64,000 bases of DNA from Duncaniella sp. (lineage in GTDB: Bacteria; Bacteroidota; Bacteroidia; Bacteroidales; Muribaculaceae). The stretch spans positions 1 through 64,000 of the forward strand of contig JAIDUB010000081.1 of the NCBI GenBank assembly GCA_029060405.1, read 5' to 3'. This document shows, piece after piece, positions 1 to 64,000 of the stretch. How positions within the stretch are numbered: position 1 is the stretch's first letter; every line of letters begins with the position of its first letter. The notes under the pieces are model-generated. The model saw only the letters and a list, made by a program, of their open reading frames with translations, was not told where the DNA came from and did not search any database. The position numbers were made by a program, and so were the translations under genes.

Positions 1-70
1 ATATGGCCTTGTATGAGTGCTGATTATTCGGTAAATCCACAAAATAACATGAAATAGCTGACTTTTTCAG

Positions 71-960
71 TGCCCTCCCTGTGAAGCGCCCCTACAGGTA
101 TGGCACTCATTGGGATATGATTGTCGCTGCGACGTGGGCAGCGACCACTCAATATTATCGCGAAGCAATTTCATCCCGGAGGGATCGACATCTTTATAGC
201 CGCGGGTGCTTGCCACCCGTGGTAGTTGGCCCAAAACAATAATCAGCCCGGGATGGGCTGCACAACTCATGGGCATAGTTCAACCTCACCGAGGTTGAGT
301 AGGATGTGGTTATTTTGCCCCGGGTGGCAAGCACCCGGGGTTATACAGCTGCCTACCCCTCCGGGGTGATAGCTGCCGCTGGTTGTCGATGCGACGGAGA
401 TTACCGAGATGAAATAATACCATTTTGCTATGCCGGGCGCTCCTGTGAAGCGCCCCTACAGGTGTGGCAAGCAATGTGACATGATTGTCGCTGCGGCGTG
501 GGGTAGTGAGCCTGCTACATATTATTGCGAAGCAATTTCATCCCGGAGGGATCGACATCTTTATAGCCGCGGGTGCTTGCCACCCGTGGTAGTTGGCCCA
601 AAACAATAATCAGCCCGGGATGGGCTGCACAACTCATGGGCATAGTTCAACCTCACCGAGGTTGAGTAGGATGTGGTTATTTTGCCCCGGGTGGCAAGCA
701 CCCGGGGTTATACAGCTGCCTACCCCTCCGGGGTGATAGCTGCCGCTGGTTGTCGATGCGACGAAAACTACGGCGATGGTAAATACCTTTTGCTATGCCG
801 GGCGCTCCTGTGAAGCGCCCCTACAGGCGAGGCAATCAATGTGATATGATTGTCGCTGGGCGAAAACTGCGGCGCTGAAATAATACCATTTTGCTCGGCC
901 GGACGCACCCGAGTGTGCGTCCCTACATGGTTGCAAATCATTGAGATGCGTTTTGCGGCT
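71..960. repeat. Tandemly duplicated cluster of GC-rich palindromes, period about 365-367 bp, two near-complete units plus a partial third
   Basis: 'gcgaagcaatttcatcccggagggatcgacatctttatagccgcgggtgcttgccacccgtggtagttggcccaaaacaataatcagcccgggatgggct...' at about 160 recurs at about 527 (367-bp offset). The 'cctgtgaagcgcccctacagg' module occurs at about 78, 442 and 807, with a related 'ggacgcacccgagtgtgcgtccctaca' at about 901. Confidence 0.9.
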
Positions 961-979
961 GCGGTGGTCAGCTTCTTTT

Positions 980-1936
980 TCAACGGAGGGTGAAGCGGAG
1001 TGATGAGTGGAGCAGGTGGAAGGATAGGGTGAGAATGGATGATTGCTCGACTGAGGCGTGCATGTCGAGGGTGCGGAGACGGAATGTTGCATCGATCCAC
1101 TCAAGGTCGTAATGGTCAATATAATCGGTGGGAATCAGACGCCCTTTGCGCATGGCGGGCATCCATTTGTCGGAATACACGCGGGCGCCCGAGAGGTAGA
1201 GTATGTCGTAGGTGCCGGGACGATCTTTTGACTTGACGATTGCAAGTGTGTAGCGTCCTCCTTCGCGTGCGCGGCGCGGGGTAGTATTGCGATCGAGATA
1301 GTCCCAATAACCTTCGATGGGATCGAGAGGCGAGGTGGTGAGATAGTCGGCGATTTCTTGAGCCGTCCACGCGGTAGCGGCTACCAATTCGGGTACAGGT
1401 ATGACAGATGCGGTCATCTCCGACACTTCCACTTTGCCTTTGGCCTCGAACATTACACGGGCGGGCACTACGGGGAGGGGATTATCGATGTCGAGCAGAC
1501 GGGCGAGGTGACGGTGACCGCCAGATATGGTGATGTGTCGGGATGATATATTGACTGTAAGAGTATTGTATTCGCCCGGTGATGACGCAAGCTCGGAGGT
1601 AAAGGTGGCAGAGCCGATTTTTTTGTGCCCCGACATGACGCTTACGGTGGCGTCGCTGTGGTCAAACGGGTCGAAATATCCTGCCTGACGGATGTTGAGA
1701 TTCACCGACATGGTATCGGTGTCGGCCACAAACATCAGCGCCCAGCCCGAAGATTTATCGGCGGCAGCCGCACGTGCCGATACCTTAAGCGAGTGGGGCG
1801 GAGCCGAGGCCGGTATGACGATGGGGATAACGGTATCGCTAACAACCGAAGGCAGTTCGTAGCGGAACGATTGCGCCTCGATACTCTGCGCGGCTGCGAG
1901 AGCGCATGCCGATAAAAATGCCGGGAGCAGCCTCAT
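980..1936 (-). CDS. Hypothetical secreted protein
   Basis: ORF 980..2038. The likely start is the internal Met MRLLPAFLSACALAAAQSIEAQ (signal peptide), with an ATGA overlap with miaA. Confidence 0.75.
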   Translation of the reverse strand: MRLLPAFLSACALAAAQSIEAQSFRYELPSVVSDTVIPIVIPASAPPHSLKVSARAAAADKSSGWALMFVADTDTMSVNLNIRQAGYFDPFDHSDATVSVMSGHKKIGSATFTSELASSPGEYNTLTVNISSRHITISGGHRHLARLLDIDNPLPVVPARVMFEAKGKVEVSEMTASVIPVPELVAATAWTAQEIADYLTTSPLDPIEGYWDYLDRNTTPRRAREGGRYTLAIVKSKDRPGTYDILYLSGARVYSDKWMPAMRKGRLIPTDYIDHYDLEWIDATFRLRTLDMHASVEQSSILTLSFHLLHSSLRFTLR

Positions 1937-2847
1937 GACCGGAACATTTTTACGACGCGGGCAGTAAACTCGTCGGCGGGCAAATCGTAAGGAAGCCAAC
2001 GGATGGGGAATCCGCGGTGTTCCATCCCGCGAAACCATGTCATCTGCCGCTTGGCAAATTGGTGAATGGCTATCAGCAGACCCTCCTCCATCTCGCGCCG
2101 CGAGATGCGCCCCGTGACGTAAAGGGTGATGAATTTGTATTCAAGGCCGTAATATATCAGATCGTCGGGTGCAACGCCGCTGTCGATGAGCCGGCGCACC
2201 TCGTCGACCATGCCCGCATCGAAGCGGGCTGAGAGCCGGGCTGCTATGCGGTTCCGGCGAGTCTCGCGGTCGATATCCACACCTATCACGAGAGCATCAT
2301 TGACGGGATGAGGCTCGGCGTCGCGTGCGGCATCGGGGTGGTCAAGATAATACTGCTGAATCTCGATGGCACGTATAGCCCGCTTGACGGTGTCGACATC
2401 GGTGGTATTGTGGAGTGTCTTCATCGCTTCAAGCCTGCTTGTCAGCTCGGCCAGCGACAATCCGGCCAGCGACTCGCGCAGCTCCCGGTTTTCGGGTACC
2501 TCATGGAGCGACAGGCCTTTAAGGTAAGATTCCACATACAGCCCCGTGCCTCCGCATATCACGGGCACACGCCCGCGGCTGATAATGTCGGCCACCGCAG
2601 CGCGGCAGTCGCGCAGAAATTCATACAGATTATACTTATATCCGGCAGGGCGGATATCAATGAGATGATATGGAATGTCGCCGTATTCATCAAGATCCTT
2701 ACCCGTGCCGAGATCCATGCCGCGGTATATCTGGCGGGAATCGGCACTGATAATCTCACCGTCGAGCGCACGCGCCACGTCGACGGCACGGGCAGTCTTG
2801 CCCGACGCCGTAGGGCCGGTGATGATGACGGTGGAAAAGCTCATCAA
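1933..2847 (-). CDS. miaA: tRNA dimethylallyltransferase
   Basis: GPTASGKT P-loop, ISADSRQIYRGMDLGTGK and VICGGTGLYVESYLKG motifs of the MiaA family. Confidence 0.95.
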   Translation of the reverse strand: MMSFSTVIITGPTASGKTARAVDVARALDGEIISADSRQIYRGMDLGTGKDLDEYGDIPYHLIDIRPAGYKYNLYEFLRDCRAAVADIISRGRVPVICGGTGLYVESYLKGLSLHEVPENRELRESLAGLSLAELTSRLEAMKTLHNTTDVDTVKRAIRAIEIQQYYLDHPDAARDAEPHPVNDALVIGVDIDRETRRNRIAARLSARFDAGMVDEVRRLIDSGVAPDDLIYYGLEYKFITLYVTGRISRREMEEGLLIAIHQFAKRQMTWFRGMEHRGFPIRWLPYDLPADEFTARVVKMFRS

Positions 2848-4178
2848 TATTCTCCTCCGGTGACACGCTTGATCCAGCGGCGCAGGCGGAAAAACGGTTT
2901 ATCCTCATTGAACCGTGCCACCTGAAGCCAGTGGGGATCGTTGAAATCCACATCCCAGTCGCCTATGCCGCTGAAGCGGAACAGCGGACGGTAGTTCTTG
3001 ATCTTGTAGAGTCGGTTACCGTCGCGGTCGTAGGTCTTCCATGCCATTGCCACGGTGTAAAGACGGTGTATTTCCGACGCGAGTACGGGAGCTATGTCGC
3101 GGTTGTAAATCAGACGCTGGAGCTGCGAAATCGTATACCACTTTCCGTGGAGTTGCGACTTGCCGATAATCTCCTGCTCCTTGACGGTGACGATGTAGTG
3201 GACGATGTTAGACAATCCTTCGGCTTCCTGACTGAGATACATGAAGCGGAGCACAAATTTATCTTCACCGAGCGAGCTCAGATGGGCAAACACTTCGGAC
3301 GCATAGCTGCTGGGCACTTTCTCGCGGAACGGCACGAAAAGCGAAGCCGGAGTGTCGATCTTGTCCATACCGGGGATATCGAAAAATTCCTCGTTGCGGG
3401 CAAGGTAGATCGAATCGTCGCACATCACCAGATAGCGCAGCCACGTTTTCTCACCCATGCGTGTATTGGAGCCTTCCACATCCTGAGCGTAATAGCCCCA
3501 GAGTGAAACGTAGCGGGTGCCCATGAACACAGTCACGAGCAGATAGCCGATAAACGGGAACCAGCAGAGGAAAAAGGCGTCGGCCGAATTGATGTTGACG
3601 TTGATGTAGAACACGAAGTAATAGAACACCGCAAGCACGGTGGCCACGGCGTTCATGGCAATAACCATCGATACCTGATAGCGGCTCTCTTCCTTGACGA
3701 TGTTGCCTATGAAACCGCGCTCGACATATGAGCCGAAAAGAGCGTCGCACTTCTGGAAAGTGGATGTGTTGCGCCCGAGCATGCGGTAAACGATACCCAC
3801 ACACAGCATCACCGGGCAGAATATCAGCACCGGGAGAAACGGAAGCTCGGAGTTAAGCCCCTCGCTGTCGAAAAATTGAGACACTATGCCGCGATTGTAG
3901 GCTATCAGGATTCCTTCCATGATAATGGCCGAGATCAGCAGCGTGTTTACCACGATGGCCGTGAGCGTGTAGCTCATGGTGGTTTTGTTGGCATAGGCGC
4001 CGCGGGTATACGACATCATGGCAAGCATAAGCACCAGCGACAGGATGGGTATCCACGGCATGGGAATCCATAGCGACAGCAATATGGGAAGCGCCACGGC
4101 ACCGGTCGAGATAGTCCAGTTAAACCACAGAGAGTAAACTATATTACGGAGATCGTTGTTTTTTCGGGAATCGTTCAT
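2844..4178 (-). CDS. Multi-pass membrane protein of unknown function
   Basis: 444-aa ORF with several hydrophobic segments in the N-terminal half; operonic overlap with miaA. Confidence 0.75.
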   Translation of the reverse strand: MNDSRKNNDLRNIVYSLWFNWTISTGAVALPILLSLWIPMPWIPILSLVLMLAMMSYTRGAYANKTTMSYTLTAIVVNTLLISAIIMEGILIAYNRGIVSQFFDSEGLNSELPFLPVLIFCPVMLCVGIVYRMLGRNTSTFQKCDALFGSYVERGFIGNIVKEESRYQVSMVIAMNAVATVLAVFYYFVFYINVNINSADAFFLCWFPFIGYLLVTVFMGTRYVSLWGYYAQDVEGSNTRMGEKTWLRYLVMCDDSIYLARNEEFFDIPGMDKIDTPASLFVPFREKVPSSYASEVFAHLSSLGEDKFVLRFMYLSQEAEGLSNIVHYIVTVKEQEIIGKSQLHGKWYTISQLQRLIYNRDIAPVLASEIHRLYTVAMAWKTYDRDGNRLYKIKNYRPLFRFSGIGDWDVDFNDPHWLQVARFNEDKPFFRLRRWIKRVTGGEY

Positions 4179-4186
4179 ATCGTCAA

Positions 4187-6367
4187 TTACATATTACGGT
4201 TGAAATAATCAAGCATCCGGGAGTAGACGTTAAGGCGGGCGTCGCATCCGTTGATGGAATGATTCATATTTGGATAAAGGAACATATCGCACATGCGTCC
4301 CGAAGCCTGAAGCTCCGACACATACTGCATGGTGTTGAAAAGATGCACGTTGTCATCGGCCGTTCCGTGCATGATCAGCAGCGGAACATTCATCTGCTCC
4401 ACCAGAGCTACGGGTGCCGAACTGTCGTAACCGTCGGCGTTCTGGGCCGGGGTGAGCATATATCGCTCGGCGTAAACCGTGTCGTAATACCGCCACGAGG
4501 TAACGGGAGCGATAGCTACTGCGGCCGCGAAAGGCGAGCCGGGTGCAGATATGGTCATGAGAGTCTGGTAACCGCCATAGCTCCAGCCTGTAATTCCCAT
4601 GCGCTTGGCATCGACATAGCTCTGCGAGGCAAAATGCCGTGCGGCTGCTATGAGGTCGGCGGCCTCATAGTGTCCAAGCTGCTTGTAGACGCATGTGGAG
4701 AAAGCGCGGTCGCGGCCACCCGTGCCACGGGGGTCGACACATACCACCACATATCCCTGCATGGCTGCATACTGAGGCCAGTCCATGCGCCAGCGGCATG
4801 TCACTTCCTGAGATTCGGGACCGCTGTATTGATTCATTATGACAGGATAACGCTTGGAAGCGTCGAAGTGTTGCGGACGGATGATATAAGCGTTAAGCAT
4901 CGTGCCGTCGGCACCCGGCACGGTGATGAATTCTTTCTGAGGCACCGATGCGTAGCGGGCCGCATAGTCAGCATTATCCTCCAATACCCTCACGCTTTTA
5001 CCCTTGACGTTGCAGAGGGTGTAGACGGGGGGAGTGGATGCCGTGCTGTGGTCGAGCACCATGTAGGTCATGCCGGGCGTGAAACGAGCCGATGCCCACC
5101 CTTCGTCGGGCGAAAGACGGGTTATTTTTCCTTTGGCGTCGACCGATTCCACTACGCGGTGAATTGCGCCGGCCGAGGTCGACTGATAGTAGACCGTTCC
5201 GGCCTCGCTGCCGTAGCAGGCCGTGACGTTGTAGTCGCCCGAAGTCACGGTGCGGGTGAGAGCACCGGAGTAATTATAGGCATACAGGTGATTATAGCCC
5301 GAGCGGGGTGATATGACCATGAATCCGTCGGGTGTGAGAGTGAGATTTTCATAGGATACCGACGGAATCCATGCGTCGGAGGTCTCGGTGAAGATTGACT
5401 TGGCCACACCCGAGCGAGGATTGACGGCTATCAGCTCCATGCGGCGCTGGTCGCGGTCGAGGGTCGTCACTATCACGCGCGCGGGGTCAAACGCATATGT
5501 CATGCGCGGAATATATTCGATATCGTTTCCGGGCAGGGTGATGTCCTTGTTTTTTCGAGTCTCAACATCATAGCTGTGGAGCGTGACCACGGAATTGGGC
5601 TGTCCCGCCACGGGATATTTGTAGGTATACGAGCCGGGATACAGCGCATATTGCGTCATGGGGTTGCAACTGCCTTCGTAGAGAGGAAACGACCACGCCG
5701 GCACTGATGTCTCGTCATATTTAAGATAACACAGCGTCAGATTGTCGGGAGCCCACGACATAGAGCAGTCGGTGGTAAATTCTTCCTCGTAGGTCCAGTC
5801 AGGCACACCGTTGATTATCGAGCCTGCTGCGCCGTCGCGTGTCACAGCCACCTCGGTCCCGTAATCGAGTTTCTTGAGATAGATATTATTGTCGTCGGCC
5901 ACGAACGCCACCATGCGGCCGTCGGGCGAGAAAAGCGGAGCCCGCTGTGTAGCGTGATCGTCGGAGAGCGGCGAGAGCATGCGGGTGCGGATCTCGTATA
6001 CGTAATACCGGGCCGTGAAGGAGCGGCGGTATATCATCTTCTTGTCAGTGTATACCATAATTTTCGAGCCGTCGGGGCTTAGCGTGAACCCTTCGATGCT
6101 CTTGAGCGTGTTGCCGCGGGTGTTGCCGAGATCCATTACGGTCTCCACCTCCTTACCGGTCTTGACATCGTAGCGCTTCACGGCTCTTGACTCAGGAGAA
6201 TAGGCGAGATAATTCAGTCCGTCGGGCTCAAAAGCCATGGCTTGAGGTGCTGCCGGTGTGTTGCCCGGATATACATATCGGGCCATATCGGCATCGACCT
6301 TCACGGCCGAAACCGCCGGTAGGCTTACGGCGGCAGCAGTGATTAGTGTAGTCAGTATTTTCTTCAT
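4187..6367 (-). CDS. S9 family peptidase (dipeptidyl peptidase IV-like)
   Basis: Signal peptide, beta-propeller-like N-terminus, GWSYGGYQTL nucleophile elbow and MHGTADDNVHLFNT near the C-terminus. Confidence 0.92.
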   Translation of the reverse strand: MKKILTTLITAAAVSLPAVSAVKVDADMARYVYPGNTPAAPQAMAFEPDGLNYLAYSPESRAVKRYDVKTGKEVETVMDLGNTRGNTLKSIEGFTLSPDGSKIMVYTDKKMIYRRSFTARYYVYEIRTRMLSPLSDDHATQRAPLFSPDGRMVAFVADDNNIYLKKLDYGTEVAVTRDGAAGSIINGVPDWTYEEEFTTDCSMSWAPDNLTLCYLKYDETSVPAWSFPLYEGSCNPMTQYALYPGSYTYKYPVAGQPNSVVTLHSYDVETRKNKDITLPGNDIEYIPRMTYAFDPARVIVTTLDRDQRRMELIAVNPRSGVAKSIFTETSDAWIPSVSYENLTLTPDGFMVISPRSGYNHLYAYNYSGALTRTVTSGDYNVTACYGSEAGTVYYQSTSAGAIHRVVESVDAKGKITRLSPDEGWASARFTPGMTYMVLDHSTASTPPVYTLCNVKGKSVRVLEDNADYAARYASVPQKEFITVPGADGTMLNAYIIRPQHFDASKRYPVIMNQYSGPESQEVTCRWRMDWPQYAAMQGYVVVCVDPRGTGGRDRAFSTCVYKQLGHYEAADLIAAARHFASQSYVDAKRMGITGWSYGGYQTLMTISAPGSPFAAAVAIAPVTSWRYYDTVYAERYMLTPAQNADGYDSSAPVALVEQMNVPLLIMHGTADDNVHLFNTMQYVSELQASGRMCDMFLYPNMNHSINGCDARLNVYSRMLDYFNRNM

Positions 6368-6389
6368 TATCGGTTTGCAGGCTTATAGA

Positions 6390-7748
6390 TCAGAATAATG
6401 ACAGCTGGGCGTCGTTTTCAGGCACCACGGGACGCTGAGGCTCATGATAGCCGAAATCGGGGTCGAATTTCCGCGGGCTCTCGGGCAGGTCGAGCCAGTC
6501 GGTACTGTCGAGATTGCCATCGATGGATTCGCGGCTTTTGCGTGGACGTCCGCGACGTTTGCGCGGAGCGGAGGCCGACGGTGCAGCCGGCTCGTCGATG
6601 AGTTTGGGAGCGGCCTCGGCCGAGCGGAGTTTCTCGATTGTGGAGTCGAGTTCGGCGCGAAGCTGCTTTATTTCCGAGCGGAGTTTCATCTCCGAGTTGG
6701 CCTGATTATACAGATTGGTCTCGATAGTGTGGGAGAGAGAGGCGTTTTCATCGCGCAGACGCATGATTTCCTCCTCAGCAGCCGACGTGTCAGGAACCGA
6801 CGCGGGAGTGTTTTCAATCTGCAGGGTAAGTTGCTTCACTTTCTCGGCGAGCTCGGTGATTTTCGCATCCTTGCGCTCCTTCACCTGCTCGAAAAGCTCG
6901 AGTTTTTCCTGAATTTCGGCAGCGATGGCCAGTTCAGCCTCGGCTTTCGACAGTTCCTCCTTAGCGCGCGAGGTCTCGGCCTGAAGATTATTGATCATGG
7001 TGTCGCTCATGGCAGCCTTTAGCTCAAGCTGCTCGTTGAGAGTGCGCTGCTTTGTAATCTCGGCGTCGAGCTCCTCCACCCGTGCTGAGAGGGCGGCCAC
7101 TTCACCGTTGAGACGCGAGATAGTTTCTTCTTTCTCTGCCATCTGCGGCGAGTCGGCCGGCACGCGCGGCTTGCGCGAGGTGATTATGCGCTCCTTCTCG
7201 GCCTTGACTTCGTTGAGGCGACGGTCAAGATCGGTGATCCGGTCAGTGAGGGCACGTTTCTGTCGGGCGGCGTCGGAGCGTATCTGTCGCATTTCCTCGC
7301 GGAGTGAGGTGGCTTCGTCCTTGGCATCGCTGAGTGTTTCGATGAGCTGCTGACGCTCGGCATCCTCTTCAGCCGATTGCGATTCGGGTGAGGCGCCGGC
7401 ACAGGCTGCCGCGATGCGTGCACGGAGCGAGGCGCTTATGTGGTCATAGATATATTTCCGCTGCGCCTCGGTATTGAGCGACTGTGATACAAATTCAGGC
7501 ATCGTGGAGTTAAACAGCTCAATCACTGCATCGAATAAGTCGCCGGGCAGATCGTCGGTCTTCACCTCGGGCCCTGCATCAGCATCGGGCGCGGCAGTAT
7601 CGGCTGCATCGGCGTGCGAAGCCGGAACTGTGTCCTCATCGTGACGCTCCACAGCGTAGGTGGGGACTGACGAATCATATTCATCCGTGTCCTCTTCCTC
7701 GCCGGGCGCGAAGCCGAAAGCCTGTTTTATTCCGTTCCAGAATGACAT
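6390..7748 (-). CDS. Coiled-coil protein of unknown function
   Basis: Long heptad-rich E/K/L segments; basic APRKRRGRPRKSRES motif near the C-terminus. Confidence 0.7.
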   Translation of the reverse strand: MSFWNGIKQAFGFAPGEEEDTDEYDSSVPTYAVERHDEDTVPASHADAADTAAPDADAGPEVKTDDLPGDLFDAVIELFNSTMPEFVSQSLNTEAQRKYIYDHISASLRARIAAACAGASPESQSAEEDAERQQLIETLSDAKDEATSLREEMRQIRSDAARQKRALTDRITDLDRRLNEVKAEKERIITSRKPRVPADSPQMAEKEETISRLNGEVAALSARVEELDAEITKQRTLNEQLELKAAMSDTMINNLQAETSRAKEELSKAEAELAIAAEIQEKLELFEQVKERKDAKITELAEKVKQLTLQIENTPASVPDTSAAEEEIMRLRDENASLSHTIETNLYNQANSEMKLRSEIKQLRAELDSTIEKLRSAEAAPKLIDEPAAPSASAPRKRRGRPRKSRESIDGNLDSTDWLDLPESPRKFDPDFGYHEPQRPVVPENDAQLSLF

Positions 7749-7774
7749 TGTTCTTATTTAGAATTTCTTTTAGG

Positions 7775-10747
7775 TTACATTTTTTCAGGTTTCACCACCA
7801 CGCCGGTGCCCTTGGTGCCGTCGATGCCGATGGCAAGAGGCTCGGGAAGAGTGACTACCCTTACAAAATCAGTCTCGGTCACAGCCGGGATGCTGTCGAG
7901 AAACGCCACATCGTAGAGACCCTTTCCGGCGGCGGTGTCGACTGTAAAGTAGCCCACTCCCATGGAGGTGAGGTTCTGGAAGAAGTGTGTACCCTGACTC
8001 GGCTCGATACGGTAATCGGGCAGCGAGGACTCGACTATGAGACGGGCGTTGGAAATGGCGGGCCATTTCACGGGAATACCCAGAGCCGTGTCCGACGAGC
8101 CCCATCGTCCGGGACCAATCAGGATATAATTTTCTCCCTGAGCCGTAAAGTTACGATTTATTTTTTCAATTTCACGTGCAATCAGTGAATTATTTGTCGA
8201 AGAAAAGCATTCCGGACGCACATATACGACAGATCGGACATTTTCAAACGTCCCGTGGCCCAGCGCGGTGGTCGATTTGAGCAGCAAGCGGTCGTCGGGC
8301 ATCTCCATCAGATGCGGGTCCACCGAATCTTTCCGCTCCACGATAGGACGTATCTGGAGCCAGTAGAGCCGGCCCTTTCCGCGCTCGTTTTCATCGATCA
8401 TGCCGGCAAATTCTATCTCTACCGGCCGCGACATGGCTTTCTGACCCGTAGTGAGCATGAAGTCGAGCGCATCGGCTACGGGGAGCACCTTATGACGCAG
8501 GATATTGTTGAACGTCACCACTCTGCGTCCATCGCCGCTCTCATAGTCGCGAAGCACGTTGTCGCGGAAGTCGTAGGTCGACACCATGTAGCGCAATGCA
8601 CCTTTCATGGCCACGTCCTGAACCTTGAGGCGGGCGAGATTGAAACTGTCGTCGATCTTGAAATCCTCGGGGACGTTGATGGTGTCGAGGGCATAGAGGC
8701 GAGTCTGTGTATCGCGAAGCGCAAGCTGTATCTCCGAGGTCTGAAGCACATTGTCGGGGTGTCGCGGTGAGAAACGCAACCCCACACCGCCGTCCACTAT
8801 GTATTTGCCCAGTCCCACGGCGATTTCCACCACGCCGTCCTCGGGGCGCTCATCGTTGATGGGATAGTAGTTGAGCGACCGTCCCACGCCCGAGAATGAC
8901 GGGAAATAATATCCGTCGACATCCTTGCCTACCACTTCCTGAATTATTACGGCCATCTTTTCCTGATCGATAACGTTGGAAGTAGCGGTCATGTAAGCTT
9001 TGGAATCGGCGTAATATACCGATGCATATACACTCTTGATCGCGTCAGTAACCACGCTGAGCATCTGCGAGGGATCGGCGAGCTTGGGCACCATGTAGGT
9101 AGAATATATGCCGGCAAACGGCTGGTAGTGAGAGTCTTCAAGCAGCGACGACGAGCGTATGGCAAGTGGACGGTCGACTACCTCAAACAGAGCCAGCAGG
9201 TCCTCCTTGATGGTTATGGGAAGTTTTGCCTTGAGGAAGTGCTCGAGTATCACGGAGTCGTCGGCATCGGAGAGAGCGACGGGGTAGAGGTTGTTGGCCG
9301 TCATGAACTCGTCGAATATATCGGTACAGAGCACCACCGTGCGCGGTATCGTGATGGTGAGTCCGTCGAAATCGTCACATACGGGATTCTTCTTGATAAT
9401 CGAGTCGATAAACGCCAGACCGCGTCCCTTGCCTCCGAGCGAGCCTTCGCCTATGCGGGCGAAGTTGGAGTAATGGTCAAACCGATCCTTGCGGAACACT
9501 GCCACGACACCGCGGTTTTTCATCTTGCGGTACTTGACTATCAGGTCGAAGAAAAATTTGCGTGCTTCAGGCGCATCGTCGAGCGACTTGAAGCGGTGTC
9601 GCTTGATAAGCTCGGCTATGGGGAACATGGCGCGGCTGTAGAGCCAGCGCGATATGTCGTTGAACGACGCATGCCAGTAGAGCGACTCGGCGGGAATATC
9701 GAAAATGTGATCCTGAAGATCCTTGAGTGATTTAAGCCGGAAAATTTCCTCGCCTGTCTCGGGATTGCGTATCACGAAGTCGCCGAAGCCGAAATTGTCG
9801 GTGATGGCACGGCCGAGGTCAACAGGAAACTTCTTGGAATTCTTGTCGATAAACGTGCACCCGAGTTCGGCCACATCGTCGGCGTTGGATTTCTCCGACG
9901 ACTCGATGATGATGGGCAGGTAGGGATCGCGCCGGCGCAACTCGCGGGCGAGTTTTATACCCGCTTTCTGATCCTTGTGGCCGTCGTGGTTGAACGATAC
10001 GTCGGTTATCACGCCCAAAATATGGTCGTGGTAGCGCTCATAGAGAGCCATCGCTTCCTCATAGTCGCGGGCAAGCATCACTTTTGGTCGGCCGCGCATG
10101 CGCAGCATCTGCTCGTGCTCGTTGAGCGCTTCGGTCGAGAACTCGCGCGACTGGGCCAGAAGAAACTTGTAGACCTGCGGTAGAACCGATGAATAGAATC
10201 TAACCGAGTCTTCCACGAGGAGAATCATCTGCACGCCCACGTCATTGATGTCGTTTTCAGCGTTCATCTTGTCTTCGAGCAGCTTGATGATGGCGAGGAG
10301 CAGGCCTACGTTGCCGAGCCAGCTGAATACGTAATCGATACCCGTGAAATCTTCGGCGGCAAGCCGTCGCGACACCTCTTTGGAAAACGGAGTGAGCACC
10401 ACGATTGGCAACTCGGGATAAAGCGCTTTTATGGCGCGGGCACCCGTAAAAGTCTCGCTGATGTCGATACCCGGCATCGTTATGACGAGATCGAATTTTG
10501 TGGCGGCAAGTTTCCTGAGCGCCTCAGCGGTATCGGTGACACGGGTCACGCGTGGGGGCGACGACAGATTGAGCGATACGTATTCGAAATACAGCTGCTC
10601 CTCCACGCGACCGTCTTCCTCCATCATGAAGGCGTCGTAGGGCGAGGCGATGAGCAGCACATTGAATATGCGCCGCTGCATGAGATTCTGAAAAGCCGTG
10701 TCTTTAAGATACAGGCGGCTGAGTTCGTCGGCTCCGTGAGATTTCAT
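7775..10747 (-). CDS. Receiver-like domains fused to a PEP synthase/PPDK N-terminal (pyruvate/ATP-grasp) domain
   Basis: Receiver-like segments (FNVLLIAS...LVITMPGID; ILLVEDS...GVITDVSF) followed by GEGSLGGKGRGLAFID and AIRSSSLLEDSHYQPFAGIYSTYM typical of the PPDK N-terminal domain. Confidence 0.85.
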   Translation of the reverse strand: MKSHGADELSRLYLKDTAFQNLMQRRIFNVLLIASPYDAFMMEEDGRVEEQLYFEYVSLNLSSPPRVTRVTDTAEALRKLAATKFDLVITMPGIDISETFTGARAIKALYPELPIVVLTPFSKEVSRRLAAEDFTGIDYVFSWLGNVGLLLAIIKLLEDKMNAENDINDVGVQMILLVEDSVRFYSSVLPQVYKFLLAQSREFSTEALNEHEQMLRMRGRPKVMLARDYEEAMALYERYHDHILGVITDVSFNHDGHKDQKAGIKLARELRRRDPYLPIIIESSEKSNADDVAELGCTFIDKNSKKFPVDLGRAITDNFGFGDFVIRNPETGEEIFRLKSLKDLQDHIFDIPAESLYWHASFNDISRWLYSRAMFPIAELIKRHRFKSLDDAPEARKFFFDLIVKYRKMKNRGVVAVFRKDRFDHYSNFARIGEGSLGGKGRGLAFIDSIIKKNPVCDDFDGLTITIPRTVVLCTDIFDEFMTANNLYPVALSDADDSVILEHFLKAKLPITIKEDLLALFEVVDRPLAIRSSSLLEDSHYQPFAGIYSTYMVPKLADPSQMLSVVTDAIKSVYASVYYADSKAYMTATSNVIDQEKMAVIIQEVVGKDVDGYYFPSFSGVGRSLNYYPINDERPEDGVVEIAVGLGKYIVDGGVGLRFSPRHPDNVLQTSEIQLALRDTQTRLYALDTINVPEDFKIDDSFNLARLKVQDVAMKGALRYMVSTYDFRDNVLRDYESGDGRRVVTFNNILRHKVLPVADALDFMLTTGQKAMSRPVEIEFAGMIDENERGKGRLYWLQIRPIVERKDSVDPHLMEMPDDRLLLKSTTALGHGTFENVRSVVYVRPECFSSTNNSLIAREIEKINRNFTAQGENYILIGPGRWGSSDTALGIPVKWPAISNARLIVESSLPDYRIEPSQGTHFFQNLTSMGVGYFTVDTAAGKGLYDVAFLDSIPAVTETDFVRVVTLPEPLAIGIDGTKGTGVVVKPEKM

Positions 10748-10765
10748 TTCAGGCGAGAGGGCTTG

Positions 10766-12364
10766 TTACTTGAATATCCTTGAATATTTCGAGAGGAGTG
10801 CGCTGAAACGTGAATCGCCGCGCAGGGGAGCCACGTTGAGGTTGGCCTCGTCGGCGCGGGTCCATGCGTGGAAGTTGGCATAGCCTTTTTCAAGCGATTT
10901 TTCCATGCATGCAAAAGCTTTGTCAAGATTGCCGTCCCATGCGAAGAAGCATGCGCCGTAGTAGTTGACCAGACCGTCATAGTCCTCGGCAGTGGAGAGC
11001 ACCTTGTTCATCCAGCGTCGGCCGTCGTCGTCGCGACCGAGTGCAAGCATGGCGAAGCCGCGAAGCGATCTTACGTTGTCGAAGTCATAATCCATGTCGA
11101 GCACCCGCTCGTAGCTTGCGCGACCGCTCTTGGCGTTGTTGCGGAACTTCTCGAGCACCCATCCGCGCAGTATGTACAGCTCGGGGTCTTCCGGATTGTT
11201 CATGGCCGCCTCGCTGAGGGCTACCGAAGCCTCGGTGTAATTCTTGAGGGCAATAAGGGCATTGGCGCGGGCTATGAGGGCGGCATTGGATTCGGGATTG
11301 GATTCCACTGCCTTGTCGGCGCTTGCAAGCGCGTTTTCAGCTTCATTGAGAGCAAGAAGAATCTTTGACTTGAGCACGTTATAGTCAGTGTTGTCGGGTG
11401 CGGCTCCCACGGCATAGTCGGCATTGAGCATAGCTTTTTCATATTCGCCCAGAGCGTAGTAACATTCGGCGAGCGCCGCGTTTATGCCGGGATAGGAGTC
11501 AAGATGACCTTCGATGATTTTGTTGTAATCGTCGATAGCCGCCATGTAGTTGCAGTGGTTTTGCGCGATCATGGCACGGATGTAGTAGAACATTCCGTTT
11601 TGAGGCGCCTGACGTATCGCGTTGGATAGTCCGGCTATCACCACCGGATAATCGGAGCGCGAGAGCATGACCAGATGAGCCAGCGCGCGACCGGTATTCT
11701 GCTCGTCGGTGGATATTGCCATGATGTAGTCGTCGACCGCTCCTTGAGGATTGCCCATCATTGTGTGGACGTCGGCGCGACGCATATATACCTCGCTGTT
11801 GTTGGGCGATAGGGTGAGGGCCTGATCGATAAGCTCGTTGGCGGTACCGAGATTGTTTTCCTTCACGGCGATACGGGCCAGACCGAACACGGCCTCAAGG
11901 CTGCGGGAGTTCATCTGCTGCATTATCTTGAAGTCGGTCTTAGCCTCGGGGTAACGCTCGAGGTTGTACAGCGCCGTGGCACGCTGGTATATGGTGGGGA
12001 AATCGCCGGGTATAAGCGTGAGCACTTCATTGAAGTCGGCAAGAGCCTTTTCATAGCGGTGGTTCATCATCTGGATGTTGCCTCGCAGCGAGTAGGCTTG
12101 CGCGCGCATGTCGGTCTCCGATTCGGGAATATACTTGAGTGCGAGATCGATGTCGGCCAGTGCCTTCACATAATCGTCGCGGCGGTAATATTCGTTGGCG
12201 CGGCGGAAGAGCGCTTCCCAGTCGTGGGGATCTTCGTTGAGCACACTTGTGTAAGCCTTCATCAGGGCTTCGGCAAACGGATCGGTTTCAGTCTGGGCGT
12301 TTACTCCTAAAGCTGTAGCGCCGAGGAGCAGTCCGGGTATTATGATGCGTTTAAAAAATTTCAT
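10766..12364 (-). CDS. Tetratricopeptide repeat protein
   Basis: Signal peptide and repeated TPR-type motifs (e.g. ALADFNEVLTLIPGDFPTIYQRATALYNLERYPEA). Confidence 0.9.
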   Translation of the reverse strand: MKFFKRIIIPGLLLGATALGVNAQTETDPFAEALMKAYTSVLNEDPHDWEALFRRANEYYRRDDYVKALADIDLALKYIPESETDMRAQAYSLRGNIQMMNHRYEKALADFNEVLTLIPGDFPTIYQRATALYNLERYPEAKTDFKIMQQMNSRSLEAVFGLARIAVKENNLGTANELIDQALTLSPNNSEVYMRRADVHTMMGNPQGAVDDYIMAISTDEQNTGRALAHLVMLSRSDYPVVIAGLSNAIRQAPQNGMFYYIRAMIAQNHCNYMAAIDDYNKIIEGHLDSYPGINAALAECYYALGEYEKAMLNADYAVGAAPDNTDYNVLKSKILLALNEAENALASADKAVESNPESNAALIARANALIALKNYTEASVALSEAAMNNPEDPELYILRGWVLEKFRNNAKSGRASYERVLDMDYDFDNVRSLRGFAMLALGRDDDGRRWMNKVLSTAEDYDGLVNYYGACFFAWDGNLDKAFACMEKSLEKGYANFHAWTRADEANLNVAPLRGDSRFSALLSKYSRIFK

Positions 12365-12391
12365 TGTGATAAAGATATGATTGGCTTATGA

Positions 12392-13204
12392 TTAGAAGTT
12401 GTTGACCACGCGGCGGAGTTCTACGAGCTGCTTGAGCAGTCGGGGAAGTCGGTCGAGGGGAAGCATGTTGGCGCCGTCGCTCTTGGCTTTCGACGGTTCG
12501 GGATGTGTCTCGATGAAAAGACCGTCGACGCCCACGGCTATACCGGCACGGGCTATGGTGTCGATGAGGTCGGGTCGACCGCCGGTCACACCCTTGGGCT
12601 GGTTGGGCTGCTGGAGCGAATGGGTTGCGTCGAGAATCACGGGCACTCCGAATTTCTGCATCTCGGGAATACCGCGGTAATCAACTATAAGGTCTTGATA
12701 GCCAAATGATACGCCGCGTTCTGTCACGGCTACATTGTTGTTTCCGGCATCGCGCACCTTATCGATGGCAAAGGTCATAGCCTCGGGCGAAAGGAACTGA
12801 CCTTTCTTGATGTTGACGGCTTTGCCGGTGCGGGCGGCGGCAAGAAGCAGGTCGGTCTGGCGGCAAAGGAACGCAGGTATCTGAAGCACGTCGACATACT
12901 CGGCAGCCATAGCGGCTTCCTCGGGCGAATGGATGTCGGTCACTACCGGCACGCCAAATTCCTTGCGCACCTTTGCGAGAATCTTCAGTGCCTCGTGGTC
13001 GCCTATTCCTGTAAAGGAATCGAGTCGCGAGCGGTTGGCTTTGCGGTATGACCCCTTGAACACGTAGGGGATATTGAGCTCCGAAGTGAGCTTCACGATA
13101 GTTTCGGCTATGTTCATTGCCATTGCCTCTCCCTCGATTACACAGGGGCCCGCAAGGAGGAAGAACATAGGCTGCGAACTGTAGTTTTCAAACTTGAAAT
13201 CCAT
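12392..13204 (-). CDS. kdsA: 3-deoxy-8-phosphooctulonate synthase
   Basis: FFLLAGPCVIEGE, FKGSYRKANRSRLDSFTGIG and DATHSLQQPN motifs. Confidence 0.95.
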   Translation of the reverse strand: MDFKFENYSSQPMFFLLAGPCVIEGEAMAMNIAETIVKLTSELNIPYVFKGSYRKANRSRLDSFTGIGDHEALKILAKVRKEFGVPVVTDIHSPEEAAMAAEYVDVLQIPAFLCRQTDLLLAAARTGKAVNIKKGQFLSPEAMTFAIDKVRDAGNNNVAVTERGVSFGYQDLIVDYRGIPEMQKFGVPVILDATHSLQQPNQPKGVTGGRPDLIDTIARAGIAVGVDGLFIETHPEPSKAKSDGANMLPLDRLPRLLKQLVELRRVVNNF

Positions 13205-13213
13205 TGATATATT

Positions 13214-13933
13214 CTATATATTAATGTGGTTGATCTGGTCTATTATATGACAGGCCGACACGGCATAGAGTGCGGCGGTCTCGGTGCGGAGGCGGTTTTT
13301 GCCAAGAGTCACGGCCGAGAATCCGGCACCGAGAGTCAATTCTATCTCGGCCGGAGAGAAATCACCCTCGGGCCCTATGAGAATTATCGTATTGCCGCCC
13401 GGGCGGTAAAGTGAAGTGAAATCCTTGAGCTCCACGGTGTCGTCGCAGTATGCTATCGCTTTGGTATATCCGTCGAAATCACCTGTGATTTTGTGAATCG
13501 GTGTCATTTCATCTATTACGGGAAGCACGGCTTTCAGCGACTGCTTCATGGCCGAGACCGCGATTTTTTCCAGCCGCTCGGTCTTGATTTCCTTGCGCTC
13601 CGATCGGGCGCAGAGCATGGGGATGATACGGTTTACGCCTATCTCGGTAAGCTTTTCCACCATCCATTCCATACGGTCGAGATGTTTTGTGGGCGCAACC
13701 GCCACCACAATCTGCTGTGACCACGGGAGAGGTTGGGTATCGCAGGAAATAATCTCGACTGCGGCGCGCTTGGAGTGGGCTTCGGTCATGCGGCACTGAT
13801 ACACGTTGCCGCGCCCGTCGATGACCTGCAGCGGATCACCGGATTTCATGCGAAGCACCCTCACGGCATGAGCCGAGTCGCTCTCGGGAAGCCGGAGCGT
13901 GTCAGCGATTTCGGGGGCGTAGAATTGTATCAT
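13214..13933 (-). CDS. rsmE: 16S rRNA (uracil(1498)-N(3))-methyltransferase
   Basis: SDSAHAVRVLRMKSGD, LIGPEGDFSPAEIEL and LGKNRLRTETAALYA motifs. Confidence 0.93.
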   Translation of the reverse strand: MIQFYAPEIADTLRLPESDSAHAVRVLRMKSGDPLQVIDGRGNVYQCRMTEAHSKRAAVEIISCDTQPLPWSQQIVVAVAPTKHLDRMEWMVEKLTEIGVNRIIPMLCARSERKEIKTERLEKIAVSAMKQSLKAVLPVIDEMTPIHKITGDFDGYTKAIAYCDDTVELKDFTSLYRPGGNTIILIGPEGDFSPAEIELTLGAGFSAVTLGKNRLRTETAALYAVSACHIIDQINHINI

Positions 13934-13951
13934 TGCCTTGTGGATAATCGG

Positions 13952-15319
13952 TTATTCTTCTACGGGAGCGTCAACAAATCCGTCGGGAGCGGCCTGCTCG
14001 GTAACCTCGGGTTGGTCAGGCGACTGACGTTTTTCCTTGAATATTATCATGAACAGCACGGCCACTACCAGTGCATAGGCTGCGAATATGGCCCAGCTTG
14101 TCTGCCAGCCATGCAGCACTGCCACGGGATTGTCCTGTATGGCGGGATTGAATACGAGATTGTTCACTACCACCGAGCCGGCGATAAGCGTACCCAGCGA
14201 GGCGCCTATGCCGTTGGTCATAAGCATGAACAGGCCCTGTGCCGAGCTGCGCTGTGCGGGAGGAGTCTGAGAGTCGACATACAGTCCGCCCGACACATTG
14301 AAGAAGTCAAATGCCACGCCGTAGACTATACACGACATTATGAGGTAGCCCACGCCCGAAGGGGATGTGTTGCCGATGGAGAAGAATCCGAAGCGGAGCA
14401 CCCATGCAAACATCGCTATAAGCATCACACCCTTGATGCCGTAGCGCTTTAGGCAGAAGGGTATCAGGAGGATGCACAGAGCCTCGGCGCACTGCGATAT
14501 GGAGATGAGGAATGTGGGATTCTGTGCCCAGAAGCCGCCTTCATAGCCCGGAACGCTGTTGAACTGATATATATAGCTCGATCCGTAGCTGTTGGTGATC
14601 TGAAGCGAGACGCCAAGGAACATGCAGAAGATGAAGAATATAGCCATCTCCTTGCGCTTGAAGAGCGAGAATGCTTTCACTCCGAGGCTGTCGGCAAGCG
14701 ATTTGCTTTCCGATTTCTTTACTGGGCAGTCGGGGAGGGTGAGGCAGTAGGCGGCGAGCACGAGACTGAGCGCACCCGAGAGATAAAACTGTGTATAACT
14801 GTGCTGTATTTCCACTCCGCCTATCGAGATGAAGTTTACGGCAAGTTCGGCCACGATGAATCCCACGGTGCCGAATACGCGGATGGGCGGAAACTCCTTG
14901 ACCGTGTCGAGGCGATTCTGTTCAAGCACGTTGAATGCAACGGAGTTGGACATTCCTATCGTGGGCATGAAAAATGCCACCGATATGGCGTAGAGGGTGA
15001 AAATGGATGTAAACGGCAGCTGATCGCCCGAAACGGATGCCACGTAGCCGGCCGCAATCATGAAGATGCCGGCAAGCAACTGGCAAAGGCTGAGAGTCTT
15101 TTGTGCAGGAATCCAGCGGTCGGCGATGATGCCTACGATTGCAGGCATGAATATCGATACTATACCTTGGGCGGTGTAGAACCAGAAAACGTAGTTGCCC
15201 AGACCGTGGTTGGCAAGATACATACCCATCGAGATCAGGTAAGCTCCCCAGATGGCAAACTCGAGGAAGTTCATCACCGTGAGCCTCGCCTTGATCTGAA
15301 ATGTATTTGAATTAGTCAT
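13952..15319 (-). CDS. MFS nucleoside permease (NupG-like)
   Basis: 12-TM pattern; LTVMNFLEFAIWGAYLISMGMYL start typical of nucleoside:H+ symporters in Bacteroidetes. Confidence 0.85.
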   Translation of the reverse strand: MTNSNTFQIKARLTVMNFLEFAIWGAYLISMGMYLANHGLGNYVFWFYTAQGIVSIFMPAIVGIIADRWIPAQKTLSLCQLLAGIFMIAAGYVASVSGDQLPFTSIFTLYAISVAFFMPTIGMSNSVAFNVLEQNRLDTVKEFPPIRVFGTVGFIVAELAVNFISIGGVEIQHSYTQFYLSGALSLVLAAYCLTLPDCPVKKSESKSLADSLGVKAFSLFKRKEMAIFFIFCMFLGVSLQITNSYGSSYIYQFNSVPGYEGGFWAQNPTFLISISQCAEALCILLIPFCLKRYGIKGVMLIAMFAWVLRFGFFSIGNTSPSGVGYLIMSCIVYGVAFDFFNVSGGLYVDSQTPPAQRSSAQGLFMLMTNGIGASLGTLIAGSVVVNNLVFNPAIQDNPVAVLHGWQTSWAIFAAYALVVAVLFMIIFKEKRQSPDQPEVTEQAAPDGFVDAPVEE

Positions 15320-15360
15320 AGTGTAATAAACAGTTGAAAGTGGTATTGGACGTGTTAAGG

Positions 15361-16065
15361 TTATTCGGTTGCGGGTTGGTCGGTAGGGTTGTCGCGTTGC
15401 ATGCGCTTCTGTTTCAGTATAGCCATTACCCGGGCGGCTTCTTCGTATTCCTCGCGCTCGGTCAGGCGCGCTATGGTGCGCTCAAGTTCCTCGATGGCGT
15501 AGTTCTCGAGTCGCGGCTCGCGGGTATACGATGATTCTTCCTCCGCTTCCTCCGAAAGCATTTCATCGTCGGTGTCGTCATCGTCATAGCTCTCAAATCC
15601 GGTATCGTCGTCATCTTCCTCGTCATCGCCGCCTTCATGATTCTCCTCCTCGACTTCAAGGAGAAAACCGGTCTGATCGAGAATAGCCTGAGTGGTATAT
15701 ATGGGCGAACCGGTGCGCATGGCTATTGCTATGCCGTCGCTGGTGCGGGAGTCGATCACTACGGTGCGGTCGCCGTCGGTAAACGTCAGTTCACACGAGA
15801 ATATGCCATCCTCAAATTTGTAGATGAAAGCTTCCTTTAGCTTTACGCCAAACGTGTGGGCAAACGACACGAAAAGGTCATGAGTCATGGGGCGCGGCGG
15901 CTTTATGCTCTCCATGGTCATGGCTATCGACTGAGCCTCGGCGGGGCCTATTACCACCGGGATGCGGTAAGGGCCGTTGACCTGCGCCAGTATCAGTGCA
16001 TAGGCACCCTGCTGTATCTGGCTGTAGGAGAGCCCGAGGACTTTCAATCTTATTCTTTGTTCCAT
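15361..16065 (-). CDS. Bifunctional nuclease family protein (DUF151) with acidic linker and C-terminal UVR-type motif
   Basis: VVIGPAEAQSIAMTMESIKPPRPMTHDL and RTSDGIAIAMRTGSPIYT motifs; acidic EEDDDD run; ELERTIARLTEREEYEEAARVMAILKQKR. Confidence 0.88.
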   Translation of the reverse strand: MEQRIRLKVLGLSYSQIQQGAYALILAQVNGPYRIPVVIGPAEAQSIAMTMESIKPPRPMTHDLFVSFAHTFGVKLKEAFIYKFEDGIFSCELTFTDGDRTVVIDSRTSDGIAIAMRTGSPIYTTQAILDQTGFLLEVEEENHEGGDDEEDDDDTGFESYDDDDTDDEMLSEEAEEESSYTREPRLENYAIEELERTIARLTEREEYEEAARVMAILKQKRMQRDNPTDQPATE

Positions 16066-16095
16066 ATATTATATATGTGGTGGAATTATGATTGA

Positions 16096-17184
16096 TTACA
16101 CATTGATGTTACCTCCCGAAATCACACCGCTGCCGAGACAGATGGTTTTCTCGGGATTATAAATTACGCCAAACTGACCCGGGGCTATGCCCTGAACCCG
16201 TCCCGGCGACGTGATGATGTATTCGCTTTCAGTGCCGGGCACACGCGACAGCGTGGCGGGCATGAACTCGGGAGTGTGGCGGTTTTTAAATGTTATCTCC
16301 ACATTTTCACATGCTTCGGGCCACGGATCGCGGGTGATCCAGTGCATTTCGGCAAGATGCAGCGCGTGGCCGTATTGCTTCTCGGTGTCATATCCGCGCG
16401 ACACGTAGATCACATTGTCGTGCACATTCTTGCGCACCACATACCACGGACCGCCCGAAAGGCCGAGGCCCTTGCGCTGACCTATGGTGTGGAACCAGAA
16501 TCCGCGGTGCTCTCCCAGCTTGCGCCCTGTCTCGAGCTCGACAATCGCGCCGGGACGCTCGCCGAGATGGCGGCGGATGAAATCGTTGTAATTGATCTTG
16601 CCGAGGAAACATATTCCCTGACTGTCGCGGCGGTAGGCGTTGGGCATGCGGGTCTCCACTGCTATCTCCCTCACGCGCGACTTGGGCATGTCGCCAATGG
16701 GAAACATAAGATGCGAAAGCTGGTCATAGGATATCTGAGCGAGGAAGTCAGTCTGATCCTTTACAAGATCCACAGCTGTGCCCAGATATACAAGCCCGTC
16801 GTCGCCGTCGACGGTGGTGGCGTAATGCCCCGTGGCCGTACGATCAAATTCGTGACCCCACCGCTGCTCGAAAAATCCGAACTTTATCATCTTGTTGCAC
16901 ATGATATCGGGGTTGGGGGTCAGTCCCTCGCGCACGGTGCGCAGGGCGTATTCCATCACGTTGTCCCAGTATTCCTGATGGAGCGAAACTATGTCAAAGG
17001 GCAGCCGGTAGCGCTCGGCAATGAAGCGGCACATCTCGATATCTTCCTCGGCCGAGCAGTCGCCCTCGTCGGTATCGAGACCTATACGGATATAAAACAG
17101 GTGCAGGTCATGTCCCTGCTCGAGAAGCCTGTGCACCGCAACGGCACTGTCGACTCCGCCTGATATCAATACTGCAACTTTCAT
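16096..17184 (-). CDS. mnmA: tRNA-specific 2-thiouridylase
   Basis: VLISGGVDSAVAVHRL PP-loop, NPDIMCNKMIKFG, ATGHYA and RRDSQGICFLGK motifs. Confidence 0.95.
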   Translation of the reverse strand: MKVAVLISGGVDSAVAVHRLLEQGHDLHLFYIRIGLDTDEGDCSAEEDIEMCRFIAERYRLPFDIVSLHQEYWDNVMEYALRTVREGLTPNPDIMCNKMIKFGFFEQRWGHEFDRTATGHYATTVDGDDGLVYLGTAVDLVKDQTDFLAQISYDQLSHLMFPIGDMPKSRVREIAVETRMPNAYRRDSQGICFLGKINYNDFIRRHLGERPGAIVELETGRKLGEHRGFWFHTIGQRKGLGLSGGPWYVVRKNVHDNVIYVSRGYDTEKQYGHALHLAEMHWITRDPWPEACENVEITFKNRHTPEFMPATLSRVPGTESEYIITSPGRVQGIAPGQFGVIYNPEKTICLGSGVISGGNINV

Positions 17185-17693
17185 TATACTTCCTCGAGCA
17201 CTTCTTCTTCAGTCTTGCCGTGACGGTCAATTATATACAGAGATATGAAATAATCCAGCGAAATCTTGCCCGGCCCCACTATGAGCAGAAACAGGTATAT
17301 GCCTATGAACATGATGGGAAGATAACCGGGATCGGTGCTGTCGAGGCCGTAGACCGGCAGATTGGGCACCATGTCGTGGAGTATGTAATACTCGGCGGCT
17401 ATCATGGCCACCACCGGAGGCACCACGCTCATGCGTGTAAGGAATCCCACCATGATAAGCAGCGAGCATCCGAGCTCTATGATGATCATTATGATCAGCG
17501 AGCACATGGGCGACATGTTGAGCACCGTGGGGAAGTCGAGGCACAATTCATTGAAATTTACCAGATGGCGTATGCCGAATTGCATCATCATCACGCCCAC
17601 GAAAAGGCGCAGAAACAGCCGTCCCATATTCGGGTAGCTGCGGCCGATGGAATTTAGATAGAAATTGACTGTCGAGTTGAGGAAGCCGTTCAT
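17184..17693 (-). CDS. DoxX family membrane protein
   Basis: 169 aa, four hydrophobic segments; LFLRLFVGVMMMQFGIRHL typical of DoxX. Confidence 0.8.
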   Translation of the reverse strand: MNGFLNSTVNFYLNSIGRSYPNMGRLFLRLFVGVMMMQFGIRHLVNFNELCLDFPTVLNMSPMCSLIIMIIIELGCSLLIMVGFLTRMSVVPPVVAMIAAEYYILHDMVPNLPVYGLDSTDPGYLPIMFIGIYLFLLIVGPGKISLDYFISLYIIDRHGKTEEEVLEEV

Positions 17694-17724
17694 ATCAGTG
17701 GAATATTATGAGAAAGAGAGGAAA

Positions 17725-18612
17725 TTATCTTTTCTTCAGCTGGCGCATTATGTCGAGCACCTGATCAATGTCGAGATGCTTGAAGCGGATTTTGCCGTTT
17801 TTGTCAAGAATATAGAACACCGGCATATCACCGCGGAGGTCAAGGATCATGTCGATGTCGGGCGAAGCACCCACGCTCCATTCCTTGGGATAACCCTCCA
17901 CGTCGCCTCGCCACTTCTCGTCGGGGTCGGCGGGAGTTATCGCCACGATTTTCAGCACACCCTCGTCGATGAGCTGGCGGGTGTTGACGTCGGCCGAAAG
18001 CCTCACGCGGGCCATGCGGCAAGCCGAGCAGTCGGGATCGTTGATGTAAAGAAGCACCACCCGCGCCGAGTCCATCGCCACATCACCCTGAGAGCCGTCG
18101 GGACGGGTGTAGGGGATAGAAGGTATCTTCCGGCCCGGGAGCGAATTGGAAAGCACCTCGGCCTGCTGGCGGAAACGCGCCTTGTAAGGCTTCTGGATCT
18201 TCTTGTTTTTGACCACGGCTTGAGCAAACGGGATATAGAGCTCGTCGGCCCACACCTTGGCCGTGTCGCTGTAAAGCTCCGCCTCGGCTATCTCGGCAAG
18301 GAAAAGCAGATCGTCGGGCTGCTTTTCGAGCCGTTTGGTGAAAGCCTCCACCGCAGCCATAGCCGAGTCGGGAGTGGCAAGCTGAAGTATCTCTAGATAA
18401 CCGCGGAACTCATCGGCCACGCGGGCGCGCGAAGAAAATGCTTTTTTCAAGTCGCAGAAATCCCAGAAATGGCGAGCCTGATAGTCACAGCGACCGGTAA
18501 GGGTCGAAATGCTGTCGGGCACGATAGGATATTGAAACAATCCGTCGGCCTTCGCACCGATCACACCCGAAAATATGATAATAAAGAGTAAAAATATGCG
18601 TCGTATCTTCAT
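17725..18612 (-). CDS. Secreted thioredoxin-like/DUF5106-type protein
   Basis: Signal peptide, LLYINDPDCSACRMARVRL and VFYILDKNGKIRFKHL as in thioredoxin-fold proteins. Confidence 0.75.
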   Translation of the reverse strand: MKIRRIFLLFIIIFSGVIGAKADGLFQYPIVPDSISTLTGRCDYQARHFWDFCDLKKAFSSRARVADEFRGYLEILQLATPDSAMAAVEAFTKRLEKQPDDLLFLAEIAEAELYSDTAKVWADELYIPFAQAVVKNKKIQKPYKARFRQQAEVLSNSLPGRKIPSIPYTRPDGSQGDVAMDSARVVLLYINDPDCSACRMARVRLSADVNTRQLIDEGVLKIVAITPADPDEKWRGDVEGYPKEWSVGASPDIDMILDLRGDMPVFYILDKNGKIRFKHLDIDQVLDIMRQLKKR

Positions 18613-18642
18613 GATTCGTATCTATACATGGTAATCAAGATA

Positions 18643-18650
18643 CAAAGGTA
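18643..18650 (-). promoter_or_regulatory. Bacteroidetes -7 element TACCTTTG upstream of the 17725..18612 gene
   Basis: Reverse complement of caaaggta matches TAnnTTTG, about 31 nt upstream of the start codon. Confidence 0.6.
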
Positions 18651-18753
18651 ATGAAAAATCCCGACATTTCCATCAGTCACCTATTTATAAAAGTTAAAAC
18701 ACCCGAGATTGGGTCGGGGAAAGTCAATGGGTTATGTTAACTTATAGGGCGAT

Positions 18754-18795
18754 AATAAAAACCCGGCCACATGGGGTGAGCATGTGGCCGGGTCG
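18754..18795 (-). terminator. Intrinsic terminator of the BspA-like gene
   Basis: 12-bp stem acccggccacat/atgtggccgggt followed on the minus strand by tttttattat. Confidence 0.9.
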
Positions 18796-18817
18796 AAAAT
18801 TAGGGAAGTACGGTTTT

Positions 18818-21800
18818 TCAGATTCTTATCTTGATGGCTGAGCCGTCGATGATGACTATGTAGATGCCGGGTTTTAGACCTGATATGCGGTTCTCGATGC
18901 TTTGTGCCACGCAAGTGCCGTAGGTATTGTAAACATATACAAGAGTCGGCTCGGCCGAGATGATGACTATATCGCTGCCTTCGGTGGTGACTATGGTAGT
19001 CTTGAGGCTGTCGGTAGAGTCAATGCCGGTGGTGGGCGCCGATACGGTCACTTCACACGTAGCGGTGAGTCCGTTGAGTGTGGTGGCGGTAATGGTGGCG
19101 GTGCCGGGTCCTACGGCTGTCACCACACCGTTTTCATCCACGGTGGCCACGGTTTCGTCGCTCGAAGACCACATCACGGTAGTCTCGGTAGTGTCATCGG
19201 GAGTGAAAGTGACTTTCAGTGTCACGTCCTCACCCTCAGTCAGCTGCTCAGCTTCAAAGCTTACTTCAATTTGGGTAGGTTCTACGGGTTTCATCCTGAC
19301 TGTAATTTCGCAGTCGGAAGTCAGTCCGTTGCCGGTAGTGGCCGTGATGGTGGCAGTGCCTGCCGATATACCGGTGATGACTCCATTCTCATCTACCGTG
19401 GCTACCGATTCGTCGCTTGACGTCCAGCTGATGGTGCGCTCGGTGGTTTCGGCCGGAGTGAATATTACCTCAGGGGTGAGCTTCTCATCGGCGAATATCA
19501 GTGCGCTGTGAGGATCGATGGTTATTTCGTAAGCTTCGATCACGCGCTTCACTACAGTGATTGCGCACGAGTCGCTCAGACCGTTGGAAGTGGTGGCGGT
19601 GATGGTGCACGAGCCTTCGGCCACGGCGGTCACCACACCGTTTTCATCCACGGTGGCTACCGAGGGGTCGCTCGACGTCCAGCTGACAGTCTTGTCGGTA
19701 GTGGTTTCGGGGCTGATGGTGGCAGTGAGTTCTATCGTATCGCCCTCGGTGATGTTGGCCATATCAGAATTAAGCTCAATGCTTTCAGCCACGTGTACGG
19801 CAGATATAACCGTTATGGCACATTCGGCGCTATGGCCTTTGGAGTTGGTGGCAGTGATGATAGCCGAGCCTTTGGCTATAGCGGTCACTAAACCATCGGT
19901 GCCCACGGTGGCCACATCCTCGTTGCTCGACTTCCAAGTCACTGTCTTGTCGGTGGCGTGGTCAGGTTCAACGGTGGCGGTGAGTTGCAGTGACTCACCC
20001 TCTACGAGTTCGGCTTTATCGGAGTTGAGGGTGATGGATTCAGGCTCTACCGATACCTCAACGACCGTGATCTCGCATGTGGCATTGATGCCGTTGGCTG
20101 TTGCCGTTATGGTGGCATTGCCGGGGGTTACGGCTGTCACGGTGCCGTTATCCACGGTAGCCACCGCCGTGTTGCTCGACGTCCAAGTGATGGTCTTGTC
20201 GGTGGCATTGTGAGGTTCGATCACTGCGGTGAGATCCACGGTCAGACCTTCGGTTACGTCCACCTTGTCGGGAGTAATGGTCAGGCCGCTCACCGATACA
20301 GGGATTACCGTAATCTTGCAGGTGGCTGAAAGGCCGTTGACAGTGGTGGCTGTCACTGTAGACTCGCCGGGCTTAAGGGCAGTGACGAGTCCGGTGTCAT
20401 CTACCGAGGCCACATCCTCGTCGCTCGACGTCCATTTCACCGACTTATCCGACGCATTGTCGGGGAGCACGGTAGCCTGAAGTTGGAAAGTCTCGCCATC
20501 ATATAACTCGGCTTCATCCGAATTGAGAGTCACCGCTTCGGCTGCGGGAGGCGTGACGGTAAGTGTCAGGGAGGTGACGTTTCCGTCGCCGCTTACAGCG
20601 GTGAGGGTAGTGGTGCCTAACTTAAGGGCCGACAGATAGCCGTCGTCGTCGATGGAGGCCACTTCGGGGTCAGATGATTCCCACCACACGGTATCGTCGG
20701 TAGTGTCGGCCGGGGTGAATTTTACAGTAAGTGATTTGATAGAGCCTATGGCTATCGACGGGTCAGGAAGCTCTATCTCTATCTTCTGACATGTCACTAT
20801 GGGTTGAGCCGGAGCTTTGGCCGACCAGCCGGTGGCGGCGTCATACAGGCTCTCGCTTCCGCTTGGCACGTAGAGTTTCGAGTCGGCGGCCACACCATAA
20901 AACATGCGGCTGTCGGCCGAACACGGTGTGTTGCTCGGATTGATGAATTTCTTTACATTAGCACATGCGTTGAATGCCGCGAAGTTTACTTGAGATAGTG
21001 AAGCCGGTAGTTTTACTACATTGGTCAAACCGGTACATTCAGCAAATGCACTTGCTCCGATGGTCTTGAGATTTTTGCCAAACTTAATACGCTTGAGTCC
21101 TACGCACTTGTTAAATGCAGCGGTTCCAAGTGAAGTTACAGCATCGGGTATAACTAATGTACCTGTGTAGCCGGTGCCGGCGAAAGCATTGTTGCCAATC
21201 TCAGTAACCGTTGCGGGAATTTCGAGTGTGCCGGTAAGTCCGCTGCAACCGGAGAAAATAGTATTGGGAATTGACGTCATGTTTTTGGGCAGTGTCAGAC
21301 TTGTAAATCCTGTACATAGATTAAACACACCGGTATCGAACGTGGTTGATTCAGGTAATATGAGTGCACCTGTGAAAGAACATCTACAAAATGCACCCGA
21401 TCCGACACATTCCAGAGTGCTCGGCAGAGTGAGATCGCCGTACATACCTGTGCAAAATTGGAAGGCTTGATATCCGATGGTTCTTAGGCCTTCAGGTAAC
21501 TCCAGACCGGTAAATCCGGTGCATTGATAAAACGCTTGTCTATCAATAGTGGTTACATTTTCAGGGATTACCAAAGTCCCTGTCAGTCCTGAGCATCCGT
21601 AAAAGCAATAACTATTTATTGTTGTAACATTTGCTGGTAGCACCAATTCGCCTGTAAGACCGCTGCAATTATAAAATGCAGATGAACCGATGGAAGTAAT
21701 ACCGTTGTGCATCACCAGTTTTGTAAATCCGGTGCACTTATAAAATGCGCTACTTGGAATAGTAGTAACAGTTTCCGGTACGACGATCTCACCGGTCAGG

Positions 21801-22336
21801 CCCGTGCAGCCGTAAAAACAATTATCACCTATGGTCAGATTGTCGTGCCAATCAAAAGTACCGGTCAGCGCTGAGCAGTTGTAAAACGCATAGGCACCGA
21901 TAGATGATAAATTTTGCGGTAAAATCAGGTCGCCGGAGAGTGAGGTGCAGCCGTAAAAAGCTTTGTCGCCTAACGTGGTAAGAGTAGAAGGGAGATTAAG
22001 CTCACTCGCTATGGCTGTACATCCGCTGAACGCTTCCGACATTATTTCGGTGATGCCTTCGGCTATCGACAGGGATGTGAATTTGGTCTTGTTAGTCGAG
22101 GAATTGAATGCTTTGCTGCCTATGGACTTTACGGAGTAGGTCACGCCGGAGTATTCCACCGTGGCCGGGATCACTATTGCGCCGGAAGAGAGAGTAGTAC
22201 CGGTCAGCGAACATTCAGCATTTTCTTCATCCGTGACCGTATACTTCATATAATCCACGGTGAATGTGGTCTGAGCAGACAATACTGAGTAAAACGAAAT
22301 CATAAGACACACCAGAAAGAGATACAATCTTTTCAT
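18818..22336 (-). CDS. BspA-like leucine-rich repeat surface protein with seven C-terminal BIG2 (Ig-like) repeats and a sorting-type C-terminus
   Basis: Start at MKRLYLFLVCLMISFYSVLSAQ (signal peptide). BspA-type LRRs (IGSSAFYNCSGLTGELVLPANVTTI...) followed by seven repeats of the type VTAVGPGTATITATTLNGLTATCEVTV. Confidence 0.9.
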   Translation of the reverse strand: MKRLYLFLVCLMISFYSVLSAQTTFTVDYMKYTVTDEENAECSLTGTTLSSGAIVIPATVEYSGVTYSVKSIGSKAFNSSTNKTKFTSLSIAEGITEIMSEAFSGCTAIASELNLPSTLTTLGDKAFYGCTSLSGDLILPQNLSSIGAYAFYNCSALTGTFDWHDNLTIGDNCFYGCTGLTGEIVVPETVTTIPSSAFYKCTGFTKLVMHNGITSIGSSAFYNCSGLTGELVLPANVTTINSYCFYGCSGLTGTLVIPENVTTIDRQAFYQCTGFTGLELPEGLRTIGYQAFQFCTGMYGDLTLPSTLECVGSGAFCRCSFTGALILPESTTFDTGVFNLCTGFTSLTLPKNMTSIPNTIFSGCSGLTGTLEIPATVTEIGNNAFAGTGYTGTLVIPDAVTSLGTAAFNKCVGLKRIKFGKNLKTIGASAFAECTGLTNVVKLPASLSQVNFAAFNACANVKKFINPSNTPCSADSRMFYGVAADSKLYVPSGSESLYDAATGWSAKAPAQPIVTCQKIEIELPDPSIAIGSIKSLTVKFTPADTTDDTVWWESSDPEVASIDDDGYLSALKLGTTTLTAVSGDGNVTSLTLTVTPPAAEAVTLNSDEAELYDGETFQLQATVLPDNASDKSVKWTSSDEDVASVDDTGLVTALKPGESTVTATTVNGLSATCKITVIPVSVSGLTITPDKVDVTEGLTVDLTAVIEPHNATDKTITWTSSNTAVATVDNGTVTAVTPGNATITATANGINATCEITVVEVSVEPESITLNSDKAELVEGESLQLTATVEPDHATDKTVTWKSSNEDVATVGTDGLVTAIAKGSAIITATNSKGHSAECAITVISAVHVAESIELNSDMANITEGDTIELTATISPETTTDKTVSWTSSDPSVATVDENGVVTAVAEGSCTITATTSNGLSDSCAITVVKRVIEAYEITIDPHSALIFADEKLTPEVIFTPAETTERTISWTSSDESVATVDENGVITGISAGTATITATTGNGLTSDCEITVRMKPVEPTQIEVSFEAEQLTEGEDVTLKVTFTPDDTTETTVMWSSSDETVATVDENGVVTAVGPGTATITATTLNGLTATCEVTVSAPTTGIDSTDSLKTTIVTTEGSDIVIISAEPTLVYVYNTYGTCVAQSIENRISGLKPGIYIVIIDGSAIKIRI

Positions 22337-22741
22337 AACTAACTGAAAATTAATTAAAAAATAAAGTTGCCGTATAGACTCTCTGTCAGGCGTGTTATAG
22401 TATTGATTTGTAGGAAAATAGAATGCGTGAGAGCCGGTCACTTGATGTCCGTCCCACGTTCTGAGGCTCTGGTATGCCCGGTAAAGTAGAACGGACAACG
22501 CAGAGGCCTCACGCATATATGTATATAAGCACATCGCCGACTCTACGTTCACACGCAGTGGTCGGGGGATGTAGGTATATACAACCGCATGGGCATCTAC
22601 CGCTGCCTCATTCTTGACCTTACCAAAGAAATTTACCAGATTTCAGAACGTCAAGAAAGAGCGTCGAGTAAATACGCCTTCTAAGTATGTCATGCTATCT
22701 GCCCGCCCGCCCCTTGTTGAGGCCTCTGCGTGCAGTAAGCT
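22337..22741 (-). ncRNA. Candidate structured leader RNA upstream of the BspA-like gene
   Basis: On the minus strand: 13-bp stem 22719-22731/22498-22510; hairpin 22650-22657/22611-22618 (8 bp); nested hairpin closed by gtatata/tatatac (22576-22582/22521-22527) and capped by ctgcgt-GTGA-acgtag (GNRA loop); 3' domain gcgtgaggcc/ggctctcacgc (22505-22514/22425-22435) enclosing tgtccg/cggaca and gttct/agaac. Confidence 0.55.
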
Positions 22742-22746
22742 TAGCG

Positions 22747-22754
22747 CAAAGATA
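22747..22754 (-). promoter_or_regulatory. Bacteroidetes -7 promoter element TATCTTTG for the BspA leader/gene
   Basis: Reverse complement of caaagata is a perfect TAnnTTTG match; predicted TSS at about 22740. Confidence 0.65.
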
Positions 22755-22767
22755 GAGAAAAAGTTTT

Positions 22768-22784
22768 TAATATCGCTGATATTA
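22768..22784. promoter_or_regulatory. Dyad taatatc-gct-gatatta overlapping the -33 region of the BspA promoter (possible operator)
   Basis: Perfect 7-bp inverted repeat with a 3-nt spacer, immediately upstream of the TATCTTTG element, which lacks a TTG at the -33 position. Confidence 0.4.
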
Positions 22785-22795
22785 AGGATTTTTTT

Positions 22796-22853
22796 GATTC
22801 ATGATTCTTTTTGATTCATGATTCATGATTCATGATTCATGATTCATGATTCA
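22796..22853 (+). repeat. Heptameric tandem repeat (GATTCAT)n
   Basis: gattcatgattctttttgattcatgattcatgattcatgattcatgattcatgattcag. Confidence 0.9.
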
Positions 22854-22880
22854 GTTCGGTTAACGCTGTTTCGGGGCGCA

Positions 22881-23084
22881 AGAGCCGCGGAGCGGCGATG
22901 TTGTAAGTAACCGCGGGTGAAGCCCGCGGACTGGAGCCAATAAAAAATGAGCCGCGGAGCGGCGATGTTGTGATAGAGCTTTAGTCGCAGTCACGACATC
23001 GCAGCTCCGCAGCTCAGGGTCAGGGGTGTCCTTTTCCGCGGGCTTCACCCGCGGTTATCTACGACATCGCAGCTCCGCAGCTCT
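22881..23084. repeat. Cluster of REP-like palindromes arranged as a large inverted structure
   Basis: Perfect 22-bp inverted pair aaccgcgggtgaagcccgcgga (22909-22930)/tccgcgggcttcacccgcggtt (23035-23056). Flanked by gagccgcggagcggcgatgttgt copies (22882, 22949) and related opposite-strand acgacatcgcagctccgcagctc copies (22993, 23061). Confidence 0.85.
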
Positions 23085-23136
23085 AATATTATTTTTCCTT
23101 TCAAAAATAAATTGAGTGATATTCGGGGAAATTTCG

Positions 23137-23144
23137 TATCTTTG
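23137..23144 (+). promoter_or_regulatory. TATCTTTG -7 element upstream of the YqeY-like gene
   Basis: cgTATCTTTGcgg, 30 nt upstream of the ATG at 23174. Confidence 0.6.
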
Positions 23145-23173
23145 CGGTTTGAAACACTCAACCTACGAAAACT

Positions 23174-23626
23174 ATGGATCTTTTTGACAGAATATCGGCC
23201 GACATCAAGGCGGCCATGCTGGCCCGCGAGAAGGTGCGCCTCGAGACACTGCGCGGTATCAAGAAAGAGTTTATCGAAGCCAAGACCGCCGAGGGCAGCG
23301 ACGGCACTCTGCCCGATGCTCAGGCTCTCAAAATCCTTGCAAAGATGGCTAAACAGCGCCGCGCTACGGCTCAGATCTACGACGAGCAGAATCGCATGGA
23401 TCTGCGCGACAATGAGCTTGCCGAGGCTGCCGTAATCGAGGAATATCTTCCCAAACCGCTTACCGATGAGGAACTTACCGCCGTAGTGGCTCAGATCATA
23501 GAGCGCACCGGTGCATCGTCGATGAAGGATATGGGCAAGGTGATGGGTATTGCCTCCAAAGAACTGTCGGGCAAGGCCGACGGTGCCGCTATCTCCAAAA
23601 AAGTAAAGGAACTCCTCAACGCTTAA
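23174..23626 (+). CDS. GatB/YqeY domain-containing protein
   Basis: MDLFDRISADIKAAMLAREKVRLETLRGIK and GKVMGIASKELSGKADGAAISKKVKELL. Confidence 0.9.
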   Translation: MDLFDRISADIKAAMLAREKVRLETLRGIKKEFIEAKTAEGSDGTLPDAQALKILAKMAKQRRATAQIYDEQNRMDLRDNELAEAAVIEEYLPKPLTDEELTAVVAQIIERTGASSMKDMGKVMGIASKELSGKADGAAISKKVKELLNA

Positions 23627-23638
23627 TAATACATCACA

Positions 23639-24910
23639 ATGCTTACTCTGCAACAAATCAAGGAAAATCCCGCTCTGATCGTGGAGCGCCTTGCCGTGAA
23701 GGGTTTTGACGGCAAAGAGGTGATAGACAATATACTGGAGCTCGACGTGCAGCGCCGCTCGCTTCAGCATGACAATGACGGCCGCGCCGCCGAACTCAAG
23801 AAGTATGCCGACTCGATAGGCCGCCTCATGAAGGAGGGCAAGCGCGACGAGGCCGAGAAGGCAAAGGCTGAAGTTGCCCGCCTGAAAGAGGAACAGAAGG
23901 CTATTGCCGACCGCCTCGACGAGGTGGAGCGCCGCTCGCTCGAACTGCTTCTCACCGTCCCCAACATCCCCTGTGCCGCTGTGCCCGAAGGCCGCACGGC
24001 TGCCGACAATGTGGTGGAAAAGACCGGCGGACCGATGCCCGACCTGCCCGAGGATGCCCTCTGCCACTGGGATCTCGCCAAGAAATATAATCTCATAGAC
24101 TTTGACCTCGGTGTGAAAATCACCGGCGCCGGTTTCCCCGTTTATATAGGTAAGGGTGCACGCCTGCAGCGCGCTCTCATCCAGTTCTTCCTCGACGAGG
24201 CAGGCAAGGCCGGCTATCTTGAAATCCAGCCTCCCTACGTGGTCAACGAGGCATCGGGCTACGGCACAGGCCAGCTTCCTGACAAGGAAGGGCAGATGTA
24301 TTTCATCAACGAGGACAAGCTTTATCTGATTCCCACCGCCGAGGTACCCGTGACCAACATATACCGCGACGTGATCATCGCCGCCGATGATCTGCCCAAG
24401 AAAAACTGCGCTTACTCGGCTTGCTTCCGCCGCGAGGCCGGCAGCTACGGTAAGGACGTGCGCGGTCTCAACCGCCTGCATCAGTTTGACAAGGTGGAAA
24501 TCGTGCGCATCGAGAAGCCCGAAAATTCCTATGCCGCCCTTGAGGAGATGAAAGACCACGTGCAGGGACTGCTCGAAAAGCTCGGTCTGCCTTGGCACAT
24601 ACTGCGCCTGTGTGGCGGCGACATGAGTTTCACATCGGCCATAACATTTGACTTCGAGGTATATTCTGCCGCTCAGAAGCGCTGGCTTGAGGTATCGTCG
24701 GTATCAAATTTCGAGACCTATCAGGCCAACCGACTGAAATGCCGCTACCGCGGTGAGGATAAGAAGACACATCTGTGTCACACCCTCAACGGCTCGGCTC
24801 TCGCACTGCCCCGTATAGTGGCCGCCCTGCTCGAAAACAATCAGACTCCCGAAGGTATCGTGGTGCCCGAATGTCTGCGCCGCTATACCGGTTTCGACAT
24901 CATCGACTGA
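23639..24910 (+). CDS. serS: Serine--tRNA ligase
   Basis: MLTLQQIKENPALIVERLAVKGFDG; class II motifs IPTAEVPVTNIYRD, CFRREAGSYGKDVRGLNRLHQFDKVE and LNGSALALPRIVAALLENNQ. Confidence 0.97.
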   Translation: MLTLQQIKENPALIVERLAVKGFDGKEVIDNILELDVQRRSLQHDNDGRAAELKKYADSIGRLMKEGKRDEAEKAKAEVARLKEEQKAIADRLDEVERRSLELLLTVPNIPCAAVPEGRTAADNVVEKTGGPMPDLPEDALCHWDLAKKYNLIDFDLGVKITGAGFPVYIGKGARLQRALIQFFLDEAGKAGYLEIQPPYVVNEASGYGTGQLPDKEGQMYFINEDKLYLIPTAEVPVTNIYRDVIIAADDLPKKNCAYSACFRREAGSYGKDVRGLNRLHQFDKVEIVRIEKPENSYAALEEMKDHVQGLLEKLGLPWHILRLCGGDMSFTSAITFDFEVYSAAQKRWLEVSSVSNFETYQANRLKCRYRGEDKKTHLCHTLNGSALALPRIVAALLENNQTPEGIVVPECLRRYTGFDIID

Positions 24911-24938
24911 CGGACTGCCGTAAGTGACAATATAAATG

Positions 24939-24990
24939 ACGTTGCAGCTCCGCTGAAAAAACTATTTCAGCCGCTGCAACGTTGTTTTCT
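24939..24990 (+). terminator. Intrinsic terminator downstream of serS
   Basis: acgttgcagc...gctgcaacgt stem with inner gctgaaa/tttcagc, then tgttttctt. Confidence 0.85.
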
Positions 24991-25053
24991 TAGAAGGCGA
25001 TCATAAAACGGCGCCTCAAAGAAAATCAACATCAACCCTAAAAAACATTACTT

Positions 25054-25392
25054 ATGGAATCAACCCGTCAAGCCAAAATATCGCGACTGCTTCAGAAAGA
25101 GTTAAGTGAAATCTTCCGTACGCAGACCGCCAAAACCCACGGCACGGTAGTGTCGGTGAGCGCAGTGCGCGTGTCGCCCGACCTTTCAATCGCCAAAGCC
25201 TATCTTTCAATCTTCCCCTCCGAAAAATCGCAGGAAGTGCTCGAAAGCATCAAGCGCAGCGCCAAGACCATACGCTACGAACTCGCCCAGAAGGTGAGAT
25301 TCCAGCTGCGCAAGACGCCCGAACTCTCGTTTTACATCGACGATTCGCTCGATTATCTCGAGAACATCGACCGCCTGCTTGAAGAGAAATAA
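25054..25392 (+). CDS. rbfA: 30S ribosome-binding factor A
   Basis: RQAKISRLLQKELSEIF and LRKTPELSFYIDDSLDY. Confidence 0.93.
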   Translation: MESTRQAKISRLLQKELSEIFRTQTAKTHGTVVSVSAVRVSPDLSIAKAYLSIFPSEKSQEVLESIKRSAKTIRYELAQKVRFQLRKTPELSFYIDDSLDYLENIDRLLEEK

Positions 25393-26619
25393 ATGCTCTC
25401 ACTGAGAATAGCCCTCCGATACCTTTTCGCAAAAAAAAGCCACAGCGCTGTCAATGTGATTTCCCTCGTGTCCATGGCCGGAGTGGCCGTGGCCGCGATG
25501 GCGATGATATGTGTGCTGTCGGTATTCAACGGCTTTTCTCATCTGGCGCTCTCGCGCCTGTCGCTCATCGACGCTCCGCTGCGACTTACTCCGCGCGAAG
25601 GTGCGGTGATAGAGCGGGCTGACTCGCTTGCGAGTGCTCTGGTTGCGCTCCCCGGAGTAGGGGAGGTGTGTCCTGTGGTGGAGGATCAGGCCATGGCTAT
25701 AGCCGGCGATAAGCAGGTGCCGGTGATAATCCACGGCATACCTGAAGATTACGGTACTGTGTCGGGAATAGAATCAACGCTTATTGACGGCGAAATCAGG
25801 CAACCCGACGAAATGGGAGCCTATGTGACCCTGAGCGTGGGGCTCGCGTTGGCTCTTGACGTGCGCCCGGCTTACAGCAGCATAGTGCGTCTGCTCGTGC
25901 CCCGGCGCACAGGCCGTATCAATCCCGCCGCTCCGCTCTCGGCATTCCGATACGATACGCTTGTGGTGAGCGGTGTGTATGAGACGGATCAACAGGAATA
26001 TGATGTCGACCGCCTGTTCATGCCTCTCGATCGCGCGCGGCGACTGCTCGACTATACCACCGAAGCTTCAGCTCTCGACATCACCCCCGCGCCCGGAGTG
26101 ACTGAGGCCGATGCGACCCGACAGATTATCAAGGCCGCCGGATCCAAATATCGTGTCGCTGACCGATTGGAGCAGGAGGAGACCTCGTTCCGCATGATAA
26201 AAGTAGAGAAGTGGGTGACATTTCTCATGCTCGTGTTCATACTCGTTATGGCTTCGTTCAATATCCTCTCGACCATGTCGATGCTAATTATCGAGAAGCG
26301 TCCCGGCATAGCCCTGCTTGCTTCGATAGGCGCTCCCGCTTCAATGATAAAGCGGATATTCCTTACTCAAGGATTTCTTGTGGCGGCCGTGGGCGGTATC
26401 GCCGGTCTCGTCACCGGAATAATCCTTGTGCTGCTCCAGCAGCACTCAGGCTTCATAGAGCTTGGCGGCGACCATTCGCAGATGTCGATTACATCATATC
26501 CCGTAAAACTCATGGCGGGTGACGTGGCGGTGGTGGCGGCAATAATTGCCGTGATAGGTCTCGCCGCCGGGTTCATATCCTCATGGCGGCTCGACACATC
26601 GCCCGTACAGAAAACCTGA
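25393..26619 (+). CDS. ABC transporter permease, LolC/E-FtsX family
   Basis: SLRIALRYLFAKKSHSAVNVISLVSMAGVAVAAMAMICVLSVFNGF, FtsX-like C-terminal TMs. Confidence 0.88.
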   Translation: MLSLRIALRYLFAKKSHSAVNVISLVSMAGVAVAAMAMICVLSVFNGFSHLALSRLSLIDAPLRLTPREGAVIERADSLASALVALPGVGEVCPVVEDQAMAIAGDKQVPVIIHGIPEDYGTVSGIESTLIDGEIRQPDEMGAYVTLSVGLALALDVRPAYSSIVRLLVPRRTGRINPAAPLSAFRYDTLVVSGVYETDQQEYDVDRLFMPLDRARRLLDYTTEASALDITPAPGVTEADATRQIIKAAGSKYRVADRLEQEETSFRMIKVEKWVTFLMLVFILVMASFNILSTMSMLIIEKRPGIALLASIGAPASMIKRIFLTQGFLVAAVGGIAGLVTGIILVLLQQHSGFIELGGDHSQMSITSYPVKLMAGDVAVVAAIIAVIGLAAGFISSWRLDTSPVQKT

Positions 26620-26655
26620 AATCAACTACACAGTACAAATATATCTTTTAACCTC

Positions 26656-28827
26656 ATGAATGTTAACTCCAAATCCATAATTGGCCTCATGGCTGGAATA
26701 TCAACATCAGTATTGCTGTCGGGCTGCGGTGCAGGCTCAGCAACGACGGCCGGAAAATATCCCGCGGCTCCCACCTCGGAAACAGTCGATACCATTCAAG
26801 GTCTCGTAGTGGCCGACCCTTACCGCCCGCTTGAGGACGATACCGCCGCCGTGACACTCGAATGGGTGAAACAGGAAAATGCCGTGACACGCGCCTATCT
26901 CGATAAAATACCATTCCGCGGTGAAATAAAGGAACGTCTCACAAGGCTTAATTCCTATGCCAAACGATCTCTCCCGTGGCGAGGCGAGGACGGAAAGTAT
27001 TATTTCTATTACAACGACGGATTGCAGAATCAGTCGGTACTTTACCGCGCATCAACCCCATATGGCGAGGATGCCGAAGTATTTCTCGACCCAAACAAAC
27101 TCAGCGACGACGGTACGGTGGCGCTCACCGGTGTGAGCCAGAGTCCCGACGGGAAATATACAGCCTACACCATATCGCGCGCAGGATCGGACTGGACCGA
27201 GATATATGTGATGGAGACAGCTACAGGCAAGCTGCTCGACGACCATATCAACTGGGCTAAGTTTACCGGTGCCGAGTGGACACCCGACGGCTTCTACTAT
27301 AGCGCATATCCGCGTCCCGAGGCCGGAAAGGAGTATTCCGTAGCCAACGAGAACCATCAGATATACTTCCACCGCATAGGTACGCCCCAGAGCGAAGATA
27401 CGGTAGCGTTTGCCGATGCCGCTAATCCGCTGCATTTCCACTCGGCGCAGGTCACCGGAAAGAATCAGGAGTACTTCTTTGTGCTCGACGGAGGTGAGGG
27501 CATAGGCGAGGGCATACGCATGCGCCGCGGCAATTCATGGATCACCATTGAGCCGACACAGGACTATAATCACTCTATTCTGGGGGTGGTCGACGGAAAA
27601 ATTTACATCCTTACATCCTACGGCGCGCCTCTTCGCCGCATCATGACAGCCGACATAAACCGCCCCGGCCGTGAAAACTGGACCGAACTGATTCCTGAAG
27701 GCGAGGGTGTGATATCGTCGGCGGCATTCACCGGCGACAATCTTGCCGTGGTGTATGAGCAGGATGCAGCCAACAAGCTGGTGGTCTACGACAAGACGGG
27801 CAAAAAGGTAGCCGAGCCTCAGCTGCCCGCATCGCCGGCCTCGATAGGAATCAGCGCCGACCGCAAGCATCCCGAGGATTTCTTCGCGGGTTGCACCACA
27901 TTCACCTCACCGCTGCGCGTGTATCGTCTCGACCAAGCTACCGGAGCTGTCGCTGATATTACCCCCGCCGAGGCAGAAGGAAGCGTGCTCGCCACGATCA
28001 ATCCCGACGATTTCGTGACCGAGCAGGTATTTTTCACATCGGCCGACGGCACGAAAGTACCCATGTTTCTCACCTATAAGAAAGGACTGAAACGCGACGG
28101 ATCCAATCCCGTATACCTTTACGGTTACGGCGGCTTCAACGTGTCGCTCAATCCCGGCTATAATCCCAACCGCATGCTGTGGCTTGAAAACGGAGGTATC
28201 TATGCCCAGACCAATCTGCGCGGCGGCTCGGAGTATGGAGAGAAATGGCATGAGGCCGGTACCAAGATGAATAAGCTCAACGTATTCAACGACTTCATAG
28301 CAGCCGCCGAATATATGATTTCCGAAGGTTGGACCAAGCCCGAACTGCTTACAATCGAGGGCGGTTCCAACGGCGGACTGCTCGTGGGAGCGGTCACCAA
28401 CATGCGTCCCGATCTTTTTAAAGTCGCCATTCCCCGTGTGGGCGTGATGGATATGATGCGCTACCATCTGTTCACTATCGGATGGAACTGGGCCTCAGAC
28501 TACGGCACAAGCGCCGAGTCGCCCGAAATGGCGGAATATCTTCTCGGATACTCCCCGGTTCACAACATAAAGAACGACGGCACACCTTATCCCGCTATAC
28601 TTGTTACGACGGCCGATCACGATGACCGCGTCGTACCGGCTCACTCATTCAAGTATGCAGCTGCCCTTCAGGCCGCCGATACAGGCGATGCACCCAAACT
28701 TATCCGCATCGACTCCAATGCCGGTCACGGTGGAGGCAAACCGGTATCGAAGGTGATCGACGAGTATGCCGACATATATTCATTCATATATCACAACCTC
28801 GGCATCACGCCCGAGATCAAGAAGTGA
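26656..28827 (+). CDS. Prolyl oligopeptidase family serine peptidase (S9A)
   Basis: LSGC lipobox; TIEGGSNGGLLVGA nucleophile motif, DHDDRVVPAHSFK. Confidence 0.93.
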   Translation: MNVNSKSIIGLMAGISTSVLLSGCGAGSATTAGKYPAAPTSETVDTIQGLVVADPYRPLEDDTAAVTLEWVKQENAVTRAYLDKIPFRGEIKERLTRLNSYAKRSLPWRGEDGKYYFYYNDGLQNQSVLYRASTPYGEDAEVFLDPNKLSDDGTVALTGVSQSPDGKYTAYTISRAGSDWTEIYVMETATGKLLDDHINWAKFTGAEWTPDGFYYSAYPRPEAGKEYSVANENHQIYFHRIGTPQSEDTVAFADAANPLHFHSAQVTGKNQEYFFVLDGGEGIGEGIRMRRGNSWITIEPTQDYNHSILGVVDGKIYILTSYGAPLRRIMTADINRPGRENWTELIPEGEGVISSAAFTGDNLAVVYEQDAANKLVVYDKTGKKVAEPQLPASPASIGISADRKHPEDFFAGCTTFTSPLRVYRLDQATGAVADITPAEAEGSVLATINPDDFVTEQVFFTSADGTKVPMFLTYKKGLKRDGSNPVYLYGYGGFNVSLNPGYNPNRMLWLENGGIYAQTNLRGGSEYGEKWHEAGTKMNKLNVFNDFIAAAEYMISEGWTKPELLTIEGGSNGGLLVGAVTNMRPDLFKVAIPRVGVMDMMRYHLFTIGWNWASDYGTSAESPEMAEYLLGYSPVHNIKNDGTPYPAILVTTADHDDRVVPAHSFKYAAALQAADTGDAPKLIRIDSNAGHGGGKPVSKVIDEYADIYSFIYHNLGITPEIKK

Positions 28828-28829
28828 AT

Positions 28830-29738
28830 ATGAGGCGACACCTTGCCATCACGGCTGTTGCGGCGGTATCGATAGCGCTCCATTCCTGTTTCACGGGGGT
28901 GGAGTCGACTCCGCGCATCGGTGCGGGGGAGGTGCGTAAGGAAACCGCCTCGGCTGTAGCCGAAGATACGGTGCTTGCCGGAGTGCTTCCCGAGCCATTT
29001 GATAAATGGACTCCCGGAAAACAATTTCTGGTTGACGATTCCCGTATTAGTCTGCTTTTCGGGACGACCCTGCCCGCGGGTAGAGATCTGCGTGGCGATA
29101 CACTGCTTTATGCCGGCTCATGGCGGGTGACTGATTTCGCAGGTCAACCCGCGACGATACTCAGGTTTACCGATACACGATTTCCCGCCGACACGCTCGA
29201 GTACAAGGTGAATTCCGAATCTCCCGCCGAGTTACCCTTTGCCGTGCAGCTGTCCATGGTCGAAAAGGCAAGAGACATACTTACCGGACGCACGTTTTAC
29301 CTCCTCACGCGGAGCCGCCGCGACAGTGCCGACAATATAATACCCGGGCGTCGCTACGTACCCGTCACGGTCGACTCGGTAATGCCCGGCACGGCGGTTA
29401 ATCCTGTGAAGATATCGTTTACCGACGATGCCGGTAAGCAGGCATGTCTGTACATGCCCGGGGGCGCCTCACCTGCATCACCGCGGCGCTTCGGAGCCGT
29501 GCTTGCGGTCAACGATCCCCGGCGGCGATATCCGGCAGTCACCGATGAGGTGTGGGAAAATATCATCGACGGCAAGGTCGCGGCGGGCATGACACGCGAC
29601 GAGTGCCGCCTGTCGCTCGGGAAACCCGCATCGGTCGACCGTATCCCCGGGTCAAGCTACCTGTATGAGCGGTGGGCATACGACAACGGAATATATCTGA
29701 TATTCGAGGATGGAGTGCTCACGCAATTCCGTCGCTGA
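28830..29738 (+). CDS. Hypothetical lipoprotein
   Basis: Start MRRHLAITAVAAVSIALHSCFTG (lipobox LHSC); immediately downstream of the S9 peptidase. Confidence 0.7.
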   Translation: MRRHLAITAVAAVSIALHSCFTGVESTPRIGAGEVRKETASAVAEDTVLAGVLPEPFDKWTPGKQFLVDDSRISLLFGTTLPAGRDLRGDTLLYAGSWRVTDFAGQPATILRFTDTRFPADTLEYKVNSESPAELPFAVQLSMVEKARDILTGRTFYLLTRSRRDSADNIIPGRRYVPVTVDSVMPGTAVNPVKISFTDDAGKQACLYMPGGASPASPRRFGAVLAVNDPRRRYPAVTDEVWENIIDGKVAAGMTRDECRLSLGKPASVDRIPGSSYLYERWAYDNGIYLIFEDGVLTQFRR

Positions 29739-29755
29739 AAAAACATCATGAAGCA

Positions 29756-30526
29756 ATGCAACTGACATTTCTTGGAACCGGCACTTCAACGGGCGTTCCC
29801 ACACCGGCATGTCACTGTGATATATGCCTGTCAGACGACCCTCACGACAAGCGCCTGCGCGCGTCGGCTCTCGTGGAATCAGCCGGGAAAAACATACTTA
29901 TCGACTGCGGCCCCGACTTCCGCTATCAGGCCCTCCGTGCCGGAATAGAGCGGATCGACGCCGTACTCGTCACCCACTCCCATTACGACCACGTGGGCGG
30001 CTTCGACGATTTGCGTGCCTACTGCGCCCTGCTGCCCGGCAACCGCATGCCCGTGTACTGCACCGCCGATGTTGCAGCCGACTTCCACGCACGGATGCCA
30101 TATTGCTTCGCCGAGCACCCGTATCCCGGCGTGCCGAAATTTGACATCCACATCATCGACAAAGAACCATTCACCGCGGCAGGAGCGGAAGTGATGCCGT
30201 TTCCCGTCATGCACCGCAATCTCGAGATACGCGGTTACCACATCGGCAACCTCGCCTATGTCACTGACTGCCTCGTCATGCCCGAAGAATCACGCAAAAT
30301 AGTGGAAGGAGTCGATACGCTCGTGATCAATGCCCTCCGCTTCAAGCCCCATTACTCCCACATGTCGCTTTCACAGGCACTCGAAGAAATCGCCCTGCTG
30401 CATCCCCGTCGAGCCTACCTGACCCACATGAGCCACGATATAGGCTACCACCGCGATCTCCCCGTACATCTCCCGCCCCACGTCCATCCCGCCTCCGACG
30501 GCCTCCGTATCCACATACCTGATTGA
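29756..30526 (+). CDS. MBL-fold metallo-hydrolase (PhnP-like)
   Basis: MQLTFLGTGTSTGVPTPACHCDICLSDD, THSHYDHVGGFDDL, LTHMSHDIGYH. Confidence 0.9.
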   Translation: MQLTFLGTGTSTGVPTPACHCDICLSDDPHDKRLRASALVESAGKNILIDCGPDFRYQALRAGIERIDAVLVTHSHYDHVGGFDDLRAYCALLPGNRMPVYCTADVAADFHARMPYCFAEHPYPGVPKFDIHIIDKEPFTAAGAEVMPFPVMHRNLEIRGYHIGNLAYVTDCLVMPEESRKIVEGVDTLVINALRFKPHYSHMSLSQALEEIALLHPRRAYLTHMSHDIGYHRDLPVHLPPHVHPASDGLRIHIPD

Positions 30527-30652
30527 GAATATTAGCGCGATAACGCTGATTATTACTAACTTTTGCAAGTTTTTTTGCCGTTTTTGCTTGTATGTTTAAA
30601 AATTTTTTTAATTTTGCCGCATAATCCAATTTTTTAATAAACTTTCCTGAAA

Positions 30653-30829
30653 ATGAAAAATTTAGTTGAAAAGATCGCTACTCTTTGCGAAAACTTCGCA
30701 AAAGATGCAGTTGCTCAGGTTGAGAGCGGCAACAAGGCTGCCGGTGCCCGCGCACGCAAAGTATCTCTCGAACTCGAGAAAGCTATGAAAGAATTCCGTA
30801 AACTCTCTATCGAAGAGTCGAAGAAATAA
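30653..30829 (+). CDS. Histone H1-like (Hc1 family) small basic protein, 58 aa
   Basis: My translation: MKNLVEKIATLCENFAKDAVAQVESGNKAAGARARKVSLELEKAMKEFRKLSIEESKK. Not in the supplied ORF list (<60 aa). TAATTTTG -7 element at 30609-30616. Confidence 0.8.
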   Translation: MKNLVEKIATLCENFAKDAVAQVESGNKAAGARARKVSLELEKAMKEFRKLSIEESKK

Positions 30830-30859
30830 CTTTCTGATCCACACAATCCGCTACATCAC

Positions 30860-30916
30860 AGGGATAAACCATTCTGAGGCATATGCTTCAGGTGGGTGTA
30901 TCCCTTGATTTTTTAT
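30860..30916 (+). terminator. Intrinsic terminator downstream of the histone-like gene
   Basis: agggat...atccct outer stem with inner ctgaggcatatgcttcag, then tgatttttt. Confidence 0.8.
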
Positions 30917-30949
30917 AAGTAAGTTACTTACTGTTTTTTTATACTATAC

Positions 30950-31717
30950 ATGAAACAGATACGCGAGTTTACGGTGAAATCGGCGGAGCGATACGGCGAG
31001 CTGTACGCACTGCTGACACTGACCACTACCGATGGCCTCGAACTCCCCGAGTGTAGGCCCGGTCAGTTTGTTCAGGTCGCGGTGGAAGCTCCCGGTGTTT
31101 TCCTGCGCCGTCCTATATCGATTAATTCCGTCGACATCGCCGAGGGGGTTCTCACCCTGCTTGTGCGTGATGCCGGCAAAGCGACCCACCAACTTGTAAA
31201 CATGACTGCCGGCGAGAGGCTTAACATCATCTTACCCCTCGGCAATGGTTTTACTACCGGTCTCCCCGCCGGAAGCCGCGTGCTTCTTGCCGGTGGCGGA
31301 GTGGGTGTCGCTCCTATGTTTTATCTCGGCACCGAGCTCAAGCGCGAGGGACTCGCTCCCGAATTCCTGTTGGGAGCGCGGTCGGCTGACCAGTTGCTGA
31401 TGCTCGATGAGTTCCGCAAAATAGGCGAGGTACATATCTGCACTGACGACGGCAGTCTTGGCACTCATGGTGTCGTGACTGATCATGAGGTGCTCTCGAC
31501 ACACTTGGACCGGATATATTGCTGCGGCCCGGCTCCGATGATGAAAGCCGTGGCACGCGTGGCACGTGAGAAGGGCGTGGAGTGTGAAGTATCGCTCGAA
31601 AACATGATGGCATGCGGATTGGGCGCATGCCTGTGCTGCGTCGAAAAAACTGTCAGGGGCAATGTGTGTGTATGCACCGAAGGCCCGGTGTTTAACATTT
31701 CAGAACTAACATGGTAA
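30950..31717 (+). CDS. pyrK: Dihydroorotate dehydrogenase electron transfer subunit
   Basis: PGQFVQVAV, FLRRPISINSVD, LLAGGGVGVAPM and the C-rich CGLGACLCCVEKTVRGNVCVCTEGPVF. Confidence 0.93.
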   Translation: MKQIREFTVKSAERYGELYALLTLTTTDGLELPECRPGQFVQVAVEAPGVFLRRPISINSVDIAEGVLTLLVRDAGKATHQLVNMTAGERLNIILPLGNGFTTGLPAGSRVLLAGGGVGVAPMFYLGTELKREGLAPEFLLGARSADQLLMLDEFRKIGEVHICTDDGSLGTHGVVTDHEVLSTHLDRIYCCGPAPMMKAVARVAREKGVECEVSLENMMACGLGACLCCVEKTVRGNVCVCTEGPVFNISELTW

Positions 31718-31720
31718 GTC

Positions 31721-32626
31721 ATGGCAAATCTTGAAGTAAAACTCGGTCAGCTGACCATGAAGAATCCCGTAGCCACGGCGTCGGGAACATTCGGCTACGG
31801 AGAGGAATATGCTCCTTTTATTGACCTGTCGCGTCTGGGGGCGTATATAGTTAAAGGCACCACGCTTCTGCCCCGCGAGGGCAACCCTTATCCGCGCATG
31901 GTGGAGACTCCTTCGGGTATGCTGAATGCCGTGGGGCTGCAAAACAAGGGCGTGGATTATTTTATCGAGCATATCTATCCGCGTATCAAGGAGATAGATT
32001 CACACATGATAGTTAATGTGTCAGGTTCGCGTGTGGATGACTACGTTGAGACCGCCCGCCGCCTTGCCCCTCTTGATGGCGTGGCTGCCATCGAGGTCAA
32101 TATCTCGTGTCCTAACGTGAAGGAAGGCGGTATGGCATTCGTTCCCACATGCGAGGGCGCTGCTGAAGTCACTGCTGCGGTACGCAAGGCATTCCCGCGT
32201 GAAATGATTGTGAAGCTGTCGCCTAATGTCACGAGCATCGCCGATATCGCCCGCGCTGTCGAAGCCGAGGGCGCCGACTCGGTTTCGCTCATCAACACTC
32301 TCATGGGTATGGCTATCGATACGGAGCGCCGCCGTCCTTATCTGTCGACCGTTACCGGCGGATTGTCGGGGGCTGCCGTGCGTCCCGTCGCTGTAAGAAT
32401 GGTATGGCAGGTGAAAAAAGCGGTGAAAATTCCGGTGATAGGTCTGGGAGGTATCATGAACGGACGCGATGCCATTGAATTCATGCTTGCCGGCGCTACA
32501 GCGGTGCAGGTAGGTACAGCCAATTTTATCGATCCGGCAGTTACGGTTAAAATCGTTGACTATATCGATGACTGGTGCTCCCGCCACGGCGTTGCCGATA
32601 TCAATGAAATCGTGGGGGAAATCTGA
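31721..32626 (+). CDS. pyrD: Dihydroorotate dehydrogenase, intact copy
   Basis: [72 protein letters not shown]. Confidence 0.96.
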
Positions 32627-32680
32627 TGATTAATGATTAATGATTCATGATTCATGATTCACGATTCATGATTAATGATT
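32627..32680 (+). repeat. GATTCAT/GATTAAT heptamer array after pyrD copy 1
   Basis: gattaatgattaatgattcatgattcatgattcacgattcatgattaatgatt. Confidence 0.9.
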
Positions 32681-32682
32681 TT

Positions 32683-32720
32683 CAATGGAGAATTACGGCA
32701 TGCGTCGTATTTCTCCATTT
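32683..32720 (+). terminator. Hairpin downstream of pyrD copy 1 (probable terminator)
   Basis: caatggagaattacggcatgcgtcgtatttctccatttcc, imperfect stem aatggagaa/ttctccatt. Confidence 0.6.
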
Positions 32721-32787
32721 CCAACTACTAATCAGGATTTATTAGGGTAGCCTCAATCATTATTGATTAGTCAATAACATTCAATAC

Positions 32788-32826
32788 AAAAAGCGTACCA
32801 GAGAAATCCAGCACGCTTTTTGTTGT
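32788..32826. terminator. Intrinsic terminator at the cargo left end
   Basis: caaaaagcgt...acgctttttg, 10-bp stem with A/T tracts on both sides. Confidence 0.75.
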
Positions 32827-32855
32827 CTTGGGCAGAATGTAGGTTATACTATACG

Positions 32856-33074
32856 TCAAATGCGTTCATACGTGATTGTGTACTGATGGTACTGAGCAAA
32901 AGTCTGTACTTTAGTCCAGTCAGGCATGCCTACAAAATTTGCTACTGCCTGACACATCAGTTTGAGGTCAGGATTTCCAGAATTGCTGTTAGTGGTGAAT
33001 GTGATGACATCACCCTTTTTGATTTTGCCACAATATAGGTCTTGTTTTGCGACAAGTTTACATCTAAAAGCCAT
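32856..33074 (-). CDS. Small hypothetical protein (72 aa), downstream of and apparently operonic with the nuclease
   Basis: MAFRCKLVAKQDLYCGKIKKGDVITFTTNSNSGNPDLKLMCQAVANFVGM...; 18-nt gap from the nuclease stop. Confidence 0.6.
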   Translation of the reverse strand: MAFRCKLVAKQDLYCGKIKKGDVITFTTNSNSGNPDLKLMCQAVANFVGMPDWTKVQTFAQYHQYTITYERI

Positions 33075-33092
33075 AATTGAGATGATTTTAAG

Positions 33093-34145
33093 TTAAACAT
33101 TGAGTTGGTATGTATCTGAGATGCGTTCCCAAACACACATATTCTTTTCTTTGGTAAGTTGCGGATTGATTTTGAAGACACCTACGAAATTATAGGCTGG
33201 CAGTACACCATAAGCCATTTCTTTCATAAAGGTTATGCGCTTTTGGTTGGAATTGATCCACTGTGCTATATGTTTCGAGCGTTCTTCTTCGGAACGTTTG
33301 TTGTATTCATAAATGTAGCGTCCGTCTTTGGATAATTCATTGTGCCATGTTCGGTGATTGGGTTGCGGCCACCACACAATTTCATCTTTCTTATTAGGAA
33401 CAGCAACTGAACTTACACGAAGATAGCCACGATGTTTTGGTTTGGTACCGAATACCGCTGCAATATCATCAATTGTGGTTAGCCAATCTTCGGAATTTAC
33501 CGAGAAAAAGCCACGTGATTTGTAATATTCGGGTGTTGAGCGAGTAATTGAGTAGTCACAAGGAAGAAAGCGCTCCCCGAGAGCGGAAATACGTCTACGA
33601 ATTTCTGCAACAACTTCATCAACCTGTTTATGGATTTCCTCTAAACTCCCCGATGCTTTGATTACGAATACATCAGCATTGGTCGCATCTGCCACTTCTT
33701 GATTACGGATAGCGTCCTTCGCTTTCTGTGTTTCTTCTTCGTGATACCCCTCGTTTACCTCTATTATCATGCCTACTTGTGGAAGATAGAGGTCCGCGAA
33801 AGCATACCCATCCTTACGTTTGACATATTGCTGGAGTACGAAACGCACACGCATATCGTCAAGTTTATGCCATATCCGATTAATGACATAGGATTCTGTT
33901 GCTTTGTTGGCTATTTTAGCCAACATGTTGGTGATTATTATTCTTTGAAAGTTCATATCTCTTTGGTTTATACCTACACACGAAAAAAGAGCGACAGCCA
34001 AAACTTTTTCCTCATTTGCTTTCGTAGGTTCTGGTAAACCTTTTGCCCAAATAAGTAAAAAGCAGTCTGCGCCCTTGTCGGGTACAAACCAACATTTTGA
34101 CTTATTATTTGGGGCTTTGAAATTTACCAGATTTACGAAAGCCAA
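33093..34145 (-). CDS. Putative PD-(D/E)XK (Vsr/DUF559-like) nuclease, possibly a PvuRts1I/AbaSI-like modification-dependent restriction enzyme
   Basis: TESYVINRIWHKLDDMRVRFVLQQYVKRKDGYAFADLYLPQVGMIIEVNEGYHEEETQKAKDAIRNQEVADATNADVFVIKAS matches the D...ExNxGxH...D..R layout of Vsr/DUF559-type nucleases. A separate C-terminal domain ends AYNFVGVFKINPQLTKEKNMCVWERISDTYQL. Alternative start at Met64 (33956) gives 287 aa. Confidence 0.65.
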   Translation of the reverse strand: MAFVNLVNFKAPNNKSKCWFVPDKGADCFLLIWAKGLPEPTKANEEKVLAVALFSCVGINQRDMNFQRIIITNMLAKIANKATESYVINRIWHKLDDMRVRFVLQQYVKRKDGYAFADLYLPQVGMIIEVNEGYHEEETQKAKDAIRNQEVADATNADVFVIKASGSLEEIHKQVDEVVAEIRRRISALGERFLPCDYSITRSTPEYYKSRGFFSVNSEDWLTTIDDIAAVFGTKPKHRGYLRVSSVAVPNKKDEIVWWPQPNHRTWHNELSKDGRYIYEYNKRSEEERSKHIAQWINSNQKRITFMKEMAYGVLPAYNFVGVFKINPQLTKEKNMCVWERISDTYQLNV

Positions 34146-34163
34146 ATAACTTGTCTAAAAGTT

Positions 34164-34310
34164 ATGTTTGAAATATGTCTTGTTTCAGTCTTTCTGTTTC
34201 TTGCTTCAGCGGTTTTAAGTTTTACTATTCGCAAAATAAGCAAAAATTTCGGAAATATGCAAGAGCATATCGCAGAACTGCCTAAAAAATTGGATGTTGC
34301 CTCATCATAA
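34164..34310 (+). CDS. Putative 48-aa single-pass membrane peptide
   Basis: My translation: MFEICLVSVFLFLASAVLSFTIRKISKNFGNMQEHIAELPKKLDVASS. Begins just upstream of the divergent nuclease ORF and is followed by a terminator. Confidence 0.45.
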   Translation: MFEICLVSVFLFLASAVLSFTIRKISKNFGNMQEHIAELPKKLDVASS

Positions 34311-34311
34311 A

Positions 34312-34345
34312 AATACCCACCCGAATTGTTCCGAGTGGGTATTGG
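34312..34345. terminator. Bidirectional intrinsic terminator within the cargo
   Basis: aatacccac-ccgaattgttccga-gtgggtatt perfect 9-bp stem between convergent ORFs. Confidence 0.75.
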
Positions 34346-34361
34346 GTATTATAGTAGGTAT

Positions 34362-34793
34362 TTAGGATAGTTGAGTATAATCGGGCATAGGAGTTTTCGG
34401 TGGTATTTTAGCACCGGAATTATTCCTATTCCATGTTTTAATTAGATATTGCCAGTTACTCTCTCCGTCTTCATATTTCTTAAGGAAATCTATTAGAGCT
34501 TTTACTTCTCGAGAATTTAATTTATCGGTATATTTACCACCATGTGGGAAATATTCCGGTGTTAAAATTTTCACTGCAATTTCGACAGTAGAATTTTGAG
34601 GGTAGTTACCCGAATCTGAAATATGAAAATGTGGGATATTTCCACCATCATTCATCCAAATGTATATGTAGAGATTATTGAAACGACCAATCTTTGCCAT
34701 TTCAAACAGCCTATCATCATTGGAATTATGTATGTCTAATGACTCAGCGAGCATATTATATAAAAGATATTCATCAAAATTCATTTTATCCAT
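34362..34793 (-). CDS. Hypothetical protein with DUF4160-like PHFH motif (143 aa)
   Basis: MAKIGRFNNLYIYIWMNDGGNIPHFHISDSG resembles the PHFHh core of DUF4160-type small proteins. Confidence 0.6.
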   Translation of the reverse strand: MDKMNFDEYLLYNMLAESLDIHNSNDDRLFEMAKIGRFNNLYIYIWMNDGGNIPHFHISDSGNYPQNSTVEIAVKILTPEYFPHGGKYTDKLNSREVKALIDFLKKYEDGESNWQYLIKTWNRNNSGAKIPPKTPMPDYTQLS

Positions 34794-34871
34794 AATTTTA
34801 TTATTTTAGTTTTTATGATAATTATACTACCCATTCTGCGATTTGTTACAAAATACACGCCTAAAAATATG

Positions 34872-34984
34872 TTAAAAATATCTTAGACCCATGCTTTCGC
34901 ACTCTTTTCGATATTCTTTGTCTTGCTGTCGAGATATGAGTTGCTCCACAAAAGCAGGTTTCAAGCAGATTTGGTCTGCGGCTT
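34872..34984 (-). pseudogene. Possible 3' remnant of an ORF truncated at the pyrD copy-2 junction
   Basis: Open frame ending ...AADQICLKPAFVEQLISRQQDKEYRKECESMGLRYF*; no start codon before the pyrD homology and an in-frame stop shortly beyond. Confidence 0.35.
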
Positions 34985-35773
34985 GGGGCGTATATAGTTG
35001 AAGAAACTACGCTTCTGTCCCGCGAGGGTAACCCTTATCCGCGCATGGTGGAGACTCCTTCGGGTATGCTTAATGCCGTGGGGCTGCAAAACAAGGGCGT
35101 GGATTATTTTATCGAGCATATCTTTCCGCGTATCAAGGAGATAGATTCACGCATGATAGTTAATGTGTCGGGTTCGCGTGTGGATGACTACGTGGAGACC
35201 GCCCGCCGCCTTGCCCCTCTTGATGGCGTGGCTGCCATCGAGGTCAATATCTCGTGTCCTAACGTGAAGGAAGGCGGTATGGCATTCGTTCCCACATGCG
35301 AGGGCGCTGCTGAAGTCACTGCTGCGGTACGCAAGGCATTCCCGCGTGAAATGATTGTGAAGCTGTCGCCTAATGTCACGAGCATCGCCGATATCGCCCG
35401 CGCTGTCGAAGCCGAGGGCGCCGACTCGGTTTCGCTCATCAACACTCTCATGGGTATGGCTATCGATACGGAGCGCCGCCGTCCTTATCTGTCGACCGTT
35501 ACCGGCGGATTGTCGGGGGCTGCCGTGCGTCCCGTCGCTGTAAGAATGGTATGGCAGGTGAAAAAAGCGGTGAAAATTCCGGTGATAGGTCTGGGAGGTA
35601 TCATGAACGGACGCGATGCCATTGAATTCATGCTTGCCGGCGCTACAGCGGTGCAGGTAGGTACAGCCAATTTTATCGATCCGGCAGTTACGGTTAAAAT
35701 CGTTGACTATATCGATGACTGGTGCTCCCGCCACGGCGTTGCCGATATCAATGAAATCGTGGGGGAAATCTGA
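34985..35773 (+). pseudogene. pyrD: 5'-truncated pyrD copy (lacks about the first 40 codons)
   Basis: Near-identical to residues 41-301 of the intact PyrD; no N-terminus and no upstream pyrK. Confidence 0.9.
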
Positions 35774-35848
35774 TGATTCATGATTCATGATTCATGATTA
35801 ACGATTCATGATTAACGATTCATGATTAATGATTATCGATTAATGATT
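35774..35848 (+). repeat. GATTCAT/GATTAAC/GATTAAT heptamer array after pyrD copy 2
   Basis: gattcatgattcatgattcatgattaacgattcatgattaacgattcatgattaatgattatcgattaatgatt. Confidence 0.9.
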
Positions 35849-35850
35849 TT

Positions 35851-35890
35851 CAATGGAGAATTACGACGCATGCCGTAATTCTCCATTTTT
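35851..35890 (+). terminator. Hairpin downstream of pyrD copy 2
   Basis: caatggagaattacgacgcatgccgtaattctccattttt, long near-perfect stem followed by T-rich sequence. Confidence 0.75.
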
Positions 35891-36014
35891 AACTACTAAT
35901 CAGGATTTTGCGCATAAATTGGTTGCTGCCAAAAGCCTTCTGAATTCTCGAGCGTTCCCTTTGCGAACGTCACAATGCGTCCTTCCCGGACTCGAGAGGG
36001 ATATGTGTAGCTTT

Positions 36015-36043
36015 CCTCGCACTGAAGTACGAGGTTTTTGACA
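36015..36043 (+). terminator. Possible intrinsic terminator
   Basis: cctcg-cactgaagta-cgagg followed by ttttt. Confidence 0.5.
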
Positions 36044-36082
36044 ATATTGTGCCTCTGGCACAAACAGTTACCCCCCCCCTAA

Positions 36083-36120
36083 GATTAAGGATTAATCGTT
36101 AATCATGAATCATTAATCAT
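36083..36120 (-). repeat. Short GATTAAT/GATTCAT heptamer array abutting the 3' end of the alcohol dehydrogenase gene
   Basis: Minus strand: aaatgattaatgattcatgattaacgattaatccttaatctt. Confidence 0.85.
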
Positions 36121-37290
36121 TTAAAGGGTGAGCTGATAGATGATGCGGGTCTCGGTGGGAGTGAGGGGGTAGTAGCCGCCAATCACGCCACCTTTGTTTT
36201 TGTGCAGACGCTCCACGAGTTGATCAATATCAGGCTCAGTTATGCCTAATTCATCCATAGTCACGGGCATGCCGAGGCTCTTGAAAAACGTTTTGAGTTT
36301 CATCACGCCCTCCATGGCAGCCTTTTGGTCATCATCTTCTTTTACACCCCATATGCGGCGCGCGAGTTGGGCTCCTTTTTCGGGATGATTCTTGGCCATG
36401 AACGTCATCCACGCGGGGAATACAACCGCCAGCCCGGCACCGTGAGCCACATCATAAAGGGCACTGATTTCATGCTCCATAGCGTGAGAAGCCCAGTCCT
36501 CCTTGCGGCCTGTTCCACACACACCGTTGTGAGCCAGAGTTCCGCTCCACATTATATTGGCACGGGCGTCATAATCGGCAGGATCAGCCATCACCTTAGG
36601 CGCTTCCTCGATTATCGCCATAAGCACGCCTTCGGCCACACGGTCGGTAATCTCCACACAAGGAGTGTCGGAGAAATAGCGCTCGAAGATATGCGCCATC
36701 ATGTCGACTATACCGCAAGCCGTCTGATAAGGCGGGAGAGTGAAAGTTAATTCAGGATTCATCAGCGCGAATTTCGGGCGCAGAGCCACCTCGGTGCGGA
36801 TCGAGATTTTAACCTTGCCGTCGATTTTGGTGATGACGGAATTACCCGAGCCCTCGCTGCCGGCAGCAGGGATGGTGAGTATTACGCCGAGCGGCAGGGT
36901 CTCACCAATCACAGCCTTACCCTCGAAGAAATCCCAGAAGTCGCCATCGTAGGGCACGCCTGCGGCAATAGCCTTGGCCGTGTCAATCACACTGCCTCCG
37001 CCCACAGCAAGCAGAGCGTCAAGCCCCTCGGTACGCATCAGGTCGATACCCTCGCGCACCTTGTCGTCGGTGGGATTGGGTCGCACACCTCCAAGCTCTT
37101 TCCACTCCACGCCTGCCTCGGCAAGCGAAGCGCGCACCTTAGCGAGCAGACCCGAAGCCTCGGCCGAACGACCGCCGTAAACCATCAATACCTTGCGGCC
37201 GAGCATTGAGGTGGTAAGCGCGCCGGCCTGCATCTCCACGCCGCGTCCGAACACATATTTCGTCGGAGTCCAGAAAGTGAAATTTTCCAT
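36121..37290 (-). CDS. Iron-containing alcohol dehydrogenase (BDH-like)
   Basis: MENFTFWTPTKYVFGRGVE, LLAVGGGSVIDTAKAIAAG, HAMEHEISALYDVAHGAGLAVVFPAW. Confidence 0.93.
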   Translation of the reverse strand: MENFTFWTPTKYVFGRGVEMQAGALTTSMLGRKVLMVYGGRSAEASGLLAKVRASLAEAGVEWKELGGVRPNPTDDKVREGIDLMRTEGLDALLAVGGGSVIDTAKAIAAGVPYDGDFWDFFEGKAVIGETLPLGVILTIPAAGSEGSGNSVITKIDGKVKISIRTEVALRPKFALMNPELTFTLPPYQTACGIVDMMAHIFERYFSDTPCVEITDRVAEGVLMAIIEEAPKVMADPADYDARANIMWSGTLAHNGVCGTGRKEDWASHAMEHEISALYDVAHGAGLAVVFPAWMTFMAKNHPEKGAQLARRIWGVKEDDDQKAAMEGVMKLKTFFKSLGMPVTMDELGITEPDIDQLVERLHKNKGGVIGGYYPLTPTETRIIYQLTL

Positions 37291-37316
37291 AATCTTATTG
37301 TATCACTAATTATTGT

Positions 37317-37811
37317 TTATTTTGAATCAGGTTGCATTTTTTCGCGGATAGCATCCGCTACGGCTGCATGGTCTTCGCACCCGATGAGAAACATTTTTCC
37401 GTCGCTGAGCGTCACAAGAAAACATTCGTCGGGCTTACCGTAAAAAGCGCGGTACCGTCCTATACGGTTATCCTTGAACCATCCCCACGATCCCAACCAA
37501 TCGCGAGAGCCGAAAGGCGACTTCGCCGTGGCCGAAGGGATGAATTCCTTTACCTTTATAATCTTGTCAAAAGGGATATTCTTGCAGTTGAGAAGACTTT
37601 TCAGCTTGATTCCCCTGTCGGTAACGCTCACCGATACAGGCGCGAAGAAAAGCATGAGCACAAGCATGATGGCGAGAAGGCCACCGAGCAACCATATGTA
37701 AAACATGTCACCATGTCGCTGATACCTCGACCATGCGACGGCCGCCACTACAAGCACCGAAATCACAGGCACTGTAATACTCTTTACGGTATATCTAACT
37801 TTCTTTTTCAT
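37317..37811 (-). CDS. Hypothetical membrane protein with PH-like domain
   Basis: Two N-terminal hydrophobic segments, then GIKLKSLLNCKNIPFDKIIKVKEF...CFLVTLSDGKMFLIGCED. Confidence 0.65.
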   Translation of the reverse strand: MKKKVRYTVKSITVPVISVLVVAAVAWSRYQRHGDMFYIWLLGGLLAIMLVLMLFFAPVSVSVTDRGIKLKSLLNCKNIPFDKIIKVKEFIPSATAKSPFGSRDWLGSWGWFKDNRIGRYRAFYGKPDECFLVTLSDGKMFLIGCEDHAAVADAIREKMQPDSK

Positions 37812-37881
37812 ACAGCAAAAATAATAAAAATTTTCAAGGAACGGATTATTCCCTTAAAAGTAAATTATTCAGGATAATTGT

Positions 37882-37915
37882 AAAAAAAATGGCCGCTGCG
37901 TCGCGCAGAAGCCAT
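37882..37915 (-). terminator. Intrinsic terminator of the candidate sRNA
   Basis: Minus strand: atggcttCTGCGcgaCGCAGcggccattttttttac. Confidence 0.8.
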
Positions 37916-38148
37916 CCGGGAAATTATAATCATCAATTCTAATTATCGGTATTTTCAAGTGTGCATGAATAGGGAGGTTATTCCCGCGGTGTTACCGAAA
38001 ATCACCTTGTTTTTCGATGACGGGCTGAATGAAAAAATCAGGAGAGAGTTTTCATAGGGAGAGAACTGTTCCGTTTTCTTTATTTCCTCCCGCCCGGTAA
38101 AGATTTAGCAGGTACATTGAATAAAGACTGGAATATATTAATGGATAT
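37882..38148 (-). ncRNA. Candidate independent small RNA (or terminator-attenuated leader of the 37317..37811 gene)
   Basis: Minus-strand promoter TTG-N20-TACCTTTG (38184-38186/38156-38163) and intrinsic terminator at 37882-37915; no convincing ORF between. Confidence 0.45.
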
Positions 38149-38155
38149 TGTAGCG

Positions 38156-38186
38156 CAAAGGTAGTGGATGCGCGGGTATTAAACAA
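38156..38186 (-). promoter_or_regulatory. Consensus Bacteroidetes promoter TTG-N20-TACCTTTG
   Basis: Minus strand: cTTGtttaatacccgcgcatccacTACCTTTGcgc. Confidence 0.7.
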
Positions 38187-38290
38187 GTGATTATGTGATA
38201 TTTAACTATATATTACGGGCTTTTAAGGAATACTTGGTTAAAACTTTGAAAAAGATTATAATTTTAACGTGTAATTTCACATTTTATTCT

Positions 38291-38298
38291 TACTTTTG
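38291..38298 (+). promoter_or_regulatory. TACTTTTG -7 element upstream of the amylase gene
   Basis: TAnnTTTG match 37 nt upstream of the ATG. Confidence 0.55.
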
Positions 38299-38334
38299 CG
38301 ATATCGTACTTACAATCCCATATCAATCATACCA

Positions 38335-39768
38335 ATGAAAAAAATTCTTTTATGTATCTGTGCCGTGGCTGCCGTAGCGGTGGTCATGGTATCCTGCTCG
38401 GGTAAGTCGGCCAAGGAGACCGCCGGGCAGAAAGATTCAACCTACACTACTGTGAATCACCCTGAATGGTCGCGAAATGCGGTGATTTATGAGGTTAATG
38501 TGCGCCAGTACAGCGACTCGGGTACCATCACGGCTTTTGACGAGCAGTTGCCGCGTCTGAAAGACCTCGGTGTCGACATTCTCTGGTTCATGCCCATCTA
38601 TCCTATCAGCGAGAAAAACCGCAAGGGTGAGCTCGGCAGCTACTATGCCGTGAAGGATTACAAGGCATTCAATCCCGAGTTCGGTACTCTCGATCAGTTT
38701 AAGGCTACCGTAGCGAAAGCTCACGATCTGGGCATGAAAGTGATTCTTGACTGGGTGCCTAACCACTCGGGCTGCGATAATGCGTGGGTCGAGGAGCATC
38801 CTGACTGGTATGCCAAGGATTCACTCGGCAATATGTATGGCCCGTATGACTGGACCGACGTTTATAAATTCGACTACTCCAATCCCGAGATGCGTGCCGC
38901 TATGATAGATGCGTTCAAGTTCTGGCTCACCGAGGTGGGTGTGGACGGTTTCCGCTGCGACGTGGCTATGGAAGTGCCCGTTGATTTCTGGGATGAGGCA
39001 CGTCCGCAGCTTCAAGCCGTGAAGCCCGAGCTCTTCATGCTTGCCGAGGCAAGTGTGCCCGCGCTTCAGAAAAACGGTTTTGACATGGGCTACAACTGGC
39101 CTATGAAAGACCTCTTCAGCGAAATCGCGGCTACCTCGGGTCAGTACACATTCAAGAATGAAAAAGGCGAGGTGCGCAGTTTCCCCGTGCGTCATGCCAC
39201 CGACATAGATTCGCTTCTCGCTCAGCAGGCAGCCGCTTATCCCCGCGATACTTACCTGATGAATATGGTTACCAACCACGACCTCAATTCGTGGGAGGGT
39301 ACTGAGTTTGATCGTCTCGGCAATCTTACCGATGCTTTCGCCGTGCTGTCCTACACCCTTCCCGGCATGCCGCTCATCTATACCGGACAGGAGACCGGCA
39401 TGAACCGCGCGCTCGAGTTCTTCGTAAAGGATAAAGCACCCGAGTGGGAGCCCCGCAATGAATATTTTGAATTCTACAAGAATCTCAATAACCTCAAGCA
39501 CACTCAGGAAGCCCTTCGCGCCGGAGAAGAGGGAGGTGAAATGGTGCGCTATCTCACCGAAAGCCCTGATCTGTACGTGTTCTCACGCGCTAAGAATGAT
39601 TCAGAAGTATTCGTAATGGTAAATCTCGGCGCTGAGGAGCAGGCTGTAACTTTCGCCGATGCCGCTCCCGCTGTAGATGAAACAGTGGTAGACTTCTTCA
39701 CCGGCGAAGCCGCTGCCATGCCCGCTTCACTGAAGCCCGGCGAATATCGCGTATTCGTAAAGAAATAA
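38335..39768 (+). CDS. GH13 alpha-amylase family lipoprotein
   Basis: MKKILLCICAVAAVAVVMVSCSG lipobox; VILDWVPNHSG, GFRCDVAMEVP, LMNMVTNHDLNSWEGTE. Confidence 0.93.
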   Translation: MKKILLCICAVAAVAVVMVSCSGKSAKETAGQKDSTYTTVNHPEWSRNAVIYEVNVRQYSDSGTITAFDEQLPRLKDLGVDILWFMPIYPISEKNRKGELGSYYAVKDYKAFNPEFGTLDQFKATVAKAHDLGMKVILDWVPNHSGCDNAWVEEHPDWYAKDSLGNMYGPYDWTDVYKFDYSNPEMRAAMIDAFKFWLTEVGVDGFRCDVAMEVPVDFWDEARPQLQAVKPELFMLAEASVPALQKNGFDMGYNWPMKDLFSEIAATSGQYTFKNEKGEVRSFPVRHATDIDSLLAQQAAAYPRDTYLMNMVTNHDLNSWEGTEFDRLGNLTDAFAVLSYTLPGMPLIYTGQETGMNRALEFFVKDKAPEWEPRNEYFEFYKNLNNLKHTQEALRAGEEGGEMVRYLTESPDLYVFSRAKNDSEVFVMVNLGAEEQAVTFADAAPAVDETVVDFFTGEAAAMPASLKPGEYRVFVKK

Positions 39769-39790
39769 TCAATATCGTTTCATAATCTCA

Positions 39791-39837
39791 GCCCTGCGGA
39801 CGCGCTTTGGAAGGCCTCCGCAGGGCCTATTTTTATC
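39791..39837 (+). terminator. Intrinsic terminator downstream of the amylase gene
   Basis: gccctgcgg...ccgcagggc then ctattttta. Confidence 0.9.
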
Positions 39838-39901
39838 CAATATTATTTCTGTAGTGGATAAAATGTAACTTTTTTATCCACTACAGTGGTTTTATTGGAT
39901 A
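39834..39901. repeat. 68-bp nested symmetric inverted repeat
   Basis: Outer tatccaata (39834-39842)/tattggata (39893-39901); inner ctgtagtggataaa (39849-39862)/tttatccactacag (39873-39886); equal 6-nt gaps. Confidence 0.9.
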
Positions 39902-39946
39902 CAGTTGGTTATATTTGCAATGTGATAATCTTTTTGATTGAAAATT

Positions 39947-40414
39947 ATGAAAAATAGAGCAATATTGACGGCTATTTTACTTTCACTGCCTTTTGTGGCC
40001 AGTGCCAATATGATTTGGCCATCGCTCATTATTGTGCAGAAGTATTATGCTTGGTATGTGATTTTAGCTGCATTGATTATTGAGGTTGTGGCTGCTCATA
40101 TATTTCTCAAGACAGATTGGCTGAAGTCAATATTAGTAATGGTTGTGGTAAATGTTATTTCAGCACTTGTCGGTTTGATTCTTATACCTGTGAGTGGCCT
40201 GCTAATAGAAGTGCTGATGACACCGTTTGCTCTGGGAACATTTAGTTTATTAAATTGGATCCTGGAATATTTGTGTGCTGTTTTGGTAAATACCTGTGTG
40301 GAAGGATTAATGCTGAAATGGATATTCAAATATCAGTTCAAGCCTAATTTCTGGTGGCTTTTTGTCGCTAATTTAATCAGTGTAATCATCAGCTTCGTTT
40401 TGATTTTCGTATAA
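39947..40414 (+). CDS. Small integral membrane protein of unknown function
   Basis: MKNRAILTAILLSLPFVASANMIWPSLIIV..., 4-5 hydrophobic segments. Confidence 0.65.
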   Translation: MKNRAILTAILLSLPFVASANMIWPSLIIVQKYYAWYVILAALIIEVVAAHIFLKTDWLKSILVMVVVNVISALVGLILIPVSGLLIEVLMTPFALGTFSLLNWILEYLCAVLVNTCVEGLMLKWIFKYQFKPNFWWLFVANLISVIISFVLIFV

Positions 40415-40573
40415 TGACAATCTTGATTTAATTTAGCCCTTCGGAGTCCATTATTGCCTTTGCAGGTCTGAGTTCTTATTTGCAGCACACACCCTGAGAC
40501 AAAATTGCTTACTCGGATGTGATTGCCATGGATTATCACTTGCTTTATATTTGTGTTTGCGATAAAAAATTGC

Positions 40574-40581
40574 TAAATTTG
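40574..40581 (+). promoter_or_regulatory. TAAATTTG -7 element upstream of ileS
   Basis: TAnnTTTG match 36 nt upstream of the ATG. Confidence 0.5.
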
Positions 40582-40616
40582 CGGAGATTTTCAAGAACTT
40601 AATTTAACCTCTCTAT

Positions 40617-43600
40617 ATGAGCAATCGTTTTCCGGAATATTCAGGCCTGAATCTGGCCGAAGTGAATCGTGAAATCTTAGCGCAATGGGCGCAACGCAGC
40701 GTGTTTGACTCTACAATCACGGAGCGCAAGGGCGCGCCGTCGTTTGTATTCTTCGAGGGTCCGCCATCGGCCAACGGTCGTCCCGGTATACATCACGTCC
40801 TCGCCCGTACGATCAAGGATATTTTCTGCCGCTACAAGACCATGCAGGGCTTTCAGGTGAAGCGCAAGGCCGGCTGGGATACTCACGGATTACCTGTGGA
40901 GCTTGGCGTGGAGAAAAATCTCGGTATCACCAAGGAGGATATCGGCAAGAAGATTTCGGTAGACGAATACAATGCCGCATGTCGCGCCGAGGTGATGAAA
41001 TATACCCGTGAATGGGAGGATCTGACCTCGAAAATGGGTTACTGGGTGGACATGACCGATCCGTATATCACTTACGACAACCGCTATATCGAGTCAGTGT
41101 GGTGGCTACTGGGCGAGCTTCACAAGAAGGGATTCCTTTACAAAGGCTATACCATCCAGCCCTATTCGCCCGCTGCCGGTACCGGCCTGAGCTCTCACGA
41201 ACTTAACCAGCCCGGCTGCTACCGCGACGTGAAAGATACCACCTGTATAGCGCAGTTTAAGGTAGATACCACCGATTTCTCGCAGGAAAACGAGATACTC
41301 GATATATTCCGCTCGCTCGAGGCATCGTGGGGCACTCCCTATTTCCTCGCTTGGACCACTACTCCGTGGACACTTCCGTCGAATACGGCTCTTGCCATGG
41401 GCCCTTCGATAAAATACAACATCGTGCGCACCTACAATCCCTACAGCGGAAAGCCTATCGCTGTGGTGGTGGCCGATGCGCTCATGGGCTCGCTTTTCAA
41501 TCCGAAAGCTAAGGATATCGCCCTTGCCGACTATAAGAAAGGCGACAAGCTGATACCTTATGAAGTAGTGGCTACACGCGAGGGAAGAGACTTCACGGGC
41601 ATACATTACCACCAGCTCCTTCCGTGGGTCAATCCCGGTGAAGGTGCATTCCGCGTGATTCCCGGCGATTATGTGACCACCGAGGACGGTACGGGTATAG
41701 TACATATCGCAGGTACTTTCGGTGCCGACGACCAGCGTGTGTCGCGTCAGAACAACATCCCGCCGCTTCACCTCATAGACCGTGACGGCAATATCCGCCC
41801 GATGGTAGACCTTCAGGGTAAGTTCTACAAGCTCGACGAGCTCGATCCGAAATTCGTCGAGGAGATGGTGGATGTGGAAGCCTACAAGCCGTGGGAGGGC
41901 GCGTATGTGAAGAATGCCTACGACCCCGATGCAACCGACGAGACCGAGACGCTCGACGTGAAGATATGCATGGAGCTCAAGGCCACCGACAAGGTGTTCA
42001 AGATCGAGAAGCATGTGCACAATTATCCCCACTGCTGGCGTACCGACAAGCCCGTGCTTTATTACCCGCTCGACAGCTGGTTTATCCGCACCACCGCCGT
42101 GCGCGACCGCCTCATGGAGCTCAACGACACTATAAAGTGGAAACCCGCCGCAACGGGCTCAGGCCGATTCGGCAAGTGGCTCGAGAATCTTCAGGACTGG
42201 AATCTGTCGCGCAGCCGCTACTGGGGTACTCCTTTACCCATATGGCGCACCGAAGATGGCAGCGAGGAGCTTTGCATCACTTCGGTAGAGCAACTCTATA
42301 ATGAGATGGACCGCGCCGTAGAGGCCGGCTTCATGGCCGAGAATCCTTACCGCAAGGCAGGATTCGTGCCCGGCGACTATTCGAAGGAAAATTATGAGAA
42401 AATCGACCTCCACCGTCCTTATGTCGACGATATATTCCTCGTATCACCTTCGGGCAAGAAGATGACAAGAGAGAAAGACCTGATCGACGTGTGGTTTGAC
42501 AGCGGCTCGATGCCTTACGCGCAGATTCACTATCCCTTTGAAAACAAGGAGGCATTTGAAAACCGCGAGGTATATCCGGCCGACTTCATTGCCGAAGGTG
42601 TGGATCAGACACGCGGCTGGTTCTTCACCCTCCACGCCATAGCCGGAATGGTATTCGATACCAATTCATATAAGGCTGTGGTTTCCAACGGACTTGTGCT
42701 CGACAAGCATGGCAACAAGATGTCAAAGCGACTCGGCAATGCCGTGGATCCTTTCGGTCAGATCGAGACTTACGGTGCCGACCCCGTGCGCTGGTACATG
42801 ATTTCCAACTCCTCACCGTGGGATAACCTGAAATATGACGAGAAAGGTGTGCAGGATACAGCCCGCAAGCTCTTCTCGACACTTTACAATACATATTCGT
42901 TCTTCGCTCTCTATGCCAACGTGGACGGTTTCGATCCCGATGCGCCTCAGGTACCGGTGGAGAAGCGTCCCGAAATCGACCGCTGGATACTCTCGCTTCT
43001 CAACACACTGGTGAAGAACGTCACCAACGATCTGGAGGATTACGAGCCCACCCGCGCGGCACGAGCCATAGGCGACTTCGTGGGCGACAATCTTTCCAAC
43101 TGGTATGTGCGCCTCAACCGCAAGCGTTTCTGGGGTGGTGAGATGAACGAGGACAAGCTGGCCGCTTATCAGACACTCTATACATGTCTGCGCACGGTGG
43201 CTGTGCTCATGGCACCTTTCGCTCCCTTCTTCGCCGACCGTCTGTATCTCGACCTCACCGGAGCCGAGGGCGGATCATCGGTACATCTCGCCGCATATCC
43301 CAAGGCCGACGAGGCACTTATAGATCCCGCGCTTGAAAACCGCATGAAGCTCGCTCAGGACATCACCTCGATGGTGCTCGCCCTGCGCCGCAAGGTTAAT
43401 ATCAAGGTGCGTCAGCCGCTCACCGCTATCATGGTACCCGTCAACGACGACACCCGGCGCGCCGCTCTCGAAGCTATCAACGAGCTTGTTAAAAACGAGA
43501 CAAACGTGAAGGAGATCAAGATCGTGGGCAACGAGGACGGTATTCTGGTCAAGACTGTCAAACCTGATTTCAAGAAACTCGGCCCGAAGCATGGCAAGAA

Positions 43601-44084
43601 CATGAAAGCCGTGGCCGAGGCTATCAAGAATCTCGATTCTCACGCTATCGCCGCATTTGAACGCGACGGTAATATCACCATCGATGTCAACGGCACACCC
43701 GCCACCGTGGATCTCGCCGACGTGGAAATCATATCGGAGGATATTCCCGGATGGCTCGTGGCAAACGAAGGCGCTCTGACCGTGGCTCTCGACATCACCG
43801 TCACTCCCGAACTTCGCAACGAAGGTATCGCCCGTGAAATCGTGAACCGTATTCAGAACATCCGCAAGAGCCGCGACTATAATATCACTGACCGCGTAAC
43901 ACTCGTCTTTGCCCCCAACGAGGCAACTGACGGCGCCGTGCGCGAGTTTGGCGACTACATATCGCGTCAGGTACTCGCCCGCGACATCACGATCGAGCCA
44001 GTTGCTGCCGACGCTCCCGGAGCCGAGACACTGAATATCGACGATATCGATCTGACAGTGGCCGTAAACAAAGCTGATAAATAA
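40617..44084 (+). CDS. ileS: Isoleucine--tRNA ligase
   Basis: FFEGPPSANGRPGIHHVLART (HIGH), GWDTHGLPVE, HGNKMSKRLGN (KMSKS). Confidence 0.97.
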   Translation: MSNRFPEYSGLNLAEVNREILAQWAQRSVFDSTITERKGAPSFVFFEGPPSANGRPGIHHVLARTIKDIFCRYKTMQGFQVKRKAGWDTHGLPVELGVEKNLGITKEDIGKKISVDEYNAACRAEVMKYTREWEDLTSKMGYWVDMTDPYITYDNRYIESVWWLLGELHKKGFLYKGYTIQPYSPAAGTGLSSHELNQPGCYRDVKDTTCIAQFKVDTTDFSQENEILDIFRSLEASWGTPYFLAWTTTPWTLPSNTALAMGPSIKYNIVRTYNPYSGKPIAVVVADALMGSLFNPKAKDIALADYKKGDKLIPYEVVATREGRDFTGIHYHQLLPWVNPGEGAFRVIPGDYVTTEDGTGIVHIAGTFGADDQRVSRQNNIPPLHLIDRDGNIRPMVDLQGKFYKLDELDPKFVEEMVDVEAYKPWEGAYVKNAYDPDATDETETLDVKICMELKATDKVFKIEKHVHNYPHCWRTDKPVLYYPLDSWFIRTTAVRDRLMELNDTIKWKPAATGSGRFGKWLENLQDWNLSRSRYWGTPLPIWRTEDGSEELCITSVEQLYNEMDRAVEAGFMAENPYRKAGFVPGDYSKENYEKIDLHRPYVDDIFLVSPSGKKMTREKDLIDVWFDSGSMPYAQIHYPFENKEAFENREVYPADFIAEGVDQTRGWFFTLHAIAGMVFDTNSYKAVVSNGLVLDKHGNKMSKRLGNAVDPFGQIETYGADPVRWYMISNSSPWDNLKYDEKGVQDTARKLFSTLYNTYSFFALYANVDGFDPDAPQVPVEKRPEIDRWILSLLNTLVKNVTNDLEDYEPTRAARAIGDFVGDNLSNWYVRLNRKRFWGGEMNEDKLAAYQTLYTCLRTVAVLMAPFAPFFADRLYLDLTGAEGGSSVHLAAYPKADEALIDPALENRMKLAQDITSMVLALRRKVNIKVRQPLTAIMVPVNDDTRRAALEAINELVKNETNVKEIKIVGNEDGILVKTVKPDFKKLGPKHGKNMKAVAEAIKNLDSHAIAAFERDGNITIDVNGTPATVDLADVEIISEDIPGWLVANEGALTVALDITVTPELRNEGIAREIVNRIQNIRKSRDYNITDRVTLVFAPNEATDGAVREFGDYISRQVLARDITIEPVAADAPGAETLNIDDIDLTVAVNKADK

Positions 44085-44128
44085 CCATATTTTTACTCAC
44101 CTCTAAACCCTCTCCTCAATAGTAAGAT

Positions 44129-44512
44129 ATGAGCGAAAAGACACGTTATTCCGATGAGGAACTTCAGGAGTTCAAGGAGCTGATTCTTGAGAAGCTTGCT
44201 GTGGCTCAGAAAGAATATGATCTGCTGCGCGGAACCGTCAATAATACCGACGGCAACGACATAGCCGATACGTCTCCCACATTCAAGGTTCTGCAGGAGG
44301 GCGCGAATACTCTCTCGAAAGAGGAGGCCGGCCAGCTTGCCCAGCGCCAGATGAAATTTATCCAGCACCTGCAGAACGCTCTGATCCGTATCGAGAACAA
44401 GACCTACGGAATATGCTGCGAGACGGGTGAACTTATCCCCAAGGAGCGACTTCGCGCCGTGCCTCACGCCACCCGAAGTGTGGAAGCTAAAAATCAGCAG
44501 AAAAAGAAATGA
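44129..44512 (+). CDS. TraR/DksA-family protein with degenerate zinc-finger cysteines
   Basis: YGICCETGELIPKERLRAVPHATRSVEAK. Confidence 0.9.
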   Translation: MSEKTRYSDEELQEFKELILEKLAVAQKEYDLLRGTVNNTDGNDIADTSPTFKVLQEGANTLSKEEAGQLAQRQMKFIQHLQNALIRIENKTYGICCETGELIPKERLRAVPHATRSVEAKNQQKKK

Positions 44513-45165
44513 AGTTTTCACGTGCAAAACTTGCCATCATCATCTTCACGGCCATCGTCGTAATCGACCAGGTCGTGAAGATTTGGATTAAGACACACTT
44601 TTATCTCGGCGAAGATGTGAGAGTGCTCCCGTGGTTTCACCTGCTCTTTATCGAGAACAACGGTATGGCATTCGGCATGGAGCTGGGCAGCAAGCTGTTT
44701 CTTACCCTTTTCAGAATAGCGCTTGTGGCGTGGCTCATATGGTATGTCGTGAAGATAAGCGATATACGCCACATCGCCACGGGATATTTCGTGAGTCTCG
44801 CTCTTATAATAGCGGGCGCTGCAGGAAATATTTTCGACTGCCTTTTCTACGGAGTGATATTTAATAATCCCTATCCTCCCGAAGTGGCCGTGATGTTTCC
44901 TGCCGGAGGAGGCTACGCGCCCCTGTTTTTCGGCCGGGTGGTGGATATGCTCTATTTCCCGTTGTTTACGTTCACATGGCCTTCATGGATTCCCGGAGTA
45001 GGGGGAAGCGAGTTCCTGTTTTTTCAGCCGGTGTTCAATATAGCCGATTCGGCGATATGTATAGGCGTGGGACTTCTCATATTCTTCTATTCAAAATATA
45101 TCCTTACGCCGTCGGCTCTGCGCCGACGCGCCGAAGGAATCGATAATCCCCAATCTGAGAAATGA
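44509..45165 (+). CDS. lspA: Lipoprotein signal peptidase
   Basis: VVIDQVVKIW, ENNGMAFGM, GAAGNIFDCLFYG, FNIADSAICIG. Confidence 0.93.
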   Translation: MKFSRAKLAIIIFTAIVVIDQVVKIWIKTHFYLGEDVRVLPWFHLLFIENNGMAFGMELGSKLFLTLFRIALVAWLIWYVVKISDIRHIATGYFVSLALIIAGAAGNIFDCLFYGVIFNNPYPPEVAVMFPAGGGYAPLFFGRVVDMLYFPLFTFTWPSWIPGVGGSEFLFFQPVFNIADSAICIGVGLLIFFYSKYILTPSALRRRAEGIDNPQSEK

Positions 45166-45953
45166 ACCGTCTGCCGGCTTATCTCGCAATAGTTGTAGTC
45201 GCACTGCTCGCGGCGTGCGGCAAGACTCCTTCTTATGTAATCGCCCCTGATGATATGGCGCTGCTCATGGCCGACATTCACACCGGCGAGGCGGTGGCCG
45301 ACAACTCGAGCGAATTCCGCTCCGACTCGCTGCGCCAGTTGCTGAAACAGTCGATACTTGCCAAGCACGGTGTATCGGGGGAGACATTTGATACGTCGCT
45401 TTACTGGTACGGTCAGCATGTCGATATTTACATGGAGGTCAATGAAAAAACTATCGAGATATTGCAGAACCGCCTTGCCGAAGCCGAGAAAATAGGCGCA
45501 ACCGAGGCTACGGTGCGCCCGGCTTATACCGATGCCGATTCGGCAGTGGTGTGGAGTTCGCCCTCGGCACTGCGCTTCACGGCAACTTCGCCCATGTTTA
45601 CGTCGACCTTCCAGCTGAGAAGCGACCGCGGGTGGGAGCGAGGCGACGCCTATACGCTTTCGCTCCGTCAGGTTAAGGCCGACGTGCCTGTGAGCGCCGT
45701 GATTGCCGTGAACTACGACGACGGGACTACCGAATATGTCGACGCCGTGTATAGTACCGACTCGGAGGGACTGCAGCAACTTACTCTGTATCTCGACTCG
45801 GCGCGCGTGGCACGTAATGTTTACGGCGCACTTTCGGTGCCCCGGATAGAAAGCGGAGCCACATATGTCGACTCGATTTCGCTGCTCCGTACGCGCACCC
45901 GCACCCGGGCGCAATATAATGCCGCATCGCAGCATAAAGTCAGGGCCAAGTGA
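45162..45953 (+). CDS. DUF4296-like lipoprotein
   Basis: LLAACGKTPSYVIAPDDMALLMADIHTGEAV; downstream of lspA. Confidence 0.75.
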   Translation: MNRLPAYLAIVVVALLAACGKTPSYVIAPDDMALLMADIHTGEAVADNSSEFRSDSLRQLLKQSILAKHGVSGETFDTSLYWYGQHVDIYMEVNEKTIEILQNRLAEAEKIGATEATVRPAYTDADSAVVWSSPSALRFTATSPMFTSTFQLRSDRGWERGDAYTLSLRQVKADVPVSAVIAVNYDDGTTEYVDAVYSTDSEGLQQLTLYLDSARVARNVYGALSVPRIESGATYVDSISLLRTRTRTRAQYNAASQHKVRAK

Positions 45954-46240
45954 TGGCAAAGTCGGCCCGCAACATACTCTGCCGGGCTTTTGTGGCGCCC
46001 GGTGCTGTAATAGTCAACGCCGTGGTCAGTTATGAGACTGATACCATGAGGCTGCTGAAGGTGCACCCGTTTGAACAAGAAACGGCATCGACAAGCCATT
46101 TCGACGGAATTGTCGTAAATGGCCTGCCGATGAATGATGTAGAGATGACGGTGTCAGTTGCCGGATTCAGGGCGCGCCTTGAAGAGATTGCCGCGTCGCT
46201 GGAAAAAAGCGACAGGATTATTCTTGTTCCTCTTTCGTGA
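45950..46240 (+). CDS. Hypothetical protein
   Basis: 96-aa ORF with ATGA overlap with the upstream gene; 23-nt convergent overlap with phoH. Confidence 0.55.
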   Translation: MMAKSARNILCRAFVAPGAVIVNAVVSYETDTMRLLKVHPFEQETASTSHFDGIVVNGLPMNDVEMTVSVAGFRARLEEIAASLEKSDRIILVPLS

Positions 46241-47207
46241 CTCCGCCGTCGGTTTCAGCTTCGGCCTCACCTTTTTTATCGGCGCTTTCATAAGCTTCGA
46301 CTATACGCTGCACGAGCGGATGGCGCACGATATCTTTCTTTCCGAACTCGATGCGGCCTATTCCGGGCACACCTTTGAGCACACGTAGCGCCTGAACGAG
46401 ACCCGAGCCCACCGAGCGTGGCAGGTCGATCTGAGTCACGTCGCCCGTGATTATCATCTTGCCGTTCATACCCAGACGGGTGAGAAACATCTTGATCTGA
46501 TGTGTGGTGGTGTTCTGAGCCTCGTCGAGCACTATTACGGCATCGTTGAGAGTGCGACCGCGCATGAAGGCGAGAGGCGCGATCTGAATCACTTTGGTAT
46601 CAAGATATTCCTTTAGCTTAACAGCCGGAATCATGTCCTCGAGGGCATCGTAGAGCGGCTGAAGATACGGGTCTATTTTGTCTTTCATGTCGCCCGGGAG
46701 AAATCCCAGTTTCTCGCCGGCCTCCACGGCCGGACGCGAGAGTATTATTTTCTTGACCTCGCGGTTTTTCAGAGCCTTTACGGCGAGAGCTATCGCAATG
46801 TAGGTCTTGCCCGTTCCGGCGGGGCCGAGGGCAAAAGTAAGGTCATTGTCGCGAAACGACTTCACCATCTTGACCTGATTGGCGTTGCGGCCTGAGATGG
46901 GCTTGCCGTTGATGCCGTAGATAATCACATCGTCGAGCTTAGGCTCGTCGGGGGTCTTTCCTTTTACTATATCGAGGATCACATCCTCGGTGAGTTTGTT
47001 GAACTTCGAGCAATATTCCTCGAGTTCCTTGATTTTCTTTTCAAATTCGGCTGTCTCGGCGTCGTCGCCTATAACCTTGATCACCGAGCCACGCGCTGTC
47101 ACGCGGAGTTTCGGGAAAAGGTTGCGTATAAGCTGCATATTGGAGTTGTTCACTCCGTAGAAGCTAACCGGGTCAACCGAGTCGATAATTACTATACGTT
47201 CTATCAT
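46218..47207 (-). CDS. PhoH family ATPase
   Basis: FALGPAGTGKTYIAIALAVKAL, RPAVEAGEKLGFLPGDMKDKIDPYLQPLYDAL, VILDEAQNTT. Confidence 0.95.
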   Translation of the reverse strand: MIERIVIIDSVDPVSFYGVNNSNMQLIRNLFPKLRVTARGSVIKVIGDDAETAEFEKKIKELEEYCSKFNKLTEDVILDIVKGKTPDEPKLDDVIIYGINGKPISGRNANQVKMVKSFRDNDLTFALGPAGTGKTYIAIALAVKALKNREVKKIILSRPAVEAGEKLGFLPGDMKDKIDPYLQPLYDALEDMIPAVKLKEYLDTKVIQIAPLAFMRGRTLNDAVIVLDEAQNTTTHQIKMFLTRLGMNGKMIITGDVTQIDLPRSVGSGLVQALRVLKGVPGIGRIEFGKKDIVRHPLVQRIVEAYESADKKGEAEAETDGGVTKEEQE

Positions 47208-47220
47208 TGTAAAAATTGAT

Positions 47221-47976
47221 TCAAGAGTTTAAGCCTATGTCCATTTTGGTCCACAGGCATGAAGGTATCATGCTCCACAGAGCTGTGACGACGCGCCAGC
47301 GCCAGTCGACGGTAGCCACGCGCTTGCGCTTGAGTACGGCCGCCTCGATGAGTTTCGACGCATATTTCACGTCCATCTCCATGATGTAGTCGGTGGCTCC
47401 GTCGAGCAGGGGAGTGCGGATGAAGCCGGGGCGAATGTCGGTAAAAGCCACGTCTACGCCCTGCTTGCGCGAGAGCTGATCAAGCGCTTCGAGATAATTC
47501 TGCTGAAAGCGTTTCGATGCGCTGTAGGCCGCTGCCACGCCTATACCTTTCGTGCCCGCTACCGAAGTTATGGCGGCAATCTGTCCCGGAGTGGTCGCGT
47601 TGGGGCAGTCGCGGTAATAACGGTAGGCGGTTGCGATGATGCGGGCGAATCCCACCACATTGGTCTCGAGCATATTCATCTCCTTTCCCATATCGAGGGC
47701 GGTATTCTGAAATCCCACACCCGAAACGAGCAGCAGTATGTCCATGCCGCCGAGCCGCTTGATGAGGCCGAGCAGACGCTTGCCGGCATCGCGTGCGGTG
47801 ACATCTATCACTTCGTAATCCACCATTTCAGGATTAAGGTCGCGAAGTTGCCTGAGCGGTGCTTCACTGCGGGCGGCGACACCCACTTTGAAGCCCATTT
47901 CGATAAAATCACGCGCTACGGTATTGCCAATGCCCGATGAAGCGCCCACTATGATGATGCGTCGGATATTTTCCAT
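47221..47976 (-). CDS. SDR family oxidoreductase
   Basis: IIVGASSGIGNTVARDF, AYSASKRFQQNYLEAL. Confidence 0.92.
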   Translation of the reverse strand: MENIRRIIIVGASSGIGNTVARDFIEMGFKVGVAARSEAPLRQLRDLNPEMVDYEVIDVTARDAGKRLLGLIKRLGGMDILLLVSGVGFQNTALDMGKEMNMLETNVVGFARIIATAYRYYRDCPNATTPGQIAAITSVAGTKGIGVAAAYSASKRFQQNYLEALDQLSRKQGVDVAFTDIRPGFIRTPLLDGATDYIMEMDVKYASKLIEAAVLKRKRVATVDWRWRVVTALWSMIPSCLWTKMDIGLNS

Positions 47977-48881
47977 TATTCAGTTGAATCGGTTGATGAA
48001 GAATCGTTGTCATCAATATCAACCGCGACGGAGCGCTTTTTGTTTAGCGGCAGGGTGTAGGTTATCATCAGATTACCGGTAAGGCCGCTCGAGCGGGTGC
48101 CGTATCCGGGTATGTACATCGGTTTTCCGTAAGGGGATTTTGACTCATGTAGTATCCAATGGAAGCCTACGGCCCAACCGAGCGAGAGGTTGCTGACGAT
48201 TTTCACATTCAGACCTATGAGCAACTCGGCATAGCCCGCAGTAGCGCTGCGGCGGGGGATGGAGAAGGATGTCGAGGTGTCCCAGTAACCGTTGTCGACC
48301 GTCACGTTGTTGATCGAATAGCGGTAGGGGGTGAAGCCGTAGCGCACGCCTGCGTAAAGCTGATAGGCTTCCGACGAATTATACAGGAAGTTATAGTTGG
48401 CACCTATCTTGAAATAGGGAGCCATGGGTGATTTGAAGGTGAAATTGGCGTTTGAAGGTGATATGTCGGCCATCCCTATGCCGGCTTCGAAGAAAGGAAA
48501 ATAGCGGTTGTGGATCGACAGGGCTGCCCATGCGCCACCCAGTCCGTAGTGCTGGCCGAAAATGCGCAAGGCGGCATCCCACAGATTCAGGCCTACCTGC
48601 AATCCGTTGATGAGGGGATATATCATTTTGGTCGACGGGCGCATTGCCGCGGAGTCGATATATTCGCGCCCGGTGATGGTGTCGACGAGTATTGTATTGC
48701 CTTTGGCATCGAGTTGCTCCACCACTCCTGCCGGACGCACCGAGTCAGTTTTCTCGCGATAGGATGTGCCCGATGACGGGACCCCCACCGGAGTGATGCG
48801 ACGCTGTGCAGCCGCCGGTGCCGCCATGAATATGACGGTCATGGCTATTAATATAATAATGTGGCCGAGACGGTTTTTCAT
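47976..48881 (-). CDS. DUF6048-like outer membrane/secreted protein
   Basis: Signal peptide; beta-barrel-like alternating pattern; next to a DUF6452-like gene. Confidence 0.65.
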   Translation of the reverse strand: MKNRLGHIIILIAMTVIFMAAPAAAQRRITPVGVPSSGTSYREKTDSVRPAGVVEQLDAKGNTILVDTITGREYIDSAAMRPSTKMIYPLINGLQVGLNLWDAALRIFGQHYGLGGAWAALSIHNRYFPFFEAGIGMADISPSNANFTFKSPMAPYFKIGANYNFLYNSSEAYQLYAGVRYGFTPYRYSINNVTVDNGYWDTSTSFSIPRRSATAGYAELLIGLNVKIVSNLSLGWAVGFHWILHESKSPYGKPMYIPGYGTRSSGLTGNLMITYTLPLNKKRSVAVDIDDNDSSSTDSTE

Positions 48882-49411
48882 CGGTTATCTCCTTTCTCCT
48901 GAGAATCGTCGCGCAGATATATGCGTATCGTCTCCACATCGTAGTTGGTGATGAGCGGATCAACAAGCTCCACGCGCTCTATCACGCGGGTGGTATATTC
49001 GAGATTGTCGATGTGGTAGCGGTACATCGCCCCGCAGTCTTCCGAGGCAAACCAAGGTGTGGCCGTGTATTCCATCGTGATCTCATCCACTGCCACCGCA
49101 TCGGGGGCGGAAGCATCGCCGGCAGTGAACGAAAGCACATAGGTGGTCACATTATCGCGTGAGCGCAGCGGCATATATATCTGGCTCAGAGTCATGGCGG
49201 GAGTGTAGAGCAGCGAGTCGCCGGGAGCGCCGAGCCCCATCACCGAGAGCCCTGTGACCGAAACGGCCTTTTCGGTGGAGGCGGAGTAAAAGCCTGCCAG
49301 CGGCAACGAGTTACGGTTGCCGATGCATCCTGTAGCGTCACATGCGGTAAGCATCATGGCTGCCGCTGCGGCGGCTAAAAATATGCGAAATATTGTCAGA
49401 ATTTTCCCCAT
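48878..49411 (-). CDS. DUF6452-like lipoprotein
   Basis: AAAAMMLTACDATGCIGNRNSLPLAGFYS. Confidence 0.65.
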   Translation of the reverse strand: MGKILTIFRIFLAAAAAAMMLTACDATGCIGNRNSLPLAGFYSASTEKAVSVTGLSVMGLGAPGDSLLYTPAMTLSQIYMPLRSRDNVTTYVLSFTAGDASAPDAVAVDEITMEYTATPWFASEDCGAMYRYHIDNLEYTTRVIERVELVDPLITNYDVETIRIYLRDDSQEKGDNR

Positions 49412-49935
49412 CTGAGGATTTCGGTTAGGTTTTTACGTTTCTTGGGGGTGGGAGTGAGGTCATCGGCGGGATAGCCTAAAGGTATAATGGCGACAGGCTC
49501 AATGCCTTCAGGCATGTTGAACGCTTCAGCCACTGAAGCGGCATCGAAGTTGCATACCCAGCAAGTGGCGAGGCCGAGAGAGGTCGCGGCCAGACACAGG
49601 TGCTCGACCGCGATGGCTACGTCTACGTCGGTATGATCCTTGCCGTCGGCTGGACGATGCCAAGCCTCGGAGTGGATACCGCATGCCACTATGTAGACCG
49701 GCGCCGTCGCAAACCATTCGCGGGGATAGCTTGCAGCCACAGCCTGCCGCAGCCCGGGAGTATCGGCGACCGCGAATATCCACGGCTGACGGTTGCATGC
49801 CGAGGGCGCGAGGCGGGCGGCATCCACTATCGAGAGCAACAGCGAAGGCTCTACCTCATCGGGCTTATAGCTGCGGCATGAGAAGCGATCTTCGCTCAGT
49901 GAATAAAATCGCGGGTAGGTATCGAGTCGTGTCAT
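49396..49935 (-). CDS. Nitroreductase family protein
   Basis: FSCRSYKPDEVEPSLLLSIVDAARLAPSACNRQPW; VAIAVEHLCLAATSLGLATCWV. Confidence 0.9.
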   Translation of the reverse strand: MTRLDTYPRFYSLSEDRFSCRSYKPDEVEPSLLLSIVDAARLAPSACNRQPWIFAVADTPGLRQAVAASYPREWFATAPVYIVACGIHSEAWHRPADGKDHTDVDVAIAVEHLCLAATSLGLATCWVCNFDAASVAEAFNMPEGIEPVAIIPLGYPADDLTPTPKKRKNLTEILRWGKF

Positions 49936-50885
49936 CAGATTTCTTCCTTGATTTCGTATTTGTTGCGGTCAGTGGAGTTGCGCACCACGAGCTCGCCTAT
50001 GAAACCGCTCAAAAACAGCTGTGTGCCGAGTATCATCATGGTGAGCGCGATATAGAAGTAGGGCGAGTCGGTGACGAGGATATAGGGCTGGCCCGAGTAC
50101 ATGTGGTAAAGCTTCATGGCTCCTACGGTGACGATGGCGATGAAACCTATGATGAACATAAGCGATCCGAGCAGACCGAAGAAGTGCATGGGCTTTGCTC
50201 CGAACTTGCCGGTGAACCAGAGCGTGGCAAGATCGAGATAACCGTTGACAAACCGGTCGAGGCCGAATTTCGTCGAGCCGTATTTGCGTGCCTGATGATG
50301 AACCACCTTCTCGCCTATGCGCGAGAATCCGGCGTTTTTGGCCAGATAGGGGATGTAGCGGTGCATGTCACCGTATACCTCAATGTGCTTCACAACCTCG
50401 TTACGGTAAGCCTTGAGGCCGCAGTTGAAGTCATGGAGATTCTTTATTCCCGACACGAGGCGGGCGGTGGCGTTGAAAAGCTTTGTGGGGATGGTCTTCG
50501 ACAACGGATCATAGCGCTTCTGCTTCCAGCCCGACACGAGGTCGTAGCCATCGGCCGTGATCATACGGTAAAGCTCGGGTATCTCGTCGGGACTGTCCTG
50601 AAGGTCGGCGTCCATAGTGATCACCACGTCGCCCTGCGCGCGTGTAAAGCCGGTGTGAAGGGCGGGTGACTTACCGTAATTGCGGCGGAAGCGCACTCCC
50701 TTCATGGCGGGATTGCTTTGCGACAGCGAGGTTATAACATCCCACGAGCGGTCAGTGGAGCCGTCGTCGATAAACAGCACCTCATAGCTGAATCCGTTTT
50801 CATCCATCACTCGCTCAATCCACTGAGCGAGTTCGGGAAGCGATTCCTCTTCGTTGTATAATGGTATGATTACTGATATATCCAT
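49935..50885 (-). CDS. Family 2 glycosyltransferase (dolichyl-phosphate mannosyltransferase-like)
   Basis: ISVIIPLYNEEESLPEL, FIDDGSTDRSWDVI, TMDADLQDSPDEIP, C-terminal TM pair. Confidence 0.93.
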   Translation of the reverse strand: MDISVIIPLYNEEESLPELAQWIERVMDENGFSYEVLFIDDGSTDRSWDVITSLSQSNPAMKGVRFRRNYGKSPALHTGFTRAQGDVVITMDADLQDSPDEIPELYRMITADGYDLVSGWKQKRYDPLSKTIPTKLFNATARLVSGIKNLHDFNCGLKAYRNEVVKHIEVYGDMHRYIPYLAKNAGFSRIGEKVVHHQARKYGSTKFGLDRFVNGYLDLATLWFTGKFGAKPMHFFGLLGSLMFIIGFIAIVTVGAMKLYHMYSGQPYILVTDSPYFYIALTMMILGTQLFLSGFIGELVVRNSTDRNKYEIKEEI

Positions 50886-50895
50886 GATAAGAGAG

Positions 50896-51420
50896 TTATT
50901 TCGATCGTTTGCCTAAAAATGAGATTATACCGCTGAGCACCATCGAGAGCAGCGAACCTGATACTATGCCCATCAATATGAATTCTATCACCATGTCAAT
51001 GGCGCGCGGCACCATTCCTGAGTCGAGAATCTGCCGGGCCATATCCTTCGACTGCCGGAGAAACTCGGTGGTGCTGTCGATTTTCAGCTCGGCCAGATAT
51101 TCGAGCTGCGATGTGAAGAAGTCGGGGTTGATCCACCGGAGGTAAATGAACAGCATCGCGCAGGCGATAGTGCTTCCGCAGGCAAATATCACAAGCCCCT
51201 GCATCCACAGCATGGAGAAACTCGATGCGTTGCCGAGACGGGCGGCATAGCGCTTCATCATCATGAAAATCACCACGGGTACCCCCGCCATCATTATCAA
51301 TGCCGGGAATCCCAGCAGCGGAAACTGTTGCGACAGCACCGTGGCATAGAAAAGCACGGTGAGATATATTCCGAAAATCAGGCCGTCCTCGGCTCCGCGA
51401 CGGTAGGGTGACTGGATCAT
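50896..51420 (-). CDS. DUF4199-like membrane protein
   Basis: 174-aa protein with four TMs, upstream of the GT2 gene. Confidence 0.75.
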   Translation of the reverse strand: MIQSPYRRGAEDGLIFGIYLTVLFYATVLSQQFPLLGFPALIMMAGVPVVIFMMMKRYAARLGNASSFSMLWMQGLVIFACGSTIACAMLFIYLRWINPDFFTSQLEYLAELKIDSTTEFLRQSKDMARQILDSGMVPRAIDMVIEFILMGIVSGSLLSMVLSGIISFLGKRSK

Positions 51421-51480
51421 TGTGATGGTGATGATGAACTTGGTTTACGCACTCGCGCGCGTCGTGCGCGAATTAATGTG

Positions 51481-51511
51481 CAAAGTTACAAAAAATCCCC
51501 GGTTAAAGCAA
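51481..51511 (-). promoter_or_regulatory. Consensus promoter TTG-N20-TAACTTTG for the DUF4199-GT2 operon
   Basis: Minus strand: cccTTGctttaaccggggattttttgTAACTTTGcac. Confidence 0.7.
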
Positions 51512-51654
51512 GGGAAAATTTTGCCTCCGGTTTTTGGTTTCTGCCTCTCTCCTGATATAATGAGTATCAGAAAAATTCCATAACTTTGCGTCGGAAAGAT
51601 CGCGACATCTCCATAATAATTTTGTGACATAAGTTTTAATCATACACTCTGAAT

Positions 51655-53949
51655 ATGAAACATCTGACAATCTTAATACTTTCATTGATCAGCCTGCTGC
51701 CCGTGGTCAGCGCCCGGACAATTCAAGGTGTTGTGCTTTCGGCAAGCGATTCCACCGCTGTAGTTGGGGCTGAATGCAGGCTTATGACCGATGGAAAACT
51801 TATAACCGGAACAACTGTAGGTGAGAGCGGCAATTTCTCGGTAGAGATCTCTGATAAATCGGTCCTTGAGCTCAATGTTTACATGGCGGGATTTTCATCT
51901 ACCGACATAATTATTGAATCAGGCAGTAAAAATCTCAATCTCGGTACGATATATCTTGATAAAGGGGTATTTCTTGATGGGGTTACAGTAACGGGCAATT
52001 CGGTAACATACTCTAAAGGGCGAATGATTATCTATCCTTCTGATGCGGTTGTAAAAGCTTCGGCAACCACAATAAGCTTGTTTCAGAAATTGCCTCTTGC
52101 CGGTCTGCAGGCCAATCCTATAACCCGGAGCATATCGGTCGACGGAGGCTCGCCAGTAATTCTCATAAACGGAGTGCCTTCGTCGATCGACGATGTTAAT
52201 GCGCTGCAATCTAAAGATATTGAGAAAATCGAGTTTTCAAGATTCACGCCTGCCCGGTATGCTGATTCCGGCAACTCCGGCTTTATCAATATCACATTGA
52301 AAAAGCGGAATGACGGTGGCCAAATATATGCATGGGGACGTAGTGCTGTGACGACCGCTTTCGTCGACGCCAATATCAGGGCTTCATATCATCAAGGAGC
52401 TTCGCAGATTTCCTTGCAATATCTCCCGTCGTGGAGAAATTATCAGCAAGTATATGATAATACCATCGAAAGTTATATAGGCGAAGATTTTCGGGTAAAT
52501 CTTGAAGAGCATGACCGAAATCCCTTTAATTATCATTATCATCAGTTGAAGCTGAAATATGATTATAGTCCGAGTGTAAAGACGTTGTTTTCCGCTACGT
52601 TCAGTGCTACGCCTACGTGTAACAAAAGCCGCTCTATAGCCTATACGATCGACTCGGAGCTTGGCGTATACGAACACAATAACTTGACAACAAGCAAAGA
52701 CTTTACTCCGTCGCTTGATTTATTCTGGCGACAGGACTTTAATGAAAAGAATACTTTGGAGGTGGAAGTTGTAGGTACATTGAGTTCAAGTGATTATCGT
52801 CGCGACAATAATTATATTTTCTCAGATCAAAGCGATGATTCATATATTATGAATGTCGACAGTCGCCGCCGCTCACTGATTTCTGAGGTGAGCTATATTC
52901 ACACATTCAGTGAAAAGACTTCTCTTTCAGCAGGACTCCAAAATACTGTATCACATAGCACAAACAGATACCTGACCTCGGATGATAAACCCGTACTAAC
53001 TGAAAATAATAATTACGCCTATGTCCGTCTGGGGCAGAGGGTAGGTAAGTGCTATATAGCTTTGTCGACAGGGGCAAAGATGTTCTGGATAAAAAATGAC
53101 CTGAACAAACGCAATTTTATTAGAAACCTTTCGAGCGCGCAGTTGTCGTGGAATATCAGCAATAGCTGGAGCCTGCAGGGGTCGTTCCGATATTCACCGT
53201 CAATCCCGTCGCTTACAGCACTCACTGATTATCCACAGCAAACCACCCCTTATCTAATCTCAAATGGTAATCCGGAATTGAAGGTAGCCGATAATTTTTT
53301 ATACATCATAGGAGTGGATTACACTTATAAAAAGTTCACAGCTTCTTTCCAATCGGCGTATTCCGATGTCGATAACAGCGTAATCAGCGACGTGTCTTAT
53401 CTGGGGAACGGATTGTTTCTGTCGCAGTCGGTCAACGCGAAATACCGCCGCGCTTTTCAGAATGATCTTACCTTGAGTCTGAGCGATATTCATGGATTCG
53501 GAGCAAATCTATACATGAGTCTCACTCATTATCAATCGGCAGGCGTAAATTGGAGTCATAAGCTTACCTCTTTTGATGGAAGCATTACGCTCTGGTGGAA
53601 TAAAGGCCCATACACAATTTCATATTGGCGAAAATTGCCCGGCAAATACCTCTCAGGTAATTATGTAGGTAAAGATGAAAATGGAGATGCACTGCAGCTG
53701 GAGTGGCAGCCGAATAAACATTGGACGATCGGTGCATCATGGATGTATATGTTTGACAGGAAGGGCACGCGCTATCCGGCGTGGGATTATTCAGCTGTAA
53801 ATCCCTCGTATCGCGAGCGCTATATAAAAGATAACGGTAATATGGTGGTCATCTCAGTGAGCTATTCAGCTGATTTTGGATCAATATTCCGCACCGCCCG
53901 CCGCAATCTGAATAATACCGACAATGGTTCCTCTCTGCTAAAATTATAA
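51655..53949 (+). CDS. TonB-dependent receptor-like outer membrane beta-barrel protein
   Basis: Signal peptide, carboxypeptidase-regulatory-like N-domain, plug-like segment (ITRSISVDGGSPVILINGVPSSIDDVNALQSKDIEKIEF) and long beta-barrel. Confidence 0.85.
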   Translation: MKHLTILILSLISLLPVVSARTIQGVVLSASDSTAVVGAECRLMTDGKLITGTTVGESGNFSVEISDKSVLELNVYMAGFSSTDIIIESGSKNLNLGTIYLDKGVFLDGVTVTGNSVTYSKGRMIIYPSDAVVKASATTISLFQKLPLAGLQANPITRSISVDGGSPVILINGVPSSIDDVNALQSKDIEKIEFSRFTPARYADSGNSGFINITLKKRNDGGQIYAWGRSAVTTAFVDANIRASYHQGASQISLQYLPSWRNYQQVYDNTIESYIGEDFRVNLEEHDRNPFNYHYHQLKLKYDYSPSVKTLFSATFSATPTCNKSRSIAYTIDSELGVYEHNNLTTSKDFTPSLDLFWRQDFNEKNTLEVEVVGTLSSSDYRRDNNYIFSDQSDDSYIMNVDSRRRSLISEVSYIHTFSEKTSLSAGLQNTVSHSTNRYLTSDDKPVLTENNNYAYVRLGQRVGKCYIALSTGAKMFWIKNDLNKRNFIRNLSSAQLSWNISNSWSLQGSFRYSPSIPSLTALTDYPQQTTPYLISNGNPELKVADNFLYIIGVDYTYKKFTASFQSAYSDVDNSVISDVSYLGNGLFLSQSVNAKYRRAFQNDLTLSLSDIHGFGANLYMSLTHYQSAGVNWSHKLTSFDGSITLWWNKGPYTISYWRKLPGKYLSGNYVGKDENGDALQLEWQPNKHWTIGASWMYMFDRKGTRYPAWDYSAVNPSYRERYIKDNGNMVVISVSYSADFGSIFRTARRNLNNTDNGSSLLKL

Positions 53950-53998
53950 TTATCTGTGTAAATACGCGCATTACTTGGAGGATTTGTGTTCTTTAAAT

Positions 53999-54029
53999 TT
54001 TGAAATTGGCGGGAAATTTCGTATCTTTG
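53999..54029 (+). promoter_or_regulatory. Consensus promoter TTTG-N19-TATCTTTG upstream of thrS
   Basis: aaaTTTTGaaattggcgggaaatttcgTATCTTTGcc. Confidence 0.7.
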
Positions 54030-54090
54030 CCCGCTGAAAAAATAACAGGGCCGTCCGTATGGCCCGACAAACTTAATCGAAAATATACCA

Positions 54091-56028
54091 ATGATTAAAA
54101 TCACTTTCCCTGACGGCAGTGTGCGCGAATATGAAAAAGGCGTCACTCCGTTGCAGATAGCCGAAAGTCTCAGCGCTCAGCTCGCCCGCGACGTACTTGC
54201 CGCATCGGTCAACTCTCAGGAGTGGGACGTAAGCCGTCCTATCGAGGAGGATGCCGAGGTGCGCCTCTACAAGTGGGACGATCCCGAGGGCAAGCACGCC
54301 TTCTGGCACTCGAGCGCCCACCTTCTCGCCGAGGCTCTTCAGGAGCTTTTCCCCGGCGTGAAATTCGGTATCGGTCCGGCAATCGAGAATGGTTTCTACT
54401 ATGATATCGACCCGGGCGAACACTCGATCACCGCGGCCGACTTCCCCCGCATCGAGAAGAAGATGCTTGAACTGGCCCAGAAGAAAAATGCCATCGTGCG
54501 CGAGGATATCTCCAAGGCCGATGCCATGAAGCTCTTCGGCGACCGTGGCGAGGAATATAAATGTGAACTTATCTCGGAACTCGAGGACGGACATATCACC
54601 ACATATACTCAGGGTGCGTTTACCGACCTCTGCCGTGGCCCTCATATCGCCAATACCGCTCCCATCAAGGCTGTGAAAATCACTTCGCTGGCCGGCGCGT
54701 TCTGGCGCGGCGACGAGAAGAGAAAGCAGCTCGTGCGCGTCTACGGTATCACTTTTCCCAAGAAGAAGATGCTCGACGAGTATCTGGCGCTTCTCGAGGA
54801 AGCCAAGAAGCGTGACCACCGCAAACTGGGTAAGGAAATGGAGCTCTTCGCATTCTCGCAGAATGTAGGTGCCGGTCTGCCTCTGTGGCTTCCGAAAGGC
54901 ACGGCGCTCCGTGACCGTCTGGAACAGTTCCTCCGCAAGATTCAGAAGCAGTATGGTTACCAGCAGGTGATCACTCCCCATATCGGTAACAAGAATCTTT
55001 ATGTCACCTCGGGCCACTATGCCAAGTATGGCAAGGATTCTTTCCAGCCCATCCACACCCCCGAGGAAGGCGAGGAGTATCTGCTCAAACCCATGAACTG
55101 TCCTCACCACTGCGAGATATTCCGCGCCCTGCCCCGCAGCTACCGCGATCTGCCCCTGCGCCTTGCCGAGTTCGGCACGGTATACCGCTACGAGCAGTCG
55201 GGTGAGCTCCACGGCCTGACCCGTGTGCGCGGTTTCACGCAGGACGACGCTCACATATACTGCGCTCCCGATCAGATCAAGGGTGAGTTCCTGAAGGTGA
55301 TGGATATTATCTTCTACATCTTCAAGGCTCTGAAATTTGAAAACTTCGAGGCTCAGATTTCACTCCGCGATCCCGCCCATAAGGAAAAATACATAGGCAG
55401 CGACGAAAACTGGCATCTCGCCGAGCAGGCCATCATAGAGGCCTGCGAGGAAAAGGGACTTAAAGCACGCACCGAACTGGGTGAAGCTGCATTCTACGGT
55501 CCCAAGCTCGACTTTATGGTCAAGGATGCACTCGGCCGCCGCTGGCAGCTCGGAACTATTCAGGTTGACTACAACCTGCCCGAGCGCTTCGAGCTCGAAT
55601 ATACCGGCAGCGACAATGCCAAGCATCGTCCCGTGATGATTCACCGCGCGCCTTTCGGCTCCATGGAACGTTTCGTGGCAGTGCTTCTGGAGCATACCGC
55701 CGGCCGCTTCCCCCTGTGGCTCGCCCCCGATCAGGTGGCAGTGCTTCCCATCTCGGAGAAGTTCAACGACTATGCCGCACATGTAGCCGCCGAACTCGCG
55801 AAGAGCGATATCCGTGCCGTGGTCGATGACCGAAACGAGAAAATCGGAAAGAAAATCCGCGACAACGAGCTGAAAAGAATCCCCTATATGCTCATCGTGG
55901 GTGAAAAAGAAGCAGAAAATGGTGAAGTTTCTGTAAGAAAACAGGGCGAAGGTGATAAAGGTTCGATGAAAATTACTACCTTTGCAGACGAATTGGCCAG
56001 CGAAGTCAATCAAATGATTAATCAATAA
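54091..56028 (+). CDS. thrS: Threonine--tRNA ligase
   Basis: TGS domain, [43 protein letters not shown]. Confidence 0.97.
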
Positions 56029-56037
56029 CCCCTCTGA

Positions 56038-56646
56038 ATGGAGAAAAAACCTTACATGCCTCCGAGGCCCCGTCCCGCAGCAGCCGGTAATAATAACGGT
56101 GGCCAGCGCCGCGGAAACAATCCCGGCCGTCCTAACGACAAGGACCCCTACGCTATCAACGATCAGATACGCGCCCGTGAGGTGCGTCTGGTAGGCGATA
56201 ATGTGGAGACAGGTATCTACACCATCCAGCAGGCTCGTGCCATCGCCGAGGAGCAGGGTCTTGACCTGATAGAGATATCGCCCAACGCCGCTCCCCCCGT
56301 GTGCAAGATCCTTGATTATCAGAAATTCCTCTACCAGCAGAAAAAGCGCGCCAAGGAGCAGAAAGCCAAGGCGACCAAGGTGGTGGTGAAGGAAATCAGA
56401 TTCGGACCGCAGACCGACGATCATGACTATAACTTCAAGCTCAAGCATGCCATAGGCTTCCTTCAGGAAGGCGCGAAGGTGAAAGCTTACGTGTTTTTCA
56501 AAGGCCGCTCGATTCTGTTCAAGGAGCAGGGCGAGGTGCTTCTCCTCCGTTTCGCCAACGATCTCGAGGAGTATGGCAAGGTCGACCAGATGCCGGTGCT
56601 CGAAGGAAAGCGCATGATCATCATGCTCAGCCCCAAGAAAAAATAA
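56038..56646 (+). CDS. infC: Translation initiation factor IF-3
   Basis: [37 protein letters not shown]. Confidence 0.96.
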
Positions 56647-56716
56647 CGAAATCCCGCTTCACGAGTTGACGCAGGAAATCAATATAACTCGAATTAAAAT
56701 CTTAAAAAACTAAACA

Positions 56717-56914
56717 ATGCCCAAGATTAAGACTAACTCCGGTGCCAAAAAGAGGTTCGCCCTTACCGGATCAGGAAAGATTAAGAGAAAACATGCCTAC
56801 AAGAGCCACATCCTTACCAAAAAGACCAAGAAGCAGAAGCGCAATCTTACCCATTTCGCTCTCGTTTCCGGTTCAAACGAGAAGGCCGTAAAGGAACTCC
56901 TCGCCATGAAGTAA
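56717..56914 (+). CDS. rpmI: 50S ribosomal protein L35
   Basis: [44 protein letters not shown]. Confidence 0.97.
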
Positions 56915-57032
56915 GCCCGAGGCTTAAAAGCATATTTTTCCCGGATTAATTCGTGATTTATAATTTCATTTTTTAACCGAATGGTCAGCACCCAAGTGCA
57001 AAAGCCGCTGACATTCACAAATCATTACTTCA

Positions 57033-57380
57033 ATGCCAAGATCAGTAAATCATGTAGCTTCAAGAGCTCGCCGCAAGAAAATCCTTAAACTCACCCGTGG
57101 TTACTTCGGTTGTCGCCGCAATGTGTGGACCGTAGCCAAGAATACATGGGAAAAGGGTCTCACTTACGCCTACCGTGACCGCAAGGACAAAAAGCACAAT
57201 TTCCGTGCTCTCTGGATTCAGCGTATCAATGCGGCTGCCCGTCTTGAGGACCTTTCTTATTCCAAGCTCATGGGTCTCATCCACAAGGCCGGTATCGAGA
57301 TCAACCGTAAGGTGCTCGCCGACCTCGCCCTCAACAATCCCGCCGCTTTCAAGGCTATCGTTGACAAGGTGAAGGCCTGA
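57033..57380 (+). CDS. rplT: 50S ribosomal protein L20
   Basis: [37 protein letters not shown]. Confidence 0.97.
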
Positions 57381-57414
57381 TCGCTTGATTTTTTACAATT
57401 TGATTTGAATTACA

Positions 57415-57452
57415 GGTTTCACTGCCCGAGATTGCAGTGAAACCTTTTCTCT
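57415..57452 (+). terminator. Intrinsic terminator of the thrS-infC-rpmI-rplT operon
   Basis: ggtttcactgc...gcagtgaaacc then ttttctctttt. Confidence 0.9.
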
Positions 57453-57457
57453 TTTAT

Positions 57458-58411
57458 ATGATTCCCAAAGCAATTTTGCCGCTCGCCCTTATGTTGCCGC
57501 CGGCTATGTTTCCGGCGGAATTACCCACGCAGTTCAACGGACTCGGCGGTGCCGCTCTCAGGGCTGCCGTCGCCGATGAATATGCCCCGTCATTACAGGT
57601 CAGTGAGGTGATTGACATGAGGGGTGGATGCGATATCACGAAGTATTTCGATCCGTTTGGCGGTGGGGTGGTCGACGCTACCGGATGGCATTACGGCATG
57701 ATAGTTCCGGATGCGTGGATGGATGAGAAATCTCCCGTAGATATGTACAATCTGCTGATGATCAGCGATGAGACGGCTGCCGCACGAAAAGATTATCCTT
57801 TAGGGACGGTTGAAAATCCGGTGTATGACAACAGGATATGGCGCGCGGGCACAACAGCAGTTGCCGGCTTGCCTATAGGATTTTACGAGCCTCCGGTGGA
57901 TTATCGTGGTGATTTCGCACGTGTGTTTTTCTATTATGTGACTGTGCACTCGCCGTTAAGTCTTGCTCCGCGAGGATATACGATGCTCGACGGCACGGTT
58001 TATCCTGCTTTCACGCCCTATGGCATGGCTGTGCTTATGGATTATCATAGAAGTGACCCTGTGAGTGAAGATGAGATGCGCCGCGTGGACATGATCGCAT
58101 CCGTACAAGGCAACCGTAATCCATTCGTTGATTATCCCGTGCTTGCCGAGTATCTGTGGGGCGACAGGATGGATAAGTCAGTGGAGATTCCGGGTGAGGC
58201 GGTGCCTCTGCGGAGTACCTACAGAATTAGCGATGAACGCATAGACCTCGTAAGCAGCTATGTACCTGCCGACGCCGCGTGGACTGTCGACGGAAAAAGT
58301 ATGAATGCTGCCTTTATTGTACCTGCGCGACTTGGTAAGGGAAAGCATCAGCTTCGTTATACGTCGCCCTCGGGAGCGGCTGGAATGCTCACCATTAATA
58401 TCGTGGAATGA
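57458..58411 (+). CDS. Hypothetical secreted protein
   Basis: Listed ORF starts at GTG 57437 inside the terminator; ATG at 57458 gives a signal-peptide-like MIPKAILPLALMLPPAMFPAE. Confidence 0.7.
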   Translation: MIPKAILPLALMLPPAMFPAELPTQFNGLGGAALRAAVADEYAPSLQVSEVIDMRGGCDITKYFDPFGGGVVDATGWHYGMIVPDAWMDEKSPVDMYNLLMISDETAAARKDYPLGTVENPVYDNRIWRAGTTAVAGLPIGFYEPPVDYRGDFARVFFYYVTVHSPLSLAPRGYTMLDGTVYPAFTPYGMAVLMDYHRSDPVSEDEMRRVDMIASVQGNRNPFVDYPVLAEYLWGDRMDKSVEIPGEAVPLRSTYRISDERIDLVSSYVPADAAWTVDGKSMNAAFIVPARLGKGKHQLRYTSPSGAAGMLTINIVE

Positions 58412-58860
58412 TGAAAAGATACCTCTATATATTGCTGATGTGCGTGGCGATGACGGCGTGTGACCGCTCTGTCACCGATTCCGGCGGAGGGGGCACTGAC
58501 GTGTCGCCATCGGGCGCGGGCGCGGGTGTGAGACCCGGAGTGGGAAATCCGGCCGACGAGAATGTGATGCTGGGCGATAATGTGCCCCGTTACATCAGTC
58601 ATGACCTCGCTATGCGTGGCGATGAACCCGGAATACTGGTGTCGCGCGACAGCGCGGGCAACTATTCATTTGTGAATCTCGACAGCCGCGAAAAAGTCGA
58701 TATTATAGTCGGCGCGGGATTCTCCGATATCAGAATAGTGGAGTGCGGAAAAGAAATTCGCCCCGACGTCAGCTCTGTGATAGGCGACGACGGGGCGACG
58801 ATATGGATTCGGGCAGATATCGCGGAAGGTGGTATCGCGGTAGTGCTTCCTTATTTCTGA
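58408..58860 (+). CDS. Hypothetical lipoprotein
   Basis: MMKRYLYILLMCVAMTACDRS lipobox; ATGA overlap with the upstream gene. Confidence 0.7.
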   Translation: MMKRYLYILLMCVAMTACDRSVTDSGGGGTDVSPSGAGAGVRPGVGNPADENVMLGDNVPRYISHDLAMRGDEPGILVSRDSAGNYSFVNLDSREKVDIIVGAGFSDIRIVECGKEIRPDVSSVIGDDGATIWIRADIAEGGIAVVLPYF

Positions 58861-61682
58861 TTCAGTTCCTGACGTAGAAATTCGGCGGTAGGCGAGTCGG
58901 TGGCTGCAACCTCTTCGGGAGTGCCGACGGCAATGATCGAGCCTCCGTTTTTTCCGCCGCCCGGTCCCATATCCACCACTAAGTCAGCGCTTTTTATCAC
59001 GTCAAGATTATGCTCGATGACCACCACGGTATTTCCCTTGTCGACAAGACGCCGGAGCACGTTGAGAAGCACGCTGATGTCCTCGAAATGAAGTCCGGTA
59101 GTGGGCTCGTCGAGTATGAACAGAGTGCGCCCCGTGTCACGCTTCGACAGTTCGGTGGCGAGTTTCACACGCTGGTTTTCACCGCCTGAAAGAGTAGAGG
59201 ACGGCTGCCCGAGCTTGATGTAACCGAGGCCTATTTCCTGCAAAACCTTGATTTTATTGATAATCGAGGGTATTCCGGCAAAAAATTCCACAGCCTGATT
59301 GATGGTCATGTCGAGAACGTCGGCGATAGACTTGCCCTTGAATCTTACTTCGAGAGTCTCGCGGTTATAACGCTTGCCGCCGCAAGTCTCGCATGTCACA
59401 AGCACATCGGGGAGGAAATTCATCTCGATGGTCTTATAGCCGTTACCGTTGCAGGTCTCGCAGCGACCGCCGGCGATGTTAAACGAGAATCGTCCCGGAC
59501 GGTAGCCGCGTATCTTGGCCTCCGAAAGATTGGCAAAGAGGTCGCGTATGGCTGTAAACACTCCTGTATATGTAGCCGGATTGGAACGTGGCGACTTGCC
59601 GAGCGGCGACTGGTCAACGGTGACTACCTTGTCGATATTTTCAAGCCCCTCGATGGCAGTGTAGGGGAGCGGCGCATTGCTGCTCCGGTAGAACTTCTGG
59701 CTCAGAATGGGCTGAAGCGTGGCGTTGATGAGTGATGACTTGCCGCTGCCTGATACTCCGGCCACGCACACGAATGTGCCGAGCGGGAGATCGAGAGTGA
59801 CGTCACGCAGATTGTTGCCCGATGCTCCGCGGAGTATAAGATGCTTGCCGTTTCCTTCGCGGCGTTTCTCAGGAACGGCGAGCGCGCGCTTGCCGTTGAG
59901 ATAGCTTGCCGTGAGGGTGTCGGACTTGAGCATTTTATCGGGAGTGCCGGCAAATACGACCTCGCCCCCTTTGCGACCGGCCTTGGGTCCGATATCGACC
60001 ACATAGTCAGCCTCAAGCATCATATCCTTGTCGTGTTCCACCACGATGATGGAGTTGCGGGCGTCGCGCAGGCGCTTCAGGGAGTTGATGAGGCGCAGAT
60101 TGTCGCGCTGATGAAGCCCTATCGAAGGCTCGTCGAGAATATACATCACGTTGACGAGCTGACTGCCGAGCTGCGTGGCAAGGCGAATGCGCTGGCTTTC
60201 ACCGCCCGAAAGGGTTGCGGAGCCGCGCGACAGCTGGAGGTAATCCAGCCCGACGTCGACGAGGAAACTGAGCCGGGAGCGAATTTCCTTCATGATTTCT
60301 CGGGCTATGATGAGTTGCGTGGGCGACAGCCGGCTTTCAACCGTCTTTGACCATTCATAGAGTTCGCCTATATCCATGCGGCACAGGTCGGCTATGGTCT
60401 TGCCGTCGACGTAATAATGCAGCGCTTCCCTGTTGAGGCGGTCACCGTGGCACTCCGGGCACACGGCGCGCGTGAAGAATCCCTCACTCCACTTCTTGGC
60501 GGCGGCCGATGAATCTTCGTCGCGGTTCATCTCTATATACTTCACGAGCCCTTCGTAGAGCTGAAAGTAATTGTAGGTGGCAAGAGTGGAGTTTTCGATT
60601 GACAGTCGTTCGTTAGTGCCGTTGAGTATATCGTTGAGAGCCTCCTCGCTCAGCTTGGAAATGGGAGTCTTGAGGGTGAAGCCGTATTTCTTGCATATCG
60701 CGTCGATCTGCCAGAAAATCATCGAGTCGCGAAATTTGCCCAGCGGTGTGATGCCGCCCTGATATATCGATAGGGCGGGATTGGGGATGATCTTGTCGCG
60801 GTCGATGAGATTTACCGTGCCAAGTCCCTTGCATACCGGGCAAGCGCCCAGCGGAGAGTTGAATGAAAAATTATGCGGCGCGGGGTCACGGTATGACAGT
60901 CCGCTTTCGGGGTCCATAAGTGTCTGGGAGAAATGGCTGACAGAGTCGGTGTCGACGTCGTAGATCATCAGCTGCTTGTCGCCCTGCCTGAGGGCATCGG
61001 CCACTGTTGAGTCAAGGCGTGTCAAGTCCTTGTCCGACACTTTCAGTCGGTCGACGACAAGTTCGATGTCGTGATTTTTGTATCGGTCGACCTTCATAGC
61101 TGGGACAATGGTCCGAATCTCTCCGTCGACCCTGACGTTGAGAAATCCTTTTTTGCGCAGCGATTCAAAGAGGTCCTTGTAGTGTCCCTTGCGGTTTTTT
61201 ACAAGCGGGGCGAGAATATAAACCTTATGACCGGCAAACCGCTCCATGATCAGGTTGACGATCTGCTCGCGCGAATATTTCACCATAGGTTTGCCGGTGA
61301 TATAGCTCACGGCGGTGCCTATGCGGGCGTAGAGCAGGCGCAGGAAGTCGTAGACCTCGGTGGTGGTGCCGATGGTGCTTCGCGGATTGCGGTTGGTGGT
61401 TTTCTGTTCGATGGCGATGACCGGACTCAATCCCGAAATTTTGTCCACATCGGGACGCTCGAGATTGCCTATCATATTTCGCGCGTAGGATGAGAAAGTC
61501 TCTATGTAGCGGCGCTGTCCCTCGGCAAAAATCGTGTCGAAGGCGAGCGAAGATTTGCCGCTTCCGCTCAGGCCCGTTATGACGGTAAGTGTATTGTGTG
61601 GAATATCTACGTCGATATTCTTGAGATTGTGCACGCGGGCACCGAGCACACTCAATTTATCATTGGTTGCGATGCTGTTCAT
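58851..61682 (-). CDS. uvrA: Excinuclease ABC subunit A
   Basis: [28 protein letters not shown], two ABC signatures ([33 protein letters not shown]), CxxC zinc motifs. Confidence 0.97.
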
Positions 61683-61713
61683 TTATGTCTTTCATCAATG
61701 GAGGCAGGGACGA

Positions 61714-62652
61714 TCAGTCGACAGTCCAAGCCGGGTTGTAGACGGTAGTTTTCTGTTTCTTGCGGGATAGCGAATTGGCGGTAGGGATGCGCACTTTGTA
61801 GGTTTTGCCTGTCTTGTTGGGTAGGCTCTTGGCGCGAATCCATTGATTGTGCTCTCGCAGGGTAAGGTAGTCGATACCCTGTTCCTTTGCCCATGACGCC
61901 CAGTCGTCGACGGGATAGTTGACGGTAACGGTGCGGTATTCCACGGGCTGATAAAGCTGCGACTTGTAGAGATTGAAGCCGTAGGCCCGGGGATTTTCCA
62001 TGATGAGTTTCGTGGCCATGATGCGGAAGATATACCGCATTGTCTCGTCGGCGAGATAGAGATTGAACGCCGATTTCTGCTGCTGCTTCTCGAGTTCCGA
62101 CGATATGCGTCCCATGCCGCCGTTGTAGCTTGCGGCCACTGATTCCCAGTTGCCGTATTTTTCATAAGCCTTGCGGAAGTAGCGGCAAGCGGCTTCGGTA
62201 GCTTTCTCGGTGTTGTAGCGCTCGTCGACATACTCGTTTATCTCCAGCCCGTATTGCTTGCCTGTCTCGGGAATGAACTGCCACAGCCCGGCTGCTTTAG
62301 CCGCCGAGTAGGCGCGTGGATTCAAAGTGCTTTCCACGCAAGCTAGATAAAGCAGGTCGGCCGGAATGCCGTTGCGTTTCAATATAGGGGCAAGCTCGGG
62401 AAAAAGCTTGTTGGCGCGCTTGATGGTGAGGAGTGTGTTGGTGTGGGAATACGACATGCCGGTAAGCTCGCGGTCAAGGCGCTCGGCCATAAGGGTATTG
62501 TCGAGATCAACTGCCTTTCCGCAGAAGGTCATTTCCACGGGCGTGTAGGGCGAAACAACGGTGGAAAACACCGCTGATGCGTCGCGCGCTTCGGCTGCAC
62601 AGGCAGCGGTCGCTATGGCGGCTGCAAGAATTGTCTTATATAATATATTCAT
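61714..62652 (-). CDS. Lytic transglycosylase (SLT family)
   Basis: [46 protein letters not shown]. Confidence 0.92.
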
Positions 62653-62657
62653 AATGG

Positions 62658-63965
62658 TTATCGGTAATTAACAATATTGATATCGCCCGAGAGATTATAT
62701 TTCTTATCATCGGCTCCACGGGCTTTGATTACGTAATAATATACTCCGGCAGGGACGAGTTTGCCGTTATACCGTCCGTCCCAGCCTTGCGACGGATCGG
62801 TAAATGATGCCATCTTCACTCCGAGGCGGTTGAAAATATGACATTCAAATTCCACTATGGAGCTGTAGCTCACTTTCCACTCGTCGTTGACACCTTCGCT
62901 TGCTCCGGGTGAGAAGGCGTTGGGGCACAGGAGTGATGACTGGCCTATGGAAATAGTGTAGACGGTACCTGTATAGTCACATGTACCGGCATCGTTGGCA
63001 CACACGAAGCGTACATAGGTATTGCCCTGCTCGCGAAATGTGTAGGTGGTCACGGGTTCGGATATGCGCAGCTGTATATCGTCAAAGTCGGGGTAGGTGG
63101 AAAATTGCCATTCGGTAAACACGGCGGCATCGGTAACGGCGGCGTAAAACTCCACCTCGGCAGGAGCTGAGCCTCCGAGTCCGTCGTTGCCCGCACCTGT
63201 CTCGTTGGAATTATCGCGCGATTGCTGGGTGGCTGACGTGTAGGCTTCGACGGCCGACGGCTGCATGGTGACGGAAGCCACGCTCTCGGCCATGCCCCAC
63301 TGCGATAGAAACCTGTCGCCTTCAATCACGAACTCGGTAGCGCAGAGCGGTGCCGGCGCATGGATTACCGGCGAGAGATGGGAGAAATTTACGTCGGCCT
63401 GATCCACGCGGTAGGTTTTCGACGAATCGTCGAGGGTCATGGTGGCATAGCTGAGAGTTATGCCACGGTCGAGCTCTACGGAGCGGCCGTTGATGGTATA
63501 GTAGTTTATGGCAGCCGCCTGCCCTGTAATATCGAGGGAAACCTGACCGCAATCCTGCTCGGCGCTCGGCGCTATTGAAGTCACTTCGTAGGGATGCTGC
63601 GAATAGTCGATTATGTAAAAATAGTAACGCTGATCCCCGTCCTCGATTATATAACCGCGGTCACCGGCGGGAAGGGTGAGCGAAGTGGACTCACCCGAGC
63701 GCACCAGTCCATCGACGGGCTCGGCAAAGCCGCCTCCGAGAGAGCCGTATTGCTGCCACACGGCTGAGCTGTTGCCCGAGGGCGACGTGTACGTAACCGT
63801 CACTCCGGCGGCGTCGTAGAGCACATACACAGCATCGAGACCTGTAGTGGCGGCCGGAGTCTCAGTGATGACACTGTGACTGTAGCCGGTAAATGAAATC
63901 TCGGCCATAGCCTGCGGAGCAGCAGCCACAGCGAGTAATGCGATTGAAAATATCAGGCGGTTCAT
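62658..63965 (-). CDS. Secreted protein with gliding-motility/T9SS (CHU_C-type) C-terminal domain
   Basis: LLCPNAFSPGASEGVNDEWKVSYSSIVEFECHIFNRLGVKMASFTDPSQGWDGRYNGKLVPAGVYYYVIKA. Confidence 0.88.
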   Translation of the reverse strand: MNRLIFSIALLAVAAAPQAMAEISFTGYSHSVITETPAATTGLDAVYVLYDAAGVTVTYTSPSGNSSAVWQQYGSLGGGFAEPVDGLVRSGESTSLTLPAGDRGYIIEDGDQRYYFYIIDYSQHPYEVTSIAPSAEQDCGQVSLDITGQAAAINYYTINGRSVELDRGITLSYATMTLDDSSKTYRVDQADVNFSHLSPVIHAPAPLCATEFVIEGDRFLSQWGMAESVASVTMQPSAVEAYTSATQQSRDNSNETGAGNDGLGGSAPAEVEFYAAVTDAAVFTEWQFSTYPDFDDIQLRISEPVTTYTFREQGNTYVRFVCANDAGTCDYTGTVYTISIGQSSLLCPNAFSPGASEGVNDEWKVSYSSIVEFECHIFNRLGVKMASFTDPSQGWDGRYNGKLVPAGVYYYVIKARGADDKKYNLSGDINIVNYR

Positions 63966-64000
63966 GAAAATCCGTAGTGAAAAGTCTTAATTTACAAAGA

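Follow-up and report, generated by a model that had tools for sequence, protein, structure and literature searches.

A PvuRts1I/AbaSI-family nuclease gene in an IS1595-derived transposon fragment of Duncaniella sp., preceded by a covarying leader RNA proposed to be a transcription attenuator

The stretch of Duncaniella sp. DNA analysed here (contig JAIDUB010000081.1, positions 1 to 64,000; hereafter the window, 64,000 nucleotides in all) carries an insert placed between pyrD and adh. An ORF on the minus strand of this insert, at 33093–34145, runs for 350 codons from a TTG or for 287 codons from an internal ATG at 33956, and both the ORF and the segments quoted from it in an earlier note, made from the letters alone, are present there. 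The nuclease gene that it contains is found in a single copy in the 2.56-Mb draft assembly. The features of the locus are as follows.

31831–32740, plus strand: left copy of a direct repeat of ~0.9 kb, made up of the 3′ part of an intact pyrD (31721–32626) and a terminator
32763–32830, minus strand: conserved tail of the transposon's cargo, resembling a terminator (AAAAAGCGTGCTGG..GTACGCTTTTT), 93–94% identical in the relatives L002 and L003
32856–33074, minus strand: small downstream ORF, 72 aa, with no family in family searches
33093–33956, minus strand: gene for the predicted modification-dependent endonuclease of the PvuRts1I/AbaSI family (287 aa from its ATG)
33957–34145, minus strand: in-frame upstream extension (residues 1–63 of the 350-codon ORF), non-coding, part of the leader
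33983–33999, minus strand: GGCTGTCGCTC and then TTTTTT, the putative 3′ arm of the terminator (strand ‘4’ of the proposed attenuator), which is complementary to the apical hairpin in the 3′ strand of the latter
34011–34149, minus strand: main hairpin of the leader RNA (P1 – AAAUCUGGUAAAUUU – P3 – apical stem – UUACCAGAACCU – P1′), supported by covariation
34147–34164, minus strand: small 5′ hairpin (TAACTTTTAGACAAGTTA), strand ‘1’ of the proposed attenuator, supported by its pairing z
34362–34793, minus strand: upstream gene of the cargo, encoding 143 aa with a weak likeness to DUF4160 (PF13711, E 0.0017, below the gathering score)
34872–34975, minus strand: last ~35 codons of a transposase gene of the IS1595 family, aligning with the 3′ end of the L002 transposase
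34978–35908, plus strand: right copy of the direct repeat, made up of a 5′-truncated pyrD and a terminator, adjoining adh (36121–37290)

We place the start of the nuclease at Met64 (33956, giving 287 aa), as the earlier note had suggested, because the upstream 63-codon frame is disrupted in six relatives (L008–L013) and conservation falls off at the nuclease start codon. The 300 bp ahead of the ATG are 87–96% identical to those of loci in which the ORF DNA shares 63–67% and the nuclease protein 47% identity. Residues 1–63 at first appeared to match in relatives too, the cause being conserved DNA rather than conserved protein. We reject a 350-aa protein begun at the TTG, since relatives do not keep its frame open and the stretch forms a structured RNA, and the upstream region is read as a conserved non-coding module.

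This leader, which has the same orientation as the nuclease gene, folds with a z of −4.0 on the coding strand (33956–34300). An alignment of 11 sequences, built from divergent copies found by nucleotide search, contains 40 pairs with 95% of cells paired; 15 of these pairs have changed on both sides (6.5 in shuffles), and the covariation signal is abolished when the pairing partner is slid. In an alignment of 98 distinct sequences fitted to the structure, covariation supports 39 of the 40 pairs, with 901 double changes against 239 after shuffling and at most 171 when partners are slid. Covariation of the leader RNA is thus strongly supported. The near-invariant unpaired bases A27 and A28 and C311, C312 and U313 share one internal loop, and the next internal loop sets a nearly invariant AUUU opposite GG. 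Our first RNAalifold consensus was dropped, as it had missed the covarying long stem.

Among the Rfam families of Bacteroidota, Bacteroidales-1, Bacteroides-2, Flavo-1 and Bacteroid-trp resemble the leader in being leader or intergenic RNAs restricted to this phylum, but no Rfam 15 covariance model reached its gathering threshold in the window, and permissive scans gave chance-level matches only, none of them on the leader. The idea of a known RNA was set aside for want of an Rfam match. Literature searches on the sequence motif and on attenuators, whose coverage ended short of the supplementary candidate list of PMC8040213, yielded no description of the leader RNA. It is apparently an uncatalogued structured leader of Bacteroidota-wide occurrence, with the caveat that absence from Rfam and from the literature is not proof of novelty.

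Turning to the protein, Pfam places PvuRts1I-like_N (PF21598) at residues 9–120 (2.5e-31, score 109 against a cut-off of 27) and SRA (PF18491) at residues 144–285 (5.1e-32, above the gathering score), and finds both domains equally on the 350-aa form. The PD-(D/E)XK-like layout and separate C-terminal domain first seen in the letters are therefore real and well beyond chance. Among solved structures in the PDB, the best phmmer match is AbaSI (4.8e-30), followed by PvuRts1I (9e-21); PADLOC labels the protein a methyl-directed restriction enzyme, distant plasmid relatives carry the NCBI name ‘AbaSI family restriction endonuclease’, and NCBIfam gave no match for the nuclease. In the AlphaFold2 model (pLDDT 77) an SRA fold is predicted at the C-terminus, and Foldseek with this model finds AbaSI over its full length (1.2e-21), PvuRts1I (1.1e-17) and nothing else below 0.001. 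Whole-chain TM-scores are just 0.47–0.55, which we read as uncertain placement of the domains in the model.

Mutational studies of this family identified nuclease residues at which mutation causes loss of function, namely Lys17, Glu20, Asp57, Glu68, Glu71 and His74 (PMC4027163, PMC4157451). By alignment their equivalents here are K18, E21, D55, E66, E69 and H72, so that the catalytic residues are all in place, while the base-pocket residues Trp205, Pro207, Trp215, Asn217 and Glu228 correspond to W195, P197, W204, N206 and E217. All six catalytic and all five flipped-base pocket residues are invariant across 13 homologues. The assignment to the PvuRts1I/AbaSI family, offered at first from layout and size, is in this way borne out by sequence (Pfam, PDB, PADLOC), active site, pocket and fold. 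In domain order, length, loss-of-function nuclease residues and the five pocket residues the protein is like AbaSI and PvuRts1I; it differs in that structural alignments give ~24–29% identity, in that its gene is Bacteroidales transposon cargo with a structured leader, and in having Asn at the positions of Asp70 and Tyr210. The first of these, Asn68, is shared by this copy and most Bacteroidales relatives, with Asp kept in L004 and L014, and the D70A mutant of PvuRts1I retained some activity (PMC4157451). The second, Asn200, stands for a tyrosine of PvuRts1I that was reported as conserved and linked to hmC selectivity (PMC4157451), and lies in a rim loop shorter by one residue. Both positions are family-conserved yet do not define PvuRts1I/AbaSI, and the change at Tyr210 makes the exact base read by the predicted enzyme less certain. 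One could accordingly propose a family member that reads a modified base other than hmC or ghmC, in keeping with the loss of the selectivity-linked tyrosine and the shortened rim loop; with the whole Trp/Pro/Trp/Asn/Glu pocket kept, we regard this as possible but on the doubtful side. On its own the protein is an ordinary additional member of the PvuRts1I/AbaSI family, one that puts AbaSI-type enzymes on transposons of gut Bacteroidales and adds a clade in which the pocket rim has changed.

Relatives of the nuclease gene reside in IS1595-family transposons with inverted repeats of ~40 bp (ACGCGTCTATATACTTTCTTGTACCAATGGTTCTGTATAAT and variants) and 8-bp target duplications. A DDE_Tnp_IS1595 transposase was found in L002 and L016, the 331-aa enzyme of L002 matching the IS1595 family NF033547 at 5.2e-59 and PF12762 at 2.3e-36. 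Exact 8-bp duplications are present in L002 (TCCTTATA) and L006 (TAAATGAA); comparison of the flanks of L009, L010, L012 and L003 gave no matching target duplication. The copy in the window begins at 34975 with the ~35 terminal codons of the transposase gene, ends at 32763 with the conserved tail, and includes the 143-aa upstream cargo gene, which also occurs in L002. Transposon ends (terminal inverted repeats and an 8-bp duplication) are absent from the window copy and from the whole assembly, and the copy is an immobile transposon fragment, lacking ends and an intact transposase. In transposase family, inverted repeats and target duplications the relatives are like other IS1595-family transposons with passenger genes, but here the passenger is a modification-dependent nuclease gene preceded by a leader RNA, and the window copy is an end-less fragment. 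The earlier note had described a solitary defence gene. This holds in that the insert itself contains no methyltransferase, and so no cognate methylase; the transposon cargo and the conserved structured RNA ahead of the gene had been missed.

Two short derivatives, L151 (3155–6565, reverse strand) and L003 (4370–6670), have the leader and a PvuRts1I-like gene between inverted repeats with no transposase, and are probably non-autonomous elements. The L003 element lies near direct repeats of ~83 bp at 4287–4369 and 7049–7130. In L006, L009–L013 and L151 the nuclease gene is followed by a gene for a conserved protein of ~291 aa (MGILNNLINNIKDNFTMAEFNINGRMTVSSLRKQFKDAFG..), present in most full-length elements, for which no Pfam family was matched.

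An empty pyrD–adh junction is found in two same-genus genomes (L121 and L122). The two copies of the 0.9-kb pyrD repeat flanking the insert diverge at their outer parts only. Because the relatives examined there have IS1595 ends, and two of them also show ordinary target duplications of 8 bp, we treat the repeat as a local rearrangement or as an effect of assembly, the assembly being metagenome-like. The idea that restriction genes insert in a way of their own, with a long target duplication, was set aside since the ends of the examined relatives are IS1595 inverted repeats. Arrays of a 7/14-bp repeat (ATGATTAATGATTC..) follow pyrD at 32626–32681, 35775–35849 and 36083–36121; by blastn, this genome has about twenty intergenic stretches like them and a same-genus genome about thirty, and the array looks like a genus-specific intergenic repeat. 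The locus might also be a dead remnant, a broken transposon caught between two pyrD copies whose nuclease gene is disused or in part an assembly chimera. The truncated transposase, the missing ends, the pattern of divergence within the duplication and the multi-contig draft assembly fit such an account, but the nuclease ORF is intact with every catalytic and pocket residue and the leader of the window retains every helix, and we consider it unlikely.

The leader also occurs away from the nuclease loci. A covariance model of it matched 97 of 394 Bacteroidales genomes (66 of 207 genera) and 19 of 398 genomes in a sample spanning the phylum Bacteroidota, but none of 150 Bacillota genomes, and a nucleotide search of plasmids and phages did not find it. 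The genome of the window has six leader places, one of them a second in the window itself, at 22449–22658 on the minus strand (43 bits), ~110 nt upstream of a gene for a BspA-type leucine-rich-repeat surface protein. Of 87 non-redundant copies, 83 are followed by an ORF on their own strand and three by one on the opposite strand; the median distance is 79 nt, whereas upstream ORFs are oriented at random (33:27). What follows is diverse: proteins with BspA repeats or type IX secretion tails, lipoproteins, small helix-turn-helix proteins, and the products of DNA-defence genes. The last comprise three N6, two N6/N4 and one C5 methyltransferases, one HsdR-type domain and two PvuRts1I enzymes, a share of 9 in 82 downstream proteins provided that no protein matches two models. 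An ACATA motif stands 18–33 nt ahead of the hairpin in 48 of the 87 copies (~8 expected) and may be a promoter or pause element.

These copies bear on an alternative in which the protein is simply a family member and the upstream stretch is transposon DNA that does nothing as RNA and might, for instance, serve transposition by forming a hairpin in the DNA. At the PvuRts1I loci the leader is always within the transposon, and the stretch folds on both strands. Against this, the same structure precedes unrelated chromosomal genes in dozens of genera, the non-nuclease copies that we inspected (L152–L156) have no transposon inverted repeat, and the leader is oriented with its downstream gene; the reverse strand scores far lower (33 against 163 bits), and G–U pairs are frequent in the sense strand. 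We hold this explanation to be highly improbable.

The leader also has alternative partners. The U-run after the main hairpin falls within 45 nt in 77 of the 87 copies, compared with 16 for upstream and 20 for further downstream positions. The 3′ strand of the apical hairpin pairs with its own downstream arm at a mean of −17.6 kcal, against −12.7 kcal with permuted partners (z −16). At the site of the small 5′ hairpin TAACTTTTAGACAAGTTA, other copies have AAGCGTTAGCTT-type hairpins, and a 5′ hairpin of −2 kcal or better is found in 62 of 87 copies as opposed to 19 when shuffled. Numbering the upstream, apical-5′, apical-3′ and downstream strands 1 to 4, pairing z is −7.6 for 1:2, −19.3 for 2:3 and −15.9 for 3:4, with no signal for 1:3 (+3.4) or 2:4 (−1.7), in permutation tests where relatedness was reduced, by an 85% cut, rather than removed. 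Mutually exclusive 1:2, 2:3 and 3:4 pairings are the textbook layout of a transcription attenuator, and the leader shows it: a candidate antiterminator and a candidate terminator pairing that exclude each other, and a U-run ahead of the gene.

Folded alone, the 3′ half of the window leader forms a −30.5 kcal terminator with the U-run TTTTTT at the foot of its stem. Such 3′-half folds give the terminator pairing for 81 of 87 copies, though partners swapped between copies still average 66, so most of that count reflects the shared consensus. In equilibrium folds of the whole leader, the main hairpin forms in 86 of 87 copies and the terminator pairing in one, from which we infer the probable direction of the switch: read-through by default, with termination caused by a trigger on the 5′ half. 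The leader thereby resembles trp-type attenuators in its mutually exclusive pairings and terminal U-run, but differs from them in having no conserved leader peptide and in preceding genes with no common pathway. We reject attenuation by a leader peptide, as there is no consistent upstream ORF and 17 of 99 leaders have no ATG at all.

A hairpin followed by U's could instead belong to an independent small RNA that ends at a terminator of its own and sits before genes by chance. The U-run in 77 of the 87 copies agrees with this, and the ACATA motif and small upstream hairpin could mark its promoter. Here, however, the start codon follows the U-run after only ~25 nt, too short a gap for another promoter, a same-strand gene is nearly always next, and the arm that carries the U-run has no local partner, being complementary only to the apical 3′ strand. 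A small RNA is in our view quite improbable.

Our preferred explanation joins a type IV-like enzyme of the PvuRts1I/AbaSI family, its arrival as transposon cargo and an attenuator leader, and we give it a probability of roughly two in three. The protein would be a stand-alone modification-dependent (type IV-like) restriction enzyme whose SRA domain flips a modified cytosine of invading phage DNA into the Trp/Trp/Asn/Glu pocket, most likely hydroxymethyl- or glucosyl-hydroxymethylcytosine, and whose N-terminal nuclease domain cuts near the flipped base. Its gene would have come in as cargo of an IS1595-family transposon, and its expression is probably set by the 5′ leader RNA. With the long nested hairpin formed, RNA polymerase would read through into the gene. 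If the 5′ half of the hairpin were unfolded or taken up by another partner, the apical 3′ strand would be released to pair with the downstream arm and its U's, and transcription would stop ahead of the start codon.

The leader carries greater weight than the nuclease. Roughly one in four of the sampled Bacteroidales genomes has it, and it is common to restriction genes and genes for surface proteins. We see an even chance that it represents an undescribed, phylum-wide attenuator class of Bacteroidota, with several copies to a genome, by which accessory genes are controlled in response to one common signal or antitermination factor; the genes so controlled would be, at the same odds, those of surface and secreted proteins, DNA methyltransferases and the present anti-phage nuclease. 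If true, this would amount to a common control layer over genes deciding how Bacteroidales meet phages and hosts, and the leader alignment supplies exact strand-swap mutations. Very similar helix-turn-helix proteins of ~70 aa are encoded after the leader in L047, L052, L061, L077, L106, L112 and L113, at a spacing of 5–70 nt, and are possible regulators tied to it.
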